Source: Deinococci bacterium
Lineage (GTDB): Bacteria; Deinococcota; Deinococci; Deinococcales; Trueperaceae
DNA length: 64,000 nt
Reading direction: 5' to 3'
NCBI GenBank assembly: GCA_030149325.1
Contig: JASBRS010000071.1
Location: forward strand, 1-64,000
This document shows positions 1 through 64,000 of the stretch, one piece after another (position 1 is the first letter of the stretch; each line of letters begins with the position of its first letter). Below the pieces are notes generated by a model, which saw nothing but the letters and a program-made list of their open reading frames with translations, did no database searches and was not told the DNA's origin. The position numbers and the translations under genes are program-made.

Positions 1-1313
1 AAGTTGGTGTACACCGCGCCCCGTCGGTAGAAGGCGTTGTCGAGCACGCGCAGGTGGAAGGGGATGGTGGTCGCCACGCCCTCGATCACCGTCTCGCGCA
101 GCGCCCGTTGCATCCGCGCGATCGCCTCCTGGCGGCTGGGAGCCCAGGCGATGATCTTGGCGATGAGGCTGTCGTAGTTGGGCGGGATGCGGTAGCCGGC
201 GTAGACGTGCGAATCGACGCGGATGCCGGGCCCGCCGGGCCAGTGGACGTCGCTGATGGTCCCGGCCGAAGGGCGGAAGTCGTGATCCGGGTCCTCGGCC
301 GTGATGCGCACCTCGATGGCGTGCCCTTCGATGCGCACGTCCTCCTGCTTGAGCGACAGCCCCATGCCGGCCGCCACCCGGAACTGCTCCTGCACCAGAT
401 CGAAGCGCGTGATCATCTCGGTGGCGGGGTGCTCGACCTGGATCCGCGTGTTCATCTCGCTGAAGTAGAAGTTGCCGTCGCGATCGAGCAGGAACTCGCA
501 GGTCCCGGCGCCGCGGTAGTCGATGAAGCGAGCCAGCCGCACCGCGGCCTCGGTGATGCGATCCCGGAGGTCCTCGTCCACCAGGCTGGGCGCCTCCTCC
601 AGCACCTTCTGGTAGCGGCGCTGGATCGAGCAGTCGCGCTCGAAGAAGTGGATGACGTTCCCCTGGCCGTCCCCGAACACCTGCACCTCGATGTGCTTGG
701 GCTCCTCCAGGTACTTCTCCATGTAGAGCTCGGGGTTGCCGAAGGCCGCGCGGGCCTCCTCCTGGGCGTTGACGAACTGCCGCTCGAGGTCGGGGAAGCT
801 GTGCACCACGCGCATGCCGCGCCCACCGCCGCCCGCCGAGGCCTTCAGGATGAGGGGGAACCCGATGCGCTCGACGAAGGTGCGTGCGGCATCGAGGTCC
901 TTGAGCGGCTCGGAGCCCGGCGTGATGGGCACACCCGCCTCCTCGGCGAGCCTGCGGGCCGCGGCCTTGTCGCCGATGCGCTGGATGTTCTCCGCTCGGG
1001 GGCCGATGAACACCAGGTTGTGCTCCTCGCACTTCTCGGCGAACTCGGCGTTCTCGGCCAGGAAGCCGTAGCCGGGGTGGATCGCTTCGGCCCCGGTGAC
1101 GAGCGCCGCCGACAGCAGGTTGCGCACGTTCAGGTAGCTCGCGCCTGCGGGCGCCGGACCGATGCAGATCGCCTCGTCGGCGAGCAGCACCGGGAGCGAG
1201 GTCTCGTCGGCCTGCGAGTACACCACCACCGTCTGGATACCCAGCTCACGCGCTGCGCGCAGCACGCGCAGGGCGATCTCCCCGCGATTGGCGATCAGGA
1301 TCTTGCGGAACAC
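1..1313 (-). CDS. accC: Biotin carboxylase subunit of acetyl-CoA carboxylase (3' end outside window)
   Basis: ATP-dependent carboxylation of biotin on AccB, the first half-reaction of acetyl-CoA carboxylase in fatty-acid synthesis. Read on the minus strand from a GTG at 1313, the protein begins MFRKILIANRGEIALRVLRA, the family N-terminus. It continues with the glycine-rich ATP-grasp loop (SAGGGGRGMR), EKYLEEPKHIE, and the MNTRIQVEHP catalytic segment. About 437 residues are visible and the sequence reaches VYTN near position 1, so only roughly ten residues of a usual 445-450 are missing. It starts 19 bases after the accB stop, giving the order efp-accB-accC. The start codon is GTG; no nearer ATG fits the family N-terminus. 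Confidence 0.95.
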   Translation of the reverse strand, partial: MFRKILIANRGEIALRVLRAARELGIQTVVVYSQADETSLPVLLADEAICIGPAPAGASYLNVRNLLSAALVTGAEAIHPGYGFLAENAEFAEKCEEHNLVFIGPRAENIQRIGDKAAARRLAEEAGVPITPGSEPLKDLDAARTFVERIGFPLILKASAGGGGRGMRVVHSFPDLERQFVNAQEEARAAFGNPELYMEKYLEEPKHIEVQVFGDGQGNVIHFFERDCSIQRRYQKVLEEAPSLVDEDLRDRITEAAVRLARFIDYRGAGTCEFLLDRDGNFYFSEMNTRIQVEHPATEMITRFDLVQEQFRVAAGMGLSLKQEDVRIEGHAIEVRITAEDPDHDFRPSAGTISDVHWPGGPGIRVDSHVYAGYRIPPNYDSLIAKIIAWAPSRQEAIARMQRALRETVIEGVATTIPFHLRVLDNAFYRRGAVYTN

Positions 1314-1332
1314 GTCGCCGCCTACCCCGGCC

Positions 1333-1818
1333 TCAGGCCGGCTCGATACGGAACAGGACCTGACCGTACTCGACCGGGTCCTCGTTGTGGACCAGGACCT
1401 CGCGCACGACCCCGGACGTCTCGGCCTCGATCTCGTTCATGAGCTTCATCGCCTCGATGATGCACAGCACGGCGCCGGCCTCGACCCGGTCCCCGACCTT
1501 GACGTAGGCGGGCGAATCGGGCGCCGGGGCGGCGTAGTAGGTGCCCACGATCGGTGCCGTGACCTCGACCCAGTGCGACGGCGTCTCCGGCTCGGAGGGC
1601 GCGTCCGTGGCGGGCGCCGCCGGGGCCACAGCGGCCGGGGCGGCCTGCGTCGCGGGCTGCGCCGCCGGCTGCGGCACCGTCGTCACCACCGTCGGCGCCG
1701 CGGCCGGCTCGGGCCCGCGCTTCACGTTGAGCTTGTACTCCTCGGTCTCGTAGCTGAACTCGCGGACCTCGGACGCGGCGAGGGCGTCGAGCAGGCGCTT
1801 GATGTCCTTGACGTCCAT
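1333..1818 (-). CDS. accB: Biotin carboxyl carrier protein of acetyl-CoA carboxylase
   Basis: Carries biotin between AccC and the carboxyltransferase in fatty-acid synthesis. About 161 residues. An N-terminal helix (MDVKDIKRLLDAL) is followed by an Ala/Pro-rich flexible linker at about residues 45-90 and a C-terminal biotinyl domain with EAMKLMNE; the biotinylated lysine is near residue 125. Two starts are possible. The ATG at 1818 shares its A with the efp stop codon (TGATG), a typical coupled start, and is preferred. An in-frame GTG lies one codon upstream at 1821. Usual length for the family. Confidence 0.95.
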   Translation of the reverse strand: MDVKDIKRLLDALAASEVREFSYETEEYKLNVKRGPEPAAAPTVVTTVPQPAAQPATQAAPAAVAPAAPATDAPSEPETPSHWVEVTAPIVGTYYAAPAPDSPAYVKVGDRVEAGAVLCIIEAMKLMNEIEAETSGVVREVLVHNEDPVEYGQVLFRIEPA

Positions 1819-2375
1819 CACGCACGCCCCAGGTACTCACCGCTGCGGGTGTCGACGCGGATGACCTCGCCCTGCTCGATGAACAACGGCACGTTGACCG
1901 TCGCTCCCGACTCGAGCTGTGCCGGCTTGGTGCCTCCCGAGACGGTGTCGCCACGCACGCCGGGGTCGGTCTGGATGATCTCCAGCTCGACCACGTTCGG
2001 CAACGTCACCTTGAGGGGTCGGCCCTGGTAGTAGTCCACGGTCACCTCCAGGTTGGGCTTCAGGAAGCGTGCGGTCTCACCGATCTGGTCGCGCGTCAGC
2101 AGCGGCTGCTCGAAGGTCTCCAGGTCCATGAAGGTGAACTGGTCGCCGTCGGCGTACAGGAACTGCATCTGGCGATAGTCGATGAAGATGTCCTGCAGCT
2201 TCTCGGTGGCGTTGAACGTGCGCTCCACGATCGAGCCCGTCTCCAAGCTGCGGAACTTGCCGACGACCTTGGCCCCCCCGCGCCCGATCTTCTGGTGCTG
2301 GTAGTCCAGGCACTCCCACAGGCCGCCGTCCATCTCGACCTTCGTTCCGTTTCGCAGCTCCGTCACACTGATCAT
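1818..2375 (-). CDS. efp: Elongation factor P
   Basis: Binds stalled ribosomes and speeds peptide-bond formation at polyproline stretches. 185 residues in the usual three beta-barrel domains: KOW-like domain 1 (1-65), a central domain, and an OB-fold C-terminal domain with the family signature around GDTVSGGTKPA. The domain 1 loop tip is GRGG with Arg32, so EpmA-type lysylation of a lysine is not possible here. The sequence (start MISVTELRNGTKVEMDGGLW) is of the Thermus/Deinococcus type. A GGAGG lies seven bases before the ATG. First gene of an efp-accB-accC operon, an association also seen in other bacteria. Confidence 0.96.
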   Translation of the reverse strand: MISVTELRNGTKVEMDGGLWECLDYQHQKIGRGGAKVVGKFRSLETGSIVERTFNATEKLQDIFIDYRQMQFLYADGDQFTFMDLETFEQPLLTRDQIGETARFLKPNLEVTVDYYQGRPLKVTLPNVVELEIIQTDPGVRGDTVSGGTKPAQLESGATVNVPLFIEQGEVIRVDTRSGEYLGRA

Positions 2376-2454
2376 GCACTAGCCTCCGACGTATCACGGC
2401 GCGCACCGCAGTCCAAGCGACGGCACGCGCTCGCGGAAGTTCAAGACGCAGCAC

Positions 2455-2460
2455 AGTGTA
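2455..2460 (-). promoter_or_regulatory. Probable -10 element for efp-accB-accC
   Basis: TACACT on the minus strand, about 80 bases before the efp ATG, implying a leader of roughly 70 bases. No convincing -35 was seen. Confidence 0.4.
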
Positions 2461-2515
2461 GCACCTGATCGCCGCCGCCCCCGAGGCCGCGAGGGGGAGC
2501 TGCGGCGGGGTCCGG

Positions 2516-3418
2516 CTAGTCCCCCAGGTCGACGATCGACGGCGCCAGTCCGGCCTGCTCGATCATCTGCTGGTAGCGCGCGGCGTCGAGCTCGCCGGCG
2601 GCGCCGTCGATGGCCACGAACGCTGCCTCCAGCAGGTTGGTCCCGACGCTCCGCCCGTCGAAGCGGGGCGTGGTGGTGATGAGGCGGCGGACGCCGCGAC
2701 CGCGCAGGAACTCGACGTCGGCCGCGGTGGTGGTGTTGGTGAGCACCGTCTTGCCGGTCATGTCGGCGGGGGCGTAGCGGCGGATGTAGTGCCAGTCGCC
2801 GGCGATGACGTCGGCCCAGCGGTAGTAGCGCTCGAAGCGCTCGGTGGTGGTGTCCTTCTCCTGGCTCGAGCCGACCGGGTAGAGCCAGCGGAAGGGGAGC
2901 TGCACGAAGATCGGCAGCAGCACCGTGGCAAGGGCGTGGAGGGTGCCGAGCCGGTACAGCGGGATCGGCAGACCCAGCGAGAAGATGAAGTCGCCGAACA
3001 GCACCTCGGCCCCCTGCGCGACCAGCTCCTCGGCCATCCCGAAGCGGTCCAGCGCCGACACCATCAGCACCCGGCGGCCCGCCCAGGGCGTGGCTTCGCT
3101 CAGCGAGCGGACCATCGCCCGCTCGAGGCTGTTCTTCAGGCCGGCGCCGCACACCACCGGCGTGCGGCGCGCCGCCGCCGCGAGGCGGCGGGAGTCGCGG
3201 AAGGCGTAGCGCCGGCCACCGACCTGCAGGAACAGGTCGATGCCGCCCAGTCCGATGGCGTCGACCTTGCCGTCGAGCTCGGCGATCGAGCTGCGCGCCG
3301 CCTCCATGTCCCCCTGCGTACCGCGGCGCTCGATGTGGATCTCCTCGCCGAGGATGTTCACCACCTGGTCGGTATCGCGAGCGGCGGAACCGAGCGAGAC
3401 GCTGACGACATGTTTCAT
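2516..3418 (-). CDS. Conserved Deinococcota protein, often named quinate 5-dehydrogenase
   Basis: 300 residues. The N-terminus MKHVVSVSLGSAARD and the GLGGIDLFLQVGGRRYAFRD segment (about residues 57-76) match, from memory, a Thermus/Deinococcus family that databases label quinate 5-dehydrogenase. I see no Rossmann dinucleotide loop or shikimate-dehydrogenase active-site motif that would support that reaction, so the name should be treated as unproven. The protein looks soluble, with conserved LITTTPRFDGRS and NLLEAAFVA segments near the C-terminus. It begins seven bases downstream of a TATCCT box, without a ribosome-binding site, as expected for a leaderless transcript. Monocistronic between efp and the GNAT gene. 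Confidence 0.8.
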   Translation of the reverse strand: MKHVVSVSLGSAARDTDQVVNILGEEIHIERRGTQGDMEAARSSIAELDGKVDAIGLGGIDLFLQVGGRRYAFRDSRRLAAAARRTPVVCGAGLKNSLERAMVRSLSEATPWAGRRVLMVSALDRFGMAEELVAQGAEVLFGDFIFSLGLPIPLYRLGTLHALATVLLPIFVQLPFRWLYPVGSSQEKDTTTERFERYYRWADVIAGDWHYIRRYAPADMTGKTVLTNTTTAADVEFLRGRGVRRLITTTPRFDGRSVGTNLLEAAFVAIDGAAGELDAARYQQMIEQAGLAPSIVDLGD

Positions 3419-3425
3419 GGCGGAA

Positions 3426-3431
3426 AGGATA
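3426..3431 (-). promoter_or_regulatory. -10 element of a leaderless promoter
   Basis: TATCCT on the minus strand, separated by seven bases from the ATG at 3418. Transcription would begin at or next to the start codon. Confidence 0.5.
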
Positions 3432-3521
3432 CACCGCCGTAGGGACCCGCGCGGCGGACCCGGCCCCTACGCGATCCCGGCGAGGCCGCAGGCCGTAGCC
3501 GGCGCCGCGGCCCGCTCCGGC

Positions 3522-4058
3522 TCAGCTCAGCTTCTTGGCGTACCAGTCGAGAACGGGCTTGGCGTCGATGGCGAAGGCGTAGCCGAGGCGCTCCCAGAAG
3601 CGGCGCGCGCGGGGGTTGCGCCCGTAGATGCTCGCCAGGATGCGCTGGCTGCGACCGCGCAGCCGCTCCTCCAGGTCGCGCACGCAGCGGCCGCCGATGC
3701 CCCGCCCCTGGACGTCGCCGCCCACCAGCAGCAGGTTGACGGTGGCGTCGCCGGTCTCGGGGTAGTCGAGCTTGTAGTCGAGGTAGCCGACCACCTGACG
3801 GCCGCTGACCGGGTCGGTCAGGGCCTCGTCGCGGGGGGCCTGCTGGCGCGGGGGAAGCAGCACCAGCTCGATGTGGCGGCGGGCGTCGCGCGCCGCGGTC
3901 TCGAGGTCGGTCCGGACCTCGGCCAACGTGGGCACCGGGATGGAGATCACGTCGAAGTATCCGGGCGTCTTGGTGTAGAGGCGGTGGACGATGGCGGCGT
4001 CCGAGGCATCGGCGGGACGCGTCAGAGCGCCGGGGGAGGTCAGGTTCAATGAGTTCAT
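3522..4058 (-). CDS. GNAT-family N-acetyltransferase
   Basis: 178 residues from the ATG at 4058 (MNSLNLTSPG), preferred over a longer reading to 4151 because GGAG sits about eight bases upstream of it. It has the GNAT fold order: an N-terminal helix pair, the VGYLDYKLDYPETGDATVNLLLVGGDVQGRGIGGRCV core with the acetyl-CoA pyrophosphate loop (Q/R-x-x-G-x-G/A, here QGRGIG), and the C-terminal RNPRARRFWERLGY motif. The substrate cannot be told from sequence; it could acetylate a small molecule or a protein N-terminus. Single gene on the minus strand, back to back with the spt operon. Confidence 0.85.
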   Translation of the reverse strand: MNSLNLTSPGALTRPADASDAAIVHRLYTKTPGYFDVISIPVPTLAEVRTDLETAARDARRHIELVLLPPRQQAPRDEALTDPVSGRQVVGYLDYKLDYPETGDATVNLLLVGGDVQGRGIGGRCVRDLEERLRGRSQRILASIYGRNPRARRFWERLGYAFAIDAKPVLDWYAKKLS

Positions 4059-4108
4059 CGGGGCACTCCAAGCAGGCACTGCACGTCGGCTGTGACGGCC
4101 ACGACGCG

Positions 4109-4114
4109 AGTATA
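4109..4114 (-). promoter_or_regulatory. -10 element for the GNAT gene
   Basis: TATACT on the minus strand, about 50 bases before the ATG at 4058, giving a leader of about 45 bases that contains the GGAG site. Confidence 0.45.
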
Positions 4115-4272
4115 ACGCGTTCCGGACGGTGCGCGCGGAGGACTGGCTCACATCTGCCGGGCCTCGGGCGGCCCCGGCCGAGGCCGCCGCGCCACCGCCC
4201 TCCGACGGCGGCCGGGAGCCCCCTCGGCTTGCGCGCCGACGGCGCCATTGCGTAGGGTGGACCGTGCTCGAC

Positions 4273-4295
4273 CCCCCGAGGGACGCTCTCGGGGG
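4273..4295 (+). promoter_or_regulatory. Perfect inverted repeat just upstream of the spt -10 box
   Basis: An eight-base arm CCCCCGAG (4273-4280) is repeated in inverse as CTCGGGGG (4288-4295) around a seven-base loop. It covers the position where the -35 element would lie for the TATAGT box at 4303-4308. It could be an operator or, as RNA, a hairpin; the region has no T-run. Confidence 0.4.
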
Positions 4296-4302
4296 TGCGT
4301 GC

Positions 4303-4308
4303 TATAGT
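4303..4308 (+). promoter_or_regulatory. -10 element for the spt operon
   Basis: TATAGT, 35 bases before the TTG start of spt, leaving a leader of about 29 bases that carries the GGGAGG ribosome-binding site. Confidence 0.5.
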
Positions 4309-4343
4309 GTCGCAATTGGCTCACAGCCGTGTGGGAGGAAGTC

Positions 4344-5600
4344 TTGTCAGACGCCGTTGACACCCGCCGCGCCCCGGCGGTCGAGGACGAGACCGAGCTG
4401 CGCTCGGCCCGCTCCCGGGACGCCTTCGCGAAGGCCCTGACGTTCAGCCGAGCCGAAGAGGCCGAGGCGGCGGGCGTTCACCCCTACTTCAAACCGATCG
4501 CCGCTCAGTTCGGCGGGACCGTCCGCGCCAACGGGCGCGACATGGTCATCACCGGTTCCAACGACTACCTCGGGCTGACCCAGGACCCTCGCCTCAAGGC
4601 TGCCGCGCGCGCCGCCCTCGACGACTTCGGTACCAGTTGCACCGGGTCGCGCTTCCTCACCGGCACCCTGACGCTGCACGAGACGCTGGAGACGCGCCTG
4701 GCCGGCTTCCTGAACAAGGAATCGGCGCTGACGTTCAGCGCCGGCTACCTCGGCTGCCTGTCGGTGGTGAGCGCGCTGGCGGGTCGCCACGACATCCTCT
4801 ACTACGACCGCGAGAACCACGCCTCGCTCTACGACGCGGCGCGCCTCTCGTTCGCGACCCTGCGCAAGTACGACCACAACGACCTCGAGCACCTCGACCG
4901 CCTGCTGGCCGCCGATGCCGACAAGCCCGGCGGGCGCATCATCGTGTCGGACGGGGTGTTCTCGATGAGCGGGCACATCGCCGACCTTCCCGGGCTGGTG
5001 GAGCTCAAGCGCCGCTACGGGGCCCGGCTGATCGTCGACGACGCCCACGCCACCGGCGTGCTGGGCGCCAGCGGGCGCGGGAGCGGCGAGCACTTCGGCC
5101 TCGAGGACGACGTCGACGTCATCGTCGGCACCTTCTCGAAGTCGTTCGCCAGCGTCGGCGGCTTCATGGCCGGCGAGCGCAAGGTCGTCGAGTTCGTCAA
5201 GCACCACGCCCGCCCCTTCATCTTCACGGCCGCCCTGCCCGCCATGCAGATGGCCGCCGCCCTGCAGGCGCTGGAGATCATGGAAAGCGAGAGCGAACAC
5301 CGCGAGCGGCTGTGGCGCAACGTCGCGCGCTTCAAGAACGGCATGCGCGACCTCGGCTTCGACACCCTCGGCTCCGAGACGCCCATCGTGCCGGTGCTGA
5401 TCGGCGAGGACGAGCGCGCCCTGGCCTTCTGGAAGGCCCTCTGGGACGCTTCCGTGTTCACCACCCCGGCCTTGCCGCCGGGCGTACCGCCCGGCAAGTC
5501 GATCATCCGGACGAGCGTCAACGCCAACCACACCGATGCCGAGCTCGACCAGTTGCTCTCCGCCTTCGAGACGGTGGGCCGCGCGCTCGGGGTCATCTGA
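4344..5600 (+). CDS. spt: Serine palmitoyltransferase-like PLP enzyme
   Basis: Condenses serine with a fatty acyl thioester to 3-ketosphinganine, the first step of sphingolipid synthesis. 418 residues from TTG 4344, chosen because GGGAGG lies six bases upstream; an earlier GTG at 4329 lies before that site. Alpha-oxoamine synthase fold: GSNDYLGL, FGTSCTGSRFLTGTLTLHETLE (GSRxLxGT is typical of bacterial SPT, where KBL has VRFICGT), NHAS histidine near 159, VDDAH, and GTFSKSFASVGGF with the PLP lysine near 266. HARPFIFTAALP and the C-terminal RTSVNANHT also match SPT. The two following genes resemble ceramide synthase and ceramide reductase. KBL or BioF are less likely: there is no tdh or biotin gene nearby. 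Confidence 0.85.
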   Translation: MSDAVDTRRAPAVEDETELRSARSRDAFAKALTFSRAEEAEAAGVHPYFKPIAAQFGGTVRANGRDMVITGSNDYLGLTQDPRLKAAARAALDDFGTSCTGSRFLTGTLTLHETLETRLAGFLNKESALTFSAGYLGCLSVVSALAGRHDILYYDRENHASLYDAARLSFATLRKYDHNDLEHLDRLLAADADKPGGRIIVSDGVFSMSGHIADLPGLVELKRRYGARLIVDDAHATGVLGASGRGSGEHFGLEDDVDVIVGTFSKSFASVGGFMAGERKVVEFVKHHARPFIFTAALPAMQMAAALQALEIMESESEHRERLWRNVARFKNGMRDLGFDTLGSETPIVPVLIGEDERALAFWKALWDASVFTTPALPPGVPPGKSIIRTSVNANHTDAELDQLLSAFETVGRALGVI

Positions 5601-5625
5601 ATCCCAAGAGCAAGGGGTGAGCCGC

Positions 5626-6738
5626 ATGGTGGAGGTCAAGAAGGTCGCGACGAAACGCGATCTTACCCGCTTCATCGATTACGTCTACGACAAGTACCGG
5701 GGCGACCCGACCTTCGTTCCACCCCTGAGGATGGGCGAGTTCGACAAGCTCAACCCGAAGAAGAACCCCTTCTTCGAGCACGGCCGCATCACGCCCTACC
5801 TGGCCGAGCGCGACGGACGCGTCGTGGGCAGGATCGCCTGCGTCGACAACGATGCCCACAACGAGCAGTTCGGTGACAACCTGGTGTTCTTCGGCTTCTT
5901 CGAGGCCGAGGACGAGGAGGTCGCGGGCGCCCTGTTCGGAGCCGTGGAGGCCGAGGCGCGTGCGCTGGGCCGCAACGCCGTGCGCGGGCCCGCCAACCCC
6001 ACCATGGACGACGGCGCCGGCTTCCAGATCGACGCCTTCGACACCAAGCCGTACATCATGATGCCGCAGAACCCCCCGCAGTACCTGGGCTTCGCCGAGG
6101 GCGCGGGCTACGCCAAGATCAAGGACCTCTACGCCTGGCACATCGACATCGAACACGGCGCCACCGAGCGGCTCGAGCGCATGGCCGATCGCGTCCGCAA
6201 GCGCTACGACATCGTGGTGCGTCCCGCCGAGATGAAGAACTTCAAGCGTGAGGTCGGGCTGCTCAAGCACCTCTACACCGTCGCCTGGGAGGAGAACTGG
6301 GGCCAGGTCCGCGGCACCGACGCCGAGTTCGACTACCTCGCCAACGACCTGAAGATGATCCTGGAGCCCGAGCTGGCGCTGTTCCTGGAGTACAAGGGCG
6401 AGACGGTGGGGCTGTCGATCACCATCCCCGACATCAACCAGGTGCTGGCCAGGACCGGCAACGGCCGCCTCTTCCCCACCGGCATCTTCCACCTGCTCAA
6501 CCGCAAGAAGATCATCACCCAGGGGCGCCTGGCCATCCTCGGGGTGCTGCCGGAGTACCGCCACAAGGGCTTCGAGATCGTGCTCATCGCCGAGTCGGCG
6601 CGGGCCGGCCGGAAGCTCGGCTACACCGGTGGCGAGTGCAGTTGGGTGCTGGAGGACAACGACGCCATGAACCGCGGCATCGAGGCCGCGGGCGCGAAGC
6701 TGTACAAGACCTACCGCATGGTCCAGAAGGCGCTGTGA
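5626..6738 (+). CDS. Long GNAT-fold acyltransferase resembling bacterial ceramide synthase
   Basis: Proposed to N-acylate the sphingoid base made by the upstream SPT. 370 residues from ATG 5626, with a GGGG/GGTGA site just upstream. Visible family features: FVPPL near residue 28, NPKKNPFFEH, VGRIACVDN, the GPANPTMDDGAGFQIDAFDT block at about 115-134, YLGFAEGAGYAKIKDLYAW, and a C-terminal GNAT half with LGVLPEYRHKGFE as the CoA/ACP loop. It is much longer than ordinary GNATs (about 160), as in the family that includes the Caulobacter bCerS and Bacteroidetes homologues next to spt. It lies 25 bases after spt, in the same operon. The assignment rests on remembered family resemblance plus context. 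Confidence 0.7.
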   Translation: MVEVKKVATKRDLTRFIDYVYDKYRGDPTFVPPLRMGEFDKLNPKKNPFFEHGRITPYLAERDGRVVGRIACVDNDAHNEQFGDNLVFFGFFEAEDEEVAGALFGAVEAEARALGRNAVRGPANPTMDDGAGFQIDAFDTKPYIMMPQNPPQYLGFAEGAGYAKIKDLYAWHIDIEHGATERLERMADRVRKRYDIVVRPAEMKNFKREVGLLKHLYTVAWEENWGQVRGTDAEFDYLANDLKMILEPELALFLEYKGETVGLSITIPDINQVLARTGNGRLFPTGIFHLLNRKKIITQGRLAILGVLPEYRHKGFEIVLIAESARAGRKLGYTGGECSWVLEDNDAMNRGIEAAGAKLYKTYRMVQKAL

Positions 6739-7469
6739 GCGTGCTGCGTTCGGTCGGCATCGTCTTCGCCGACCTGGCGCAGCTCTTCGATCGCAAGCAC
6801 GCGCGGCTGTGGTTCCTGCTGACGGCGGCGCTGTTGCTGCAGGCCGGGTTCTGGTACGTCGCCAGTCCGGGCCCCGCCCTGATGGGCTTCCAGCCCCACA
6901 ACCTGACGACCGGCGTGACCACCGTGGCGTGGTCGTTGGCGTTCCTGCTGGTGGCGCCGGCGGGACTCCTCGCCGTCGTCGGGGTCGACCTGCGCCACGT
7001 CGGCCTGCGCCTCGGCGATGCCCGGTTCGGGCTATCGGCGGCGCTCGGCGGCGCCGTCATCGCCGTGCCGCTGATGTACCTGGGCAGCTTCGACAAGGGG
7101 CTCGAGGCCACCTATCCGTGGGCGGGCGCCTGGGTGGGGCACAGCCTCGTCACCATCCTGGCGTGGGCCGCCATCTACGGGCTGTACTACGTGGCCTTCG
7201 AGTTCTTCTACCGCGGCTTCCTGCAGACGGTGGTCGGCGATGCCTGGGGCACGGCCCAGGGCATCTGGGTCCAGACCATGGCGGCCACCCTGATCCACCT
7301 CGGCAAGCCGATGACCGAGCTGCTGGCGGCGTTGCCCGCCAGCCTGCTGTTCGGGGTCCTGGCCGCCCGCAGCCGCTCGGTCCTGTACTCCACCCTGGTG
7401 CACCTCGTCATCGGGCTGTCCACCGACCTGTTCGTCCTCTACCACCAGGGCCTGCTGCTGCACGGCTGA
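6735..7469 (+). CDS. CPBP-family intramembrane protein
   Basis: 244 residues, starting at a GTG that overlaps the stop codon of the preceding acyltransferase (GTGA), so the two are translationally coupled. It shows about seven hydrophobic segments. The CPBP/CAAX (Abi) motifs are present: E-F-F-Y-R (Glu about 156, Arg about 160; the first glutamate of EExxxR is Phe), a second-motif His near 188 in TLIHLGKP, and a third-motif His near 223 in TLVHLVIG. Members of this family are membrane glutamic proteases or have lost activity. Its substrate is unknown. The position inside the spt operon suggests a link to sphingolipid handling, which is inference only. Confidence 0.8.
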   Translation: MSVLRSVGIVFADLAQLFDRKHARLWFLLTAALLLQAGFWYVASPGPALMGFQPHNLTTGVTTVAWSLAFLLVAPAGLLAVVGVDLRHVGLRLGDARFGLSAALGGAVIAVPLMYLGSFDKGLEATYPWAGAWVGHSLVTILAWAAIYGLYYVAFEFFYRGFLQTVVGDAWGTAQGIWVQTMAATLIHLGKPMTELLAALPASLLFGVLAARSRSVLYSTLVHLVIGLSTDLFVLYHQGLLLHG

Positions 7470-7506
7470 GCGCGCGCGGGGCCGCGGCGACCGGCGCGCA
7501 GGCATC

Positions 7507-7525
7507 GGTCGCCGCTCCGGCGACC
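7507..7525 (+). promoter_or_regulatory. Inverted repeat upstream of the cerR-like gene
   Basis: GGTCGCCG (7507-7514) and CGGCGACC (7518-7525) form a perfect eight-base stem with a three-base loop, ending four bases before a TACGCT box. It may terminate or slow transcription from the upstream genes, or serve as an operator. Chance is possible in such GC-rich DNA. Confidence 0.3.
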
Positions 7526-7528
7526 TGG

Positions 7529-7534
7529 TACGCT
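7529..7534 (+). promoter_or_regulatory. Possible -10 element for the cerR-like gene
   Basis: TACGCT, 17 bases before the ATG at 7552. It would give the reductase its own promoter with a leader of about 11 bases. Weak, without a clear -35. Confidence 0.3.
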
Positions 7535-7551
7535 TGGCGACGGCGGTCGTC

Positions 7552-8538
7552 ATGAAGGTTCTCGTTACCGGCGCGCACGGCTTCCTGGGGAGCCACATCA
7601 GCGAACACCTGCTCGCGGCGGGGCACCTCGTCCGCGGCCTGGTGACGCCCTGGGGCGAGCTGGGCAACCTCGCCGGCGTGGCCGAGGCCGAGGGGCTCGA
7701 GCTGCGCCGCGCCGACCTCAGCCAGGAAGGCGACCTGGAGGGCCTGTGCGACGGCGTCGACGCCGTGGTGCACGCCGCCGCCCGCGTCGCCGACTGGGGC
7801 CCGTGGGACGCCTTCTACCGCACCAACGTGGTCGGCACGCGGCAGCTCCTGCGCTCGGCCTCCGACGCCGGCGTCCGCCGCTTCCTGTTCATCTCCAGCG
7901 TGGCCGTGCACCGCTACCGCGGCTTCCGCAACGCCGATCCGCGCTCGGTACCGCGCGACAACCTGCGCGACGCCTACGCCCACTCCAAGATCATGGCCGA
8001 GGACCTGGTGCTCGAGGCCCCGGACATCGAGCCGGTCATCGTGCGGCCCGGGCTGTGGCCGTTCGGTCCCCGCGACCCCAACTTCCGGCGGGTGGCCCGC
8101 GCGCTCGAGCAGGGCCTGCTGCCGCTGGTGGGTCGCGGCGATCGCGTCATCAACACCGCCTACGCCGAGAACCTGGCGCTGGGCGTGCGCCTGGCGCTGG
8201 AGCGTCCCGAGGCCGCGCATCGCGTCTACGTCATCGCCGACGAGGGCATGCCGAGCTGGCGCGAGGTGCTCGGGGAGCTGGCGCGGCTGTTGGGCGAGCG
8301 CCCGCCGAGGCTGCACCTCCCCGGCACCCCCACGCGCGCGCTGGCGAGCGGCGTGGAGGCCACCTGGGGAGCGCTGTTCCCCCGCAACGAACCGCCCATG
8401 ACGCGCTACCGGGCCAGCCTGATGACCCACGACGTGCACTTCAGCATCCGCCACGCCGTCGAGGAGCTCGGCTTCGAGCCCGCGGTGTCATGGCGCGAGG
8501 GCCTCCGGCGTACCGTCGGGGCCCTCTCCCCCGCCTGA
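7552..8538 (+). CDS. NAD(P)-dependent epimerase/reductase resembling ceramide reductase CerR
   Basis: Extended short-chain dehydrogenase of 328 residues. The dinucleotide loop TGAHGFLGSH is at residues 6-15, the NVVGT helix follows, the catalytic serine pair is near 115, and YAHSK places Tyr142 and Lys146. The C-terminal half (RPGLWPFGPRD, then a substrate domain) resembles the 3-beta-hydroxysteroid dehydrogenase-like group. In Caulobacter a protein of this class, CerR, reduces the 3-keto group of ceramide; together with the spt and GNAT genes upstream, the same role is proposed here. Alternatively it could modify a nucleotide sugar for the glycosyltransferases downstream. It lies 82 bases after the CPBP gene. 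Confidence 0.75.
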   Translation: MKVLVTGAHGFLGSHISEHLLAAGHLVRGLVTPWGELGNLAGVAEAEGLELRRADLSQEGDLEGLCDGVDAVVHAAARVADWGPWDAFYRTNVVGTRQLLRSASDAGVRRFLFISSVAVHRYRGFRNADPRSVPRDNLRDAYAHSKIMAEDLVLEAPDIEPVIVRPGLWPFGPRDPNFRRVARALEQGLLPLVGRGDRVINTAYAENLALGVRLALERPEAAHRVYVIADEGMPSWREVLGELARLLGERPPRLHLPGTPTRALASGVEATWGALFPRNEPPMTRYRASLMTHDVHFSIRHAVEELGFEPAVSWREGLRRTVGALSPA

Positions 8539-8541
8539 GCC

Positions 8542-8561
8542 GACGCGCGCGCGAGCGCGTC
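8542..8561 (+). terminator. Hairpin directly after the cerR-like gene
   Basis: GACGCGC (8542-8548) pairs with GCGCGTC (8555-8561) around a six-base loop, three bases after the stop codon. There is no T-run, as is common in very GC-rich genomes. It separates the ceramide genes from the glf promoter. Confidence 0.35.
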
Positions 8562-8614
8562 CCAGCAAGGCTCCGGGGCCCGGAGGCGCAGGGCGCCGAC
8601 GGGGGCGGCGGTGG

Positions 8615-8620
8615 TAGGAT
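8615..8620 (+). promoter_or_regulatory. -10 element of a leaderless promoter for glf
   Basis: TAGGAT, eight bases before the glf ATG at 8629. No ribosome-binding site is needed if transcription starts at the ATG. Confidence 0.5.
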
Positions 8621-8628
8621 GGCGCGAT

Positions 8629-9729
8629 ATGGCCGACGGCTTCGACTACCTCATCGTCGGTGCGGGCTTCGCCGGCGCCGTCCTCGCCGAGCGGCTCGCC
8701 AGCCAGCGCAACCGAAGGGTCCTGCTGGTGGAGCGCCGCGACCACATCGCCGGCAACGCCTACGACGAGTACGACGACAACGGCGTGCTGGTGCACCGCT
8801 ACGGACCCCACATCTTCCACACCAACGCACGCTCGGTGTTCGACTACCTCTCGCAGTTCACCGCCTGGCGCCCCTACCAGCACCGCGTCCGCGCCCTCGT
8901 CGACGGCCGACTGGTGCCCATCCCCATCAACCTCGACACCGTCAACACGCTCTACAACCTCGACCTGTCGAGCGACGAGCTGGAGGCGTTCTTCGCCGCC
9001 CGCGCCGAGAAGCGCGAGCGCATCGAGACCTCCGAGGACGTGGTGGTGGCGCGCGTCGGGCGTGAGCTGTTCGAGAAGTTCTTCCGGGGTTACACGCGCA
9101 AGCAGTGGGGGCTCGAGCCCAAGGAGCTCGACGCCACCGTCACGGCCCGCGTGCCGGTCCGCACCAACCGCGACGATCGCTACTTCACCGACGTCTACCA
9201 GGCCATGCCGCTGCATGGCTACACCGCCATGTTCCGGCGCATGCTGGCCCACCCCAACATCAAGGTGATGCTGCAGACGGACTACCGCGAGGTGGCCGAG
9301 CTCGTCCCCCACAAGCACCTGATCTACACCGGGCCGATCGACGAGTACTTCGGTCACAGCCTCGGGCCCCTGCCCTACCGCTCGCTGGAGTTCGAGTTCG
9401 TGACCCACGACGAAGCCCAGGTGCAGGAGACGGGGACCATCAACTACCCCAACGACCACGCCTACACCCGGCGCACCGAGATGAAGCACCTGACGGGCCA
9501 GAAGCACGACCGGTCGGTGCTCGTCTACGAGTACCCGCGCGCCGAGGGCGACCCCTACTACCCCGTGCCCCGCCCGGAGAACCGCGCGCTCTACGAGGCC
9601 TACGCCGCCAAGGCCGCCGAGCTCGAGCACGTCACCTTCGTCGGCCGCCTGGGCACCTACCGCTACTACAACATGGACCAGGTCGTCGCCCAGGCCCTGA
9701 AGACGTTCGAGACGCTACCGGACGTGTGA
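8629..9729 (+). CDS. glf: UDP-galactopyranose mutase
   Basis: Flavoenzyme that interconverts UDP-galactopyranose and UDP-galactofuranose, the donor for galactofuranose in glycans and glycolipids. 366 residues, usual length. The FAD-binding loop GAGFAGAVLAERLA is near residues 11-24, followed by VERRDHIAGNAYDEYD and GPHIFHTN (about 63-70). RGYTRKQWG, RYFTDVYQAMP and FVGRLGTYRYYNMDQ at the C-terminus are all characteristic. The start is the ATG eight bases after TAGGAT. It heads a transcription unit with a glycosyltransferase and a flippase-like protein, so a galactofuranose-containing envelope lipid is likely. Confidence 0.95.
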   Translation: MADGFDYLIVGAGFAGAVLAERLASQRNRRVLLVERRDHIAGNAYDEYDDNGVLVHRYGPHIFHTNARSVFDYLSQFTAWRPYQHRVRALVDGRLVPIPINLDTVNTLYNLDLSSDELEAFFAARAEKRERIETSEDVVVARVGRELFEKFFRGYTRKQWGLEPKELDATVTARVPVRTNRDDRYFTDVYQAMPLHGYTAMFRRMLAHPNIKVMLQTDYREVAELVPHKHLIYTGPIDEYFGHSLGPLPYRSLEFEFVTHDEAQVQETGTINYPNDHAYTRRTEMKHLTGQKHDRSVLVYEYPRAEGDPYYPVPRPENRALYEAYAAKAAELEHVTFVGRLGTYRYYNMDQVVAQALKTFETLPDV

Positions 9730-9755
9730 TCGCGACCGACCTCCGAGCGCCCAGC

Positions 9756-10937
9756 ATGAACCCCACCCCCACGCGGCCCCGCCTCCTCATCGCCATGATC
9801 GAGGCCGGCGGCGGGCACCGTGCCCCCTCGCTGGCGATCCAGGCCGCGCTCGAGCGCCGCTACCCCGGACGCTTCGAGGTCGACGTGCTCGACATCATGC
9901 GGCACACCGGCGACGAGCGCCTCGACGACCGCCACAAGGCGTCGTGGCGGTGGATGCTGGCGCATCCGCGGGTGACGTTCTGGCTGCAGGGCCTGATCGA
10001 CCGCGGGCTGCCGGTGGCCTGGACGCGGTGGGGCCAACGCCGCCTCCTCGGCGCCTTCAGCCGTCACCTGGCCGACTTCGTGCGCCGCGGCCGCTACGAC
10101 CTGGTCTTGGCCGTCCACTTCATGCCGCTCCAGGCGGCCGCCATGGCGCGGCGCCGGGGCGCGTGGCAGGTCCCGCTGATCGGGCTCGACACCGATCCCT
10201 TCGACGGGCACGCCCTGTGGGCGGTTCCCGAGGTCGACGAGATGATCGTCGCCAGCGAGGAGGCGGCGGCGCTGCTGGCCGCCAAGGGGGTGCCCAGGTC
10301 GCGGCTGCGCAGGTTCGGCTACCCGCTGGGGCTGGCCTTCGTCGACGCCGCCGGTGCCGACGCGCGCGAACAGACGGCGGCCCGCGCCCGCCTGGGGCTC
10401 GAGCCAGACGCCCTGACCGTGCTGCACACCCCCGGCGGCGAGGGCATCGGCGGCGACGTCGAGGGCACCGTGCGCGCCGTGCTGGAGGCCGGCCTCGACC
10501 TGCAGTACGTCGTCATCGCGGGCCGCAACGAGGGCCTGCGCCAACGCCTCACGCAGCTCGCGGCCGCCCACCCCAGCAGCGCCACGCGCCTGCGGGTCGA
10601 GGGGTTCACCCGCGCCATGGCCGATTGGATCGCCGCCAGCGACGTGGTGCTGGCCAAGGCCGGTGCCTCCTCCACCCTGGAGGCGCTGGCGTTGGGGACG
10701 CCGGTGTTCCACACCAGCTACGTCGCGCCCAACGAGAAGCGCAACCTCGACTTCTGCGCTCGGCACGGTATCGGTGGCTACGTCCCCACGCCGGCGGCGG
10801 TGGTGGCGCTGCTCGAGCCCCTGACCCGCGACCGAGCCCCCCTGCGGGCCTGGCGCGGGGCGATCGAGGCGCTCGACTTCGAGCCGGGCACGCTGGCCAT
10901 CGCCGACCACCTGGCGGAGCTGCTGGAGGCGAGATGA
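9756..10937 (+). CDS. MGDG-synthase/UgtP-like glycolipid glycosyltransferase
   Basis: 393 residues. N-terminal GGGHRAPSLAIQAAL matches the membrane-binding loop of the monogalactosyldiacylglycerol synthase family, which transfers a sugar to a lipid acceptor. The C-terminal half is a GT28 donor domain with FTRAMADWIAASDVVLAKAGASSTLEAL and GTPVFHTSYV. The lipid acceptor could be diacylglycerol or, given the spt genes upstream, a ceramide. Two starts are possible: ATG 9756, used here, and GTG 9726, which overlaps the glf stop (GTGA) and would add ten residues. Co-transcribed with glf and the next gene, whose ATG overlaps this stop. Confidence 0.85.
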   Translation: MNPTPTRPRLLIAMIEAGGGHRAPSLAIQAALERRYPGRFEVDVLDIMRHTGDERLDDRHKASWRWMLAHPRVTFWLQGLIDRGLPVAWTRWGQRRLLGAFSRHLADFVRRGRYDLVLAVHFMPLQAAAMARRRGAWQVPLIGLDTDPFDGHALWAVPEVDEMIVASEEAAALLAAKGVPRSRLRRFGYPLGLAFVDAAGADAREQTAARARLGLEPDALTVLHTPGGEGIGGDVEGTVRAVLEAGLDLQYVVIAGRNEGLRQRLTQLAAAHPSSATRLRVEGFTRAMADWIAASDVVLAKAGASSTLEALALGTPVFHTSYVAPNEKRNLDFCARHGIGGYVPTPAAVVALLEPLTRDRAPLRAWRGAIEALDFEPGTLAIADHLAELLEAR

Positions 10938-11922
10938 ACCGCACGGTCCTCCGGTCGCTGATCGTGTCGATGCTGCTGAGCACGCTGGGTCTGGCGTGGG
11001 TGGTGTTCCGCGTCGGGAAGGTCCAGGACCTGGGGATCATCCGGGAGCTGCCGCTGCGCTACGCGCTGGCGGCGCTCGGCGGTTTGCTGGGCGCGTTCCT
11101 GATGGCGGCGCTGCGGCTGCGGGTGCTGTGCGGCCGTCTGGGGCACCGCCTGCAGCTCCACCACGCCTTGCGCGCGCACATCCTGGGGATGTTCAGCGCC
11201 ACCGTCACGCCCGGCGGCAGCGGCTCCACGCCCGCCCTGGCGCTTGCGCTGCAGGGGCAGAGGTTGCCCCCGGGGACGGCCTGGGCCGTGGGTGTGGCCG
11301 TCTTCGGGACCGACGCGCTGTTCCATACCTGGGGGCTGCCGATCTCGCTGGGGCTGCTGTACGCGCTGGGTCTCTACCCCCACACGCCGGGCTGGCTGGC
11401 GCTCGGCGGGCTGACGGTGGTGCTGTCGGCGGCGGTGGCGTACCTGGTGCAGTTCCGGCTGGCCTGGCTCGAGCCCATCGCCCGCTGGCTGCTGCGCGGC
11501 GTGCTGGTGCGTTGGCGCCGACGCGGGTTGCGCTTCGTGGAGACGATGCTGGAGGCGAACCGGCTGTTCAACAACGCGCCCGCCCGCTTCCACCTGGCGC
11601 TGCAGGCGGTGACGGCGGCGTCGTGGATCAGCTTCTTCAGCATCCTGTACTTCCTGGCCCGCGGGCTGGGGCTGCAGGTGTCGCTGCCGGCCATCGAGGC
11701 GGCACAGATGGTGGTCACGGTGATGTCGACCTTCGTGCCCACCCGGGCGGAAGCGGCTTCTTCGAGCTGGGGATCTCCTACGTGCTCATCGCGCGCGGCG
11801 GCGGCAACGCGGTGCCGGGCGTGGTGCTGTTGTGGCGCCTGGTGACCTTCTACTCGATCTTCCTGCTCGGCCCGCTGCTGGGCGGCTACCTCGTGACCCG
11901 CCGCATCCAGAGCGCCGACTGA
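10934..11922 (+). pseudogene. Flippase-like (UPF0104/AglD) membrane protein, frameshifted
   Basis: The intact protein would have 329 residues and about eight membrane segments, of the lysylphosphatidylglycerol-synthase transmembrane family linked to lipid or glycolipid translocation. The family motif TPGGSG occurs twice: near residue 93 (VTPGGSGST) and again where PTPGGSGFFELG is expected. The reading frame breaks at 11742-11744: CCCACCCGGGCGG lacks one C, so the first frame runs on to an unrelated end at 11845. The remaining 60 residues (GGSGFFELGISYVLIARGGG...) continue in the next frame to 11922. A single missing C in a C-rich stretch may be an assembly error. ATG 10934 overlaps the upstream stop (ATGA). 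Confidence 0.8.
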
Positions 11923-11962
11923 CGCGCGTCCCCAGCCGCTGCACGGCTCGTTGGGAGGACGA

Positions 11963-13168
11963 TCAGGTCGACGCGCGCGACCGCGGCGCCGCCGCCGACG
12001 CGGGGGCCGTCGCCGTGTGCGCAGCGGCCTCGACCAGCTCCTCGTAGAGCGCCTGCAGGCGGCGGCCGATGGCGGGCAGCTCGAAGGCGGAGGCCGAGTC
12101 CCGGGCCGCACGCCGGTACGCTGCCAACCGCGCGTCGTCGGCCAGCATCGCGGCCAGCACCTCGGCGCCGCGCTCGGGATCGCCATGGGGGTAGCTCTCC
12201 CCCGCCCGGCAGCCGGCGACCAGCTCCGGCACGGCGCTCGTGGGGTAGTCGGCGGTGAGCACGGCGCAACCGCAGCTCATCGCCTCCAGCGTCGCGATGC
12301 TCTGCAGCTCGGCTTCCGACGGCATCAGGAACACGTCGGTGGCCTCGAGCAGCGTGCGCTTCCGGTGCTCGTCCACGAACCCCAGGAGCCGCACGTGGTC
12401 GGCGACGCCGGCACGTCGCGCCAGCTCCGGCAGACGATCGGCGAACGGGCCACGTCCGGCGATGGCCAGGACCGCCCGCACCCCGCGCCGGCGCGCCCCC
12501 GCCAACAGCCCGATGAGTTCCTCCGGGTGCTTCTCGGGGTACAAGCGGCCGACGTAGGTCAGCACCACGTCCTCGCCGCCCAGCAGCTCGGACCGCAGCT
12601 CGTCGACCTCGACGGTGAAACCGGGACCGGGATCGAAGGTCGGAAGGCCGTTGGAGACGACTTCGATGCGCGGCGGCCGGTAGCTGCGGGCCAGGCGACC
12701 GGCGAAGGCCGTGGGGGCGACGACGCAATCGGCCCCCCCGAAGAGGCCGCGGTAGAAGCGCTTGAGCACGGCCTCCAACAGCGGCCGCAAGGGGCCCAGG
12801 TGCATCGAGGTGTTCTGTTCCTGGATGTGCAGCCCCATCACCACCGGCACGCCGCGGCGCCGCGCCAGCCGCAGGGTGGCGGCCGCCAGCGGGCCCGGCA
12901 GGTTGATGTGCACGATGTCCGCCCAGTCGAGGACGGGGCCCAGCACCGATCGGCGCGGTAGCGCGATGTGCGACAGCGATCCCAGCGGCACCACGGGAAC
13001 GGTGAGGAGCCGAACGCCGGCCGGCGGCTCGGTCTGCCCTCGCTGGCGCCCCACCACCACGCGCACCTCGTTGCCTAGGGCCGCGAGGGCGGCCACGTGG
13101 GCCTCGGTGGCCGTGGCCTGGCCGCCGAACCCCGGGTAGGCCTCATCGGTGACGTAGGCGATCCGCAT
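11963..13168 (-). CDS. GT4-family glycosyltransferase
   Basis: 401 residues of the GT-B fold, transferring a sugar from an activated donor, probably to a lipid or envelope glycan. The N-terminus MRIAYVTDEAYPGFGGQATA contains the acceptor-domain glycine loop. VHINLPGPL and VMGLHIQEQN (about 90-125) follow, then LTYVGRLYPEKHPEELI and the C-terminal retaining-GT signature MPSEAELQSIATLEAMSCGCAVLT (E-x7-E). ATG 13168 is chosen over a longer reading to 13195 because it starts the fold and lies eight bases from TACAAT. Convergent with the flippase-like gene, 40 bases away, so it belongs to the neighbourhood but not to that operon. Confidence 0.85.
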   Translation of the reverse strand: MRIAYVTDEAYPGFGGQATATEAHVAALAALGNEVRVVVGRQRGQTEPPAGVRLLTVPVVPLGSLSHIALPRRSVLGPVLDWADIVHINLPGPLAAATLRLARRRGVPVVMGLHIQEQNTSMHLGPLRPLLEAVLKRFYRGLFGGADCVVAPTAFAGRLARSYRPPRIEVVSNGLPTFDPGPGFTVEVDELRSELLGGEDVVLTYVGRLYPEKHPEELIGLLAGARRRGVRAVLAIAGRGPFADRLPELARRAGVADHVRLLGFVDEHRKRTLLEATDVFLMPSEAELQSIATLEAMSCGCAVLTADYPTSAVPELVAGCRAGESYPHGDPERGAEVLAAMLADDARLAAYRRAARDSASAFELPAIGRRLQALYEELVEAAAHTATAPASAAAPRSRAST

Positions 13169-13176
13169 CCCGCGGA

Positions 13177-13182
13177 ATTGTA
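13177..13182 (-). promoter_or_regulatory. -10 element of a leaderless promoter (GT4 gene)
   Basis: TACAAT on the minus strand, eight bases before the ATG at 13168. It faces the divergent TAGACT box at 13234. Confidence 0.5.
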
Positions 13183-13233
13183 CCCCTGCGAACATGAGAG
13201 CGAACGCGCACCCGTCGCGGCAGGGGCCGTGGG

Positions 13234-13239
13234 TAGACT
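13234..13239 (+). promoter_or_regulatory. -10 element of a leaderless promoter (ABC permease)
   Basis: TAGACT, seven bases before the GTG at 13247. The spacing supports that GTG as the start rather than the in-frame GTG at 13229, which overlaps the upstream edge of the promoter. Confidence 0.5.
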
Positions 13240-13246
13240 GGAGGCC

Positions 13247-15814
13247 GTGGGCACCGTCTTCCGACTCGCCGTACGCAACCTCCTACGCCACCCCTGGCGC
13301 AGTCTGGCCACCGTCCTGGGGGTGGGCGTCGGCATCGCCGCCGTCCTGACCACCCTGTCGGTGGGCGACAACGTCGAGGCCAACGTCCGCTCCGCACTGC
13401 AGGCCGCCGCCGGCAAGGCCGACCTGCTGGTGACCCCAGGCGCCGAGGGGCGCGCGGTCTTCGAGGACGGCCCTGCGCTCGCCCTCGTCCGCCAGACGCC
13501 CGGCGTCCAGGCGGCCTACCCCGTGCTCAACACCCGAGCCGAGCCCGTGCGTACCGTCCAGGACTTCAAGCGCTCGATCATCCCCGGTGTCGACACCGGC
13601 TTCCAGCTCAGCGGACGCGCCACCGACGTCCCCGCCGACCTACCGGCGCGACTGGCCCAGGGCTCGTTCCCTCGGGCGGGCTCGGATGGCGTCGCCATCG
13701 CCCAGGGCTTCGCGACCGAGCGGGGCATCGCGGTCGGCGACACCGTGCGCTTCGCCACCGCCTTCGGCGACGTGCCGCTGCACGTCACCGGGCTGCTCGA
13801 CGACCGTTTCGGCCTGGCCAGCACCAACGGCGGTCGCGTCGGCATCATCGCCATCCAGGACCTGCGGACGATCCTCCACCTGCCGGGCCGCGCCTCGCAC
13901 CTCGAGGTGGTGGTCGACCCCGCGGTCCCGGTCGAGACGGTACGCACCCGCCTCGAGCAGCGCCTCGCGACGCTCGACGCCGGGCTGGTCGTCACCTACC
14001 CCGCGGTGTCGGGCAACGTCGCCTCGGGCATCGTCGACACCCTGCAGTCGGGGCTGTCGGTGCTGGCCGTGACGTTGCTGGCGCTGGGCGGCTTCATGGC
14101 CTACAACACCTTCATGGCCTCCGTGGTCGAACGGACGCGCGAGTACGCCTTGCTGCGAACCATCTGCATGACCCGTGGCGACGTCCAGCGCCTGGCGCTC
14201 CAGGAGGCGGCGCTGCTGAGCTTCTCGGGGGTGATCGTCGGCCTGTTGCTGGGGGTGGGCCTCGCCTACCTCATCACGCGCATGAACGCCGTCAGCCTGG
14301 GGTTCGACTTCCGTACCTTGGTGATCCCGGTCCGTAGCGTGCTGATCGCGTCGGGAGTAGGGGTCGCGGTGTCGCTCGCGGCGGGCGTGCTGCCGGCGCG
14401 CAGCGCCTCGCGCACCCCTCCGATCGCCGCCAGTCGCGAGGCCGAGGAGACCGCGCCCCCGCGGAGGGTGAGGCTGGGATGGCTGGTCCTGGTGCTCGGC
14501 GTGGTGATGGGGGCGTTGCCGTGGTCGGGCTACCTGGCGTTGGCCGCCAGCGGCGTGGCGATGGCGCTGTTCTTCGTGGGGGTGACGCTGGCCACGCCCA
14601 GCCTGCTGAGGCCCGCCTTGGGGCTGTTCCGACCGCTGCTGGTGCGCGTCTACGGGGCCGCCGGCCGCCTCGGCGCCAGCTTCGCGCTCCGCAACGCCCC
14701 CCGCAACGGCGTCGCCATCGGAACGGTGGCCGTCGGGACCGGCCTCATCATCGGCGTCGGCTCGTTGGTCGCCGGCATCAACCACGCCATCGGATCGTGG
14801 GTCGACACCACCGTCGTCGGCGACATCTTCGTCACCTCGCCGGTGAGCTTCCCGGCCGACTTCGAGGCCAAGGCACAGGCCTTGCCCGGCGTCGCGGTGG
14901 CGAGCGGCGTGGGCATCCGGGTGGTGCGCTTCGAGCCCGCCACCGGAGGGCGCGGCCGCTCGATCGCCTTGATCCTCGTCGATCCCCAGCGCTTCGACCC
15001 CCAGGGGGGTTTCGGGCGCTTCCAGTACATCCAGGGGCAGGGCAACAACGAGGAGGGCTACCGTGCGCTGGCCACGGGGGGCGAGGTGCTGGTGGCCAAC
15101 ACCATGCGCGACCGCTACGGCATCCACAAGGGCGACACCATCCGTCTGCGCACCGTCGACGGCTTCCACGACTTCCCGGTCGCCGGCGTGGTCGTGGACT
15201 TCACCGGCGGCGGCGAGACCGTCGTCGGCAGCATCCACGACATGGGCCTGTTCGGCGGCGGCTCGCCCGACCTCTACGTCATCGCCGACCGCCCCGGGGC
15301 CGACCCGCACAAGGTCCGGCAGGAGCTGCTGAGCGCCTTCCCCGAGCTCCATCTCGACGCGACCCTCAACGCCGACTACCGGCGCTACATCCTCGAGCTG
15401 ACCCAGCGCTCCTTCCAGACCACCAACACCCTGCTCCTGATCGCCGTGCTGGTGGCGGCCCTCGGCGTGGCCAACACCCTGGGGATGAACCTCCACAGCC
15501 GCAGCCACGAGATCGCGGTGCTGCGCACGGTCGGCTTGACGCGCGCCGGTGTGCGCCGTCTCATCGCCGCAGAAGGTATCGTGGTGACTTTGGTGGGCGC
15601 CGCCCTCGGCATCGCCTTCGGGCTGCTGCTGGGCAGGGTGGTGACCGCCGGAGCGAGCGCGCTCACCGGCTTCGTGCTGACCCCCGTGGTCGACTGGACG
15701 CTGGTGGGGGTCTCGCTGGCGGCCTCCCCGCTGGTGGGCCTGCTGGCTTCCCTGCTGCCGGCACGCAGGGCAGCGCAACTCTCTCCGACGCGTGCGTTGG
15801 GGTCCGTGGAGTGA
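13247..15814 (+). CDS. MacB/FtsX-type ABC transporter permease
   Basis: 855 residues with two FtsX-type halves. The N-terminal membrane anchor (RNLLRHPWRSLATVLGVGVGI) precedes a periplasmic MacB-like domain (about 45-270), three membrane helices around 270-400 and two more segments at about 410-460. A second ASFALRNAPRNG anchor near 480, a second periplasmic domain, and a C-terminal FtsX helix block follow (from about 725 to the end). Such permeases extract lipoproteins, lipids, peptides or drugs from the membrane rather than importing solutes. The ATPase follows after two bases and an MMPL exporter after that. Substrate unknown; the lipid genes just upstream make an envelope lipid conceivable. 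Confidence 0.88.
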   Translation: MGTVFRLAVRNLLRHPWRSLATVLGVGVGIAAVLTTLSVGDNVEANVRSALQAAAGKADLLVTPGAEGRAVFEDGPALALVRQTPGVQAAYPVLNTRAEPVRTVQDFKRSIIPGVDTGFQLSGRATDVPADLPARLAQGSFPRAGSDGVAIAQGFATERGIAVGDTVRFATAFGDVPLHVTGLLDDRFGLASTNGGRVGIIAIQDLRTILHLPGRASHLEVVVDPAVPVETVRTRLEQRLATLDAGLVVTYPAVSGNVASGIVDTLQSGLSVLAVTLLALGGFMAYNTFMASVVERTREYALLRTICMTRGDVQRLALQEAALLSFSGVIVGLLLGVGLAYLITRMNAVSLGFDFRTLVIPVRSVLIASGVGVAVSLAAGVLPARSASRTPPIAASREAEETAPPRRVRLGWLVLVLGVVMGALPWSGYLALAASGVAMALFFVGVTLATPSLLRPALGLFRPLLVRVYGAAGRLGASFALRNAPRNGVAIGTVAVGTGLIIGVGSLVAGINHAIGSWVDTTVVGDIFVTSPVSFPADFEAKAQALPGVAVASGVGIRVVRFEPATGGRGRSIALILVDPQRFDPQGGFGRFQYIQGQGNNEEGYRALATGGEVLVANTMRDRYGIHKGDTIRLRTVDGFHDFPVAGVVVDFTGGGETVVGSIHDMGLFGGGSPDLYVIADRPGADPHKVRQELLSAFPELHLDATLNADYRRYILELTQRSFQTTNTLLLIAVLVAALGVANTLGMNLHSRSHEIAVLRTVGLTRAGVRRLIAAEGIVVTLVGAALGIAFGLLLGRVVTAGASALTGFVLTPVVDWTLVGVSLAASPLVGLLASLLPARRAAQLSPTRALGSVE

Positions 15815-15816
15815 CG

Positions 15817-16557
<741 letters not shown>

Positions 16558-16582
16558 GCGGGCGGCGGCCCCGGCAGAGAGC

Positions 16583-18823
16583 ATGTTGACGCGCATCGCA
16601 CGCATCATCGGACGCTACCCGCGCTGGGTGCTGGCGGCCTGGCTGCTGCTGGCCGGCATCTCGCTGCCCTTCGCCGCCCGCGTGGGCGACGTCCTCACCG
16701 CGCAACCCGGCACGGCTCCGCACAGCGTGGCCAAGCAGGTGCGAGACCTCCTGCGCAGCCAGTTCGCGCTCCCCGACGACTACAACGTGGTGCTGGTAGC
16801 CCACGGGGTCGACACCCGGGTGGGCGAGCCCGCCTTCGACCAGGCGTTCACGCGCGTGCTCGACCGCATCCGTGCGATCCCGGGGGTGACGGCGGTGCGC
16901 GACCACACCACCGTCACCGGCCTCGACCTGGTGGCACCCGACCGCAGCTTCACGGTGGCGTTGGTGAGCATGGCGGCGCCGGACCTGGGCAAGGCCAAGG
17001 CCATCACCACCAGGGTGCGCGACGCCCTCAAGGGCGAGCCCGCCCTGCGCTTCACCCTGGCGGGCGGCCCGGCCACCGTCCAGGAGCTGGAGAAGGTGAG
17101 CCAGCGCGACGCCCACAACGCCGAGATCTTCGGCCTGCCGATCTCGCTGCTGATCCTGATCATCGCCTTCGGGGCGGTCATCGCCTCCGCCCTGCCGCTG
17201 CTGGTGGCCTTGGCGTCGATCACGGTGTCGCTGGCCGCGCTCTACGCCATGGGCCAGGTCGTCGAGTTCGCCGTCTTCACGCAGACGGTCGTCACCATGC
17301 TGGGTCTGGCCACCGGCATCGACTACGCGCTGCTGATGGTGAACCGCTTCCGTGAGGAGTTGCGGCACACCTTCGACCCGCGTGAGGCAGCCGAACGCAC
17401 CGCCCTGACCGCCGGCAAAGCCGTGGCCTTCAGCGGCCTGACGGTGGTGATGGCGTTGACGGGCCTACTGGTCCCGCCGCTCGCCTTCATCCGCTCCATC
17501 GGCGTGGGCACCATCATCGTGCTGCTCATCAGCGTCTCGGTGTCGGTGACCGCCCTCCCCGCCGCGCTGGCGCTGCTGGGCCATCGCGTGAACTGGCTCA
17601 AGGTCACCCGGCGCGAGCCCGGCCTGCGGAGCCGCAGCTTCTGGCGCGCACGCGCCAACGAGATCATGCGCCACCCGGTGGCGTGGACGGCGGTCGGCAC
17701 GGTCATCCTGGTGGCGGCCGGGCTCCCGGCGCTGGGGATGCAGGTGAAGGACCCGGGTCCGCGGGGGCTGTCGAAGGCCACCGAGGCCAACCGCACCGTC
17801 ACCTCGCTCGAGCAGCTCGGCCTGGAGGGGTTGCTCAACTCCTTCGACGTGCTCGTCGACTTCGGCGACCCGGGCTTCTACCGTCCGACCAACGTCCGCA
17901 AGATCTCGGAGTTCGACCGCCAGCTCTCGGCGCTGCCGCGCGTCGAGGGCATCACCAGTCCGATGGCCGTCAGCAGCGTCCCCCGGTTGTTCCTGTACCA
18001 GTACTACGCCTCGCCGGCGATCGCCATGAAGAGCGAGGTGGCGCCGCTGGCGCGCGCCACCATCAGCACCTCCGGGCGCTACGCGCTGGTGCGCGTGTAC
18101 CCCAAGGGCACCCTCACCCCCGGGGAGGGGACGACGCTGCTCCGTGACATCCAGGCCACGGCCGCGGGCCTGGGGCTGTCGATCACGGTCGGCGGCGGGT
18201 ACGTCCAGGAGGCGGAGTGGGCCGACGTGCTCTACCGCAGCTTCCCCTGGGCGGTGGCCCTGGTCTACCTCGCCACCGTGGTGCTGCTGGGGCTGGCCTT
18301 CCGGTCGATCCTGATCCCGCTCAAGGCCATCGTCCTGAACACCCTCACGGTGGCGGCCGCCTACGGCGTGATCACGCTGGTGTTCCAGGAGGGCGTGCTG
18401 ACCCACCTGTTCGGCGGCGGTCCGGTGCTCGGCTACATCGACACCAGTGCGCCGCTGTTCATCTTCGCCATCGTCTTCGGCCTGAGCATGGACTACGAGG
18501 TGTTCCTGGTGGCGCGCATGCTGGAGATGCACGAGCGCGGCGCCAACGACCGCGAGGCCGTCGCCACCGCGCTCTCCGCCACCGGAGGCGTCATCACCAG
18601 CGCCGCGGCGGTGATGATCACGGTCTTCGCGCTTTTCCTGTTCAGCCACGTGGTGCTCGTCCGCACCCTCGGGCTGGGCCTGTCGATCGCGGTGCTGATC
18701 GACGCCACCCTGGTGCGCGTGGCGCTGGTCCCGGCGGTCATGACCCTGGCCGGGCGCTGGAACTGGTGGATGCCCCCGGCGTTGGCGCGTCTCGCCGGTC
18801 GCGTCCATCTCAAGCCCGAGTAA
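16583..18823 (+). CDS. MMPL/RND-family membrane exporter
   Basis: 746 residues with the duplicated RND layout: one helix near 15-35, a periplasmic domain to about 190, five or six helices (190-380), a second periplasmic domain (about 400-560) and a second helix block to the end. The MMPL signatures GIDYALLMVNRFREEL (first half) and GLSMDYEVFLVARMLEMHE (second half) carry the aspartates needed for proton relay. Family members export lipids, fatty acids or siderophores in actinobacteria and hopanoids in others. It starts 25 bases after the ATPase gene, so permease, ATPase and MMPL protein form one operon. Confidence 0.9.
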   Translation: MLTRIARIIGRYPRWVLAAWLLLAGISLPFAARVGDVLTAQPGTAPHSVAKQVRDLLRSQFALPDDYNVVLVAHGVDTRVGEPAFDQAFTRVLDRIRAIPGVTAVRDHTTVTGLDLVAPDRSFTVALVSMAAPDLGKAKAITTRVRDALKGEPALRFTLAGGPATVQELEKVSQRDAHNAEIFGLPISLLILIIAFGAVIASALPLLVALASITVSLAALYAMGQVVEFAVFTQTVVTMLGLATGIDYALLMVNRFREELRHTFDPREAAERTALTAGKAVAFSGLTVVMALTGLLVPPLAFIRSIGVGTIIVLLISVSVSVTALPAALALLGHRVNWLKVTRREPGLRSRSFWRARANEIMRHPVAWTAVGTVILVAAGLPALGMQVKDPGPRGLSKATEANRTVTSLEQLGLEGLLNSFDVLVDFGDPGFYRPTNVRKISEFDRQLSALPRVEGITSPMAVSSVPRLFLYQYYASPAIAMKSEVAPLARATISTSGRYALVRVYPKGTLTPGEGTTLLRDIQATAAGLGLSITVGGGYVQEAEWADVLYRSFPWAVALVYLATVVLLGLAFRSILIPLKAIVLNTLTVAAAYGVITLVFQEGVLTHLFGGGPVLGYIDTSAPLFIFAIVFGLSMDYEVFLVARMLEMHERGANDREAVATALSATGGVITSAAAVMITVFALFLFSHVVLVRTLGLGLSIAVLIDATLVRVALVPAVMTLAGRWNWWMPPALARLAGRVHLKPE

Positions 18824-18859
18824 CCTCCCCACGCGCTCGGGCGACGAGGGGACCCCAGC

Positions 18860-19759
18860 TCAGCGCACGGCGCCCTGGACCAGCTCCGCCACGTCGAAGC
18901 GGTGCGTGGTGATGCCCGGGACCTCCAGGTCGAGGGCCCCCATCACGCGGAAGGTCAGCTCCGCGGCGCCGGCCGCGGCGGCCTGCACCTGCGTGGCGAG
19001 GGCGGGCCCCGCCGTCAGGGGGTTGAAGCTGAAGCTCAGCGTGACCGGCACGGTCTCCCCTGCCGGCGCCGTCACCTGCCCCAGGCTGGCGGTCGCCACC
19101 GTCGTGCCGCCCAGCGCCAACTGCACCGTCGGCGTCTGGACCACGTACCCGAGCCGGGCCGGGTTGTGCCACGTCACCGGGACCTGCAGGACCGCGCGCG
19201 TCAGCGACTCGATACGGAGGCTCGCCCCTTGCGAGGCCAGTCGGATCTCCGGAGCGAACCACCCCGGCGACCAGGTCACCGTGCCCTGCGCCAACGTCGT
19301 CGTCGGGAAGCGCTCCACCGTGCCCAGAACGTCGACGCCGACGCTGGCGTCCACGCGGTAGCCGGTGCTGGCTCCGCCGACGATCTGCGCCAGCGTGCCC
19401 ACCAGCCGGGGCACCTGCGCCAGCGGGATGCGCACCGCCAGGGTCAGGTCAGCGGAGCCGCGCGCGGGGAGGTCGACGCCGCCACGGAACGACGTCGCCG
19501 CCGCCCGTACGCCGCCGAGGTAGAAATCCCCGTCGAGCGCGGCCAACTCCAGCCCCACGGGGTTGGGGTTGTCGGCCCTGAGGTGCACGTCGAAGACGGC
19601 CACGCCGGAACCGATCCCGGGCGGGTCGACGTACCTGAGCCCGGTACCGTCCGCCAGCACCGTGAAGGTGGGGGCCGACACCAGCGGCCGCGCCCCTGGC
19701 GCACAGGCCGTGACCAGGACGGGGAGGATCAGCAGCAGGATCCAGCGGGAAGGTCGCAC
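18860..19759 (-). CDS. Lipoprotein with LEA14/WHy-type domains
   Basis: 299 residues. GTG 19759 is chosen because a strong AGGAGGT lies seven bases upstream and the product begins with a clean lipoprotein signal (MRPSRWILLLILPVLVTACAPG, Cys about 19). Two beta-sandwich repeats resemble the water-stress and hypersensitive-response (WHy/LEA2) domain. The first has VHLRADNPNPVGLELAALD near 65-85 and the second TWHNPARLGY near 195. Such domains occur in desiccation-related proteins; the role here is unknown. It lies 30 bases after the dppB-like gene in the same direction, so it may belong to the peptide-transport operon. Confidence 0.75.
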   Translation of the reverse strand: MRPSRWILLLILPVLVTACAPGARPLVSAPTFTVLADGTGLRYVDPPGIGSGVAVFDVHLRADNPNPVGLELAALDGDFYLGGVRAAATSFRGGVDLPARGSADLTLAVRIPLAQVPRLVGTLAQIVGGASTGYRVDASVGVDVLGTVERFPTTTLAQGTVTWSPGWFAPEIRLASQGASLRIESLTRAVLQVPVTWHNPARLGYVVQTPTVQLALGGTTVATASLGQVTAPAGETVPVTLSFSFNPLTAGPALATQVQAAAAGAAELTFRVMGALDLEVPGITTHRFDVAELVQGAVR

Positions 19760-19789
19760 GCTCCACCTCCTGGGCGCTCGAAGCACCCT

Positions 19790-20734
19790 TCACCGAAGGG
19801 TAATGCGGGGGTTGAAGACGGCGTATAAGATATCCGCCACCAGGTTGGCGAGAGCGAACCCCAGCACCGCCACCAGCGCCACCGCCTGCAGCAGCGGGAT
19901 GTCGCGGCGTGCGATGGCGAAGGTGAGCAGGCGGCCCAATCCCGGGTAGTTGAAGACGTTCTCCACGACGATGAGGCCGCTGATGAGCCAGCCGAAGCTG
20001 ATGGCGATGACGGTGATGGTGGGGAGCAGGGCGTTGCGCAGCACGTGGGCGATCACCACCCGACGCCACGGCACGCCCTTGAGGACGGCCGTGCGCACGT
20101 ACGGACGTCCCAGCTCCACCAGCACGCTGGCCCGCGTCAGCCGGGCGACGTAGGCCAGGAGCACCAGCGTCGCGGTGAGCGCTGGGAGCACCAGGTAGGG
20201 CAGGGCGGCGACGAGGCCCGTGCCGGGAGCGATCGACGAGTTGGCCGGCAGCCAGCCCAGCCGGAAGCTGAACACCTGGATCAGCACCAGCCCGGTGATG
20301 AACTCGGGCAGCCCCACCACCGACAGGCTCGCGAGGCTGATGACGGTGTCGATCCAACTCTCCTCGTAGAGGGCCGCCAGCACGCCCAGCCCCACCGCGG
20401 TGGGGACGGCGATGAGCAGGGTCAGGCCGGCGAGCTGCAGCGAGTTGCCGAGGCGGGAGAGCACCAGCTCGCGGACCGGTTGTCCGGTGCTGAACGACGT
20501 CCCCCAGTCCCCACGGACGAAGTCCCCGAGCCACGTCAGGTACTGGATCGGCAGCGGCCGGTCGAGGCCGAGCTGTGCCCGCAGCTGCGCCAGCGCCTGG
20601 GCGCTGGCCTCACGCCCCAGGAGGATGCGCGCCACGTCGCCGGGGAGCGCCTGGGTGATCAGGAAGATGAGCAGCGACGTGAAGACCAGGGTGAGCAGCA
20701 GGAACCCGGCACGCCGGAGCAGGAACCTAGCCAT
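19790..20734 (-). CDS. Peptide ABC transporter permease (DppB type)
   Basis: 314 residues, six predicted membrane helices. It starts MARFLLRRAGFLLLTLVFTS, as DppB/OppB proteins do, and has QLGLDRPLPIQYLTWLGDFVRGDWG (about 55-79) and the EAA-loop region around LTRASVLVELGRPYVRTA near 190. It pairs with the DppC-like permease to form the import channel for di- or oligopeptides, or sometimes nickel or sugars. Its ATG overlaps the stop of the fused ATPase gene by eight bases. Order in the operon: binding protein, dppC, fused dppDF, dppB. Confidence 0.92.
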   Translation of the reverse strand: MARFLLRRAGFLLLTLVFTSLLIFLITQALPGDVARILLGREASAQALAQLRAQLGLDRPLPIQYLTWLGDFVRGDWGTSFSTGQPVRELVLSRLGNSLQLAGLTLLIAVPTAVGLGVLAALYEESWIDTVISLASLSVVGLPEFITGLVLIQVFSFRLGWLPANSSIAPGTGLVAALPYLVLPALTATLVLLAYVARLTRASVLVELGRPYVRTAVLKGVPWRRVVIAHVLRNALLPTITVIAISFGWLISGLIVVENVFNYPGLGRLLTFAIARRDIPLLQAVALVAVLGFALANLVADILYAVFNPRITLR

Positions 20735-22829
20735 CGCCGCCCTCCGAGGTCGCGCCGGGCACCGCCGGGGCCCCGCCGTCGCCGAAGAGCGCCGTCTGGA
20801 CCGACGCCAGCTCCTCGAGGGGGATGTGGCAGGCGATGGCGTGGCCGTCGGGGCCGTGCCGCCACGGCGGGGCCTGCTCCCGGCACTGGGGACCCACGAG
20901 CCGCGGGCAGCGGGTGTGGAAGGGGCAGCCGCCCGGCACGTCGACGGGGCTGGGTACGTCGCCCTCCAGGCGCACGCGCGCCCGCTCGACGCCCGGGGCC
21001 AGCAGCGGCACCGCCGAGAGCAGCGCCTCGCTGTAGGGGTGGTACGGCGGGCTCAGCACGCTCCGGGCCGGCCCCGTCTCCACCACCCGGCCGAGGTAGA
21101 CGACGGCGACCTGGTCGGCCAGGAACCCCACCACCGCGAGATCGTGGGAGATGAACAGGTAGCCGCTTCCGCGAACCTGCTGGAGCTCGCCCAGCAGGTT
21201 CAGGATGGCCGCCTGGACCGACACGTCCAGCCCCGACACCGACTCGTCGAACACCAGCACCTCGGGTTCGGCCGCGAACGCCCGGGCGATGGCCACGCGC
21301 TGCTTCTCCCCGCCGGAGAGCTGCGCCGGGCGCTTCTCCGCGTAGCTCCGTGGGAGCTGCACCGACTCCAGCAGACGGGCCACCCGCTCGGCCGCCTCCT
21401 CGCGCGGGACCCCCGCCATGCGGCGCAGCGGGCGGCCCAGGGTCGAACCCACGCTGCGGTAGGGGTTGAGCGCCTCGTCGGAGCTCTGGAACACCATCTG
21501 CAGGCGCCGGATGGCGCTCGCCGGGCGTCGCTCTAGCCTGCGCGGCAGCTCGTCGCCGAGCAGCCGTACGGTCCCGGCGGAGGCGGCCTCGAGCCCGAGC
21601 ACGCTGCGGGCCGTGGTGCTCTTGCCGCTCCCCGACTCCCCCACGAGCCCCAGGGTGTGCCCGCGACGGACGCTGAGGCTGACGTCCTCGACCGCCCGCA
21701 CGGCGCGTCGCGGGGCGCCGCGAAGCAGCTCGACGAGCGAGCGGCGGAGGGGGAAGCGCTTCGCCAGGTGCTCGACCTCGAGCACCGCCTCGGCGTCCTC
21801 CGCGGGCGCGTGGAGCCGGCCGGCCGGCGCGGGCTGGTGGGGATCGGCCTGGCCGGCCTCGACCTCAGGCCAGCGCCAACAGCGCACGCGCCCCTCCGGC
21901 GTCGCCTCCAGCGCTGGCGTGGCCTCCCGACAGTCGTCGACGGCGAGGGGACAGCGTGGCGCGAAGACGCAGCCGGCGGGGAGGTCGGTGGCGGGCGGGA
22001 TGCGGCCGGGGATGGGCCGCAACGTGACCTCGTGCCGGGTCGACCCGAGCCGGGGCACGCTGTCGAGCAGGCCCTGCGTGTAGGGGTGGCGCGGCTGCGT
22101 GAACAACCGGGTCGCGGGAGCGTCCTCGACCATCTCGCCGGCGTAGAGCACGGCCACGCGGTCGCACAGCTCGGCGACCACGCCCAGGCTGTGCGAGACG
22201 TAGAGCACGGCCGTGCCGGAGTCGTGGACGAGCCTGCGCACCAGGTCGAGGATGGTGGCCTCGGTGGTGACGTCGAGGTTGGTGGTGGGCTCGTCGAGGA
22301 CCAGCAGGTCGGGCTCGCCGGCCAGCGCCATAGCGATGAGGATGCGTTGCTGCATGCCGCCCGAGAGCTGGTGCGGGTAGGCGCCCGCCACGCGCTCCGG
22401 GTCGGCCAGACCCACCGCCTCCAGCAGGGCGTGGGCGCGACCGCGCAGCTCCGGCGTGCTGCGTCCGCTGGGGTCCAGGGCCTCCTCGACCTGACGCCCC
22501 ACGCGGTGCGCGGGGTTGAGCGAGGGGAGCGGGTCCTGGGGGACCAGCGCGACGCGTCGATGGAACTCACGTCGGCGGGCCTCCGGCCCCAGCGTGGCGA
22601 GGTCACGGCCGCGGAACAGGATGCGCCCGCCGAGCAACCGCCCGTGCGCCGGCAGGGACTGGAGCACGGCGTGCGCCAGCGTGGTCTTGCCGCTGCCGCT
22701 CTCGCCCACCAGCCCGTAGGTGACCCCCCGCTCCAAGGTCAGGTCCACGTCGCGTACCGCGCGCACCCAGCCGCGCCCGCGTCGGTAGCCGACGCTGACG
22801 CCCTCGAGGCGCACCACGGCCTCGCTCAC
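20727..22829 (-). CDS. Fused peptide ABC transporter ATPase (DppD-DppF)
   Basis: 700 residues holding two complete ATP-binding cassettes that are usually separate proteins. Cassette 1: Walker A GESGSGKTT near residue 40, LSGGMQQR, LLVLDEPTTNLD, then the oligopeptide C-terminal domain with PIPGRIPPATDLPAGCVFAPRCPL. Cassette 2, from about residue 375: Walker A GESGSGKST, LSGGEKQR, VLVFDESVSGLD, and a second C-terminal domain ending PGGCPFHTRCPRL. Each cassette has the cysteine cluster that can hold an iron-sulfur centre in this family. GTG 22829 overlaps the dppC stop (GTGA). The fusion fixes a 1:1 ratio of the two ATPases. Confidence 0.93.
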   Translation of the reverse strand: MSEAVVRLEGVSVGYRRGRGWVRAVRDVDLTLERGVTYGLVGESGSGKTTLAHAVLQSLPAHGRLLGGRILFRGRDLATLGPEARRREFHRRVALVPQDPLPSLNPAHRVGRQVEEALDPSGRSTPELRGRAHALLEAVGLADPERVAGAYPHQLSGGMQQRILIAMALAGEPDLLVLDEPTTNLDVTTEATILDLVRRLVHDSGTAVLYVSHSLGVVAELCDRVAVLYAGEMVEDAPATRLFTQPRHPYTQGLLDSVPRLGSTRHEVTLRPIPGRIPPATDLPAGCVFAPRCPLAVDDCREATPALEATPEGRVRCWRWPEVEAGQADPHQPAPAGRLHAPAEDAEAVLEVEHLAKRFPLRRSLVELLRGAPRRAVRAVEDVSLSVRRGHTLGLVGESGSGKSTTARSVLGLEAASAGTVRLLGDELPRRLERRPASAIRRLQMVFQSSDEALNPYRSVGSTLGRPLRRMAGVPREEAAERVARLLESVQLPRSYAEKRPAQLSGGEKQRVAIARAFAAEPEVLVFDESVSGLDVSVQAAILNLLGELQQVRGSGYLFISHDLAVVGFLADQVAVVYLGRVVETGPARSVLSPPYHPYSEALLSAVPLLAPGVERARVRLEGDVPSPVDVPGGCPFHTRCPRLVGPQCREQAPPWRHGPDGHAIACHIPLEELASVQTALFGDGGAPAVPGATSEGGDG

Positions 22830-23707
22830 GGCGTGTCCCCTACCTGCAGCACGCGCTTGAGGCCGTCGGCCAGGAGGTTCACGGCGATCACCAGCAGCGA
22901 GATCGCCAGCGCCGGGAAGGTGAGGGTCCAGGGCGTGAGGTAGACGTAGTCGCGCGCTTCGCTGACCATCAGCCCCCAATCGGGGTTGGGGGGCTGCACG
23001 CCGACCCCCAGGAAGCCGAGCGATGCCACCAGGAAGATGGCGTAGGAGAAGCGCAGCGCCGATTCGACGGCGAGGGCGGGCAGCACGCTGGGCAGGACCT
23101 CACGGCCGAGGACGAAGGCGGTGCTCTCCCCCTGCATGCGGGCGGCCAGCACGTACTCCTTGGTCTTGGTGTCGAGCACCACGCTGCGCACGACGCGCGC
23201 CACGATGGGGGTGTAGGCGACCGCGATCACGGCCAACACGCTGACGCGCGAGGGGCCGAGGGAGCCCAGCAGCAACAGCGCGAGCAGCAGCGCGGGGATG
23301 GCCAGCAGGCTGTCGAAGACGCGATAGGTGACCTCTTCGACCCAGCCGCCGCGGTAGGAGGCCGCCAGTCCCACCAGCGTCCCCACCAGCACGGCGACCA
23401 GGGTGCCGCTGCCGGCCAGCAGGAAGATGTCGCGGTCGCCGGCGACGACGCGGCTCAAGACGTCGCGGCCGAGGTGGTCGGTGCCGAAGGGGTGGGCCGG
23501 CGAGGGGGGCTGGCTGCGGGCCGCGAAGTCCTGATCGAGCGGCCCGTAGGGCGTGACCCACGGCCCCAGCAGCGCCAGCAGCAGGAAGGCGGCGGCGAGC
23601 GTGGCGCCCAGCGCCGACGACGGTCGGGCGTAGAGCCCCCTCAGCAGCCTGCGCCAGGCCCCCGAACGCCGCCGGACGATGCCGGCAGCGGCGGCCGGCC
23701 TAGCCAC
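22826..23707 (-). CDS. Peptide ABC transporter permease (DppC type)
   Basis: 293 residues, six predicted helices. After a cytosolic N-terminus (about 30 residues) comes the first helix, then HPFGTDHLGRDVLSRVVAGDR at about 75-95, diagnostic of DppC/OppC, and the EAA-like AARMQGESTAFVLGREVLPSVL near 190. PNPDWGLMVSEARDYVYLTPW near the C-terminus is also typical. Partner of the DppB-like permease. It begins 99 bases after the binding-protein gene and overlaps the fused ATPase gene by four bases. Confidence 0.92.
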   Translation of the reverse strand: MARPAAAAGIVRRRSGAWRRLLRGLYARPSSALGATLAAAFLLLALLGPWVTPYGPLDQDFAARSQPPSPAHPFGTDHLGRDVLSRVVAGDRDIFLLAGSGTLVAVLVGTLVGLAASYRGGWVEEVTYRVFDSLLAIPALLLALLLLGSLGPSRVSVLAVIAVAYTPIVARVVRSVVLDTKTKEYVLAARMQGESTAFVLGREVLPSVLPALAVESALRFSYAIFLVASLGFLGVGVQPPNPDWGLMVSEARDYVYLTPWTLTFPALAISLLVIAVNLLADGLKRVLQVGDTP

Positions 23708-23806
23708 GCCGCGACAGGACCATCGTCTGAGTGTGGATCGTGATCATGGACGTCCCGTGCGGGCGCATCCCGGCGCGTGGCCGAGCGCGCCCGCACGGAT
23801 CCCTCG

Positions 23807-25333
23807 TCAGGGAGCGTGGACCGCCGCCAGGTCGCTGCGACCGGCGAAGGCCTTGAGCTGGTAGCCGCTGAAGCCGTCGCGGATGGCGCCGAGCTGCGGG
23901 AAGAAGTAGGGGATCACGATGGGGCCGGTGCTGGCCAGCATCGCCTGGATCTCGTGGTAGTCCGCGACCCGCTTGGCGGCATCGAGCGTGGTGCCGGCGT
24001 CCTCCACCAGGGCGTCGAAGGCCGGGTTGCAGTAGTGGCTCTCGTTCCACTTGGCGTTACAGGCGAGCATCACGTTGAGGTAGAACTGCGGGTACGGCCG
24101 CGAGCCCCAGCCGGTGATCCCGAAATCGACGTCGAGCCACTTGTTGTCGCCGTAGTAGACGCTCTCGGGCTCGACGATGACGTTGATGTCGAAGCCCGCC
24201 TTGGCGAGCTGCTGCTTGAGCACCACCGCGAGGTCGGGGCGATCCCCGGTGTTGGGGGTGTGCAGGTCGAGCTTCAAGCCGTCGGGGTAGCCCGCCTCCT
24301 TGAGCAACTCCCGCGCCTTGGCGGCGTCGGTCTGCGGGGGCTGGGCGTTGGGGTCGTAGTACGCCTTGTACAGCGGGCCGATGGGGGTGTCGTTGCCGAC
24401 CGCACCGAGCCCCTGGGTCACGGCGTCGGTGATGGCCTGGCGGTCCACCGCCAGCTTCAGCGCCTCCACCACGCGCGGGTCGTTGCCGGGCGCGCGGTCG
24501 CTGCGCAAGCGGATGACGTTGAAGCCGTTGGTGGGAACGTCGAGGCGGGCGATGCCCTTGACGTTGGCGAGCGACTGGTACAGCGGCGTCGGGAGGCGCG
24601 TGGCCAGATCGATCTGGCCCCCACGCAACGCCGAAACCTCGGCCGCCGGGTCGCTGAAGAAGATCAGCTCGAGCTTGGCCACCCCCGGCTTGCCGGGCAT
24701 GAAGTAGTGCGGGTTGGCCGTCAGCTCCATGCGGTCGTCGGGATGGTAGCTCTGCACCACGAAGGGGCCGCTGCCGTCGAACGCGGTGAAGTCGGTGGTG
24801 CCGTTCTTGACGATGACGGCGTGGTTGTCGCTGAGGTCGTAGAGGAAGAACGGGTTGGTCTTCTTGAGCGTGAAGGTCACCTGGTGGGGGCCGCTGGCGG
24901 TGACGCTGGCGATGTCGGCGTAGAGGTCGCTGGTGGGGAGCTTGGCGGCCGGGTCGCGCAGGCGGTCGAAGGTGTAGACGACGTCCTGCGCCGTCACCGG
25001 ACTGCCGTCGTGCCAGGTGGCATCGGTGGCGAGCTCGAAGGTGTAGGTCAGGCCGTCGCTGGACACCTTCCAGGAGGTGGCCAGGCGGGGTTGGACGTTG
25101 TTGTCGGCGTCGACGTCGACGAGGTAATCGTAGACGGCGTTGAGGACGGCGATCTCGGCGTCGCTGGAGGCGTAGGCGGGATCGAGCTTGGAGGGCGTCT
25201 CCATCCCCACGCGCAGCGTCCCGCTGGGAGCGGACTGCGCGACGGCGCCTCCCACCAGCAGGGCCGCCGCGAGCGCCGCGACGACGGTGCGAAGGCGGGT
25301 CCTACGTACGTTCTTCCAGACGTTCATGAACAT
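23807..25333 (-). CDS. Peptide ABC transporter substrate-binding protein (SBP family 5)
   Basis: 508 residues with a Sec signal peptide cut near AVA-QS (about residue 32) and no lipobox, so it is periplasmic. The mature protein begins GTLRVGMETPSKLDPAYASSDAEI and shows family-5 signatures: LVDVDADNNVQPRLATSWKVSSDGLTYTFEL and VVYTFDRLRDP. The GGAGG six bases upstream supports ATG 25333; a second ATG lies two codons in. It delivers peptides, or another ligand of this broad family, to the downstream permeases. The ligand cannot be predicted. Confidence 0.93.
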   Translation of the reverse strand: MFMNVWKNVRRTRLRTVVAALAAALLVGGAVAQSAPSGTLRVGMETPSKLDPAYASSDAEIAVLNAVYDYLVDVDADNNVQPRLATSWKVSSDGLTYTFELATDATWHDGSPVTAQDVVYTFDRLRDPAAKLPTSDLYADIASVTASGPHQVTFTLKKTNPFFLYDLSDNHAVIVKNGTTDFTAFDGSGPFVVQSYHPDDRMELTANPHYFMPGKPGVAKLELIFFSDPAAEVSALRGGQIDLATRLPTPLYQSLANVKGIARLDVPTNGFNVIRLRSDRAPGNDPRVVEALKLAVDRQAITDAVTQGLGAVGNDTPIGPLYKAYYDPNAQPPQTDAAKARELLKEAGYPDGLKLDLHTPNTGDRPDLAVVLKQQLAKAGFDINVIVEPESVYYGDNKWLDVDFGITGWGSRPYPQFYLNVMLACNAKWNESHYCNPAFDALVEDAGTTLDAAKRVADYHEIQAMLASTGPIVIPYFFPQLGAIRDGFSGYQLKAFAGRSDLAAVHAP

Positions 25334-25391
25334 GGTGACCTCCAAGGTCCTGGACGACGGGGGACGGGGGCGGGCCGGTGCGTGCTTCGGC

Positions 25392-25985
25392 TCACGCCGC
25401 GGCCCTCCAGCCGGAGTCGGGCAGGCGCTCGCCTGCGGTGATCGCCACCTCGAGCCGGTTCTCGGGCGGGGCGAGGGGACAGTCCCACCGTGGGCTGTAG
25501 GTGCAGCTCGGGTGGTAGGCGAAGTTGAAGTCGAGCACCAGGCGGCCGCCCTCGGTCCCGAGGTCGGCGTGCTTGCGGGTGTCGAGGAGGTATCGGCCAC
25601 CTCCGTAGCTGGTACGGCCGGAGGTGGCGTCGGCGAAGGGCAGGAACAGCCCGCCGCCGTAGTCGACGAGGCGGTAGAGGGCGAGACGGCGGCGTCCGCC
25701 GGCGAGGTCGAAGCTGAGGCGGGCGACGCGCGCCAGCCGAAGCGTGCCGTCGTCGGTCAGCTCGACCTCGAAGGCTCCGCCGGGATCGTCCTCGGCGACG
25801 GCCAGCACCCGCGCTGCCGGGTCGTAGGGGTGGTACGGCAAGCCCGCGAACGACGCTCGGTCGCCGGGGCCCAGCGGCGAGCACGGGTGCTCCGCGAACA
25901 GCGCGTCGCGCCGGCGGCGGAAGCGCTCCCAGCGCTCCTCCGGCGGGAGGTCCGAGGCCCGCGCCTCCCGGTACATGTCCGCCAC
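25392..25985 (-). CDS. DUF1684-family protein
   Basis: 197 residues from GTG 25985. The diagnostic DUF1684 pattern is present: SYGGGRYL (about 144-151), then LVLDFNFAYHPSCTYSPRWDCPLAPPENRLEVAITAGE with conserved DFN, HPSC and CPLxPPEN. The fold is beta-rich; the function is unknown. The family normally has more N-terminal sequence (a D-F-R-R-R-V-type helix), and the frame stays open upstream through LDATERALDLLDFRRR. It has no ATG, GTG or TTG there, but a CTG at 26033 follows GGGAGG by seven bases, so the true product may start at CTG with about 213 residues. It precedes the peptide-binding protein by 58 bases. Confidence 0.8.
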   Translation of the reverse strand: MADMYREARASDLPPEERWERFRRRRDALFAEHPCSPLGPGDRASFAGLPYHPYDPAARVLAVAEDDPGGAFEVELTDDGTLRLARVARLSFDLAGGRRRLALYRLVDYGGGLFLPFADATSGRTSYGGGRYLLDTRKHADLGTEGGRLVLDFNFAYHPSCTYSPRWDCPLAPPENRLEVAITAGERLPDSGWRAAA

Positions 25986-26090
25986 GCGCCGCCGGAAGTC
26001 GAGCAGATCGAGTGCGCGTTCGGTGGCGTCCAGGGTGCAGCCTCCCTCTGCCTCGGGACCATCGAGCGAGCCGAGGATGCGGGTCGCCCG

Positions 26091-26096
26091 TAGAAT
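26091..26096 (+). promoter_or_regulatory. -10 element of a leaderless promoter (enoyl-CoA hydratase)
   Basis: TAGAAT, six bases before the ATG at 26103. Transcription would start at the first codon. Confidence 0.5.
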
Positions 26097-26102
26097 GAGC
26101 CT

Positions 26103-26879
26103 ATGCCGCTCATCCTAACGGACGCTCAGGGGCCCGTCCGTATCCTCACCCTGAACCGGCCCGAGGTGCGCAACGCGCTCAGCGCGGAGCTGCGCCGGGA
26201 GCTCGCCGCGGCGCTGGCGGCGGCCGCGCAGGACGACGCCGTGCGGGCCATCGTGCTGACCGGCGCCGGCGACGCCTTCTGTGCCGGGCTCGATCTGCAC
26301 GAGCTCGAGACGATCGCCGAGCGCAGCGCCGAGGAGAACCGCGCCGACTCGCGCGCCTTCGCCGATCTGCTGCTGGCGATGGTCACGCTGCCCAAGCCCC
26401 TGGTGGCGGCGGTGAACGGCCCGGCCGTGGCCGGGGGCGCCGGCCTGGCGACGGCCTGCGACCTTGCGGTCATGGACCGCGAGGCCCGCATCGGCTACAG
26501 CGAGGCACGGATCGGCTTCGTGGCGGCGCTGGTGTCGGTGCTGCTGGTGCGGCAGGTGGGCGAGAAGCGCGCCCGCGACCTGCTCCTCAGCGCGCGCCTG
26601 GTCTCGGCCGAGGAGGCCGCCGCCATGGGGCTGGTGAACGACGTGGTGGCTCCGGGCCAGGCGTTGGCGGCAGCCGTCGATCGCGCCGGCGCCCTGGCGC
26701 GCAACGCCCCGGGCTCGTTGGCGATGACCAAGGCGTTGCTGGCCAGCGTGGGCTCGCTGGGGCTGGAGGACGGCCTGCGTTTCGCCGTCGAGGTGAACGC
26801 CCTGGCACGTGCCAGCGACGACCTGCACGAGGGGGTCCGCGCGTTCCTGGAGAAGCGCCTTCCGAGCTGGCGCAGCTAG
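26103..26879 (+). CDS. Enoyl-CoA hydratase/isomerase family protein
   Basis: 258 residues of the crotonase fold. LNRPEVRNALSAELRRELAAAL near the N-terminus, the oxyanion-hole segment GAGDAFCAGLDLHELE (about 55-70) and AAVNGPAVAGGAGLATACDLAVM (about 102-124) are visible. The usual catalytic glutamates are partly changed: after GLATACDLAVMDREARIGYSEARIGFV, a glutamate is retained in the SEARIG stretch. It likely acts on an acyl-CoA in fatty-acid breakdown, but many family members do other reactions. Leaderless start from TAGAAT; monocistronic ahead of ddl, which has its own promoter. Confidence 0.88.
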   Translation: MPLILTDAQGPVRILTLNRPEVRNALSAELRRELAAALAAAAQDDAVRAIVLTGAGDAFCAGLDLHELETIAERSAEENRADSRAFADLLLAMVTLPKPLVAAVNGPAVAGGAGLATACDLAVMDREARIGYSEARIGFVAALVSVLLVRQVGEKRARDLLLSARLVSAEEAAAMGLVNDVVAPGQALAAAVDRAGALARNAPGSLAMTKALLASVGSLGLEDGLRFAVEVNALARASDDLHEGVRAFLEKRLPSWRS

Positions 26880-26885
26880 CGCGCC

Positions 26886-26914
26886 TTGACCCTGGGGCCT
26901 CGCGGCCCTACGAT
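26886..26914 (+). promoter_or_regulatory. Promoter of ddl
   Basis: TTGACC (26886-26891) and TACGAT (26909-26914) are separated by exactly 17 bases, the clearest two-box promoter in the window. Transcription would begin near 26921. Confidence 0.6.
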
Positions 26915-26922
26915 AGCTACGG

Positions 26923-26937
26923 TGTGTAACTTACACA
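26923..26937 (+). promoter_or_regulatory. Palindromic operator candidate in front of ddl
   Basis: TGTGTAA-C-TTACACA is a perfect 15-base palindrome immediately after the predicted transcription start and 16 bases before the GTG. AT-rich symmetry in such GC-rich DNA is unlikely by chance. It looks like a dimeric repressor site; the regulator is unknown. Confidence 0.55.
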
Positions 26938-26953
26938 TAACCAGGGGGTCGGC

Positions 26954-28018
26954 GTGAGCCCGAGCGCTCCGCGCGTGTTGCTCCTGTGCGGCGGGCGCTC
27001 CGAGGAGCACGAGGTATCGCTGGCATCGGCCCGCTCGGTGATGCGCGCGGTGGCAGGCACGGTCGACCTCACCCCGCTGGTGATCGACCGCGCCGGCCGA
27101 GCGCTGCCGCCGGCGGCCTCGCGGCGCGCGCTGGAGGCGCCGGCGTCCCCTGACGGCGGCGACGTCTCGGCGACCAGCGATCCCGGACCCGAGGCCGACG
27201 ACCTGACGGCCACGCTGGCGCGCCTCGCCGGTCCCGGCTTCGACGTGGTGCTGCCGTTGCTGCACGGCCCCTACGGCGAGGACGGCACCGTGCAGGGGCT
27301 CCTCCGCCTCCTGGGCGTGCACTTCGTCGGGTCGGACGTGCTGGCCAGCGCCGTGGCGATGGACAAGCTGATGATGAAGGCGGTGCTGGCGGCGGGCGGC
27401 TACCCGCAGGTGGCCTACCGCGGCCTCGCGCGCAGCCGCTGGCGGGCCGACCGGGCCGGCAGCCTGGGCGCGCTGGCGGAGCTGGGGTGGCCGCGTTTCG
27501 TCAAGCCCGCCAACCTCGGCTCGAGCATCGGCATCCGCCGCGTCGACGACCCCGACGAGCTCGAGGCCGCCATCGACGAGGCCTTCACCTTCGACCGCCG
27601 GGTGATCGTGGAGCAGGGCGTGGACGGCGCCCGCGAGCTCGAGGTCGCGGTGCTCGGCAACGACGCTCCCGAGGTCAGCCCGGTGGGTGAGATCCGCTAC
27701 GGCTCGAGCTTCTACGACTACCGCACCAAGTACTCCGACGGCGCCGCCGAGCTGCTCATCCCCGCACCGGTGCCCGCCCGGGTGGCCGAGCGCGCCCGCG
27801 ACCTGGCGCGGCGATCGTTCCGGGACCTCGACGTCGCCGGCCTGGCACGCGTCGACTTCCTCTACCGCGAGGCCGACGGTGCGCTCTTCCTTAACGAGCT
27901 CAACACCATGCCCGGCTTCACCGAGCACAGCATGTACCCCAAGCTGTGGCAGGCTGCCCGGCTGAGCTATCCCGAGCTGATCGCGCGTCTGCTCGAGCTG
28001 GCGCTCGAGCCTCGCTGA
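26954..28018 (+). CDS. ddl: D-alanine--D-alanine ligase
   Basis: Makes the D-Ala-D-Ala dipeptide for peptidoglycan. 354 residues. ATP-grasp signatures: LLCGGRSEEHEVSLASA at the N-terminus, LHGPYGEDGTVQG (about 99-111), FVKPANLGSSIGI (about 182-194), the VEQGVDGARELEVAVLG segment, and FLNELNTMPGFTEHSMYPKLW near the C-terminus. The start is GTG 26954, with GGGGG seven bases upstream. Its promoter contains the 15-base palindrome at 26923-26937, so expression is probably controlled. Confidence 0.96.
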   Translation: MSPSAPRVLLLCGGRSEEHEVSLASARSVMRAVAGTVDLTPLVIDRAGRALPPAASRRALEAPASPDGGDVSATSDPGPEADDLTATLARLAGPGFDVVLPLLHGPYGEDGTVQGLLRLLGVHFVGSDVLASAVAMDKLMMKAVLAAGGYPQVAYRGLARSRWRADRAGSLGALAELGWPRFVKPANLGSSIGIRRVDDPDELEAAIDEAFTFDRRVIVEQGVDGARELEVAVLGNDAPEVSPVGEIRYGSSFYDYRTKYSDGAAELLIPAPVPARVAERARDLARRSFRDLDVAGLARVDFLYREADGALFLNELNTMPGFTEHSMYPKLWQAARLSYPELIARLLELALEPR

Positions 28019-28103
28019 GACCGGGCCGATCGCGCTCCCCCGGCGCGCGCCGCGGGCTCGCGCCTCGGCACCGAGGGGACGCGAGCGCCCGGACCGTCTT
28101 TGC

Positions 28104-28109
28104 TATACT
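28104..28109 (+). promoter_or_regulatory. -10 element upstream of the HNH gene
   Basis: TATACT, followed by a GGAGG at 28126-28130. No standard start codon lies just after either, so the long leader to the GTG at 28218, or a non-standard start, needs explaining. Confidence 0.45.
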
Positions 28110-28217
28110 CCCGGCAACGCCACGCTGGAGGTCACGGCCGCCCCCGAGTCGCCGCACAACCCTTCCGATCCCGACCCCGTCGGGGGGCCGGCGGCCGTCG
28201 CGGCCGACGTCGGCCCC

Positions 28218-28745
28218 GTGCGTGGCGCCCCGCTCGTCAACGTCAACAGCGCCCGCGTCCTGATCCTCAACGCCAGCTTCGAGCCCCTCCACGTCTGCTC
28301 GGTCAAGCGGGCGGTGGCGCTACTCATGCACGAGGTGGCGGAGCGCGTCGAGGACGGCGACAAGGTGCTCCGATCGGTCAACCGCTCGTTCCCGGTGCCC
28401 AGCGTCATCCGCCTCAAGCGCTTCGTACGGCGCCCCTTCCGGCAGCGCGTGGCGTTCAACCGCCGCAACGTCTTCAAGCGCGACGACCACGCCTGCCAGT
28501 ACTGCGGGGAACGCAGCAACGACCTCACCCTCGACCACGTGCTGCCGCGCAGCCGCGGCGGCTCGACCAGTTGGGAGAACGTGGTGGCGTGCTGCAATCG
28601 CTGCAACGCCCGAAAGCGCGACCGCACGCCCGAGGAGGCGGGCATGCGCCTGCTGCGCGGGCCCTACGCTCCGCGCTTCATCTTCTCCAGCGCCTACGGC
28701 GTGCTGCCCGACATCGACCCCATCTGGGTCAAGTACCTGCCCTGA
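28218..28745 (+). CDS. HNH endonuclease family protein
   Basis: 175 residues. An N-terminal domain (VLILNASFEPLHVCSVKRAVALLM) is followed by an HNH/McrA zinc-ribbon nuclease core at about residues 93-135: CQYCG, LDHVLPRSRGG, ENVVACCNRCNARK. The two CxxC pairs bind zinc and DHV...N supplies the catalytic His and Asn. The same architecture is widespread in Deinococcota, cyanobacteria and actinobacteria as a housekeeping gene of unknown role. The frame stays open for at least 29 codons upstream of GTG 28218 (through VTAAPESPHNPSDP), and the best ribosome site, GGAGG at 28126, precedes that region, so the start is uncertain. Confidence 0.85.
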   Translation: MRGAPLVNVNSARVLILNASFEPLHVCSVKRAVALLMHEVAERVEDGDKVLRSVNRSFPVPSVIRLKRFVRRPFRQRVAFNRRNVFKRDDHACQYCGERSNDLTLDHVLPRSRGGSTSWENVVACCNRCNARKRDRTPEEAGMRLLRGPYAPRFIFSSAYGVLPDIDPIWVKYLP

Positions 28746-28769
28746 GCGTCGCGCCGCCGGGCTCGCGCC

Positions 28770-29132
28770 TCACACCAGGCGGGCGCGCCGCCGATCCTGG
28801 AACAGCCGCGACAGCAGGGCGCTGATCAGGCTGAGCACCGCTGCCCCCAGCACCGCCCCCCAGAAGCCGCTCACGTCCAGGGGCGTCAGGGCCGCCACTA
28901 CGCCGATCGCCAGGGCGTTCACCACCAGCAGGAACAGCCCGAGGCTGAGCACCGTCAGGGGCAGCGTCAACAGCACCATCACGGGACGGACGACGGCGTT
29001 GACCAGGCCCAGCACCAGCGCCGCCACCAGCAGAGCGCCCACCGTGGGCGGGCGGATCGACAGACCTACGTGGAGTTGCACGGTCAGCCACAGGGCCAGG
29101 GCGTTGAGCCCCCAGCGGATGAGCAGGTTCAT
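28770..29132 (-). CDS. Phage holin superfamily IV-type small membrane protein (PF04020-like)
   Basis: 120 residues, four membrane helices, with the typical NAVVRPVMVLLTLPLTVLSLGLFLLVVNALAI stretch near 45-77. Despite the family name these are chromosomal membrane proteins with no known lysis role. Its ATG lies six bases after TATACT and has no ribosome-binding site, so it is probably leaderless. Convergent with the HNH gene. Confidence 0.85.
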   Translation of the reverse strand: MNLLIRWGLNALALWLTVQLHVGLSIRPPTVGALLVAALVLGLVNAVVRPVMVLLTLPLTVLSLGLFLLVVNALAIGVVAALTPLDVSGFWGAVLGAAVLSLISALLSRLFQDRRRARLV

Positions 29133-29138
29133 GGGCCG

Positions 29139-29144
29139 AGTATA
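29139..29144 (-). promoter_or_regulatory. -10 element of a leaderless promoter (small membrane protein)
   Basis: TATACT on the minus strand, six bases before the ATG at 29132. Confidence 0.5.
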
Positions 29145-29195
29145 GCCAAGCCCGCGCGCTCGACCGTCCCGCGGCCCGGCCCGCGACGCCCGGAG

Positions 29196-30086
29196 TTAGC
29201 CGGGCAGGCGCACCAGCAACGCGAAACGCTCCACCGTGACGAAGCCGAGCGACATCAGGATGTCGATGAGCTTGGGGTCGGAGGTGCTGAGCTCGGCCTC
29301 GATGGTCCCGAACGGGCTCACGCCCGCCAGCTCGTAGAGCGTCGACACCACCAGGCGCCGCAGCATCTCGCTGGAGTCGCGATGCTCCTGCAGCACCCCG
29401 ACGCCGTTGAGCACGTAGCCGGCGTCGAGCCCGCGGCGTTCGGCGCCGCAGAAGGCGTAGCCGACCGGCTCCTGGTCCAGCGTCTCGCGCGCCATGAACC
29501 ACAGATCGGGGCGGAACGAGCCGTGTCGCCGCTTGAGGTAGGCCCAGTAGCGGTCGGACACGCGCGTGGCCTCGGACTGCTGGTAGAGCTCCCGGAAGGC
29601 GCGATCGCTGGACAGCGACCACGACTCCAGGACCAGCGGCGTTCCCAGCGGGGGTACGTCGGCGAGCTCGAAGCGGACGCGGCGCACCTCGTCGCGGCGG
29701 AAGCCGAGCGGGGCCAGTACCGTGGTGAGCTCGTCGGCCCGCGCCTCGGGCAGGGCGTGCAGCGGAGCCACCGCGGCCTCGTGGGGGAAGCGCTCGAGCA
29801 TCTCCTGGGCCAGCCGCGCCAGATCGTCGGCGTCGCCGGCGTGCCACGGGCTCACCAACGACAGGGTCTGATCGTCGTCGTCCGGGCCCGGCGCCCGGAC
29901 GTACACCCCGGCCGTGGGCTCCTCCGTCGCTCGTTGCACCACGAAGCAGCGTGCCGCGTCGCCGCCGGGGTCCTGGAGCCGCGGCGCCAGGCGCTGCGAC
30001 AGACCCCGCGGATCGCTGTGGCCGAGGAACGCCACCGCACGGCTGACGAACCAGGCGACCTCGTCGGGGAGAAGCGTCCGGATCAC
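29196..30086 (-). CDS. Tandem GNAT-domain protein
   Basis: 296 residues from GTG 30086. The N-terminal half (to about 150) looks like a degenerate GNAT domain, and the C-terminal half carries the better one, with [37 protein letters not shown] around 215-255. The acetyl-CoA loop is poor, so activity is uncertain. GTG 30086 lies eight bases from TAGACT and begins a sensible fold ([18 protein letters not shown]); a longer reading to 30194 would run over that promoter. Substrate unknown. It is divergent from the branched-chain amino-acid operon. Confidence 0.65.
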
Positions 30087-30094
30087 GGTCGACC

Positions 30095-30100
30095 AGTCTA
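30095..30100 (-). promoter_or_regulatory. -10 element of a leaderless promoter (tandem GNAT)
   Basis: TAGACT on the minus strand, eight bases before GTG 30086. Confidence 0.45.
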
Positions 30101-30198
30101 CCCGGTTCGCGGCCGCGGCCGCCCGCGACCGCGCCTGGCCGGCGCGCAGCGTTGTCACGGGCCCCGTCGGAACCCGGAGCGTGGACCGTTCCAAGAGG

Positions 30199-30204
30199 TA
30201 TGGT
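30199..30204 (+). promoter_or_regulatory. Possible -10 element for the livK operon
   Basis: TATGGT, 55 bases before the ATG at 30260. No good -35 was seen. Confidence 0.3.
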
Positions 30205-30259
30205 GGCCCAACTTCACGTTCGAGGGCGCGGCACCGCCGCGCCGGAAGGGGGTAGGCAG

Positions 30260-31456
30260 ATGCGAGCCATCAAGTTCGTCGTGCTCGGCCTCGTCTTGGC
30301 GTTGTTCGCCAGCACGGCGTCGGCCCAGACCATCACCTTCGGAGCTTCGCTGCAGCTCACCGGGAGCCTGGCCAACACCGGCCGCTACTACAAGGACGCC
30401 TTCCAGATGGCGGTCGACACCATCAACAAGGCGGGCGGCGTGAAGGTAGGCGACACCACCTACCAGTTGGCGCTGAAGATCCTCGACAACCAGTCGGACA
30501 ACAACCTGGCGGTTCGCCAGTACACGCAGTTGCTGACGCAGGACAAGGTCGACTTCCTGCTCGGTCCCTACGCCAGCGGCACGGTGATGGTGACCTCGGC
30601 GGTGGCGGAGAAGTACCAGGTGCCCATGATCGAGGGCGGCGGCGCCTCGGGGCAGATCTTCAGCCGCGGCTACAAGTACATCTTCGGCACGCTGCCCGCG
30701 GCCGGCTCGTACTTCAGGAGCACCATCGACATGATGGGCAAGCTCGACCCGGCGGTGAAGACCATCGGCTTGCTCTACGCCGACGACTCCTTCGACACCA
30801 GCGTGGCCGAAGGCACCCGGGCGCTGGTCGACCATGCCGGCATGCAGGTGACCGTCGACGAGCGCTACAGCACCGACGCCTCGGACTTCAGCACCGTCAT
30901 CTCGCAGCTCAAGAGCAAGAACCCCGACGCCGTCCTGGTGGCGGGCCACGAGACCGAGGTGCTGAACTTCATCCGCCAGGCCAAGAGCCTCAACTTCAGC
31001 CCCAAGCTCTACTCGTTCACCGTCGGCGTGCCCACCGCGGACTTCCGGCAGGCGCTGGGCAGTGACGCCAACTACGCCTTCGGCATGACCCCGTGGCTGC
31101 CGCTGGCCTCGCTCAAGGACGCCTACTTCGGCGATGCCGCGCAGTTCGCGGCCGCCTACCAGCAGCGCTTCGGCTACGCCCCCGACTACCACGCCGCCTC
31201 CGGCGTGGCCGACGTCGAGGCCTTCGTCAAGGCGCTCGAGGCCGCCGGCACGACCGAGCCGAAGGCGGTGCGCGACGCCATCGCCAACGTGTCGTTCCAG
31301 AGCCTGTACGGCCACGTGGCGTTCGGGGCCAACGGTCAGATCGATCTGCCGCAGACCGTGATCCAGGTCCAGGACGGCAAGCTGGCCACGGTGTTCAACG
31401 GCACCGACTTCGAGACCCAGCCGATGTACCCGATGCCGGCATGGAGCGCGCGCTAG
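30260..31456 (+). CDS. livK: Branched-chain amino-acid ABC transporter substrate-binding protein
   Basis: 398 residues with a Sec signal peptide ([22 protein letters not shown], cut before QT). Type I periplasmic-binding fold (ANF receptor/Peripla_BP_6): [45 protein letters not shown] (about 95-110), [17 protein letters not shown], and [22 protein letters not shown] near 315-336. ATG 30260 follows a GGAAGGGGG site. It binds leucine, isoleucine or valine or related amino or organic acids; the ligand is not certain. The four other transporter genes follow after a hairpin. Confidence 0.93.
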
Positions 31457-31481
31457 CGCGAACCGACCCAAACCCGAGCGA

Positions 31482-31508
31482 GCGGCCCGCCCTTCCCGGG
31501 CGGGCCGC
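31482..31508 (+). terminator. Strong hairpin between livK and livH
   Basis: GCGGCCCGCCC (31482-31492) pairs perfectly with GGGCGGGCCGC (31498-31508) around TTCCC. There is no T-run. Its place after the binding-protein gene suggests it stabilises the livK message or partly terminates it, so that binding protein exceeds permease. Confidence 0.55.
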
Positions 31509-31580
31509 CGCCCACCGCGGGCATGCCGCCGCTAGCGGCGGACCGCGGACGGGGACGGTCGACCGAACCCGGGGAGCATC

Positions 31581-32441
31581 GTGCTAGTCCTCCAGGTCCT
31601 CACCAACGGCATCCTTCTCGGCGGGCTCTACGCCGTCGTCGCCCTCGGCCTGGCGCTGGTCTGGGGCGTCCTCGACATCATCAACCTCGCCCACGGCGCG
31701 TTCATCATGCTGGGCGGCTACCTCACGTACTACCTGTTCACGGGCCTCGGGCTCGATCCCTTCGCCAGCCTGCCGCTGGTGATGCTGGCGATGTTCGTGC
31801 TCGGCTATCTGATCCAGTGGGGGCTGCTCAACTTCCTGGTCCGCGCCCCCATGTTCAACATGCTCCTCGTCACCTTCGGGATCGACGTGGTGCTGACCTA
31901 TCTCGCGCAGATCATGTTCTCGGCCGACCTGCGCACCATCCGGCCGGCCTACGCCGGCAGCAACTTCACCGTCGGCGGGGTGACCGTCCCCTGGACCAAT
32001 CTGCTGGCGTTCGTGGTGGCGCTGCTGCTCACCGGCCTGCTGGCGCTGTTCCTGCAGCGCCAGCGCTGGGGCCGCGCCATCCGTGCCACCGCCCAGAACC
32101 TCGGGGCAGCCCGCCTGCACGGCGTCCCTCCGCGTTTCGCCTACGCCCTGACCTTCGGCATCGGGGCAGCGCTGGCCGGCGGCGCCGGCACGCTCTACGG
32201 CATGGTGGCGCAGCTCACCCCCTACGTCGGCGTCCCACTCACGGCGAAGTCCTTCGCCATCGCCATCATCGGCGGTCTCGACAACCCGCTCGGGGTCATC
32301 GTCGGCGGGCTCGTGCTGGGGCTGGCGGAGGCCTTCGGGAGCCTGTGGCTCGGACCCACCTACCGTGACGCGGTCAGCCTGGGCCTGCTGGTGCTGGTGC
32401 TGATCGTCCGGCCCACCGGCATCCTGGGGAGGGCCTCGTGA
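31581..32441 (+). CDS. livH: Branched-chain amino-acid ABC transporter permease LivH
   Basis: 286 residues, about eight helices. N-terminal VLTNGILLGGLYAVVALGLALVWGVLDIINLAHGAFIMLGGY is the LivH signature; the EAA-like loop RATAQNLGAARLHGVPPRFAYALTF lies near 170-195. GTG 31581 has GGGGAG seven bases upstream. Forms the channel with LivM, whose GTG overlaps this stop codon (GTGA). Confidence 0.94.
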   Translation: MLVLQVLTNGILLGGLYAVVALGLALVWGVLDIINLAHGAFIMLGGYLTYYLFTGLGLDPFASLPLVMLAMFVLGYLIQWGLLNFLVRAPMFNMLLVTFGIDVVLTYLAQIMFSADLRTIRPAYAGSNFTVGGVTVPWTNLLAFVVALLLTGLLALFLQRQRWGRAIRATAQNLGAARLHGVPPRFAYALTFGIGAALAGGAGTLYGMVAQLTPYVGVPLTAKSFAIAIIGGLDNPLGVIVGGLVLGLAEAFGSLWLGPTYRDAVSLGLLVLVLIVRPTGILGRAS

Positions 32442-33381
32442 GAGCGCTGGTCTGGGTGCTGGCGGCGGCCGCGGTCGCCGCACTGGCGATCGTGCCGTTC
32501 ACGCTGTCGCCCGTCATGGTGCAGTTCGGCATCAGCATGCTGCTGTTCGCCGTGCTGGCCCAGGGCTGGAACATCATCGGCGGCTTCACCGGCTACGCCT
32601 CGTTCGGGAACTCGGTGTTCTTCGGCCTCGGGACCTACGGCACGGCCGTGGCGATGGTGCAGTTCCACCTTTCGTTCGCCCTGGGCCTCGTCATCGGCGC
32701 CGCGGTGGCCGTGGCCTTCGCGGTGCTCATCGGGCTGCCGGTGCTGAGGTTGCGGGGCCACTACTTCGCCATCACCACGCTCGCCCTCTCCGAGGCCGTG
32801 GCGGCCATCATCTCCAACCTCGACATCGCAGGGCGCAACCAGGGGTTGATCCTGCCGCTCATCCGCGGCGACACCATGTTCTACGAGCTCAGCCTGGGTC
32901 TGATGGTACTGGCCACGCTCACGGTGCTGTGGCTGGCGCGCAGCCGCTTCGGCTTCGGGCTCATCGCCATCCGCGAGCGCGAGGACGCGGCCGAGGTGAT
33001 GGGCATCCCCACCACCCGCTACAAGGTGATGGCGTTCGCCCTGGCGGCGCTGTTCAGCGCTCTGGCCGGCGGCATCCAGGCCTACTACCTGACCTTCATC
33101 GATCCGGCCAGCGCCTTCGACCTCTCGCTCAACGTGCGCATGATCATCATGGCGGTGTTCGGCGGCGCCGGCACGGTGCTGGGGCCGGTCATCGGCGCGT
33201 TCCTGCTCTCCGGCGTGTCGGAGGTGCTGGCGTCGTACATCACCGGCGTGGCCAGCCTGTTCTTCGGACTGGTCATCATCGCCGCCGTCCTGTTCACCCC
33301 CAAGGGGGTCATCGACGCCGCGCGGCGCCTGCCGCGCCGCGGGCTGGCGTACTTCCTCGACGCCGTCCGGGAGACGCGGCT

Positions 33382-33385
<4 letters not shown>
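32438..33385 (+). CDS. livM: Branched-chain amino-acid ABC transporter permease LivM
   Basis: 315 residues, about nine helices. QGWNIIGGFTGYASFGNSVFFGLGTY (about 43-68), GLPVLRLRGHYFAITTLALSEA and the loop FGFGLIAIREREDAAEVMGIPTTRYKVMAFALAALF near 170-205 are standard LivM features. Coupled by four-base overlaps to livH upstream and livG downstream. Confidence 0.94.
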
Positions 33386-34136
<751 letters not shown>

Positions 34137-34137
<1 letters not shown>

Positions 34138-34844
34138 TGGCGCTGCTCGAGGTCAAGAAGATGAACGCCGGCTACGGCGATGCCGACGTCCTGCGCGACG
34201 TCGATCTGCACGTCGAGGAGGGCGAGATCGTGGCGGTGGTGGGCAGCAACGGCGCCGGCAAGACGACGCTGCTGCGGGCGCTGTCGGGGGTCATCGCCAG
34301 CCGCGGGGAGGTGCGCTTCGCCGGCCGCGACGCCGCGGGCATGGCCCCCGACGAGGCCTTCGGCCGCGGCCTGGTGCAGGTGCCCGAGGGACGCCAGCTC
34401 TTCGACCGCATGACGGTCCAGGACAACCTGCGCATGGGCGCCTTCCGGCGCCGCGACGCCGCCGCCGTACGCCGCGACTTCCAGCGCATGTACGAGCTCT
34501 TCCCCGTGCTCGGCGAACGCCGGAACCAGCTCGCCGGCAGCATGTCGGGCGGCGAGCAGCAGATGGCGGCGATGGCCCGGGGGCTGATGGCCGCGCCGCG
34601 GCTGCTGATGGTCGACGAGATGAGCCTCGGCCTCGCGCCCGTCATCGTCGAGCGCCTCCTCGAGGTCCTCACCGATATCCAGAAGCAGGGCGTGACGGTG
34701 CTGCTGGTCGAACAGGACGTCCACTCGGCGCTGTCGGTGGCCGACCGGGGGTACGTGCTGGAACGCGGTCGGGTCGCGCTCACCGGGCCCGCCAGGGAGT
34801 TGCTCGACGACCCCCGCGTCAAGGAGGCCTACCTCGGGCTGTGA
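34137..34844 (+). CDS. livF: Branched-chain amino-acid ABC transporter ATPase LivF
   Basis: 235 residues. LEVKKMNAGYGDADVLRDVDL, Walker A GSNGAGKTT near 38, VQVPEGRQLFDRMTVQDNLRMGAF (LivF signature), MSGGEQQMAAMARGLM and Walker B LLMVDEMSLGLAP. The ATG shares one base with the livG stop codon. Last gene of the transporter operon. Confidence 0.94.
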
Positions 34845-34852
34845 GGCGCTGG

Positions 34853-34858
34853 TAGCAT
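34853..34858 (+). promoter_or_regulatory. -10 element upstream of rsmD
   Basis: TAGCAT. The first suitable start codon at leaderless distance is GTG 34866, which begins a 13-codon leader frame, not rsmD itself. Confidence 0.4.
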
Positions 34859-34865
34859 GACCGCC

Positions 34866-34907
34866 GTGCCGCACCCCCGACCCCTTCCCCGCAGGCGCGT
34901 GGCGTGA
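34866..34907 (+). CDS. Possible 13-residue leader peptide before rsmD
   Basis: A GTG seven bases after TAGCAT opens a frame of 13 codons (MPHPRPLPRRRVA) whose stop codon overlaps the rsmD start in the GTGA form. An in-frame ATG at 34857 would give 16 codons. If translated from a leaderless message, it could deliver ribosomes to rsmD, which lacks a ribosome-binding site. It may be fortuitous. Confidence 0.3.
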   Translation: MPHPRPLPRRRVA

Positions 34908-35464
34908 GCCGCCCGCGCATCCTCGGCGGCAGCGCCAAGGGACGCGAGCTGGAGACGCCGCGCCGCGGGACCCGTCCCAGCCCCTCGCGCCTGCGGGAGG
35001 CGCTGTTCGACGTGCTGGCCTTCGAGCCGCGCGGGCCCTTCCTCGACCTCTTCAGCGGCTCCGGCGCCATCGGCCTGGAGGCGGCCAGCCGCGGCTGGAC
35101 CGCCACCTGCGTCGACCTCGCGCGCGAGGCGGCCGCGGTGATCCGGCGCAACGCCGCGCGCGCCGGCCTGACGGTCACGGTGGTGCGGGACGACGCCGTG
35201 CGCTTCGCGGCGGCGCACCCCGGGGCCTTCGGCGTGGTGTTCGCCGCGCCCCCCTACCCGCTCGACCTGCCCGCCCTCTTCCAGGCCCTGCTCGACGCCG
35301 GCACCGCCTCGCCGGGCGGGCTCTACGTCTTCCAGCACCCCAGCGGCGACACGCCCGAGCTGCGGCTGCCGGCGGGGGTCGAAGCCCCCAGGGTCAAGCG
35401 CTACGGCAGCAACGCCCTGACGCTGCTGCGCCGGAGCGCGGAGGCGCGTCCCGGCCCCGGTTGA
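34904..35464 (+). CDS. rsmD: 16S rRNA (guanine-966-N2)-methyltransferase
   Basis: 186 residues. Methylates G966 of 16S rRNA using S-adenosylmethionine. The RsmD start ILGGSAKGRELETP and RPSPSRLREALFDVL, the SAM loop LDLFSGSGAIGLEAASRG (about 46-63), and the terminal RYGSNALTLLRR are clear. The catalytic motif that is usually (N/D)PPY reads APPY (FAAPPYPLD). I recall the same change in the Thermus homologue, so it is probably a lineage trait. GTG 34904 overlaps the end of a possible leader frame; no ribosome-binding site was seen. Confidence 0.9.
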   Translation: MSRPRILGGSAKGRELETPRRGTRPSPSRLREALFDVLAFEPRGPFLDLFSGSGAIGLEAASRGWTATCVDLAREAAAVIRRNAARAGLTVTVVRDDAVRFAAAHPGAFGVVFAAPPYPLDLPALFQALLDAGTASPGGLYVFQHPSGDTPELRLPAGVEAPRVKRYGSNALTLLRRSAEARPGPG

Positions 35465-35538
35465 GCGGGCGGCCCCAGCGCGCTCGCCCCCGGCCAGCAC
35501 GGCCTAGGTCGCCTACCGGCCGGCCGCGGAACGCGTGC

Positions 35539-35544
35539 TAGAGT
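35539..35544 (+). promoter_or_regulatory. -10 element for secA
   Basis: TAGAGT, 72 bases before the secA ATG, implying a leader of about 65 bases that ends in a GGAAGG ribosome-binding site. Confidence 0.4.
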
Positions 35545-35616
35545 GTCGTGTTACGGACGCGCCCGCCAGGAAGGTGACGGAGCACCGCGGCGGCGGCGCG
35601 CGCTGGAAGGTCTTGC

Positions 35617-38406
<2,790 letters not shown>

Positions 38407-38413
38407 CCCCCGC

Positions 38414-39304
38414 GTGGACTTCGCCGAGCGGCTCCACCGACGCATCCGCGACGTCGATTCGCGGGTCTGCCTGGGGATCGACCCTCGCCCGTCGCTCAGC
38501 GAGCTGACGGCGCCCGAGCGCCTAGGCGGCGACCCCGCTCGGGTCGCCGACGCCGTGGTGCGCTACTTCACCACCGTGCTGCGGGCCACCCACGACCGGC
38601 TGGCGTGCTGCAAGCCGCAGGCGGCGTTCTTCGAGGCCCTGGGCCTGCACGGCCTGGAGGCCCTCGCCCGGCTGTTGCAGGTCGCCAGGGAGCTGGAGCT
38701 GCCGGTGATCCTCGACGCCAAGCGCGGCGACATCGGCAGCACCTCCGAGGCCTACGCCCGCGCCTACCTGGGCACCGGCGACTTCGCGGCCGACGCCCTC
38801 ACGGTCAACGCCTACCTCGGCCTCGACACGCTCGAGCCCTACCTCGACGCCGCCGTGCGTCACGGGCGCGGGCTGTTCGTGGTGCTCAAGACCTCGAACC
38901 CCGGCAGCGCCGACCTCCAGGACCTGCGGCTGGCGAGCGGCGAGCTGCTCCACCAGGCGCTGGCCGATCGCCTGACCGAACGCGCCGCGGCGCTGCCGGC
39001 CGACGGCGCCGGCTACACGGCGCTGGGCGCCGTGGTGGGCGCCACCTACCCCCAGGCGCTGCGGGAGCTGCGGGCGCGCCTGCCGCGCTCGGTGCTGCTG
39101 GTCCCCGGCTACGGTGCGCAGGGCGGTACGGCCGCCGACGTGGCCGCCGCCTTCGACGGCGACGGCGCAGGCGCCGTGGTGAGCGCCAGCCGCTCGCTGA
39201 CCTACCTCGACGCGCACGACGAGACGGACCTCGGGCGCGCCGCCAGGGCCGCCGCCGGCTCGATGCGCGACGACCTCAACCGCGCGCTGGCGGAGCGCAC
39301 CTGA
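38414..39304 (+). CDS. pyrF: Orotidine 5'-phosphate decarboxylase (type 2)
   Basis: Last step of de novo UMP synthesis. 296 residues, the longer bacterial type. CLGIDPRPS near residue 20, KPQAAFFEALG, and the catalytic DAKRGDIGSTSEAYARAYLG at about 98-117 (Asp-Lys-Asp triad in DAKRGD). ALGAVVGATYPQALRELRARLP and LVPGYGAQGG bind the phosphate near the C-terminus. GTG 38414, seven bases after the secA stop, suggests co-transcription. Confidence 0.94.
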   Translation: MDFAERLHRRIRDVDSRVCLGIDPRPSLSELTAPERLGGDPARVADAVVRYFTTVLRATHDRLACCKPQAAFFEALGLHGLEALARLLQVARELELPVILDAKRGDIGSTSEAYARAYLGTGDFAADALTVNAYLGLDTLEPYLDAAVRHGRGLFVVLKTSNPGSADLQDLRLASGELLHQALADRLTERAAALPADGAGYTALGAVVGATYPQALRELRARLPRSVLLVPGYGAQGGTAADVAAAFDGDGAGAVVSASRSLTYLDAHDETDLGRAARAAAGSMRDDLNRALAERT

Positions 39305-39313
39305 GAGATCCCG

Positions 39314-40240
39314 TCAGGGCGTCTTCATGTAGGCCAGGAAGCGTGTCGGCGACATGTTGGTGCGCAGCTTCGGGAGCAACCCCAGCACCGTCCGGAACCC
39401 CACGTCCGGCCCGTCGAAGACGGCGGCGAAGCCCTTGAGGTCCTGCACCATCGGCGTCGCGAAGGCGAAGGTGGCGAGCTCCTGCCCCGAGGGCACGATC
39501 TTGGGCCACGGCTCGGCACCGTCGGGCACGCTGCCGACCACGTACATGCGCGACTGGTTGGTGGCCAGGAAGAGCTGAGCCGCGTCCTTCTCGGGTGCCA
39601 TGACGTAGCTGCTGATGTGGACGGCGCAGTCCCCCATCCGCGGCAGCACCGCCTGGGGCCCGCCGGCGAGGGTCACGTCGTCGCGGGGGTGGAGCACGAT
39701 CAGGCGCGGGTAGACGGTCCAGTTCCAGATGATCGCCCAGAAGGCGATGCGGTTCGGGTCGGCGGGGTCCGAGGCCAGCAGCGCGGCCGGCCGGATGGCG
39801 CCGGAGACCCGCTCGAGCACGTCGGCCGTGTCCACCAGGAGGTCGCTCACCCGGGCCGGATCGTGCAGCGGCATCGGCTTCAGCTTGTACCAGGCCTGGA
39901 AGTCGTCGAGCATCTTCGTCCAGGTGGCGGCGTCGATGGTGCCGGGCCGCCAGCTCGCCGGCAGCAGCCGGCGCTCGGCCAGGTAGCGGACCACGCCGTA
40001 GTAGGGCGAGCTCTCGGGCACGGGCAGGCCGCCGTGCACCGCCACCAACGCGGGCAGCGCGGGCTCGACCAGGTCGACGGCGCGCTGCAGCAGCACGGCC
40101 GCGTCGATGCCGGTGGCCGGGCGGTCGGTGCTGAGGTCGGTGAGGGCGGCGCGCAGCTCGGGCACGCAGATCTGCGCGGCGGCCGCCGACGGCACCAGCA
40201 GGGTCAGCAGGGCCGCCAGGAGCCACAAGGAGCGCCGCAT
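39314..40240 (-). CDS. Secreted protein of unknown function
   Basis: 308 residues with a Sec signal peptide (MRRSLWLLAALLTLLVPSAAAAQ, cleavage near AAA-Q). The mature part is mixed alpha/beta with many prolines and tryptophans and two cysteines (one just after the signal, one near MGDCAVHIS). No family was recognised. ATG 40240 is chosen over an earlier in-frame ATG at 40261 because it lies six bases after TACACT (leaderless) and begins the signal peptide. Convergent with pyrF. Confidence 0.7.
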   Translation of the reverse strand: MRRSLWLLAALLTLLVPSAAAAQICVPELRAALTDLSTDRPATGIDAAVLLQRAVDLVEPALPALVAVHGGLPVPESSPYYGVVRYLAERRLLPASWRPGTIDAATWTKMLDDFQAWYKLKPMPLHDPARVSDLLVDTADVLERVSGAIRPAALLASDPADPNRIAFWAIIWNWTVYPRLIVLHPRDDVTLAGGPQAVLPRMGDCAVHISSYVMAPEKDAAQLFLATNQSRMYVVGSVPDGAEPWPKIVPSGQELATFAFATPMVQDLKGFAAVFDGPDVGFRTVLGLLPKLRTNMSPTRFLAYMKTP

Positions 40241-40246
40241 GGCCCG

Positions 40247-40252
40247 AGTGTA
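40247..40252 (-). promoter_or_regulatory. -10 element of a leaderless promoter (secreted protein)
   Basis: TACACT on the minus strand, six bases before the ATG at 40240. Confidence 0.5.
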
Positions 40253-40309
40253 GCGGGCCATGCGGCGCGGAACAAGCGATGTCGATGAGGACCTACGCGC
40301 GGCTCCGGA

Positions 40310-41143
40310 TCACTGGAAGGCGCTGAAGTAGTACGCGCTCTTGGCGGCGATGCCCGCCCGGTTGAGGCCAGAGTAGACCTCGTAGGTCCAGCCCCCGAAG
40401 GCGGGGATGCGGTCGCCGTTGTAGTACGGGCCGTAGCGCACCTGGCCACTCGTATCGAGGACGTAGACGGTGATGTCGTAGCCGTTGTTGGCCGTATCGA
40501 ACTGCCAGCTCCCGGAGTCGACCGTCTTCCAGTAGTCGACGTCCCCGACCGTCTCGATGGCGCCGCTCTCGCTGCCCGTCGTGCTGGTGAGCATCGCCGG
40601 CGTACCGGTGCGGCTGTTGTTGCCGGTCTCGTAGGCGTCGCCGTACGGCGTGCCGTAGAACCAGAGGTTGACCGTGGCCGAGCTCGACGCCGTGTTCCGG
40701 ATCTCGACGTAGTAGTACGCGCTCTGGGCCGGGACCAGCACGCACGGCCCGTTGCAGGTGTCGGAGGTCGCGATGGCGGCGGGAGCCACCTGAGCGCCGG
40801 GGAGCGCCAGCGACGCCGCTCCCAGGCCGCCCACGAAGTAGGTGCTGGAGGCCGACGAGGCCAGCGGCTGCCCGTTGCTGTCCATCACCAACACCGTGAC
40901 GGGTTGGTTGCCGACGGCCTCGGCGTGGAACAGCGCCGCCGACACCTGGCTCATGCTCACCCGGAAGTCGACGGTCGCGTTGGCGGCGACGCTCACCGTG
41001 CCGGTGGGGCTTCCGGGCGCCGTGGCATCGGCCGTGATGTTGGTGTACACCGGTGGGGGCGTGTACGTCACGGTGATCGTGCAGGCGGCCAGGCCCCCCA
41101 CCACCAGGAGGAGCGCCGGTAGAAGACGGAGAGTTCTCATCAT
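40310..41143 (-). CDS. Lipoprotein of unknown function with beta-sandwich repeats
   Basis: 277 residues. A lipoprotein signal ends LVVGGLAACTI (Cys about 21). The rest is rich in Ser, Thr, Ala and Gly with two related beta-sandwich stretches. Each ends in an aromatic Tyr-Tyr-Tyr or Ser-Ala-Tyr-Tyr segment (SAYYYVEIRNTASSSATVNLWFYG near 141-164; KSAYYFSAFQ at the end), resembling bacterial pre-peptidase or PPC-like domains. DVDYWKT fits that type. Either ATG 41143 or 41140 may be used; AGGAGG lies just upstream. Function unknown. Confidence 0.7.
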   Translation of the reverse strand: MMRTLRLLPALLLVVGGLAACTITVTYTPPPVYTNITADATAPGSPTGTVSVAANATVDFRVSMSQVSAALFHAEAVGNQPVTVLVMDSNGQPLASSASSTYFVGGLGAASLALPGAQVAPAAIATSDTCNGPCVLVPAQSAYYYVEIRNTASSSATVNLWFYGTPYGDAYETGNNSRTGTPAMLTSTTGSESGAIETVGDVDYWKTVDSGSWQFDTANNGYDITVYVLDTSGQVRYGPYYNGDRIPAFGGWTYEVYSGLNRAGIAAKSAYYFSAFQ

Positions 41144-41159
41144 GGAGCCTCCTGCCGGC

Positions 41160-41165
41160 AGTCTA
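41160..41165 (-). promoter_or_regulatory. -10 element for the lipoprotein gene
   Basis: TAGACT on the minus strand. Transcription would begin near 41153, directly at the AGGAGG ribosome-binding site, giving a very short leader of about ten bases. Confidence 0.45.
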
Positions 41166-41240
41166 GCCGCAGGGGTCCCCCGTCGGCTGCGAAGCTCTTC
41201 ATCGTTCGCTCACGGCGAAGGCCCGCCACGACGCGCCCGT

Positions 41241-41263
41241 CGCCCGCGCCGCCGGCGCGGGCG
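41241..41263 (-). terminator. GC-rich hairpin after the FakA-like gene
   Basis: CGCCCGCGCCG and CGGCGCGGGCG are perfect inverted arms around a single C (nine to eleven pairs), starting at the base next to the stop codon of the FakA-like gene. It has no T-run but its position fits transcription termination. Confidence 0.45.
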
Positions 41264-42880
41264 TCACTCCAGCACCATCAGGTAGGGATAGAGGTCGGGA
41301 GCGCCGGGGAGCACCTCGACCTCGAGGTCCGGGAAGCGCTCGCGGATGCGCTCGGCCACCGCCTCGGCGCGTTCCTGGCCGAGCGACGCGCTGAAGAACA
41401 GCGAGCCGATCTCGAACTCGTTCCCGCGGTCCTCCAGCAGCGCCAGCAGGCAAGCGTCGGGGTCGGCGTCGGCCACCTCCAAGCGGCCGTCCGCCAGGCC
41501 GATGGCGTCGCCCTGCTCCACCTCCACCGACTCGATGGTGGCGCTGCGGCTGGCGGTGGTGACCTCCAGCGTGAGCGAGGCGTCGGCCGCCTCGCGCATG
41601 CCGGGCACCAGCGCCTCGACCTCCTCGCCCTCCTGGAACAGCACCGCGGCCGCCAGACCCTGACCGAGCGTCCGCGTCGGCAGCACCACCACGTTCTTCT
41701 CGGGCACCACCTCGCGCACGCGCTCGGCGGCCATCACGATGTTCTTGTTGTTGGGCAGGACGATGACGCTGGTCGCCCCCACCGACCTGACCGCATCGGC
41801 GATGTCCTGGACGCTGGGGTTGTCGCTCTGGCCGCCGCCCACCACGCGCGCCCCGAGGCTGCGGAACACGCGCGTCACGCCGTAACCGCTGGCGACCGTC
41901 ACCAGCCCCGTGCGCGGCGACTCCGCTTCGTCCGGCTCGACGTCGGCCAGGATCTCGCTGTGCTGCTCGGTCATGTCCTCGACCTTGCTGCGCACCATGG
42001 TGCCGTAGCGGGCCACCGCCGCCAGCAGCCGCTCGGGCTCCTCGGTGTGGATGTGCCCCTTGACGAAACCCTCGGCGCCCACCACCAGCAGGGAGTCGCC
42101 GAAGGGCTCGACCAGCTTCTGGATCTCCTGCGTCGGCACCGTCACGTCGGAGAGCAGGAACTCGGTGCAGAACCCGAACTCCTCCTCCTCGAACTGCTGC
42201 TGCGCCCGCACCGTGATCTGGGGCGGGGCGGGCAGGTCGAGGCCGTCGAAGTAGGCGAGGACGCCTTCCAGGACCCGCACCAGGCCCTTGCCGCCGGCGT
42301 CCACCACGCCCGCCTGGCGCAGGATCGGGAGCTGCTCGGGGGTGCGCTCGGGGGTGCGCTCGAGCGCCTCCTCGGCGGCCTCCAGCGCGTGCCGCAGCAC
42401 CTCCAGCGGCGGCCGGCTCTCGACCTCCGCCGCCGCCTCCGACGCCCTGCGCACCACCGACAGGATGGTGCCCTCGACCGGCTTCATGACCGCCTTGTAG
42501 GCGCTCTTGGTGCCGGCCCCGAGGGCGGCGGCGACCTCGCGACCGCCGAGCCGGGTGTGACGCCGCGCCGATTCCCCGAAGCCCTTCAGCACCTGCGAGA
42601 GGATCACGCCGGAGTTGCCCCGGGCACCGAGCAGCGAGCCGTAGGCCAGCGCGTGCGAGAACGCCTGCATGGTGTCGGGGTTCTCGTCGCCGAGCTGGCG
42701 CCGGACCGACTGCATGGTCAGGTGCATGTTGGTACCGGTGTCGCCGTCGGGGACCGGGTAGACGTTGAGGGCGTTGACCTCCTCGATGTACACGCCGAGC
42801 CACTCGGTGGCGTAGCTGAAGGCGTGGCTCAGCTGGCGGGCGCCGAGCGTCTCGGGTTCCTTGGTGGCGACGTCAGCCAC
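41264..42880 (-). CDS. fakA: FakA-type fatty acid kinase / DhaL-domain protein
   Basis: 538 residues. N-terminal DhaL domain (about 15-205) with the ATP/Mg loop NVYPVPDGDTGTNMHLTM and LLGARGNSGVILSQ. A middle domain (about 230-320) and a C-terminal DegV-like half with SVIVLPNNKNIVMAAERV near 365 follow. In firmicutes FakA phosphorylates fatty acids held by FakB to make acyl-phosphate for phospholipid synthesis; no FakB gene lies in this window. The start overlaps the end of the asp23 gene by eight bases, the usual order asp23-fakA. Confidence 0.9.
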   Translation of the reverse strand: MADVATKEPETLGARQLSHAFSYATEWLGVYIEEVNALNVYPVPDGDTGTNMHLTMQSVRRQLGDENPDTMQAFSHALAYGSLLGARGNSGVILSQVLKGFGESARRHTRLGGREVAAALGAGTKSAYKAVMKPVEGTILSVVRRASEAAAEVESRPPLEVLRHALEAAEEALERTPERTPEQLPILRQAGVVDAGGKGLVRVLEGVLAYFDGLDLPAPPQITVRAQQQFEEEEFGFCTEFLLSDVTVPTQEIQKLVEPFGDSLLVVGAEGFVKGHIHTEEPERLLAAVARYGTMVRSKVEDMTEQHSEILADVEPDEAESPRTGLVTVASGYGVTRVFRSLGARVVGGGQSDNPSVQDIADAVRSVGATSVIVLPNNKNIVMAAERVREVVPEKNVVVLPTRTLGQGLAAAVLFQEGEEVEALVPGMREAADASLTLEVTTASRSATIESVEVEQGDAIGLADGRLEVADADPDACLLALLEDRGNEFEIGSLFFSASLGQERAEAVAERIRERFPDLEVEVLPGAPDLYPYLMVLE

Positions 42881-43274
42881 GGCTGACCCCGTCCACGTGC
42901 ACGCGCACCTCGTCGAGCTGGATCCCGGCGAAGCGCTTGGCGGCGTAGCGCGTGCGCTCGCGCACCGACTCCGCCACCACCGGGATGTTGACGCCGTAGG
43001 CGACCACCACGTGGATGTCCACGTCGGCGCGCAGCTCCCCGTTGGGGTGCTCGATCACCACGCCCTCGTCGACCTGGGACAGCCCCAGCACACGACGCAG
43101 CCCCTCGCCGATGTTGGCGGGCGCCATGCCGACCACGCCGGGCACCTCGTGCGCCGCCAGGCCCAGGATCGAGGCCAGGGCATCGTCCGACACGCGCACC
43201 GAGTCGATGGCGCGCTCGCGCTTCTTGCGTTGCGTCTGGCGGGACGGTCTGGCCTCCGCCTTGCCTTCCTCCAT
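42873..43274 (-). CDS. Asp23/Gls24-family envelope stress protein
   Basis: 133 residues from ATG 43274 (MEEGKAEARP), with GGAGGG eight bases upstream; a longer reading to 43445 has no such support. After a basic N-terminus comes the Asp23 core: VRVSDDALASILGLAAHEVPGVVGM, then the beta-strand VDIHVVVAYGVNIPVVAESVRERTRYAAK and a closing LDEVRVHVDGV. The family sits at the membrane and almost always precedes fakA, as here. Its exact role is unknown. Confidence 0.9.
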   Translation of the reverse strand: MEEGKAEARPSRQTQRKKRERAIDSVRVSDDALASILGLAAHEVPGVVGMAPANIGEGLRRVLGLSQVDEGVVIEHPNGELRADVDIHVVVAYGVNIPVVAESVRERTRYAAKRFAGIQLDEVRVHVDGVSRG

Positions 43275-43362
43275 CCGACGTCCCTCCGTTCGCGCACCCG
43301 GCCTCAGGCCGGCACGCGGTCGCGTGCGACCGGACCCCCCCTGCGGTGCACCGTCACAGAGC

Positions 43363-43368
43363 ATTCTA
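43363..43368 (-). promoter_or_regulatory. -10 element for asp23-fakA
   Basis: TAGAAT on the minus strand, about 90 bases before the asp23 ATG, implying a leader of about 80 bases. Confidence 0.4.
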
Positions 43369-43429
43369 GCCCGTCGGGACAGGACTTCTCGTGGATTCGG
43401 CTGCACCGGGCGCCCGCAGGCCGCCAGGC

Positions 43430-43738
43430 TCAGGCGCCGTCCCACACCTCGATGTCGAGGGCGACCTCACGCACGCTCAGACCGCGGCCCTCGACGAAGG
43501 CACGCACCGATGCCAGGGTGCGCTCGAGCCACACCCGGTCGGCGCTGATGGCGCTGACCCCGATGCGCTCCCAGTCGTGCGCGTCGAGCCCGTCGAGGCG
43601 GGCCACCGACACCGGGAAGCGGACCTTGAGCCGCTCCGTGACCGGCATCACCAGCCCGCGCTTCTCCTTGAGGCTGTGGACCCCCGGCGTCTGCACCGTC
43701 ATCAGCAGGACGCCCACGTAGACCGCTCGCGCCGCCAA
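43430..43738 (-). CDS. YlxP-like DUF503 protein
   Basis: 102 residues. DUF503 signatures: VGVLLMTVQTPGVHSLKEKRGLVMPVTERLKVRFPVSVARLDG and ALDIEVWDG at the end. In firmicutes ylxP lies beside rbfA and infB, which suggests a ribosome-maturation link. The start is TTG 43738, supported by GGAG seven bases upstream. It follows the HMA-like gene after three bases. Confidence 0.88.
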   Translation of the reverse strand: MAARAVYVGVLLMTVQTPGVHSLKEKRGLVMPVTERLKVRFPVSVARLDGLDAHDWERIGVSAISADRVWLERTLASVRAFVEGRGLSVREVALDIEVWDGA

Positions 43739-43741
43739 CCG

Positions 43742-43963
43742 CTACTCCATGCCGGCCAGGAAGCCGATGCGCCGGAGGGCGCGGATCAGGTCCATCACCG
43801 TGACCTCGGCGGCGTCGTATTCCACCGCCACCTGCAGGTCGCTGCTCGCCTCCGCGCGGCGGACGCCGCGGACCTCGCGCAGCGCCTGCTCCACGGCGCT
43901 GCGACTCGTCTCGGTGTCCATGCCGCGGACCCCCAGCAGGACGCGTGCGCCCTCCTCAGCCAT
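43742..43963 (-). CDS. Small HMA-like protein lacking the metal-binding cysteines
   Basis: 73 residues from ATG 43963, with GGGGAG just upstream. The ferredoxin-like HMA fold is recognisable: LLGVRGMDTETSRSAVEQALREVRGVRRAEASSDLQVAVEYDAAEVTVMDLIRALRRIGF. The usual GMxCxxC loop reads GMDTETSR, so it should not bind copper. Perhaps a protein-interaction domain. It overlaps the DUF1999 gene by eight bases and precedes the YlxP-like gene. Confidence 0.75.
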   Translation of the reverse strand: MAEEGARVLLGVRGMDTETSRSAVEQALREVRGVRRAEASSDLQVAVEYDAAEVTVMDLIRALRRIGFLAGME

Positions 43964-44441
43964 GCTCTCCCCCGTTCCCCGTGCCGGCGGCCGCGGCCGC
44001 CACGGCAGCGGCGCGCGAACCCAGGTAGCGCGTGTGGACGGTCGTCGCGGACGCCGCGAAGCCCTCCTGGGCGAGGGCGGCGGAGGCCGCGGCATCGCCG
44101 TCGGGAAGGTCGATGCGGAGGTCGTAGATACCGGCGTCGTAGGCGCTCTTGGTGAGCGCCCGCAGCAACGCCCCGAGGGCGTCGGGGTCGCCCGGAGGCG
44201 GGCTGGCGAGGCGGTGCGCCACCACCGTGGCGCGCTCGCCGTCGAACACCGGCTGGGCCAGCACGAAGCCGCGGACGCCGGACGCCCCGACCGCCACGAA
44301 GGCGTGGCCGGTACGCGCGAAGAAGCGCAGGCTGGCAGGGCCGGAGCGGGGCTCGAGCCCGAAGGCGGCGGCGTAGGCGCGATCGATGGCCGTCAACGCC
44401 GCGGCGTCGTCGGTCTCTAGCGGTCGGGCGTGCGTCTCCAC
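43956..44441 (-). CDS. DUF1999 GNAT-type acetyltransferase
   Basis: 161 residues from GTG 44441, which overlaps the moaC end by 25 bases. SLRFFARTGHAFVAVG near residue 40, GFVLAQPVFDGERATVVAHRL, and LLRALTKSAYDAGIYDLRIDLPDGD near 95-119 match the Thermus/Deinococcus DUF1999 family, which has a GNAT-like structure. Substrate unknown. The family is largely restricted to Deinococcota, as I recall, which supports the origin of this DNA. Confidence 0.85.
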   Translation of the reverse strand: METHARPLETDDAAALTAIDRAYAAAFGLEPRSGPASLRFFARTGHAFVAVGASGVRGFVLAQPVFDGERATVVAHRLASPPPGDPDALGALLRALTKSAYDAGIYDLRIDLPDGDAAASAALAQEGFAASATTVHTRYLGSRAAAVAAAAAGTGNGGEHG

Positions 44442-44890
44442 GAGCCGGACCGTCCCCCTTCCTTGGCGAGCAGCCTGACCGTCTCGATGACGATCCCCTT
44501 GCTGGCGCCCTTGAGCATATCGTAGAGCGTCAGGGCCGCCACGCTCGCCGCCGTCAGCGCTTCCATCTCCACGCCGGTCGGCGCGGTGGTGCCGCAACTC
44601 GCCTCGAACCGCACCCGGTCGCCCTCCTGGCGCTCGCCACGCACCGCGACCGAGGTCAGGGGCAGCGGGTGCGCCAACGGGATCAGCTCGGGGGTGCGCT
44701 TGGCGGCCATGATGCCCGCGAGCTCGGCGACCTGCACGGCGTCGCCCTTGGGCGCGCCGGCGTCGAGCCGGGCGGCCGCCTCGGGCGGCAGCACGACGAC
44801 CGCCTCGGCCACTGCCCGCCGCACCGTCGCCGGCTTGGCGCCGACGTCCACCATCACCGGTCGACCGTCCTGGAAGTGCGACGAAGCCAT
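44417..44890 (-). CDS. moaC: Cyclic pyranopterin monophosphate synthase
   Basis: Second step of molybdenum-cofactor synthesis. 157 residues, usual size. MVDVGAKPATVRRAVAEAVVVL near residue 12, GDAVQVAELAGIMAAKRTPELIPLAHPLPLT at about 50-80, and MEALTAASVAALTLYDMLKG near 110-130 are the MoaC signatures; the catalytic lysine is in the AAKRT segment. The ATG lies five bases after TACAAT (leaderless). The rest of the molybdopterin pathway is not in this window. Confidence 0.96.
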   Translation of the reverse strand: MASSHFQDGRPVMVDVGAKPATVRRAVAEAVVVLPPEAAARLDAGAPKGDAVQVAELAGIMAAKRTPELIPLAHPLPLTSVAVRGERQEGDRVRFEASCGTTAPTGVEMEALTAASVAALTLYDMLKGASKGIVIETVRLLAKEGGRSGSWRRTPDR

Positions 44891-44895
44891 GGCCC

Positions 44896-44901
44896 ATTGT
44901 A
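44896..44901 (-). promoter_or_regulatory. -10 element of a leaderless promoter (moaC)
   Basis: TACAAT on the minus strand, five bases before the moaC ATG at 44890, in the 21-base gap after truA. Confidence 0.45.
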
Positions 44902-44911
44902 CGGCCGGGCG

Positions 44912-45727
44912 CTACAGCACCAGCGACGCCACCGCGGCTTCCGAACGCTCCCGGTCCCACGGCCGGTAGCCCGCTTCCGCGAAGTACAGCCCGTACGGCG
45001 CCACGTTGTGCCCCGCCCGGGTGCGGTCGCGCGCCGCCAGCAAGCGCGGTACGTCGTCGGGACCGAGCTTCCCCTTGCCCACCCACAGCAGCGTCCCCAC
45101 GACGGTGCGGACCATGCCGCGCAGGAAGCCGTCGCCGGCGACGTGCAGGCGCAGTTCACCCGCCTCCTCGCGCAGCTCGCACAGCAGCACCGTGCGCTCC
45201 TTGCTGCGCGTCTCGCGGGTGGCGAAGGTGCTGAAGTCGTGCCGCCCCACCAGCGCCCCCGCCGCCGCCTGCATGGCGCCCACGTCGACGTGCCGGAACA
45301 CCGGCAGCACCCGGTTGCGCTGCAGGGCCAGCCCGCGCGGGTCGTCGCGGACCACCCGCATGCGGTAGAGGTAGCGCCGGTAGTGGCAGTCGTACTGCGC
45401 GTGGAAATCGGGGGCCGCGGTCGTCAGCGCCAGCACCGCCACGTCGCGCGGCAGGTGGGCGTTGAGGGCGAGCCGCAGCTTCTCGTCGGGGATGGCGGTG
45501 TCGACGTCGGCATGGGCGACCATCGCCAGTCCGTGGACGCCGGCGTCGGTGCGGCCGGCGGCGATGACCGGCCCGTGCTCCCCCGGCAGCCGGGCCAGCG
45601 CTGCTTCGAGGACGCCCTGCACGGTGCGCTCTCCGGTCACCTGGCGCTGCCAGCCGAAGAAGTCGGTGCCGTCGAACTCGACCGTCAGGCGAACGCGCCG
45701 CCCCGCGGCGGGCGCGGCGTCAGCCAC
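44912..45727 (-). CDS. truA: tRNA pseudouridine(38-40) synthase
   Basis: Converts U38-40 of tRNA anticodon stems to pseudouridine. 271 residues. LTVEFDGTDFFGWQRQ, TVQGVLEAAL, the catalytic GRTDAGVHGLAMVAH with its aspartate near 57, and GDGFLRGMVRTVVGTLLWVGKGK near 205-227. GTG 45727 overlaps the end of the upstream PAP2 gene by eight bases; a longer reading runs into that gene. Confidence 0.95.
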   Translation of the reverse strand: MADAAPAAGRRVRLTVEFDGTDFFGWQRQVTGERTVQGVLEAALARLPGEHGPVIAAGRTDAGVHGLAMVAHADVDTAIPDEKLRLALNAHLPRDVAVLALTTAAPDFHAQYDCHYRRYLYRMRVVRDDPRGLALQRNRVLPVFRHVDVGAMQAAAGALVGRHDFSTFATRETRSKERTVLLCELREEAGELRLHVAGDGFLRGMVRTVVGTLLWVGKGKLGPDDVPRLLAARDRTRAGHNVAPYGLYFAEAGYRPWDRERSEAAVASLVL

Positions 45728-46586
45728 GGACGGCGGTCGCGGCCGGGACGAGGCGGAGCGCCCGGCCCAGCCAGGGGACGAGCATGGTGCCGCTGATCCC
45801 CACCAGCAGGTAGCGCACGAACGCACCCAGGGGCGCGTGGCGCGCCGCCTCCGGGATCAGCACGTGGCTGCCGAGCTGCACCCCGAACACCACCGCGATG
45901 CCGATGCCGGCGAGGACCAGCCGGCCCCGCCAGGGCCCGTCGGTGACGTGGGGGACCAGCTCCGGTCCGATCAGGAAGGCCGCCAGCGCACCCATCAGCA
46001 CACCGGAGTCGGGGGTGGGGAACAGCAGGTGGAGCGCCAGCGGGACCAGCAGGCCGAAGCCCACGACGGCGCCCCGCACCACCGTTCGCCGCCACCGCCC
46101 GAGGGCCAGGGCGAGGGCGACCACCACCGATCCGACCGCGATGCCGCCGACGATGTCGATGGGGAGGTGGACGCCCAGGTAGAGCCGCGAGAGCGACACC
46201 AGCACGATGATCGCGACGGCGAGCCCCGCGAACCAGCGCCGGCGCGCGTAGAAGGCGGCCAGCCCCCAGAACATGGTCGCGCCCTGGGCGTGGCCCGACG
46301 GGAAGCCGCTCCCCTGGGCCGTGGCTAGCGCCGCCTGCGAGCGCACCACGCCGGGCTCGAGCTGGAACGGCCGCTGGGTGTGGAACGCCGCCTTGAGCTG
46401 TTCGTTGAGGTAGAAGCCGGTCAGGAAGGCGATCGCCAGCCGGCGCCCACTGCGGGCGTCGACACCGATGTAGGCGATCAGCAGGAGCACGATGTAGGCC
46501 TGCTGCGATCCGAGCTGCGTCACCAGCAACATGAAGCGGTCGAGCGCCGGGCTGGCGACCGACTGCAGGACGTGGATGACCTCCAT
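45720..46586 (-). CDS. PAP2-family membrane phosphatase
   Basis: 288 residues with about eight helices. The three phosphatase motifs are complete: [10 protein letters not shown] (about 65-74), [13 protein letters not shown] (about 92-104) and [16 protein letters not shown] (about 132-147). Family members dephosphorylate phosphatidate, polyprenyl diphosphate or phosphatidylglycerol phosphate. Undecaprenyl diphosphate recycling is an attractive role, since a DUF368 polyprenyl-phosphate transporter is nearby at 50338. ATG 46586 has GGGAGG nine bases upstream. Coupled to truA by overlap. Confidence 0.9.
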
Positions 46587-46638
46587 ACGCTGCCTCCCGG
46601 AGGGGCGGAGCGGCCTCGCAGCGGCCCGTCCCCGAGGG

Positions 46639-46644
46639 ATTGTA
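46639..46644 (-). promoter_or_regulatory. -10 element for the PAP2-truA unit
   Basis: TACAAT on the minus strand, about 52 bases before the PAP2 ATG. Confidence 0.4.
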
Positions 46645-46728
46645 GCAGTCCGTCACGGTCGGCCACGGGAGCGGTCGCTCCCGTCCGGGAACGTTGCCAC
46701 GGTGGCCACGGCGTGCGAGCATACCGAC

Positions 46729-48027
46729 ATGGACACGCCTCGTTCGGACGAACTTTTCGCCCGCGCCCGGAGGGTCATCCCCGGCGGCGTCAACTCGCCG
46801 GTGCGGGCCTTCGGCTCTGTCGGCGGCACGCCGCGCTTCCTCCGGGCCGGCGAGGGATGCTACGTCACCGACGTCGATGGGCGGCGCTACGTCGACCTGG
46901 TCGGGTCGTGGGGCCCGCTGCTGTTGGGACACGCCCACCCGCGGGTGCTCGCCGCCATCGCCCGCGCCCTGCCCGACGGCACCTCCTTCGGTGCCCCGGT
47001 CGAGGCCGAGGTCGACCTCGCCGAGGCGGTGCTCGACCGCGTCCCCGCCACCGAGCTGGTGCGCTTCGTCAACTCGGGCACCGAGGCGACGATGAGCGCC
47101 ATCCGGCTGGCGCGCGGAGCCACCGGCCGCGACCTGCTGGTCAAGTTCGAGGGCAACTACCACGGTCATGCCGACAGCCTGCTGGTGGCGGCCGGATCCG
47201 GCGCCCTGACCACCGGCGTGCCGTCGAGTGCGGGCGTGCCGGCGGGCACCGCCGCCGACACCCTGGTCGCGCGCTACAACGATCCGGCGTCGCTGGAGGC
47301 GCTCTTCGACGCTCATCCCGACGCCATCGCCGCCGTCATCCTCGAGCCGGTCGCCGGCAACATGGGGGTCGTGCCTCCCGCCGCCGGCTTCCTCGAGGCC
47401 GTGCGCGCCCTCACGCGCCGCCATGGCGCGGTGATGATCGTCGACGAGGTGATGACCGGCTTCCGGCTGGCTCGCGGCGGCGCGGTGGAGCGCTTCGGGC
47501 TCGATCCCGACCTCGTGACCTGGGGCAAGGTGGTGGGCGGCGGCCTGCCGGTCGGGGCCTACGGCGGTCGGCGCGATCTGATGGAACGGATCTCCCCGCT
47601 CGGCCCCGTCTACCAGGCCGGCACCCTGTCGGGCAACCCGTTGGCGATGGCGGCGGGGTTGGCGACGCTGCGTGCCATCGACGCGGCAGGCGACGTCTAC
47701 GAGGTGTTGGAGGCGCGCGGCCGCGCGCTCGAGTCCGGTCTGGCCGAGGCCGCCGCCGGTGCCGGCGTCGACGTCCACATCAACCGCGTCGGCTCGATGC
47801 TCACGGTGTTCTTCACCGACCGTCCGGTCGCCGGCTACGCCGACGCCACCGCGGCCGATGGCGCGCGCTTCGCGCGGTGGTTCCACGGTCTGCTCGAGCG
47901 CGGCGTGTACTGGCCGGCCAGCCCCTTCGAGGCCGCCTTCCTCGGCTACGCGCATGGGCCGGACGCGCTCGACGCGGTGGTGGAGGCAGCGGCCGGCGCC
48001 TTCGCCGACGTCGCGGAGGCCGGCTGA
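46729..48027 (+). CDS. hemL: Glutamate-1-semialdehyde 2,1-aminomutase
   Basis: Makes 5-aminolevulinate for heme in the C5 pathway. 432 residues. [24 protein letters not shown] near the N-terminus, [18 protein letters not shown] near 110-127, [15 protein letters not shown], and the PLP lysine in [17 protein letters not shown] near 265 are diagnostic against other class III aminotransferases. No promoter or ribosome-binding site stands out before ATG 46729. mnmE starts right after. Confidence 0.95.
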
Positions 48028-48028
48028 G

Positions 48029-49378
48029 GTGCCGCTGCCGCCCACCGGCGACACCATCGCCGCCGTCGCTACGGCGCCGGGCACGGGCGCGGTGGGCATC
48101 GTGCGGGTATCGGGGCCGGCGGCGTACGCCGTGGCCGACCGTCTCTTCCGTCCGCACCGGGGCCCCCCGCCCAGCCGCCGGCGGGCCGGCCGCGTGGTCT
48201 TCGGGTCGATCGTCGACGCCCGTCACCAGGACGAGCTGGTCGACGAGGCCCTGCTGCTGACCTTCCGCGCTCCGCACTCCTACACCGGTCAGGACGTGGT
48301 GGAGTTCCAGACGCACGGGGGTCCCGCCGTCCTCCGCAGCGTGCTCGATCTGTGCCTCCACGCCGGCGCCCGCATGGCGGGCCCCGGCGAGTACACCTTG
48401 CGCGCCTTCCTGGGCGGCAGGATCGACCTCGCCCAGGCCGAGAGCGTGCTGGCGTTGGTCGAGGCGCAGTCGGACGGCGCCCGTCGCAACGCCGCCCTGG
48501 GGCTCTCCCGCGCCCTCGGGGAGCGGCTCGACGCCATCCAGTCCGACCTCACCGAGGCCTACGCAGCCCTGCAGGCCGGCCTCGACTACCCGGAGGAGGG
48601 GGTGCCGGAAGCGGAGCTCGACGTCCCCCTGGCACGGGCGCTCGAGCGGGTCGAAGCGCTGCTCGCCACCGCCGAGGCCGGCCGCATCGGCGTCCACGGC
48701 GCGCGCCTGGCGCTGCTGGGCCGACCCAACGCCGGCAAGTCGAGTCTCCTGAACGCCCTCCTGGGCTTCGAGCGTTCGATCGTCAGCGACGTCCCCGGCA
48801 CCACCCGCGACTACCTCGAGGCGCCGCTGGCGCTCGACGGGGTGCCGCTCACCGCCATCGACACCGCCGGCATCCGCAGCGCCGACGACGCCGTCGAGGC
48901 CTCCGGCGTGGCGCTCGCCGAGCGCATCGCCGACGCCTCGGACCTGTGCCTGTTGCTGGTCGATCGCTCGAGGCCGCTCGACCCCGAGGTGCAGGGGCTG
49001 CGCACCCGCTTGAGCGCGGCGCGAACGCTGGTGGTGGCCAGCAAGGCCGACCTGCCGGCGGCGTGGGACGAAGCGGAGCTCGATGCCGTGGCCGTCTCGG
49101 CGCACAGCGGCGAGGGGCTCGAGGCCCTGCGTGCGGCCATCCGCAGGCGACTGCTGGGGGACGCCGCCGCGTCCGAGCTGTGGATCAGCAACCAACGCCA
49201 CGCCGAGGCGCTCGTGAGCGTTCGGCACCACCTGCAAGACGCCCGCGGAGCTCCCCCGGACCTGGCCTCGCTGGAGCTCCAGGACGCATTGGAGGCGCTG
49301 GGAAGGATCACGGGCCGCACCGAGGTGGCCGAGGAGACGCTGGCCGCCATCTTCGCGTCGTTCTGCGTGGGGAAGTGA
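48029..49378 (+). CDS. mnmE: tRNA modification GTPase MnmE
   Basis: With MnmG it installs the 5-carboxymethylaminomethyl group on wobble uridines. 449 residues. N-terminal folate domain with TIAAVATAPGTGAVGIVRVSGPAA; helical domain; G domain from about 215 with GRPNAGKSSLLNALLG, DVPGTTRDYLEA and DTAGIR; and the C-terminal catalytic FCVGK with the conserved cysteine. GTG 48029 is one base past the hemL stop. Confidence 0.95.
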   Translation: MPLPPTGDTIAAVATAPGTGAVGIVRVSGPAAYAVADRLFRPHRGPPPSRRRAGRVVFGSIVDARHQDELVDEALLLTFRAPHSYTGQDVVEFQTHGGPAVLRSVLDLCLHAGARMAGPGEYTLRAFLGGRIDLAQAESVLALVEAQSDGARRNAALGLSRALGERLDAIQSDLTEAYAALQAGLDYPEEGVPEAELDVPLARALERVEALLATAEAGRIGVHGARLALLGRPNAGKSSLLNALLGFERSIVSDVPGTTRDYLEAPLALDGVPLTAIDTAGIRSADDAVEASGVALAERIADASDLCLLLVDRSRPLDPEVQGLRTRLSAARTLVVASKADLPAAWDEAELDAVAVSAHSGEGLEALRAAIRRRLLGDAAASELWISNQRHAEALVSVRHHLQDARGAPPDLASLELQDALEALGRITGRTEVAEETLAAIFASFCVGK

Positions 49379-49406
49379 GCCGGGGGCCGGCCCCAGCGCC
49401 GACCGT

Positions 49407-49931
49407 CTAGGCCCAGGTGGCCTCGACCTCGCGGGCCGCCTGGCGCACCGCTTCCGGGAAGCGCGCCATCACCTGCTGGAGGACGTTCCGGGCGGTGAAC
49501 TCGATCATGCTCAGCAGCGCCCTTCCCCCCCACTTCTCGGGCGCCGGCAGCGCCAGGTGGATGCCGATGGAGAAGTGGTACTCGACCCGGCAGCCGCGCT
49601 CGGCCGCCACCACCCGCGCGTCGCCCGACACCTCGGCCCAGCCGGGGCCCTCGGGATCGAGCGGCAGCCCCTGCAGGCGCGCCCCCTCCTCGGTGTAGGT
49701 GAGCTCCGAGCGGAACGGCAACTCGCGCTGACCGAACAGCGCGGCGTTGACGGGAAGCGTTGCGGTCACGACCTTGGGAACGCCGTGGGCGGCCTGCCCC
49801 TCCACCACCTGGAGGTCCGCCAGGAAGGTGGCCTGCGAGAGCGACCTGGGCACGTCCCGCACGAAGGCGCGGGCGGCCTCCTGTGGCAGCTCGAGGTCCA
49901 GGACGAAGCTCACCTCGTGCTTCAGGTCCAC
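49407..49931 (-). CDS. DUF3809-like protein
   Basis: 174 residues from GTG 49931, with a GAGG site upstream. FVRDVPRSLSQATFLADLQVVEG near 20-42, ELPFRSELTYTEEGARLQGLPL near 78-99, and HLALPAPEKWGGRALLSMIEFTARNVLQQVM near the end fit a DUF3809/polyketide-cyclase-like fold. I recall DUF3809 as limited to Deinococcus relatives; the match is moderate. Function unknown. It follows the 97-residue protein gene by four bases and is convergent with mnmE. Confidence 0.65.
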   Translation of the reverse strand: MDLKHEVSFVLDLELPQEAARAFVRDVPRSLSQATFLADLQVVEGQAAHGVPKVVTATLPVNAALFGQRELPFRSELTYTEEGARLQGLPLDPEGPGWAEVSGDARVVAAERGCRVEYHFSIGIHLALPAPEKWGGRALLSMIEFTARNVLQQVMARFPEAVRQAAREVEATWA

Positions 49932-49935
49932 GTCC

Positions 49936-50229
49936 TCACCTCTCGGCCGCGCCCCGCAGGCGCGGGCCGACCCACTCCACACGCAGGCTCTCGTCGTTCA
50001 CGGCGGCCTCGATCTCGCTGTCGCTGGCGGTCCGCAGGCGCGGCAGCTCGTGGAACAGGCCGGCGCTGGACGCCAGCCCGACGCGCACCGTCACCGGGCC
50101 GTCGTCGCTGACCCGCCCGATCCGCCATAGCAGCTGGCTCGCCAGATCGCCGAGCAGCTCGTGGCTGACGCCCGATCGGTTGAGCACCTCGGTCACTCGC
50201 TGCTGGACGTCCGCCTCGCTCACCGCCAT
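49936..50229 (-). CDS. Small hypothetical protein
   Basis: 97 residues from ATG 50229, with GGGAAGG six bases upstream. A predicted N-terminal helix (VQQRVTEVLNRSGVSHELLGDLASQLLWRIGRV) and a short beta-rich rest. Acidic, soluble, no family recognised. In an operon with the DUF3809-like gene downstream. Confidence 0.6.
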   Translation of the reverse strand: MAVSEADVQQRVTEVLNRSGVSHELLGDLASQLLWRIGRVSDDGPVTVRVGLASSAGLFHELPRLRTASDSEIEAAVNDESLRVEWVGPRLRGAAER

Positions 50230-50246
50230 GCACCTTCCCGGCACCA

Positions 50247-50252
50247 AGCCTA
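50247..50252 (-). promoter_or_regulatory. -10 element for the small hypothetical gene
   Basis: TAGGCT on the minus strand, 17 bases before ATG 50229, leaving about ten bases that hold the ribosome-binding site. Confidence 0.4.
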
Positions 50253-50325
50253 CCGCATCCGCGCGCCGTTCGCTGCCGGCGATACCTCACCCTCGCGGCG
50301 CAGCGGGGGCGCCGAGCCCGCGTGG

Positions 50326-50331
50326 TAGCTT
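50326..50331 (+). promoter_or_regulatory. -10 element of a leaderless promoter (DUF368)
   Basis: TAGCTT, six bases before the ATG at 50338. Confidence 0.5.
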
Positions 50332-50337
50332 ACGCGG

Positions 50338-51249
50338 ATGCCGAACGCAGGCGCCCCGCGGCCCGACCCCTCGCGCGGGACCCCTCGGGCCCGGAGCCTG
50401 GGGCTGGTCCTCCGGGGCGTGGCGATGGGCACGGCGGACCTGATCCCGGGCGTGTCGGGCGGCACCATGGCGTTGATCCTGGGCATCTACCAGGAGCTCA
50501 TCGCCAGCCTGGGCCTGCTGACCTCCCCGGCGTTCCTCAGCGCGCTCGCCCGGATGCACCTGCGCCGCGCCTTCCGGCTGGCCAACGGGGGCTTCCTGGT
50601 GGCGGTGATCGCCGGCATCGGCGTCGCCGTGCTGACGCTGTCCCGGGTCATGCACGCCCTGCTGGCCGGCTACCCGGGCCACGTCTATGCCTTCTTCTTC
50701 GGTCTGATCCTGGCGTCGGCCGGTGTGGTCGGCCGCAAGGTGGGGCGCTGGGCTCCCCGGACGCTGGCGGGTGCCGCGGCGGGCGCGGTCGGCGCGTTCT
50801 GGATGGTGGGGCTGACGCCCGCCCACACGCCGGATGCCCCTGCCTTCCTGCTCCTCAGCGGCGCGCTGGCCATCTGCGCGCTCATGCTCCCCGGCATCTC
50901 CGGCGCCTTCGTGCTGGTGCTGCTGGGCAAGTACGAGCTGGCGCTGGCGGCGGTGAGCCACCTGGAGCTGGCGGTGCTGGCGCCGCTCGGGGCGGGCGCC
51001 GTCGTCGGCCTGCTGACGTTCGCCCGGGTCCTGGCGTGGCTGCTCCGCCGCGCCCACGACGCCACCCTCGCCGTCCTGGCCGGCTTCATGCTGGGGAGCC
51101 TGCGCAAGGTGTGGCCCTTCGAAGCGCCCGGCGGCGGATCCGCCTGGCCGTGGCAGGCCTCCGGGGCCCCGCTGCTGCTGGCCCTGCTGGCGGTCGGCGC
51201 GCTCGCCGTGGTGCTGTTGGAGCGCGCCGGACGCCGGCGCGAGCCCTGA
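50338..51249 (+). CDS. DUF368-family membrane protein (polyprenyl-phosphate transporter type)
   Basis: 303 residues, eight or nine helices. The repeated DUF368 motif appears as GTADLIPGVSGGTMALILGIYQELI (about 31-55) and again as LMLPGISGAFVLVLLGKYEL near 183-202. Members such as PopT return undecaprenyl phosphate to the cytosolic side of the membrane. A PAP2 phosphatase gene lies about 4 kb away (45720-46586). Leaderless start six bases from TAGCTT. Confidence 0.88.
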   Translation: MPNAGAPRPDPSRGTPRARSLGLVLRGVAMGTADLIPGVSGGTMALILGIYQELIASLGLLTSPAFLSALARMHLRRAFRLANGGFLVAVIAGIGVAVLTLSRVMHALLAGYPGHVYAFFFGLILASAGVVGRKVGRWAPRTLAGAAAGAVGAFWMVGLTPAHTPDAPAFLLLSGALAICALMLPGISGAFVLVLLGKYELALAAVSHLELAVLAPLGAGAVVGLLTFARVLAWLLRRAHDATLAVLAGFMLGSLRKVWPFEAPGGGSAWPWQASGAPLLLALLAVGALAVVLLERAGRRREP

Positions 51250-51436
51250 GCCAGGGCAGGACGCGCGACCCCCATCCGCTCAGGAAGTTCATTGTGGTCT
51301 CGGTTCACGTTCACGGGCCGTGGCTAGACTGGTGCGCGAACCGGTGGGCGGTGCGGGCCCACCGTCGGGCGCCGGCCGGCGTCCGACCGATCGATGACCC
51401 AGAGCCGCGCAGCGGCTTCTCGGAAGGAGGAGTACC

Positions 51437-52804
51437 GTGCTTCGCAAACGCATCGCCTTCGGGCTCGGAGCGCTTTCCCTGGCGGCCGCCCTGGTGGTAG
51501 CCGGCATCAATCTGTTCCCCGTGGTGAGCGCCCAGTCGGCCACCACCCCGGCGCCGACCCCCACCAACCAGGCGGCGCTGCTCCAGAACGAGCAGAATAC
51601 CGTCGACATCGTCAAGACCTACGGCCCCAGCGTGGTGGCGATCAACGTCACCGTCCAGGGGCAACCCGTCAACCCGCTGCAGCAGCAGAACGTACCGCCG
51701 CAGTTCCGCCAGTTCATCCCGCAGTTCACCCCGCAGCAGCCCCAGGTCATCCAGGCGGCCGGCTCCGGCTTCGTGATCGACCCCCAGGGCCAGATCGTCA
51801 CCAACTACCACGTCGTGAAGGACGCCCTGAAACAGGGCACCGTCGACCTCCTGAGCGGCGCCAAGATCACCGTCACCTTCCCCAACAGCCAGAAGGAGCT
51901 TCCCGCGCACGTGGTGGGGGCCGACCCCGACTACGACCTGGCCCTCATCCAGCTCGACAACGGCGCGGCGTTGCCGGCGAGCGCGAAGGCGATCCCGCTG
52001 GCCGACTCCGCCAAGATCCAGGTCGGGCAGAAGGTCATCGCCATCGGCAACCCGTTCGGGTTCCAGTCGACCGTGACCGAGGGCATCGTGTCGGCCATGG
52101 GGCGTGAGCTGCCCTCGATCGGGCGCGTCAAGATCCCGATGGTGCAGACCGACGCCGCCATCAACCCCGGCAACTCCGGCGGCCCGCTGATCGACTCGGC
52201 CGGACAGGTCATCGGCATCAACACCATGATCATCCCCGGCATGGCGGCCGGCGGCCAGGCCGGCAACATCGGGATCGGCTTCGCCGTCCCCTCCGACCTC
52301 ATCAAGAAGGCCCTGCCCGAGCTCCGCAAGGGCGGCCTCAGCGGCATCTACGCCCAGACCCTGGACATCCAGAACAAGCCGCGCATCGGCGTGTCCGTGA
52401 TCGGCGTCGACAACTTCCCCAGTGACGTCCGCAGCACCCTGAACATGCCCAGCTACGGCGCCCTGGTGATGCAGGTGGCCCCCGGCGGCCCGGCCGCTGC
52501 GGCCGGTCTGCAGGGCCCGGCCTACCAGGCCAACGTCAACGGCCAGAACTACCCGGCGGGCGGCGACATCATCCTCTCCGCCGACGGCACCAAGATCAAC
52601 ACCGTCACCGACCTCCAGCGCGTGGTGCTGTCGAAGAAGGCGGGCGACAAGGTGCAGCTCGAGGTATGGCGCAACGGCAAGACGCGCAACGTGACCGTGA
52701 CCCTGGAGGTCGTGCAGCAGCAGAGCCCGACCAACGGCGGGACCGGCAGCAACGGCGGGGCCGGCAATAACGGTAGCAACGGCTCGGGGAGCAACGGCCA
52801 GTAG
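51437..52804 (+). CDS. HtrA/DegP-like periplasmic serine protease
   Basis: 455 residues. An N-terminal signal peptide or anchor (about 1-32, ending VSAQS) is followed by a Gln/Pro-rich linker (about 70-110). The trypsin domain has the triad His in TNYHVV, Asp in DYDLALIQ and Ser in NPGNSGGPL. A PDZ domain (about 325-430) carries GALVMQVAPGGPAAAAGLQG. The Gly/Asn/Ser tail of about 25 residues is low-complexity. It degrades or refolds damaged envelope proteins. GTG 51437 follows AAGGAGGAG. A strong hairpin ends the gene. Confidence 0.93.
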   Translation: MLRKRIAFGLGALSLAAALVVAGINLFPVVSAQSATTPAPTPTNQAALLQNEQNTVDIVKTYGPSVVAINVTVQGQPVNPLQQQNVPPQFRQFIPQFTPQQPQVIQAAGSGFVIDPQGQIVTNYHVVKDALKQGTVDLLSGAKITVTFPNSQKELPAHVVGADPDYDLALIQLDNGAALPASAKAIPLADSAKIQVGQKVIAIGNPFGFQSTVTEGIVSAMGRELPSIGRVKIPMVQTDAAINPGNSGGPLIDSAGQVIGINTMIIPGMAAGGQAGNIGIGFAVPSDLIKKALPELRKGGLSGIYAQTLDIQNKPRIGVSVIGVDNFPSDVRSTLNMPSYGALVMQVAPGGPAAAAGLQGPAYQANVNGQNYPAGGDIILSADGTKINTVTDLQRVVLSKKAGDKVQLEVWRNGKTRNVTVTLEVVQQQSPTNGGTGSNGGAGNNGSNGSGSNGQ

Positions 52805-52847
52805 GCCTTCCCCCGGGACCCGCGACGGCGTAGGCCGGCGCCAGAAA

Positions 52848-52879
52848 GACGAGGGCGGCCCCACGGGGCCGCCCTCGTC
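52848..52879 (+). terminator. Terminator-like hairpin after htrA
   Basis: GACGAGGGCGGCCCC (52848-52862) pairs perfectly with GGGGCCGCCCTCGTC (52865-52879); allowing a four-base loop leaves 14 pairs. There is no long T-run. Placed between convergent genes, it may stop transcription from both sides. Confidence 0.6.
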
Positions 52880-52920
52880 GTCATCGTGGCGGCCGCCGCG
52901 CGAGCCAACGCCCGGCGGGA

Positions 52921-54087
52921 TCAGCCCGACGCCGCGCCTCCGAGCCACGGCGGTCGCACCCCGGCGACGTCGGCGGCGAGCCGAGCGCCGGCGCTCACGT
53001 CGGCCAGCGTGCCGCGGTCGCCGCCGGCCAGCAACCACCAGCCGCTGCCGAGCGAGCGCGCCACCGCCTCCCCGTCGTTCGGCGCGCTGAAGCGCGCTCC
53101 TCGCACGCTGCGCACGCTCTTCCCCAGCTCCAGCTTCCCCGATGCCAGCAGCGGGGCCAAGGCGGGCTCGTCGAGCAGGCGGTCCACCAGCTCGCGCCGG
53201 AGCCCGACCGGCACGCCCAGCAAACGGCCCCCGACGGGCACGTGGCCGTCAGGGTCGGCGGGGCCGGGCGGCGCGACCAGCACGGCCCCGTGCGGCGCAG
53301 GCCGGAGGGCCCAGCCCGCCACCGCGATCACCGGGGAGGTCGGCGACGTCGGCCCTCCGCGCAGCCGCGGGAACTGGCGGTAGACGGCAGGGAGACGGAC
53401 CGGTCGGTCCAATCCTGCCTCGGCCAGGGCAGCTCCGTCGGCGCCGGCCGCCACCACCACCGCGCCGGCCTCGACGGTCTGCCGGGCGTGCACGCCGAGA
53501 CGCATGCGACGATCGAACGCGAGTCGTTCGACGACCAGACGCCTGGCGTCGGAGGGCCGGGCGCGGGCGTTGAGCGCCAGGTCCACCCCCTCGCGCACCG
53601 CGCTGCGCGCCAGCGCCAGGGTGGCGGCCTCGACCGGGAGGTAGCCGCCCGAGCGGCGCCAGGCGGGGTACGTGCGTGCGATGCCGAGCGTCTCGCTGGT
53701 CCATACCAGGGCGTCGCCAGCGAGCAGCTCCTCCAGGGGGGCGGCGCCGGGGGCACCGGCGGGGTCGCCTGCGAGCTCGAGCCACCCCTCCCGGAACCGC
53801 GCCGCACCCGTGAGCTCCTCGCCCAGCCACGACCTCACCCAGGCGACGCCCTCGGCCCCGGACGCGTCGGGCGCGAGCGGCGGGCCCAGCCCCGGGCAGG
53901 TCACGGTGGCCCCCCCCTCGTTGGGGAGCCCCCCCTGCTCCACCAGCAGCAGCGACAGCCGCGGCGCCCACCGCCGTAACAGCCGCGCGAAGGCGACGCC
54001 GAGCAACCCGGCGCCGACCACCACCACGTCGTAGCCGGCCCGCGGCGCCGGCCCGTCGGGCGTGACCGAGACCCTTCCGGCGACCAT
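52921..54087 (-). CDS. FAD-dependent oxidoreductase (DAO family)
   Basis: 388 residues from ATG 54087. The FAD loop DVVVVGAGLLGVAFARLL lies near residues 20-37, followed by LLLVEQGGLPNEGGATVT. GAVVVAAGADGAAL near 213-226 and GWWLLAGGDRGTLADVSAGARLAADVAG at the C-terminus close the dinucleotide fold. The family includes amine, glycine and sarcosine oxidases and glycerol-3-phosphate dehydrogenase; the substrate is unknown. It lies five bases after TAGACT (leaderless) and is divergent from the patatin gene. Confidence 0.8.
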   Translation of the reverse strand: MVAGRVSVTPDGPAPRAGYDVVVVGAGLLGVAFARLLRRWAPRLSLLLVEQGGLPNEGGATVTCPGLGPPLAPDASGAEGVAWVRSWLGEELTGAARFREGWLELAGDPAGAPGAAPLEELLAGDALVWTSETLGIARTYPAWRRSGGYLPVEAATLALARSAVREGVDLALNARARPSDARRLVVERLAFDRRMRLGVHARQTVEAGAVVVAAGADGAALAEAGLDRPVRLPAVYRQFPRLRGGPTSPTSPVIAVAGWALRPAPHGAVLVAPPGPADPDGHVPVGGRLLGVPVGLRRELVDRLLDEPALAPLLASGKLELGKSVRSVRGARFSAPNDGEAVARSLGSGWWLLAGGDRGTLADVSAGARLAADVAGVRPPWLGGAASG

Positions 54088-54092
54088 GACGG

Positions 54093-54098
54093 AGTCTA
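54093..54098 (-). promoter_or_regulatory. -10 element of a leaderless promoter (FAD oxidoreductase)
   Basis: TAGACT on the minus strand, five bases before the ATG at 54087. Confidence 0.45.
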
Positions 54099-54165
54099 CC
54101 GCCGACGCCGGGCCCTGCCAACGAACGCCGTCTACGGCGGCACGGAAGCCTCGGCGACCACGTGC

Positions 54166-54171
54166 TAGGCT
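54166..54171 (+). promoter_or_regulatory. -10 element of a leaderless promoter (patatin)
   Basis: TAGGCT, seven bases before the ATG at 54179. Confidence 0.5.
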
Positions 54172-54178
54172 GACCCCC

Positions 54179-55096
54179 ATGGAGAGGCCGGCGGACCACG
54201 GCAAGATCGGTCTGGTGCTGTCCGGGGGCGGGGCCCGCGGGTTCGCGCACATCGGCGTCCTTCGCGCCCTCGAGAGGGCGGGAGCGCACTTCGACGTGAT
54301 CGCCGGAACCTCGATGGGGGCGGTGCTGGGCGCCCTCTACGCCAGCGGGCGCCGCGCCGACGACCTCTACCGCCTGGCCGACACCACCAGTTGGCGCGAC
54401 GTGATCGACCTCTCGCTGCAGACCGGGCTGTTCAAGGGCGACCGGCTCGAGGCGTTCCTTGCCGAGCACCTGCCCCGCACCTTCGAGGAGCTGGCCGTCC
54501 CCCTCGCCGTCACCACCACCGACATCGAGACCGGCGAGGGCGTCGTCCACATGGAGGGCGACCTGGTCCGCGCGGTCCGCGCCTCCAGCAGCTTCCCGGG
54601 CGCGTTCGAGCCGATCGAGCTGGCCGGCCGGACCCTGGCCGACGGCGGCATCGTCAACAACCTACCGGTGGAGGCCGCCACGCTGCTGGGGGCGACGCGC
54701 TGCATCGCCTCCGACGTGACGGCGCCCCGGCGGTCGGTCTACGCCACCAACAGCGACGGCAACTGGTGGGAGCGCATGGTACAGACGGTGCGCCTGGAGC
54801 GCCGCAACCCGATGGCCCAGATGCTGTTCCGCACCAGCGACATCACGCAGTCGATCCTGGTCGACATCCAGTACAGCCTCCATCCGGCCGACCTGCGGAT
54901 CCGGCTCGACATGCCGGAGATCCGGGTCGAGTCGTTCCGCGAGTTCCGCAAGATCGTCGCCTACGGCGAGGACGCGGCCGAGCGCGCTCTCGAGGCGGTG
55001 GGCGGCCTCGACGCCGTGCTCACGCCGCCGCGCTCCGGCCGCCCCGGCCGCACCGTCACACCGGCGCGGCGCTCCCCCCTGCGCACCACCCCGTGA
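54179..55096 (+). CDS. Patatin-like phospholipase (RssA type)
   Basis: 305 residues. GLVLSGGGARGFAHIGVLRAL (oxyanion hole) near 12-32, nucleophile elbow GTSMG near 43-47, and the catalytic aspartate in LADGGIVNNLPVEAATLLGA near 145-164. Family members hydrolyse lipid esters; some act at the membrane without a signal peptide, as here. Its stop overlaps the signal peptidase start, so the two are co-translated. Confidence 0.9.
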   Translation: MERPADHGKIGLVLSGGGARGFAHIGVLRALERAGAHFDVIAGTSMGAVLGALYASGRRADDLYRLADTTSWRDVIDLSLQTGLFKGDRLEAFLAEHLPRTFEELAVPLAVTTTDIETGEGVVHMEGDLVRAVRASSSFPGAFEPIELAGRTLADGGIVNNLPVEAATLLGATRCIASDVTAPRRSVYATNSDGNWWERMVQTVRLERRNPMAQMLFRTSDITQSILVDIQYSLHPADLRIRLDMPEIRVESFREFRKIVAYGEDAAERALEAVGGLDAVLTPPRSGRPGRTVTPARRSPLRTTP

Positions 55097-55764
55097 CCCG
55101 GCCCGGGCCCGGCCCCAAGGGGTGGCTGCTGCTGCTCCTCAGCGGCGCCCTGGCGGCGGTGCTCATCGGCGTCTTCGCGGTGGGGGTGGTGGCCGTGCAC
55201 GGCCACTCGATGGAGCCCACGCTGCACGACGGCGAACGTGCCCTGGTGCTCCGCGGGGGCGCCTGGCTGCACCGCCTCGGCCTGGGGACCTTCCACCCGG
55301 GCGACATCGTGTTCTTCCCCGACCCCGAGGCCCCGCCTCGCGGCCTTCTGGGGGTGTTCGGCCGCCACCTGTTGATCAAGCGCATCGTCGCCGGTCCCGG
55401 AGACAGCGTGGGCCTCGACGACGGCCGCCTGGTGGTCGACGGACGTCCCCGGGCCGAGGCCTACCTGGGCGACGCCTTCCGCGGGCTGGCCAGCCTCCCG
55501 GCGGCGCGCGTGCCGGCAGGCCGCGTGTACGTCATGGGCGACAACCGACACCCCTTCGCCTCGCTCGACTCGCGCAGCTTCGGCCCGATCCCGGCCTCGT
55601 CGATCGAGGGCCGCGCGGTGCTGGTGGTGTGGCCGCCGTTCCGGCGCACCGCCAGGGGCTGGGTCTGGAACGTGCGCTGGCTGACCCCGCCTCCCGAGCG
55701 CCCGGCAGGAAGATCGACGGCTCGCCGGCCGCGGCGCCAGCGGACCCCTTCCCCCACGGGCTGA
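55093..55764 (+). CDS. lepB: Signal peptidase I
   Basis: 223 residues. One N-terminal membrane helix (about 9-36), then the catalytic serine in HGHSMEPTLHDGE, the lysine in LLIKRIVAGPGDSV near 97, and GRVYVMGDNRHPFASLDSRSFGPIP near 145-169. Removes signal peptides from exported proteins. Start GTG 55093 overlaps the patatin stop (GTGA). The C-terminal 30 residues are rich in Pro and Arg and may be variable. Confidence 0.93.
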   Translation: MTRPGPGPKGWLLLLLSGALAAVLIGVFAVGVVAVHGHSMEPTLHDGERALVLRGGAWLHRLGLGTFHPGDIVFFPDPEAPPRGLLGVFGRHLLIKRIVAGPGDSVGLDDGRLVVDGRPRAEAYLGDAFRGLASLPAARVPAGRVYVMGDNRHPFASLDSRSFGPIPASSIEGRAVLVVWPPFRRTARGWVWNVRWLTPPPERPAGRSTARRPRRQRTPSPTG

Positions 55765-55779
55765 CGCGCCGACGACGCT

Positions 55780-56373
55780 TCAGCCGGTCTCCGCCAGCCG
55801 CCCGTCGAGGCCCAGGTCGGCGGCGCGCTCCTGCATCGCGGCGAGCACGAAGCCGACGTGCTCCCACAGCTCCACGCCGAGCTCCTCGGCCCCGGTGCGC
55901 ACGTCGTCGCGGTTCACGCCACGCGCGAAGGCCTTGTCCTTGAACTTCTTCTTGAGGCTCTTGACGGTCTGGTTGGCGATGTCGCGGTCGGGGCGCACCA
56001 GCACGGCCGCGGTGATGAGGCCGGTGATCTCGTCGCAGGCGAACAGCGTCCGGGCCATCAGACTGTCGCGGGCTACGCCGGTGTAGTCGGCGTGCCCGAG
56101 GATGGCGTCGAGGACGGGCTCGGGGTAGCCGAGCTCGCGGAGGTGGCTCACGCCGACCCAGGGGTGCCCGCTCTCGTCGCGGTCGGGGTTGGGGTAGCGC
56201 TCGTAGTCGAAGTCGTGCAGCAGCGCCGCCACCGACCACAACTCCGGGTCCTCGCCGAAGTGCCGGGCGTAGGCGGCCACCGCCGCCTCGACCGCCAGCA
56301 TGTGCTTGCGGAGGCTGTCCGACTCCGTCCAGGACTCCATCAACTTCAAGGCGTCGTCACGCGTCGGGACCAT
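55780..56373 (-). CDS. HD-domain hydrolase
   Basis: 197 residues. Metal-binding HD motif: H near 24 (RKHMLAVEAA), ALLHDFDYERYPNP (His-Asp near 53), and HADYTGVARDSLMARTLFACDEITGLITAAVLV with His near 94 and a conserved Asp near 114. SLKKKFKDKAFARGVNRDDV is typical of the small bacterial HDIG group. It probably hydrolyses a phosphoester or nucleotide; substrate unknown. Leaderless ATG, five bases from TAGACT; the opposite promoter is 46 bases away. Confidence 0.88.
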   Translation of the reverse strand: MVPTRDDALKLMESWTESDSLRKHMLAVEAAVAAYARHFGEDPELWSVAALLHDFDYERYPNPDRDESGHPWVGVSHLRELGYPEPVLDAILGHADYTGVARDSLMARTLFACDEITGLITAAVLVRPDRDIANQTVKSLKKKFKDKAFARGVNRDDVRTGAEELGVELWEHVGFVLAAMQERAADLGLDGRLAETG

Positions 56374-56378
56374 GCGCC

Positions 56379-56384
56379 AGTCTA
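56379..56384 (-). promoter_or_regulatory. -10 element of a leaderless promoter (HD hydrolase)
   Basis: TAGACT on the minus strand, five bases before the ATG at 56373. It is only 23 bases from the opposing box at 56408. Confidence 0.45.
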
Positions 56385-56407
56385 CCCGAGCCCCGCGCGA
56401 GCCCCCT

Positions 56408-56413
56408 TATACT
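56408..56413 (+). promoter_or_regulatory. -10 element of a leaderless promoter (pgl)
   Basis: TATACT, six bases before the pgl ATG at 56420. Confidence 0.55.
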
Positions 56414-56419
56414 CGCCGC

Positions 56420-57121
56420 ATGACCGCATCCGACCTCCGCCACGTCGACGACGTGCCGCGCGCCGCGGCCGAGCTGTTCGAGGAGGTGATGCGGGCCTCC
56501 GTCGAGGCCCGTGGGCGGTTCGTGGTCACGCTCTCCGGGGGCTCCACGCCGCTGCCGTGCTACCGCCAGCTGGCCTCGCGCCGCGGGCTGCCGTGGCGCC
56601 ACACCTGGGTGACCTGGGGCGATGAACGCTTCGTCCCGCACGACCACCCCGACAGCAACGCCGGCGCCGCACGCAAGGCGCTGCTCGACAGCGTCCCCGT
56701 GCCCGAGGCGCAGGTGCTGGCGTGGCCGTACCTGGAGACCCCCGAGGCCTCGGCCGAGCTCCACGCCGCGCGCCTCCGCGAGGCCCTCGGCGGCGAGCCC
56801 GTCTTCGACCTCTCGCTGCTCGGGCTGGGTGCCGACGGCCACACCGCCAGCCTGTTCCCCGGCACCGGCTCGGCGCTGCGCGACGAGCTCACCTTGAGCG
56901 TCCGACCGTCGGTCACCGCCCAGGCGCGCCTGAGCCTGAGCGCGCCCGCGCTGAGCCGCAGCCGGGTGGTGGCGTTCCTGGTCGAGGGGGAGGGCAAGCG
57001 CACCGCACTCGAGGCCACGCTCGCGGGCGAGGGCGACCTCGACCGCTATCCGGCCCGCGCGATCTCGGCACTCGAGCGCCTGTGGGTCCTCACCGACCTG
57101 CCGGACCTCTCCGCCGCCTGA
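56420..57121 (+). CDS. pgl: 6-phosphogluconolactonase
   Basis: Second step of the oxidative pentose-phosphate pathway. 233 residues, NagB-like fold. FVVTLSGGSTPLPCYRQLA near 34-52, VTWGDERFVPHDHPDSNAGAARKALLD near 66-92, and the catalytic FDLSLLGLGADGHTASLFPGTGS near 130-152. Usual length. It faces the glycogen phosphorylase gene, whose product feeds the same hexose-phosphate pool. Confidence 0.93.
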   Translation: MTASDLRHVDDVPRAAAELFEEVMRASVEARGRFVVTLSGGSTPLPCYRQLASRRGLPWRHTWVTWGDERFVPHDHPDSNAGAARKALLDSVPVPEAQVLAWPYLETPEASAELHAARLREALGGEPVFDLSLLGLGADGHTASLFPGTGSALRDELTLSVRPSVTAQARLSLSAPALSRSRVVAFLVEGEGKRTALEATLAGEGDLDRYPARAISALERLWVLTDLPDLSAA

Positions 57122-57136
57122 CGCGGTGGCCGGGCC

Positions 57137-59677
57137 TCAGGCCCAGCGCACCGCACCCACGTCGAACGGCGCGGCCAGCGCCGGATGCACGGCGTAGGCT
57201 CTCACCCCGTAGGCCAGCCGGCCGCTGAGGGCCGGCGTGAAGCGCGCCCGGTAGAGCGTCCCGCCGTCGGCGTAACGCTCGACCTTCTCCATCGGCACCA
57301 CGTGGACGTGGTGCTGCAGGGCGTCCTCCTCGGAGGTGTAGACCACCTCGACGCGGATCTCGTCGTCGGCGAGCTCGCGCGGGTTGAGCACGGCGCTCAT
57401 CTCGAACTCCTCGCCGATCCGCCGGAGGGCGTTGTCGACGGGCTGGGCACCGAAGTAGACCTCGGGCCACTGCGTCTCCACCCGCGCCCGCCAGGCCGCC
57501 AGCTCCTTGGCGCCGCGGTGATCGTGGGCCGCCAGCCGGCGGCCCCGCTCGGCCGCCGGGGCGTAGTAACGCGTGACGTAGTCCTTGACCATGCGCTGGG
57601 CGTTGAAGCGCGGCGCCACCGTGGCCACCGCCTCCTTGACACGCGCCAGCCAGGCGTGCGGCACGCCGGCCTCGTCGCGGCGGTAGTACAGCGGCACCAC
57701 CTCGCGCTCGAGGATGGCGTAGAGCGCGTCGGCGTCCTCCGCGTCCGCTCGCTCGTCGTCCTCGAAGCTGCGGGCGTTGCCGATGGCCCAGCCGTTCTTG
57801 CCGTCGAAGCCCTCGGGCCACCAGCCATCGAGGATCGAGAGGTTGAGGATGCCGTTCATGGCCGCCTTCTGGCCGCTGGTGCCCGACGCCTCCAAGGGCC
57901 GACGGGGGTTGTTGAGCCACACGTCGACGCCGCGCGTCAAGGCGCGCCCCACGGCCATGTCGTAGTCCTCGACGAAGAGGATGCGACCGGCGAAGCGGGG
58001 GTCCTTGGAGAGGTTGTGGATGTGCGCGATGAGCGCCTGGCCGGGCTCGTCGGCAGGGTGGGCCTTGCCGGCGAACACCAGTTGCACGGGCCGCTCGGGG
58101 TCCGCCAGGATCCGCTCCAGGCGATCGAGGTCGCGGAAGATCAAGGTGGCGCGCTTGTAGGTCGCGAAGCGCCGCGCGAAGCCGATGGTGAGGGCGTTGG
58201 GGTCGAACAGCTCGCCGGTGTCCTTGAGCGCCGTGGGGCTGGCCTCCTGACGATCGAGCTGCCTCAGCACCCGCTGCCGCAGGAAGCGGACGCTCTGCTC
58301 CTTGAGGGTGCGGCGCGTCGCCCACAGCGCCGCGTCGTCGAGCTGGCGCACGTCGTCCCACATCGCCAGGTCGTCGAAGCGCTGCGGCCAGTCGGCGGGG
58401 AGCACCGACGTTAGCAGCTCCTGCATCTCGGGAGCCATCCAGCTCGACAGGTGGACACCGTTGGTGACGTGCCCGATGGGCACCTCATCGACGGGGACAT
58501 CGGGCCACAGCTCGCTCCAGATGCGGCGGCTGGTCTCGCCGTGCAGCTCCGCGACGCCGTTGCGTCCCGAGGAGAAGCGGAGCGCCAGCGCCGGCATGCT
58601 GAACACCGGGCCCCAGCCGTGATCGGCCCTGCCGACCTCGTGGAACTGGTGCTGGTTGAGACCCAGCGAGCTCCAGTAGCCGCCGAACGCCTGGTTGACG
58701 AGGTCGAACGGGAAGGCGTCGTTGCCCGCCGCAACCGGCGTGTGCACGGTGAAGAGGGTGTTGGCGGTGACCGCCTCGCGGGCCTGGGCGAAGGTGAGCC
58801 CCTCGTTCACCAGCTCGCGGCAGCGCTCGAGCACCATGAACGCGCTGTGCCCCTCGTTCATGTGCCACGCGGTGGGCTCGACGCCCAGGGCGCGCAGCAG
58901 GCGCACGCCGCCGATGCCGAGCAGGATCTCCTGCGCCACGCGGGTGCGCTGGTCGCCGCCGTAGAGGCGGCGGAGGAGCTGCCGATCGTCGGGGTGGTTG
59001 TCGGCGAAGTCGACGTCGAGCAGGTACACCCGGGCGCGTCCGGCGCGCACCGTCCAGGCCCGCAACGCCACCTCGCGGCCGAACACGTCGACGCGGGCCA
59101 GCACCGGCTCGCCGTCGTCGTCGACCGCCAGCGTGAGCGGCAGGTCGACGGGGCTGTGACGGGTGTAGACGGCCTCCTGACGGCCGTCGCTGGCGACGCG
59201 TTGGTGGAAGTAGCCCTCCGGGTAGAACAGGCCGACCGCCACCAGGGGCACGCCCAGGTCGGAGGCGGCCTTGGTGTGATCGCCCGCCAGGACGCCGAGA
59301 CCACCGGAGTACAGCGCCACCGCTTCGTGCCAGCCGTACTCCGCGCAGAAGTAGGCGTAGAGATCGTCGTCGTCCCCGTGCCCGCCCTGGAACCAGCTCG
59401 GTCCCGCCAGGTAGGCGTCGAAGGCCGCCATCACGGTCCGGTAGGCCTTCAGGTACTCGGGGTCCTCGGCGGCGGCGTTCAGCCGCTCCTGCCGGATGTC
59501 GCGCAGCAGCACGATGGGGTTGTGGTACGAGGCCTCCCAGAGGTCGCGGTCGAGGTGACGGAAGAGCCTGCGGGAGCCGGGGTCCCAGGTCCAGTAGAGG
59601 TTGTGGGCGAGCTCGTCGAGCCGTTCGATCGGCTTGGGAATGCGCGGGAGTACGGTGATGTGTCCGAGGATGTTCAT
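57137..59677 (-). CDS. glgP: Alpha-glucan (glycogen) phosphorylase
   Basis: Releases glucose-1-phosphate from glycogen or maltodextrins. 846 residues of the bacterial type with the N-terminal DUF3417 domain (about 10-110: ELAHNLYWTWDPGSRRLFRHLDRDLWE). YSGGLGVLAGDHTKAASDLG near 125 and MNEGHSAFMVLERCRELV near 273 follow. The PLP site lies in ASGTSGQKAAMNGILNLSILDGWWPEGFDGKNGWAIG near 595-630. ATG 59677 has AAGGGG about 11 bases upstream. Convergent with pgl. Confidence 0.94.
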   Translation of the reverse strand: MNILGHITVLPRIPKPIERLDELAHNLYWTWDPGSRRLFRHLDRDLWEASYHNPIVLLRDIRQERLNAAAEDPEYLKAYRTVMAAFDAYLAGPSWFQGGHGDDDDLYAYFCAEYGWHEAVALYSGGLGVLAGDHTKAASDLGVPLVAVGLFYPEGYFHQRVASDGRQEAVYTRHSPVDLPLTLAVDDDGEPVLARVDVFGREVALRAWTVRAGRARVYLLDVDFADNHPDDRQLLRRLYGGDQRTRVAQEILLGIGGVRLLRALGVEPTAWHMNEGHSAFMVLERCRELVNEGLTFAQAREAVTANTLFTVHTPVAAGNDAFPFDLVNQAFGGYWSSLGLNQHQFHEVGRADHGWGPVFSMPALALRFSSGRNGVAELHGETSRRIWSELWPDVPVDEVPIGHVTNGVHLSSWMAPEMQELLTSVLPADWPQRFDDLAMWDDVRQLDDAALWATRRTLKEQSVRFLRQRVLRQLDRQEASPTALKDTGELFDPNALTIGFARRFATYKRATLIFRDLDRLERILADPERPVQLVFAGKAHPADEPGQALIAHIHNLSKDPRFAGRILFVEDYDMAVGRALTRGVDVWLNNPRRPLEASGTSGQKAAMNGILNLSILDGWWPEGFDGKNGWAIGNARSFEDDERADAEDADALYAILEREVVPLYYRRDEAGVPHAWLARVKEAVATVAPRFNAQRMVKDYVTRYYAPAAERGRRLAAHDHRGAKELAAWRARVETQWPEVYFGAQPVDNALRRIGEEFEMSAVLNPRELADDEIRVEVVYTSEEDALQHHVHVVPMEKVERYADGGTLYRARFTPALSGRLAYGVRAYAVHPALAAPFDVGAVRWA

Positions 59678-59712
59678 GAGTGAAGGGCCCCTTGAGCCGA
59701 GAATCGCGGGTC

Positions 59713-59718
59713 AGTCTA
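59713..59718 (-). promoter_or_regulatory. -10 element for glgP
   Basis: TAGACT on the minus strand, 35 bases before the ATG, leaving a leader of about 28 bases with a ribosome-binding site. Confidence 0.4.
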
Positions 59719-59823
59719 GCACCCGGGGGTGAACGCAACGCTACCGGCCCGAAGGAACGACGCCCGGGTCCGCGCGGGCCGACCCCTGGCACGTGGGCCC
59801 CGACAGGAGGCAGACTGGGGGGC

Positions 59824-60807
59824 ATGGCGACCCCGCGACGGCTGCGAAGGACCCTGCTCGGAACCCTGCTCGCCCTCCTCCCGCTGCTCGCCGGGCCGGT
59901 GCCCGCCCTCGCCCAGGACCTCCGCCTGACGCTGGGCGGCGGCGCCGACCCGGCGGCGGGATCGGCGCTCGACGGGAAGGCCGCCGTGGCGATCGAAGGC
60001 GCCCGCGTGGGCGCCACCCGGGTCGACCTGACCCTGGGCTACGACGGCGCGGCCCAGCTCGACCTGGCCCTCCAGGCCAACGACACCTTCGGCCCGCTCG
60101 GCAACGTCATCGGCGAGGGTTCGCTCTCGATCCGCACCGACGGCAGCGCGCGGGGTGCGCTGGGCGCGCGCGGGGTGCTGGGCCCGGTGGCGCTGGGCGT
60201 ACGGGCGCTGGCGTTCGGGGCGAGCGCGGAGCGCTTCGATCCGTGGGCGGCGGTCTCCCCTTCGCGCCCCGAGCTCGGGGGGCCCGGCTGGGGCGTCGCC
60301 CTCGACGCCAGCGGCCGGCCAAGCCGTGCCCTCATCGTGGAGGTGCGGCCGCAGCTCTACGGCGTCACGGCGGGCACCGCCTGGCGTGCCGACGCGCGCC
60401 TGCGTTGGCTGCGGGCCATCGGTCCGCACGAGCTGTCGCTGCGCCTCGCGGGCTACCTGGCCCCCACCGGCCGGGCCGACGCCGCGGTGGGCATCGGTTT
60501 CACCTACCGCCGCCGCGGGGCCCCCGACCTCGACGGTGCGCTCTACCTGGGGGACTCGCCCGCCGGCCTGCGCCCCGGCATCACCCTGACGCTTGCGCAA
60601 CCGCTGGGACCGATCGACGCCAGCCTCGACCTGGCGGCCGAGCCCTACCGCCTCGACGTCGCCCCCTACCGGGCGCACCTGGAGCTGTCCACCGCGCTCG
60701 GTCCGGGGACCGCCGGCCTCGAGGCCGGCGCGGCGGCAGGGACGGCCGGCGCCAAGGCGCTGCTGGGGGTCAGCTACGCGCTGCCGGTCTCGCTCGACGG
60801 ACCGTGA
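59824..60807 (+). CDS. Secreted protein with outer-membrane-barrel-like pattern
   Basis: 327 residues with a signal peptide (MATPRRLRRTLLGTLLALLPLLAGPVPALAQ). The mature part alternates short beta segments and Gly/Ala turns (for example RVDLTLGYDGAAQLDLALQA and LIVEVRPQLYGVTAGTAWRADARLRWL), as in small outer-membrane barrels. No family was recognised. ATG 59824 follows a weak CAGACT box by seven bases and may be leaderless, but an AGGAGG is also close by. Confidence 0.6.
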   Translation: MATPRRLRRTLLGTLLALLPLLAGPVPALAQDLRLTLGGGADPAAGSALDGKAAVAIEGARVGATRVDLTLGYDGAAQLDLALQANDTFGPLGNVIGEGSLSIRTDGSARGALGARGVLGPVALGVRALAFGASAERFDPWAAVSPSRPELGGPGWGVALDASGRPSRALIVEVRPQLYGVTAGTAWRADARLRWLRAIGPHELSLRLAGYLAPTGRADAAVGIGFTYRRRGAPDLDGALYLGDSPAGLRPGITLTLAQPLGPIDASLDLAAEPYRLDVAPYRAHLELSTALGPGTAGLEAGAAAGTAGAKALLGVSYALPVSLDGP

Positions 60808-60837
60808 CCCGAGCCGCGCGCTGGCGACGGCGGGCGC

Positions 60838-62023
60838 CTAGCGCGCGAGCGGGACGAGCTCGCCGTTGGCGAGGTCGAGCTCGAAGGTGCCGTGCTCGGG
60901 CACGGCGCGCAGCACCGCGACCTGGCCGCTGGGGCTGCGCAGCTCGAAGTGGTGCAGGCCCGGTTCCAGGCCCGCGGCGTAGGCGCCGTTCTGCACGACG
61001 CCATCGATCGACACCACGGCCGATCTCGCCTCCGACCAGAACACCAGCGGATCGGCGATCGGCTTGAGGCCCACCGCCACCCGCGTCACCCGGTAGTTGC
61101 GGACCAGGACCCCGAAGCCCTCCGTCTGGAAGCCCTCGCGCTCGAGCCGCACGGTGTGGTTGCCGGGCAGGGCGGGCAGCGTCAGCGGCGTGACGCCCTC
61201 GCGCACCCCGTCGAGGTAGACCCGCGCCGCCGGCGTGGCCGAGAGCTGGATGCTGCCCCCGGAGATGGCGGTGAGGATGACGTGCACGAAGCTGGTGTCG
61301 TCGGCGCGCAGCTCGACCGAGCGGGTCTCGGGCAGGAAGCCCTCCTTGCGCACCTCGAGGTCGTAGCGGCCGGGCCGCAGCATGAGCACGTCGAGGCTGG
61401 ACGTTCGCCCCACCGCGACACCGTTCAACACCACCTCGGCGTCGCCGGGCTCGCTGGAGACGAACAGCCCCGCGCTGCCGGCAGGGAGTGACACCGCGGC
61501 GCCGGTGAAATCGGCCACCGCGGCAGCCAGCGCCTTGGCGGCCGCGGTGACGTCGCCGGGCTGGAGCGGCCGGCTGATCAGGTCGGTGCTGCGACCGCGC
61601 TGGGCGTCGACCACGATGAGGTTGACGGCGAAGGGCTCGCCGGCGCCCGCCGGGCTCCGCGCGATCTCGCCGGAGACGGCGTAGCGGGCATCGTCGAGCT
61701 CGGCGATGAGCATCGCGAACTCGGGCTCGAGGCTGCCGGCGATGCCGGGGGTGATGAGCTCGCCGGTGCTGACCGTGAGCCCCGTCGCCTGCGCCACCGC
61801 GCCGCGCAGCGCCGGCATGAACGCCGACAGCACCTCGGGGGGGGACGCCGCCGCGGGTGCCGAAGGTGGGGACCGAGATCTGCGCCGAGGCGAGCGCCAC
61901 CGTCGCCAGCAGCGCCAGGGCCAGGAACCAGCGCGCCACGGCCACGCCCCCCTGCCAGCCCGCCGGCGCTGGACCGGGACGTCGCTCGACAGGGGGCCCG
62001 CTGCACGGAGACGGGCTGGACAT
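60838..62023 (-). pseudogene. PEGA-repeat surface protein, frameshifted in a C8/G8 run
   Basis: Without the frameshift it would be about 394 residues: a signal-type helix (RWFLALALLATVALASAQ), a FlgO/CsgG-like N-terminal region (VLSAFMPALRGAVAQATGLTV, DARYAVSGEIAR), then PEGA domains (AGLFVSSEPGDAEVVLNG; SIQLSATPAARVYLDG). The frame breaks at 61837-61844, a run of eight G (C on the coding strand); seven would keep the frame. The downstream part alone reads from about 61833. ATG 62023 is preferred (six bases from TATACT, leaderless); a GTG at 61939 with GGGGGG upstream is an alternative. Could be an assembly error, a true mutation or phase variation. Confidence 0.75.
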
Positions 62024-62029
62024 CGCCCC

Positions 62030-62035
62030 AGTATA
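62030..62035 (-). promoter_or_regulatory. -10 element of a leaderless promoter (PEGA protein)
   Basis: TATACT on the minus strand, six bases before the ATG at 62023. Confidence 0.5.
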
Positions 62036-62082
62036 GCCCCGGCACCCCGTGCCTCCGGCGGTAGCGGCTCGGGACCGGATGG

Positions 62083-62088
62083 TATCGT
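62083..62088 (+). promoter_or_regulatory. -10 element of a leaderless promoter (metallophosphoesterase)
   Basis: TATCGT, seven bases before the ATG at 62096; divergent from the PEGA promoter. Confidence 0.45.
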
Positions 62089-62095
62089 CGGGGGA

Positions 62096-62854
62096 ATGCG
62101 CTACCTGGTCTTGAGCGACGTGCACGCCAACGCTCCCGCGCTCGAGGCGGTCCTGCGCCACGCCGATCATCGCGGCTACGACCGCGTGCTGTTCCTGGGT
62201 GACGCCGTCGGCTACTACCCCGATGCGGAGGCGGTGGTGGCGCTGCTGCGGTCGCTCGACCCCCACGTCGCCATCCTCGGCAACCACGACGCGGCACTCC
62301 TCGCCCTCGCCGACGGCAAGGGGGGCGGCCATCGCGAGGAGGGCATCGTCACCGAGGTCCTCAGCAAGCAGCTCCCGGAGCTCAGCGACGACAGCCTCCA
62401 GTTCCTCCGCGATCTCGAGGAGCACGTCGTCGAGGAGACCTGGGAGGCCGCGCACGGCGCTCTCCGGTCGCCCTGGGAGTACCTCGCGAGCGTGCAGAAC
62501 GCGCAGGCCAACCTGCCGCTGCTGAGTCGGCAACTCTGCCTGATCGGGCACACCCACGTCCCCAAGGTCTACGCCGTGGTCGAAGGTCCCGACGGGCCGC
62601 TGTGGCGGACGGTGCAGTTCCGCGACAAGCAGGCGACCTACCGCGTCCCGCCACGCGCGCGGCTGTTCGTGAACCCGGGATCGGTGGGGCAACCCCGCGA
62701 CAACATCCCGATGGCGGCCTACGCGCTGTTCGACGACGATGCCCGGGTGCTGCAGCTCTACCGCGTGGAGTTCGACGTGGCCGCCGTCCAGCAGGCCGTC
62801 CGCAACGCCGGCTACCCCGACGTGTTGGCCGCCCGCCTGGCGCTCGGAAGGTGA
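62096..62854 (+). CDS. Calcineurin-like metallophosphoesterase
   Basis: 252 residues of the YfcE/MJ0936-like group. All metal-binding motifs are present: SDVHAN (Asp and His near 8-10), FLGDAVGYYPD (Asp near 36), ILGNHD near 60-65, GHTHVPKVY near 154 and FVNPGSVGQPRD near 190. It hydrolyses a phosphodiester, possibly cyclic nucleotides; the substrate is unknown. The ATG lies seven bases after TATCGT. Its stop overlaps the holB start (GTGA). Confidence 0.9.
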   Translation: MRYLVLSDVHANAPALEAVLRHADHRGYDRVLFLGDAVGYYPDAEAVVALLRSLDPHVAILGNHDAALLALADGKGGGHREEGIVTEVLSKQLPELSDDSLQFLRDLEEHVVEETWEAAHGALRSPWEYLASVQNAQANLPLLSRQLCLIGHTHVPKVYAVVEGPDGPLWRTVQFRDKQATYRVPPRARLFVNPGSVGQPRDNIPMAAYALFDDDARVLQLYRVEFDVAAVQQAVRNAGYPDVLAARLALGR

Positions 62855-63780
62855 GCCTCGTGGAGGGGATGCTCGGCCACGAGGGAGCGCGCCGACAACT
62901 CCGGCAGCTCTACCGTGCCGGCGGCCCGCACACCCTGTTGCTGGCCGGCCCCGACGGCGTCGGACGGCGACCGCTGGCGCGCTGGCTGGGAGCTCTGCTG
63001 AACTGCCGCGCCGACGATCCCGCCGCCCGGCCGTGCGGCCGCTGCGAGAGTTGTCGTGCCGTGGCCGACGGCAGCCATCCCGACGTGCGCGAGGTCGGTC
63101 CGTCGGAGACCACGCGCGCCGGCCGCCAGCGCCGGCGGCTCGAGATCACCATCGATCGGCTGGTGCGGCGCGAGGGCGGCGATCCCGATCCGCTCGGGCC
63201 GTGGCTCGAGCTTCGCCCGCGCTACGCCCGCAGGCTGGCCGTCCTCGACCACGCCGAGAGCCTCAACCCCAACGCCGCCAACGCCTTCCTCAAGATGCTG
63301 GAGGAGCCGCCGGCCTGGGCGGTGATCGTGCTGATCGCGACGGGCCCCGACGCGCTGCTGCCCACGGTCGCCTCGCGCTGCACCACGCTGCGCCTGGGAG
63401 CGGTCGAGGTGGACGGCTTCGACGACCTCCGTGCTCACCCCGGGCACCGCCTGGGGTTGCCCGGCCCGCTCCTCCGCGCCCGCTCCGACGAGGAGGGCTA
63501 CCGGACCGCCGCCGGCGCCGTCGAGGCCCTGGTCGCCGCCCTCGACGGCGACCTGCGGGACGCCCTGTCCGCCGCGAAGGCGCTGGCCCAGGCGCTCGAG
63601 GCCGACGCCCCGGTCGCGCCGCTGACGCTGCTGCGGGAAGCGCTGCGCGGGCTCCCGTCCGGCCGCTACGCCGCAGCGCTCGACGCCCTCGAGCGCTGCG
63701 AGCAGGCCCTGGCGGCCTACGTCAGCCCGCCGCTGGCGCTCACCGCCCTGACCCTCGACCTGCGTGCCCTCAGCCGTTGA
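62851..63780 (+). CDS. holB: DNA polymerase III delta' subunit (clamp loader)
   Basis: 309 residues, AAA+ fold. The degenerate P-loop GPDGVGRRPLARWL (arginine in place of the lysine) marks the non-hydrolysing delta' subunit. A zinc cluster follows, C...CGRCESC, near residues 50-70. NPNAANAFLKMLEEPPAWAVIVLIATGPDALLPTVASRC near 140-178 is the conserved delta'/tau segment. GTG 62851 overlaps the upstream stop; a GTG at 62860 or ATG at 62869 would also be possible. Confidence 0.85.
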   Translation: MSLVEGMLGHEGARRQLRQLYRAGGPHTLLLAGPDGVGRRPLARWLGALLNCRADDPAARPCGRCESCRAVADGSHPDVREVGPSETTRAGRQRRRLEITIDRLVRREGGDPDPLGPWLELRPRYARRLAVLDHAESLNPNAANAFLKMLEEPPAWAVIVLIATGPDALLPTVASRCTTLRLGAVEVDGFDDLRAHPGHRLGLPGPLLRARSDEEGYRTAAGAVEALVAALDGDLRDALSAAKALAQALEADAPVAPLTLLREALRGLPSGRYAAALDALERCEQALAAYVSPPLALTALTLDLRALSR

Positions 63781-63840
63781 CGGCGCGCGCCGGCGCCCGC
63801 CGCGCACAGGCGCCCGGCGCGGGCGGTGGAGCGACGCGGA

Positions 63841-64000
63841 TCACGAACGGACGCGCGTCACCTCGGAGGCGGCGTACTCCTCCACCGCGCCCTCCTCGGT
63901 GCGGAGATCGACCGTCCCCTTGAGAGGGTTGAGCTTGACGATGCGGCCGCAGGTGCCGCTGGCATCGTGGCAGGCCCGGCCGCCCTTCTTGGGCATGCCC
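63841..64000 (-). CDS. 3' end of a PSP1/RicT-like gene
   Basis: The minus strand is open from the right edge to a TGA at 63841-63843, encoding about 52 residues: MPKKGGRACHDASGTCGRIVKLNPL and TVDLRTEEGAVEEYAASEVTRVRS. This resembles the C-terminal part of PSP1/RicT proteins (LPKxGxxV...G...VVxxNxLxxxVxVxxEEGxxxEFxxSEV), which in many bacteria lies beside the delta' gene, though usually in the same direction. The methionine at 63997 could also start an unrelated 51-residue protein. The rest of the gene is outside the window. Confidence 0.5.
   Translation of the reverse strand, partial: GMPKKGGRACHDASGTCGRIVKLNPLKGTVDLRTEEGAVEEYAASEVTRVRS

Follow-up and report, generated by a model that had tools for sequence, protein, structure and literature searches.

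Gene Content of the Locus

The window, which is the whole stretch of 64,000 nucleotides analysed, is part of a 3.04-Mb draft genome that consists of 102 contigs and is 97% complete. The preliminary description of this DNA had attributed it to a Deinococcota-type genome, which is borne out by its family, Trueperaceae, that includes Truepera radiovictrix (genome G108, whose identity is almost certain). The host genome gives no match for 16S rRNA, and its phylum was assigned through its relatedness to G108. Four genes had been placed at positions 4344–8538 of the forward strand, and all four are found intact and co-directional. They and the three genes following them are listed below.

4344..5600, + strand: serine palmitoyltransferase (SPT)-type alpha-oxoamine synthase, 418 amino acids, TTG start; SPT clade, support 100/97
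5626..6738, + strand: tandem GNAT acyltransferase of the bacterial ceramide synthase (bCerS)/YghO family, 370 amino acids; assigned by tree, alignment and structure model
6735..7469, + strand: CPBP/Rce1-like membrane protein, GTG start; PF02517, 35 bits
7552..8538, + strand: extended SDR at the CerR position, OleD/HpnA-like, in a non-CerR clade; profiles, tree and AU test
8629..9729, + strand: UDP-galactopyranose mutase; TIGR00031, 394 bits, above the cut-off
9756..10937, + strand: GT28/MGDG-synthase-like glycosyltransferase; PF06925, 37 bits
10934..11922, + strand: flippase-like gene (TIGR00374) with a broken frame, its start overlapping the GT28 stop

The synthase and GNAT genes are separated by 25 bases, and the stop of the GNAT gene is overlapped by the GTG start of the CPBP gene. 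All motifs previously described in the synthase and the SDR are present (i.e., GSRFLTGT, GTFSKS, HARPFIFTAALP, TGAHGFLG and Y-x3-K), and full-length profile and PDB matches, along with the conservation of the synthase-GNAT pair in relatives, put the operon well beyond chance. The frame of the flippase-like gene is broken by a -1/+2 shift at a C/G run near position 11745 (window 11720–11770), which is either an assembly error or a true pseudogene; flippase-like neighbours are intact at loci L041 and L053.

The Synthase Belongs to the SPT Clade

Among solved structures, the SPT of Sphingobacterium multivorum (PDB 8guh/3a2b) is the closest relative of the synthase (351 bits) and has its active-site motifs in common with it, while the matches to the Thermus alpha-oxoamine synthase (293 bits), E. 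coli KBL (250 bits) and BioF (209 bits or less) are weaker. The preliminary description had proposed an SPT-type synthase and had named a placement with KBL or BioF as the contrary outcome. In a tree of 52 proteins, the synthase is found in a clade (100/97) with the crystallised SPTs and the SPT-like synthases of Bacteroidota, Roseomonas and Diaphorobacter, and KBL, BioF and the Thermus enzyme are all apart from this clade. In contrast to the Sphingobacterium enzyme, the Trueperaceae synthases form a separate, well-supported clade of their own, and the window synthase scores under the NCBIfam SPT cut-offs: the SPT profiles are top-ranked for it, yet reach 423 bits against a cut-off of 640 and 385 bits against one of 500. 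Because these equivalog models cover the Bacteroidota-type and proteobacterial subgroups, the synthase is referred to here as a member of the SPT clade and not as an NCBIfam equivalog member.

A plain KBL, BioF or Thermus-type alpha-oxoamine synthase amid unrelated neighbours is a very improbable reading of this gene. Although the profiles for BioF and glycine C-acetyltransferase give high scores as well (383 and 355 bits, respectively), the SPT profiles score highest, unions with KBL (AU p 0.0015) and with the Thermus synthase (AU p 0.0017) are both rejected, the host genome possesses a separate KBL (L098), and the GNAT gene is kept beside SPT in several phyla. The AU tests covered the KBL and Thermus unions; BioF lies outside the SPT clade in the tree.

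The active site is of the SPT type, with the catalytic Lys in GTFSKS, the stacking His, the PLP-binding Asp/His and the Arg. The residues that contact serine in the Sphingobacterium SPT, Asn52, Gly80 and Ser243 (PMC10196870), are kept in the window synthase. SulA/cysteate acyl-ACP transferase (PMC9304779) has its superfamily and fold in common with the synthase, but the Lys281 (SulA numbering) that is found in cysteate (sulfonolipid) enzymes (PMC9304779) is replaced by Ala in the window, and a cysteate-type synthase is therefore disfavoured. More broadly, the synthase might take alanine, glycine or cysteate instead of serine and so give rise to a 1-deoxyceramide or a sulfonolipid analogue, given that bacterial SPT can accept alanine and glycine, if inefficiently (PMC10196870), that 1-deoxyceramides were found in a Black Sea survey (PMC11334938), and that serine versus alanine is not settled by sequence alone. 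We regard this as improbable, since the Ala at the Lys281 position and the serine-contacting residues argue against cysteate and nothing in the analysis favours alanine or glycine.

The GNAT Protein Belongs to the Bacterial Ceramide Synthase/YghO Family

None of the Pfam and NCBIfam models reaches its cut-off for the GNAT protein, and a sequence search of the PDB with this protein gives no match; consequently, a structure model was used. The AlphaFold model (pLDDT 89.8) displays a tandem-GNAT fold and matches tandem GNATs in Foldseek with an E value of 6e-13. The protein is 36% identical, over its full length, to the GNATs of Roseomonas and Diaphorobacter clusters that also hold ACP, SPT, LptF/LptG permeases and a nucleotidyltransferase, a gene content that resembles that of the phosphosphingolipid cluster of Caulobacter (PMC11324152). 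An SPT-like gene is also present at 52 of the 83 loci, mainly proteobacterial, that were found to carry this GNAT type in a scan with a proteobacterial GNAT alignment. The tree, the alignment and these loci thus uphold, at the level of the family, the earlier assignment of the protein to the bCerS family. E. coli YghO is a member of the same family (33% identity to the window protein), so membership by itself is no proof of ceramide synthesis; in strain K-12, YghO has no SPT adjoining it. In the GNAT tree, sampled without Caulobacter bCerS, the Trueperaceae proteins form a clade of their own, and the deep branches give no order toward bCerS or YghO.

In E. coli K-12, yghO-yghQ-yghR-yghS are found beside an IS5 element and without SPT (L039 4044–9824), and these genes may be a remnant of a sphingolipid-type cluster. 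On a plasmid of Pseudomonas veronii (L080 479–11117), the neighbours of YghO are yghS/yghR, an SPT-like synthase gene, a gene the size of an ACP and an SDR of the CerR type.

Conservation of the Operon among Relatives

The four-gene operon is also found in T. radiovictrix, where a UDP-galactopyranose mutase gene lies beside it as well. The GNAT gene adjoins the synthase gene, at distances of 6–135 bases, in 21 of the 22 genomes of the family that have a complete SPT; the sole exception is the fragmented genome G076, in which the two are on different contigs. Among 19 related genomes and the Rubrobacter plasmid with the synthase-GNAT pair, the CPBP gene and an SDR follow in most, and the GT28 gene after the SDR is kept in most relatives that possess the SDR type of the window. 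GNAT homologues, including a few distant paralogues, occur in 27 of the 39 family genomes. Four genomes of a second family in the order (f3) have both SPT and GNAT, unlinked. In this family of Deinococcota, SPT is found near short classical-type SDRs (L088 6592–7278; L090 6610–7350 and 9546–10250), which are possibly yet another reductase type.

Trios of synthase, GNAT and SDR occur in Trueperaceae, Rubrobacter and Streptomyces. On the Streptomyces sp. NBC_01001 plasmid (L074 4763–9289), the SPT, GNAT and SDR genes are tightly packed, and a condensation-domain protein is encoded after them. On the Rubrobacter radiotolerans plasmid (NZ_CP007515; L071 10707–16299), the adjacent SPT and GNAT are 67.5% and 57% identical, respectively, to those of the window, but the cluster, unlike that of the window, contains a CerR-type SDR and an LTA synthase family gene and is without CPBP. 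R. radiotolerans is an actinobacterium, and its plasmid-borne ceramide-type genes are close to the Trueperaceae versions. The plasmid SPT groups with those of Trueperaceae, and a transfer from Trueperaceae to the plasmid gives an AU p of 0.206. Judged from these sequences, the kinship between the plasmid and Trueperaceae operons is clear, and the test gives no direction of transfer.

A Different SDR Occupies the CerR Position

The preliminary description had called the SDR of the window CerR type. It is indeed an extended SDR with TGAHGFLG and YAHSK motifs and a PF01370 match of 99 bits, but it falls outside the CerR clade. Proteobacterial CerR was identified by synteny as the SDR just upstream of acpR-spt, as in Caulobacter (PMC11324152). 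The CerR clade (100/95) comprises the CerR of Pseudomonadota and the SPT/GNAT-adjoining SDRs of Streptomyces, Nonomuraea, Rubrobacter, Aureispira, Pseudomonas and some Trueperaceae; it excludes the clade of the window SDR (100/99), and the union of the two, i.e., the window SDR as a CerR orthologue, is rejected (AU p 0.0045). The best curated profile for the window SDR is OleD (NF042422), at 157 bits where the cut-off is 580, and HpnA is second. As OleD is named a 2-alkyl-3-oxoalkanoate reductase and, by this model name, reduces a long-chain 3-keto group, it is chemically plausible that a 3-ketoceramide is reduced; ole genes are absent from beside the window SDR.

At the thresholds used, the CerR type and the window type of SDR are never found together in one Trueperaceae genome, as would be expected if both do the same job. 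On the SPT tree at least three switches between the SDR types are counted, a soft number in view of several weak forks. The CPBP gene accompanies only the window-type SDR. An E-x3-R motif and two His residues are invariant in nine CPBP orthologues, so the protein might act as a membrane protease or serve as a scaffold. One family genome, G084, has the SPT-GNAT pair and no recognised SDR of either type.

The same region could also be understood as two pathways, in which a 3-keto long-chain base is formed by the synthase and N-acylated by the GNAT protein, the CPBP protein, SDR and GT28 belong to a neighbouring glycolipid pathway (e.g., with an HpnA-like sugar step), and the reduction takes place elsewhere or not at all. 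The position of the SDR outside the CerR clade and HpnA as its second-best profile are consistent with this, as are two genomes: G074 has CPBP, SDR, GT28 and mutase genes at a locus apart from SPT-GNAT, and G085 retains a degenerate window-type SDR and GT28 at the same site where SPT, GNAT and CPBP are absent, from which it follows that the window-type SDR may serve another pathway. Two separate pathways nevertheless appear unlikely to us, because other Trueperaceae have a CerR-type SDR at this point of the operon and none of the genomes combines the two types.

Proposed Pathway

The synthase and the GNAT protein are placed by sequence in the SPT clade and the bCerS/YghO family, the operon is conserved among relatives, and a non-CerR SDR occupies the CerR position. 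We propose that the operon probably makes a ceramide backbone, in which the usual reductase is replaced by an SDR of another subfamily. The synthase would condense serine and a fatty acyl thioester to form 3-ketosphinganine, the tandem-GNAT protein would put a second acyl chain on the amine, and the SDR, although of a different subfamily, would do the job of CerR by reducing the 3-keto group. The CPBP membrane protein would be an accessory that travels with the window-type SDR. Addition of a sugar and transport of the lipid may be the task of the downstream GT28 glycosyltransferase, the UDP-galactopyranose mutase and the flippase-like protein. We infer from the genes each of these reactions and the sequence in which they occur, as well as the acyl donor, the substrate of the SDR and the glycosylation.

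The proposed pathway has the SPT and GNAT N-acyltransferase families, plus an SDR, in common with that of Caulobacter crescentus (spt, acpR, cerR, aasR and cerS/bcerS; PMC11324152, PMC11087976). It differs from the latter in that the genes form one operon, neither acpR nor aasR lies beside SPT, the SDR is of another subfamily, a CPBP protein is added and GT28 is found downstream. In Caulobacter, the periplasmic location of CerR and its electron source are unresolved (PMC11087976).

Lipid A Genes in Trueperaceae

The lineage had been assumed to be without LPS, an assumption that is contradicted for this family by the presence of lpxC, lpxA and lpxD. LpxC is found in 35 of the 39 family genomes, including the host genome and T. 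radiovictrix, and the control genomes of Thermus composti and Deinobacterium chartae are LpxC-negative. The host genome scores 254 bits for LpxA and 346 bits for LpxD, both over the curated cut-offs. On contig C79 of the host (L199 1174–5252), LpxC and a GnnA-like Gfo/Idh gene lie between LpxA and LpxD, with an LpxB-like sequence nearby. T. radiovictrix (L200 2088–11266) has LpxA, LpxC, LpxD, Gfo/Idh and LpxB-like genes, accompanied by FabZ and an ABC transporter resembling MsbA. LpxK is found in none of the 39 family genomes, and LptD was not detected in the host genome. With this gene complement, Trueperaceae might make a molecule resembling lipid A, perhaps one that lacks the 4'-phosphate. 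The presence of lpx genes weakens the idea that sphingolipids substitute for LPS in this lineage.

Implications

The preliminary description knew of no sphingolipid from Deinococcota, and in agreement with this we found no account of such lipids or of the corresponding genes for this phylum in the open-access literature searched. According to the main text of the Black Sea survey, predicted sphingolipid producers are found in 40 phyla, and that text has no mention of "Deinococc-" (PMC11334938). The pathway predicted here appears to be a known one, ceramide synthesis, whose new part is the replacement of CerR by another SDR and a CPBP protein. We also suggest, more tentatively, that the CerR step was replaced in Trueperaceae, in at least three switches, by a cassette of CPBP and an unrelated SDR tied to GT28, such that reduction and glycosylation of the ceramide may follow a route that would be new compared with those elsewhere; its products would be the first sphingolipids of Deinococcota and would occur beside lipid A-type genes.

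With these results, a Deinococcota family that has a cultured type strain joins the predicted makers of ceramide, and the existence of that strain makes the claim directly testable. The window SDR would offer a natural replacement of CerR, and lpx genes occur together with putative ceramide genes in a lineage that had been taken to lack lipid A.
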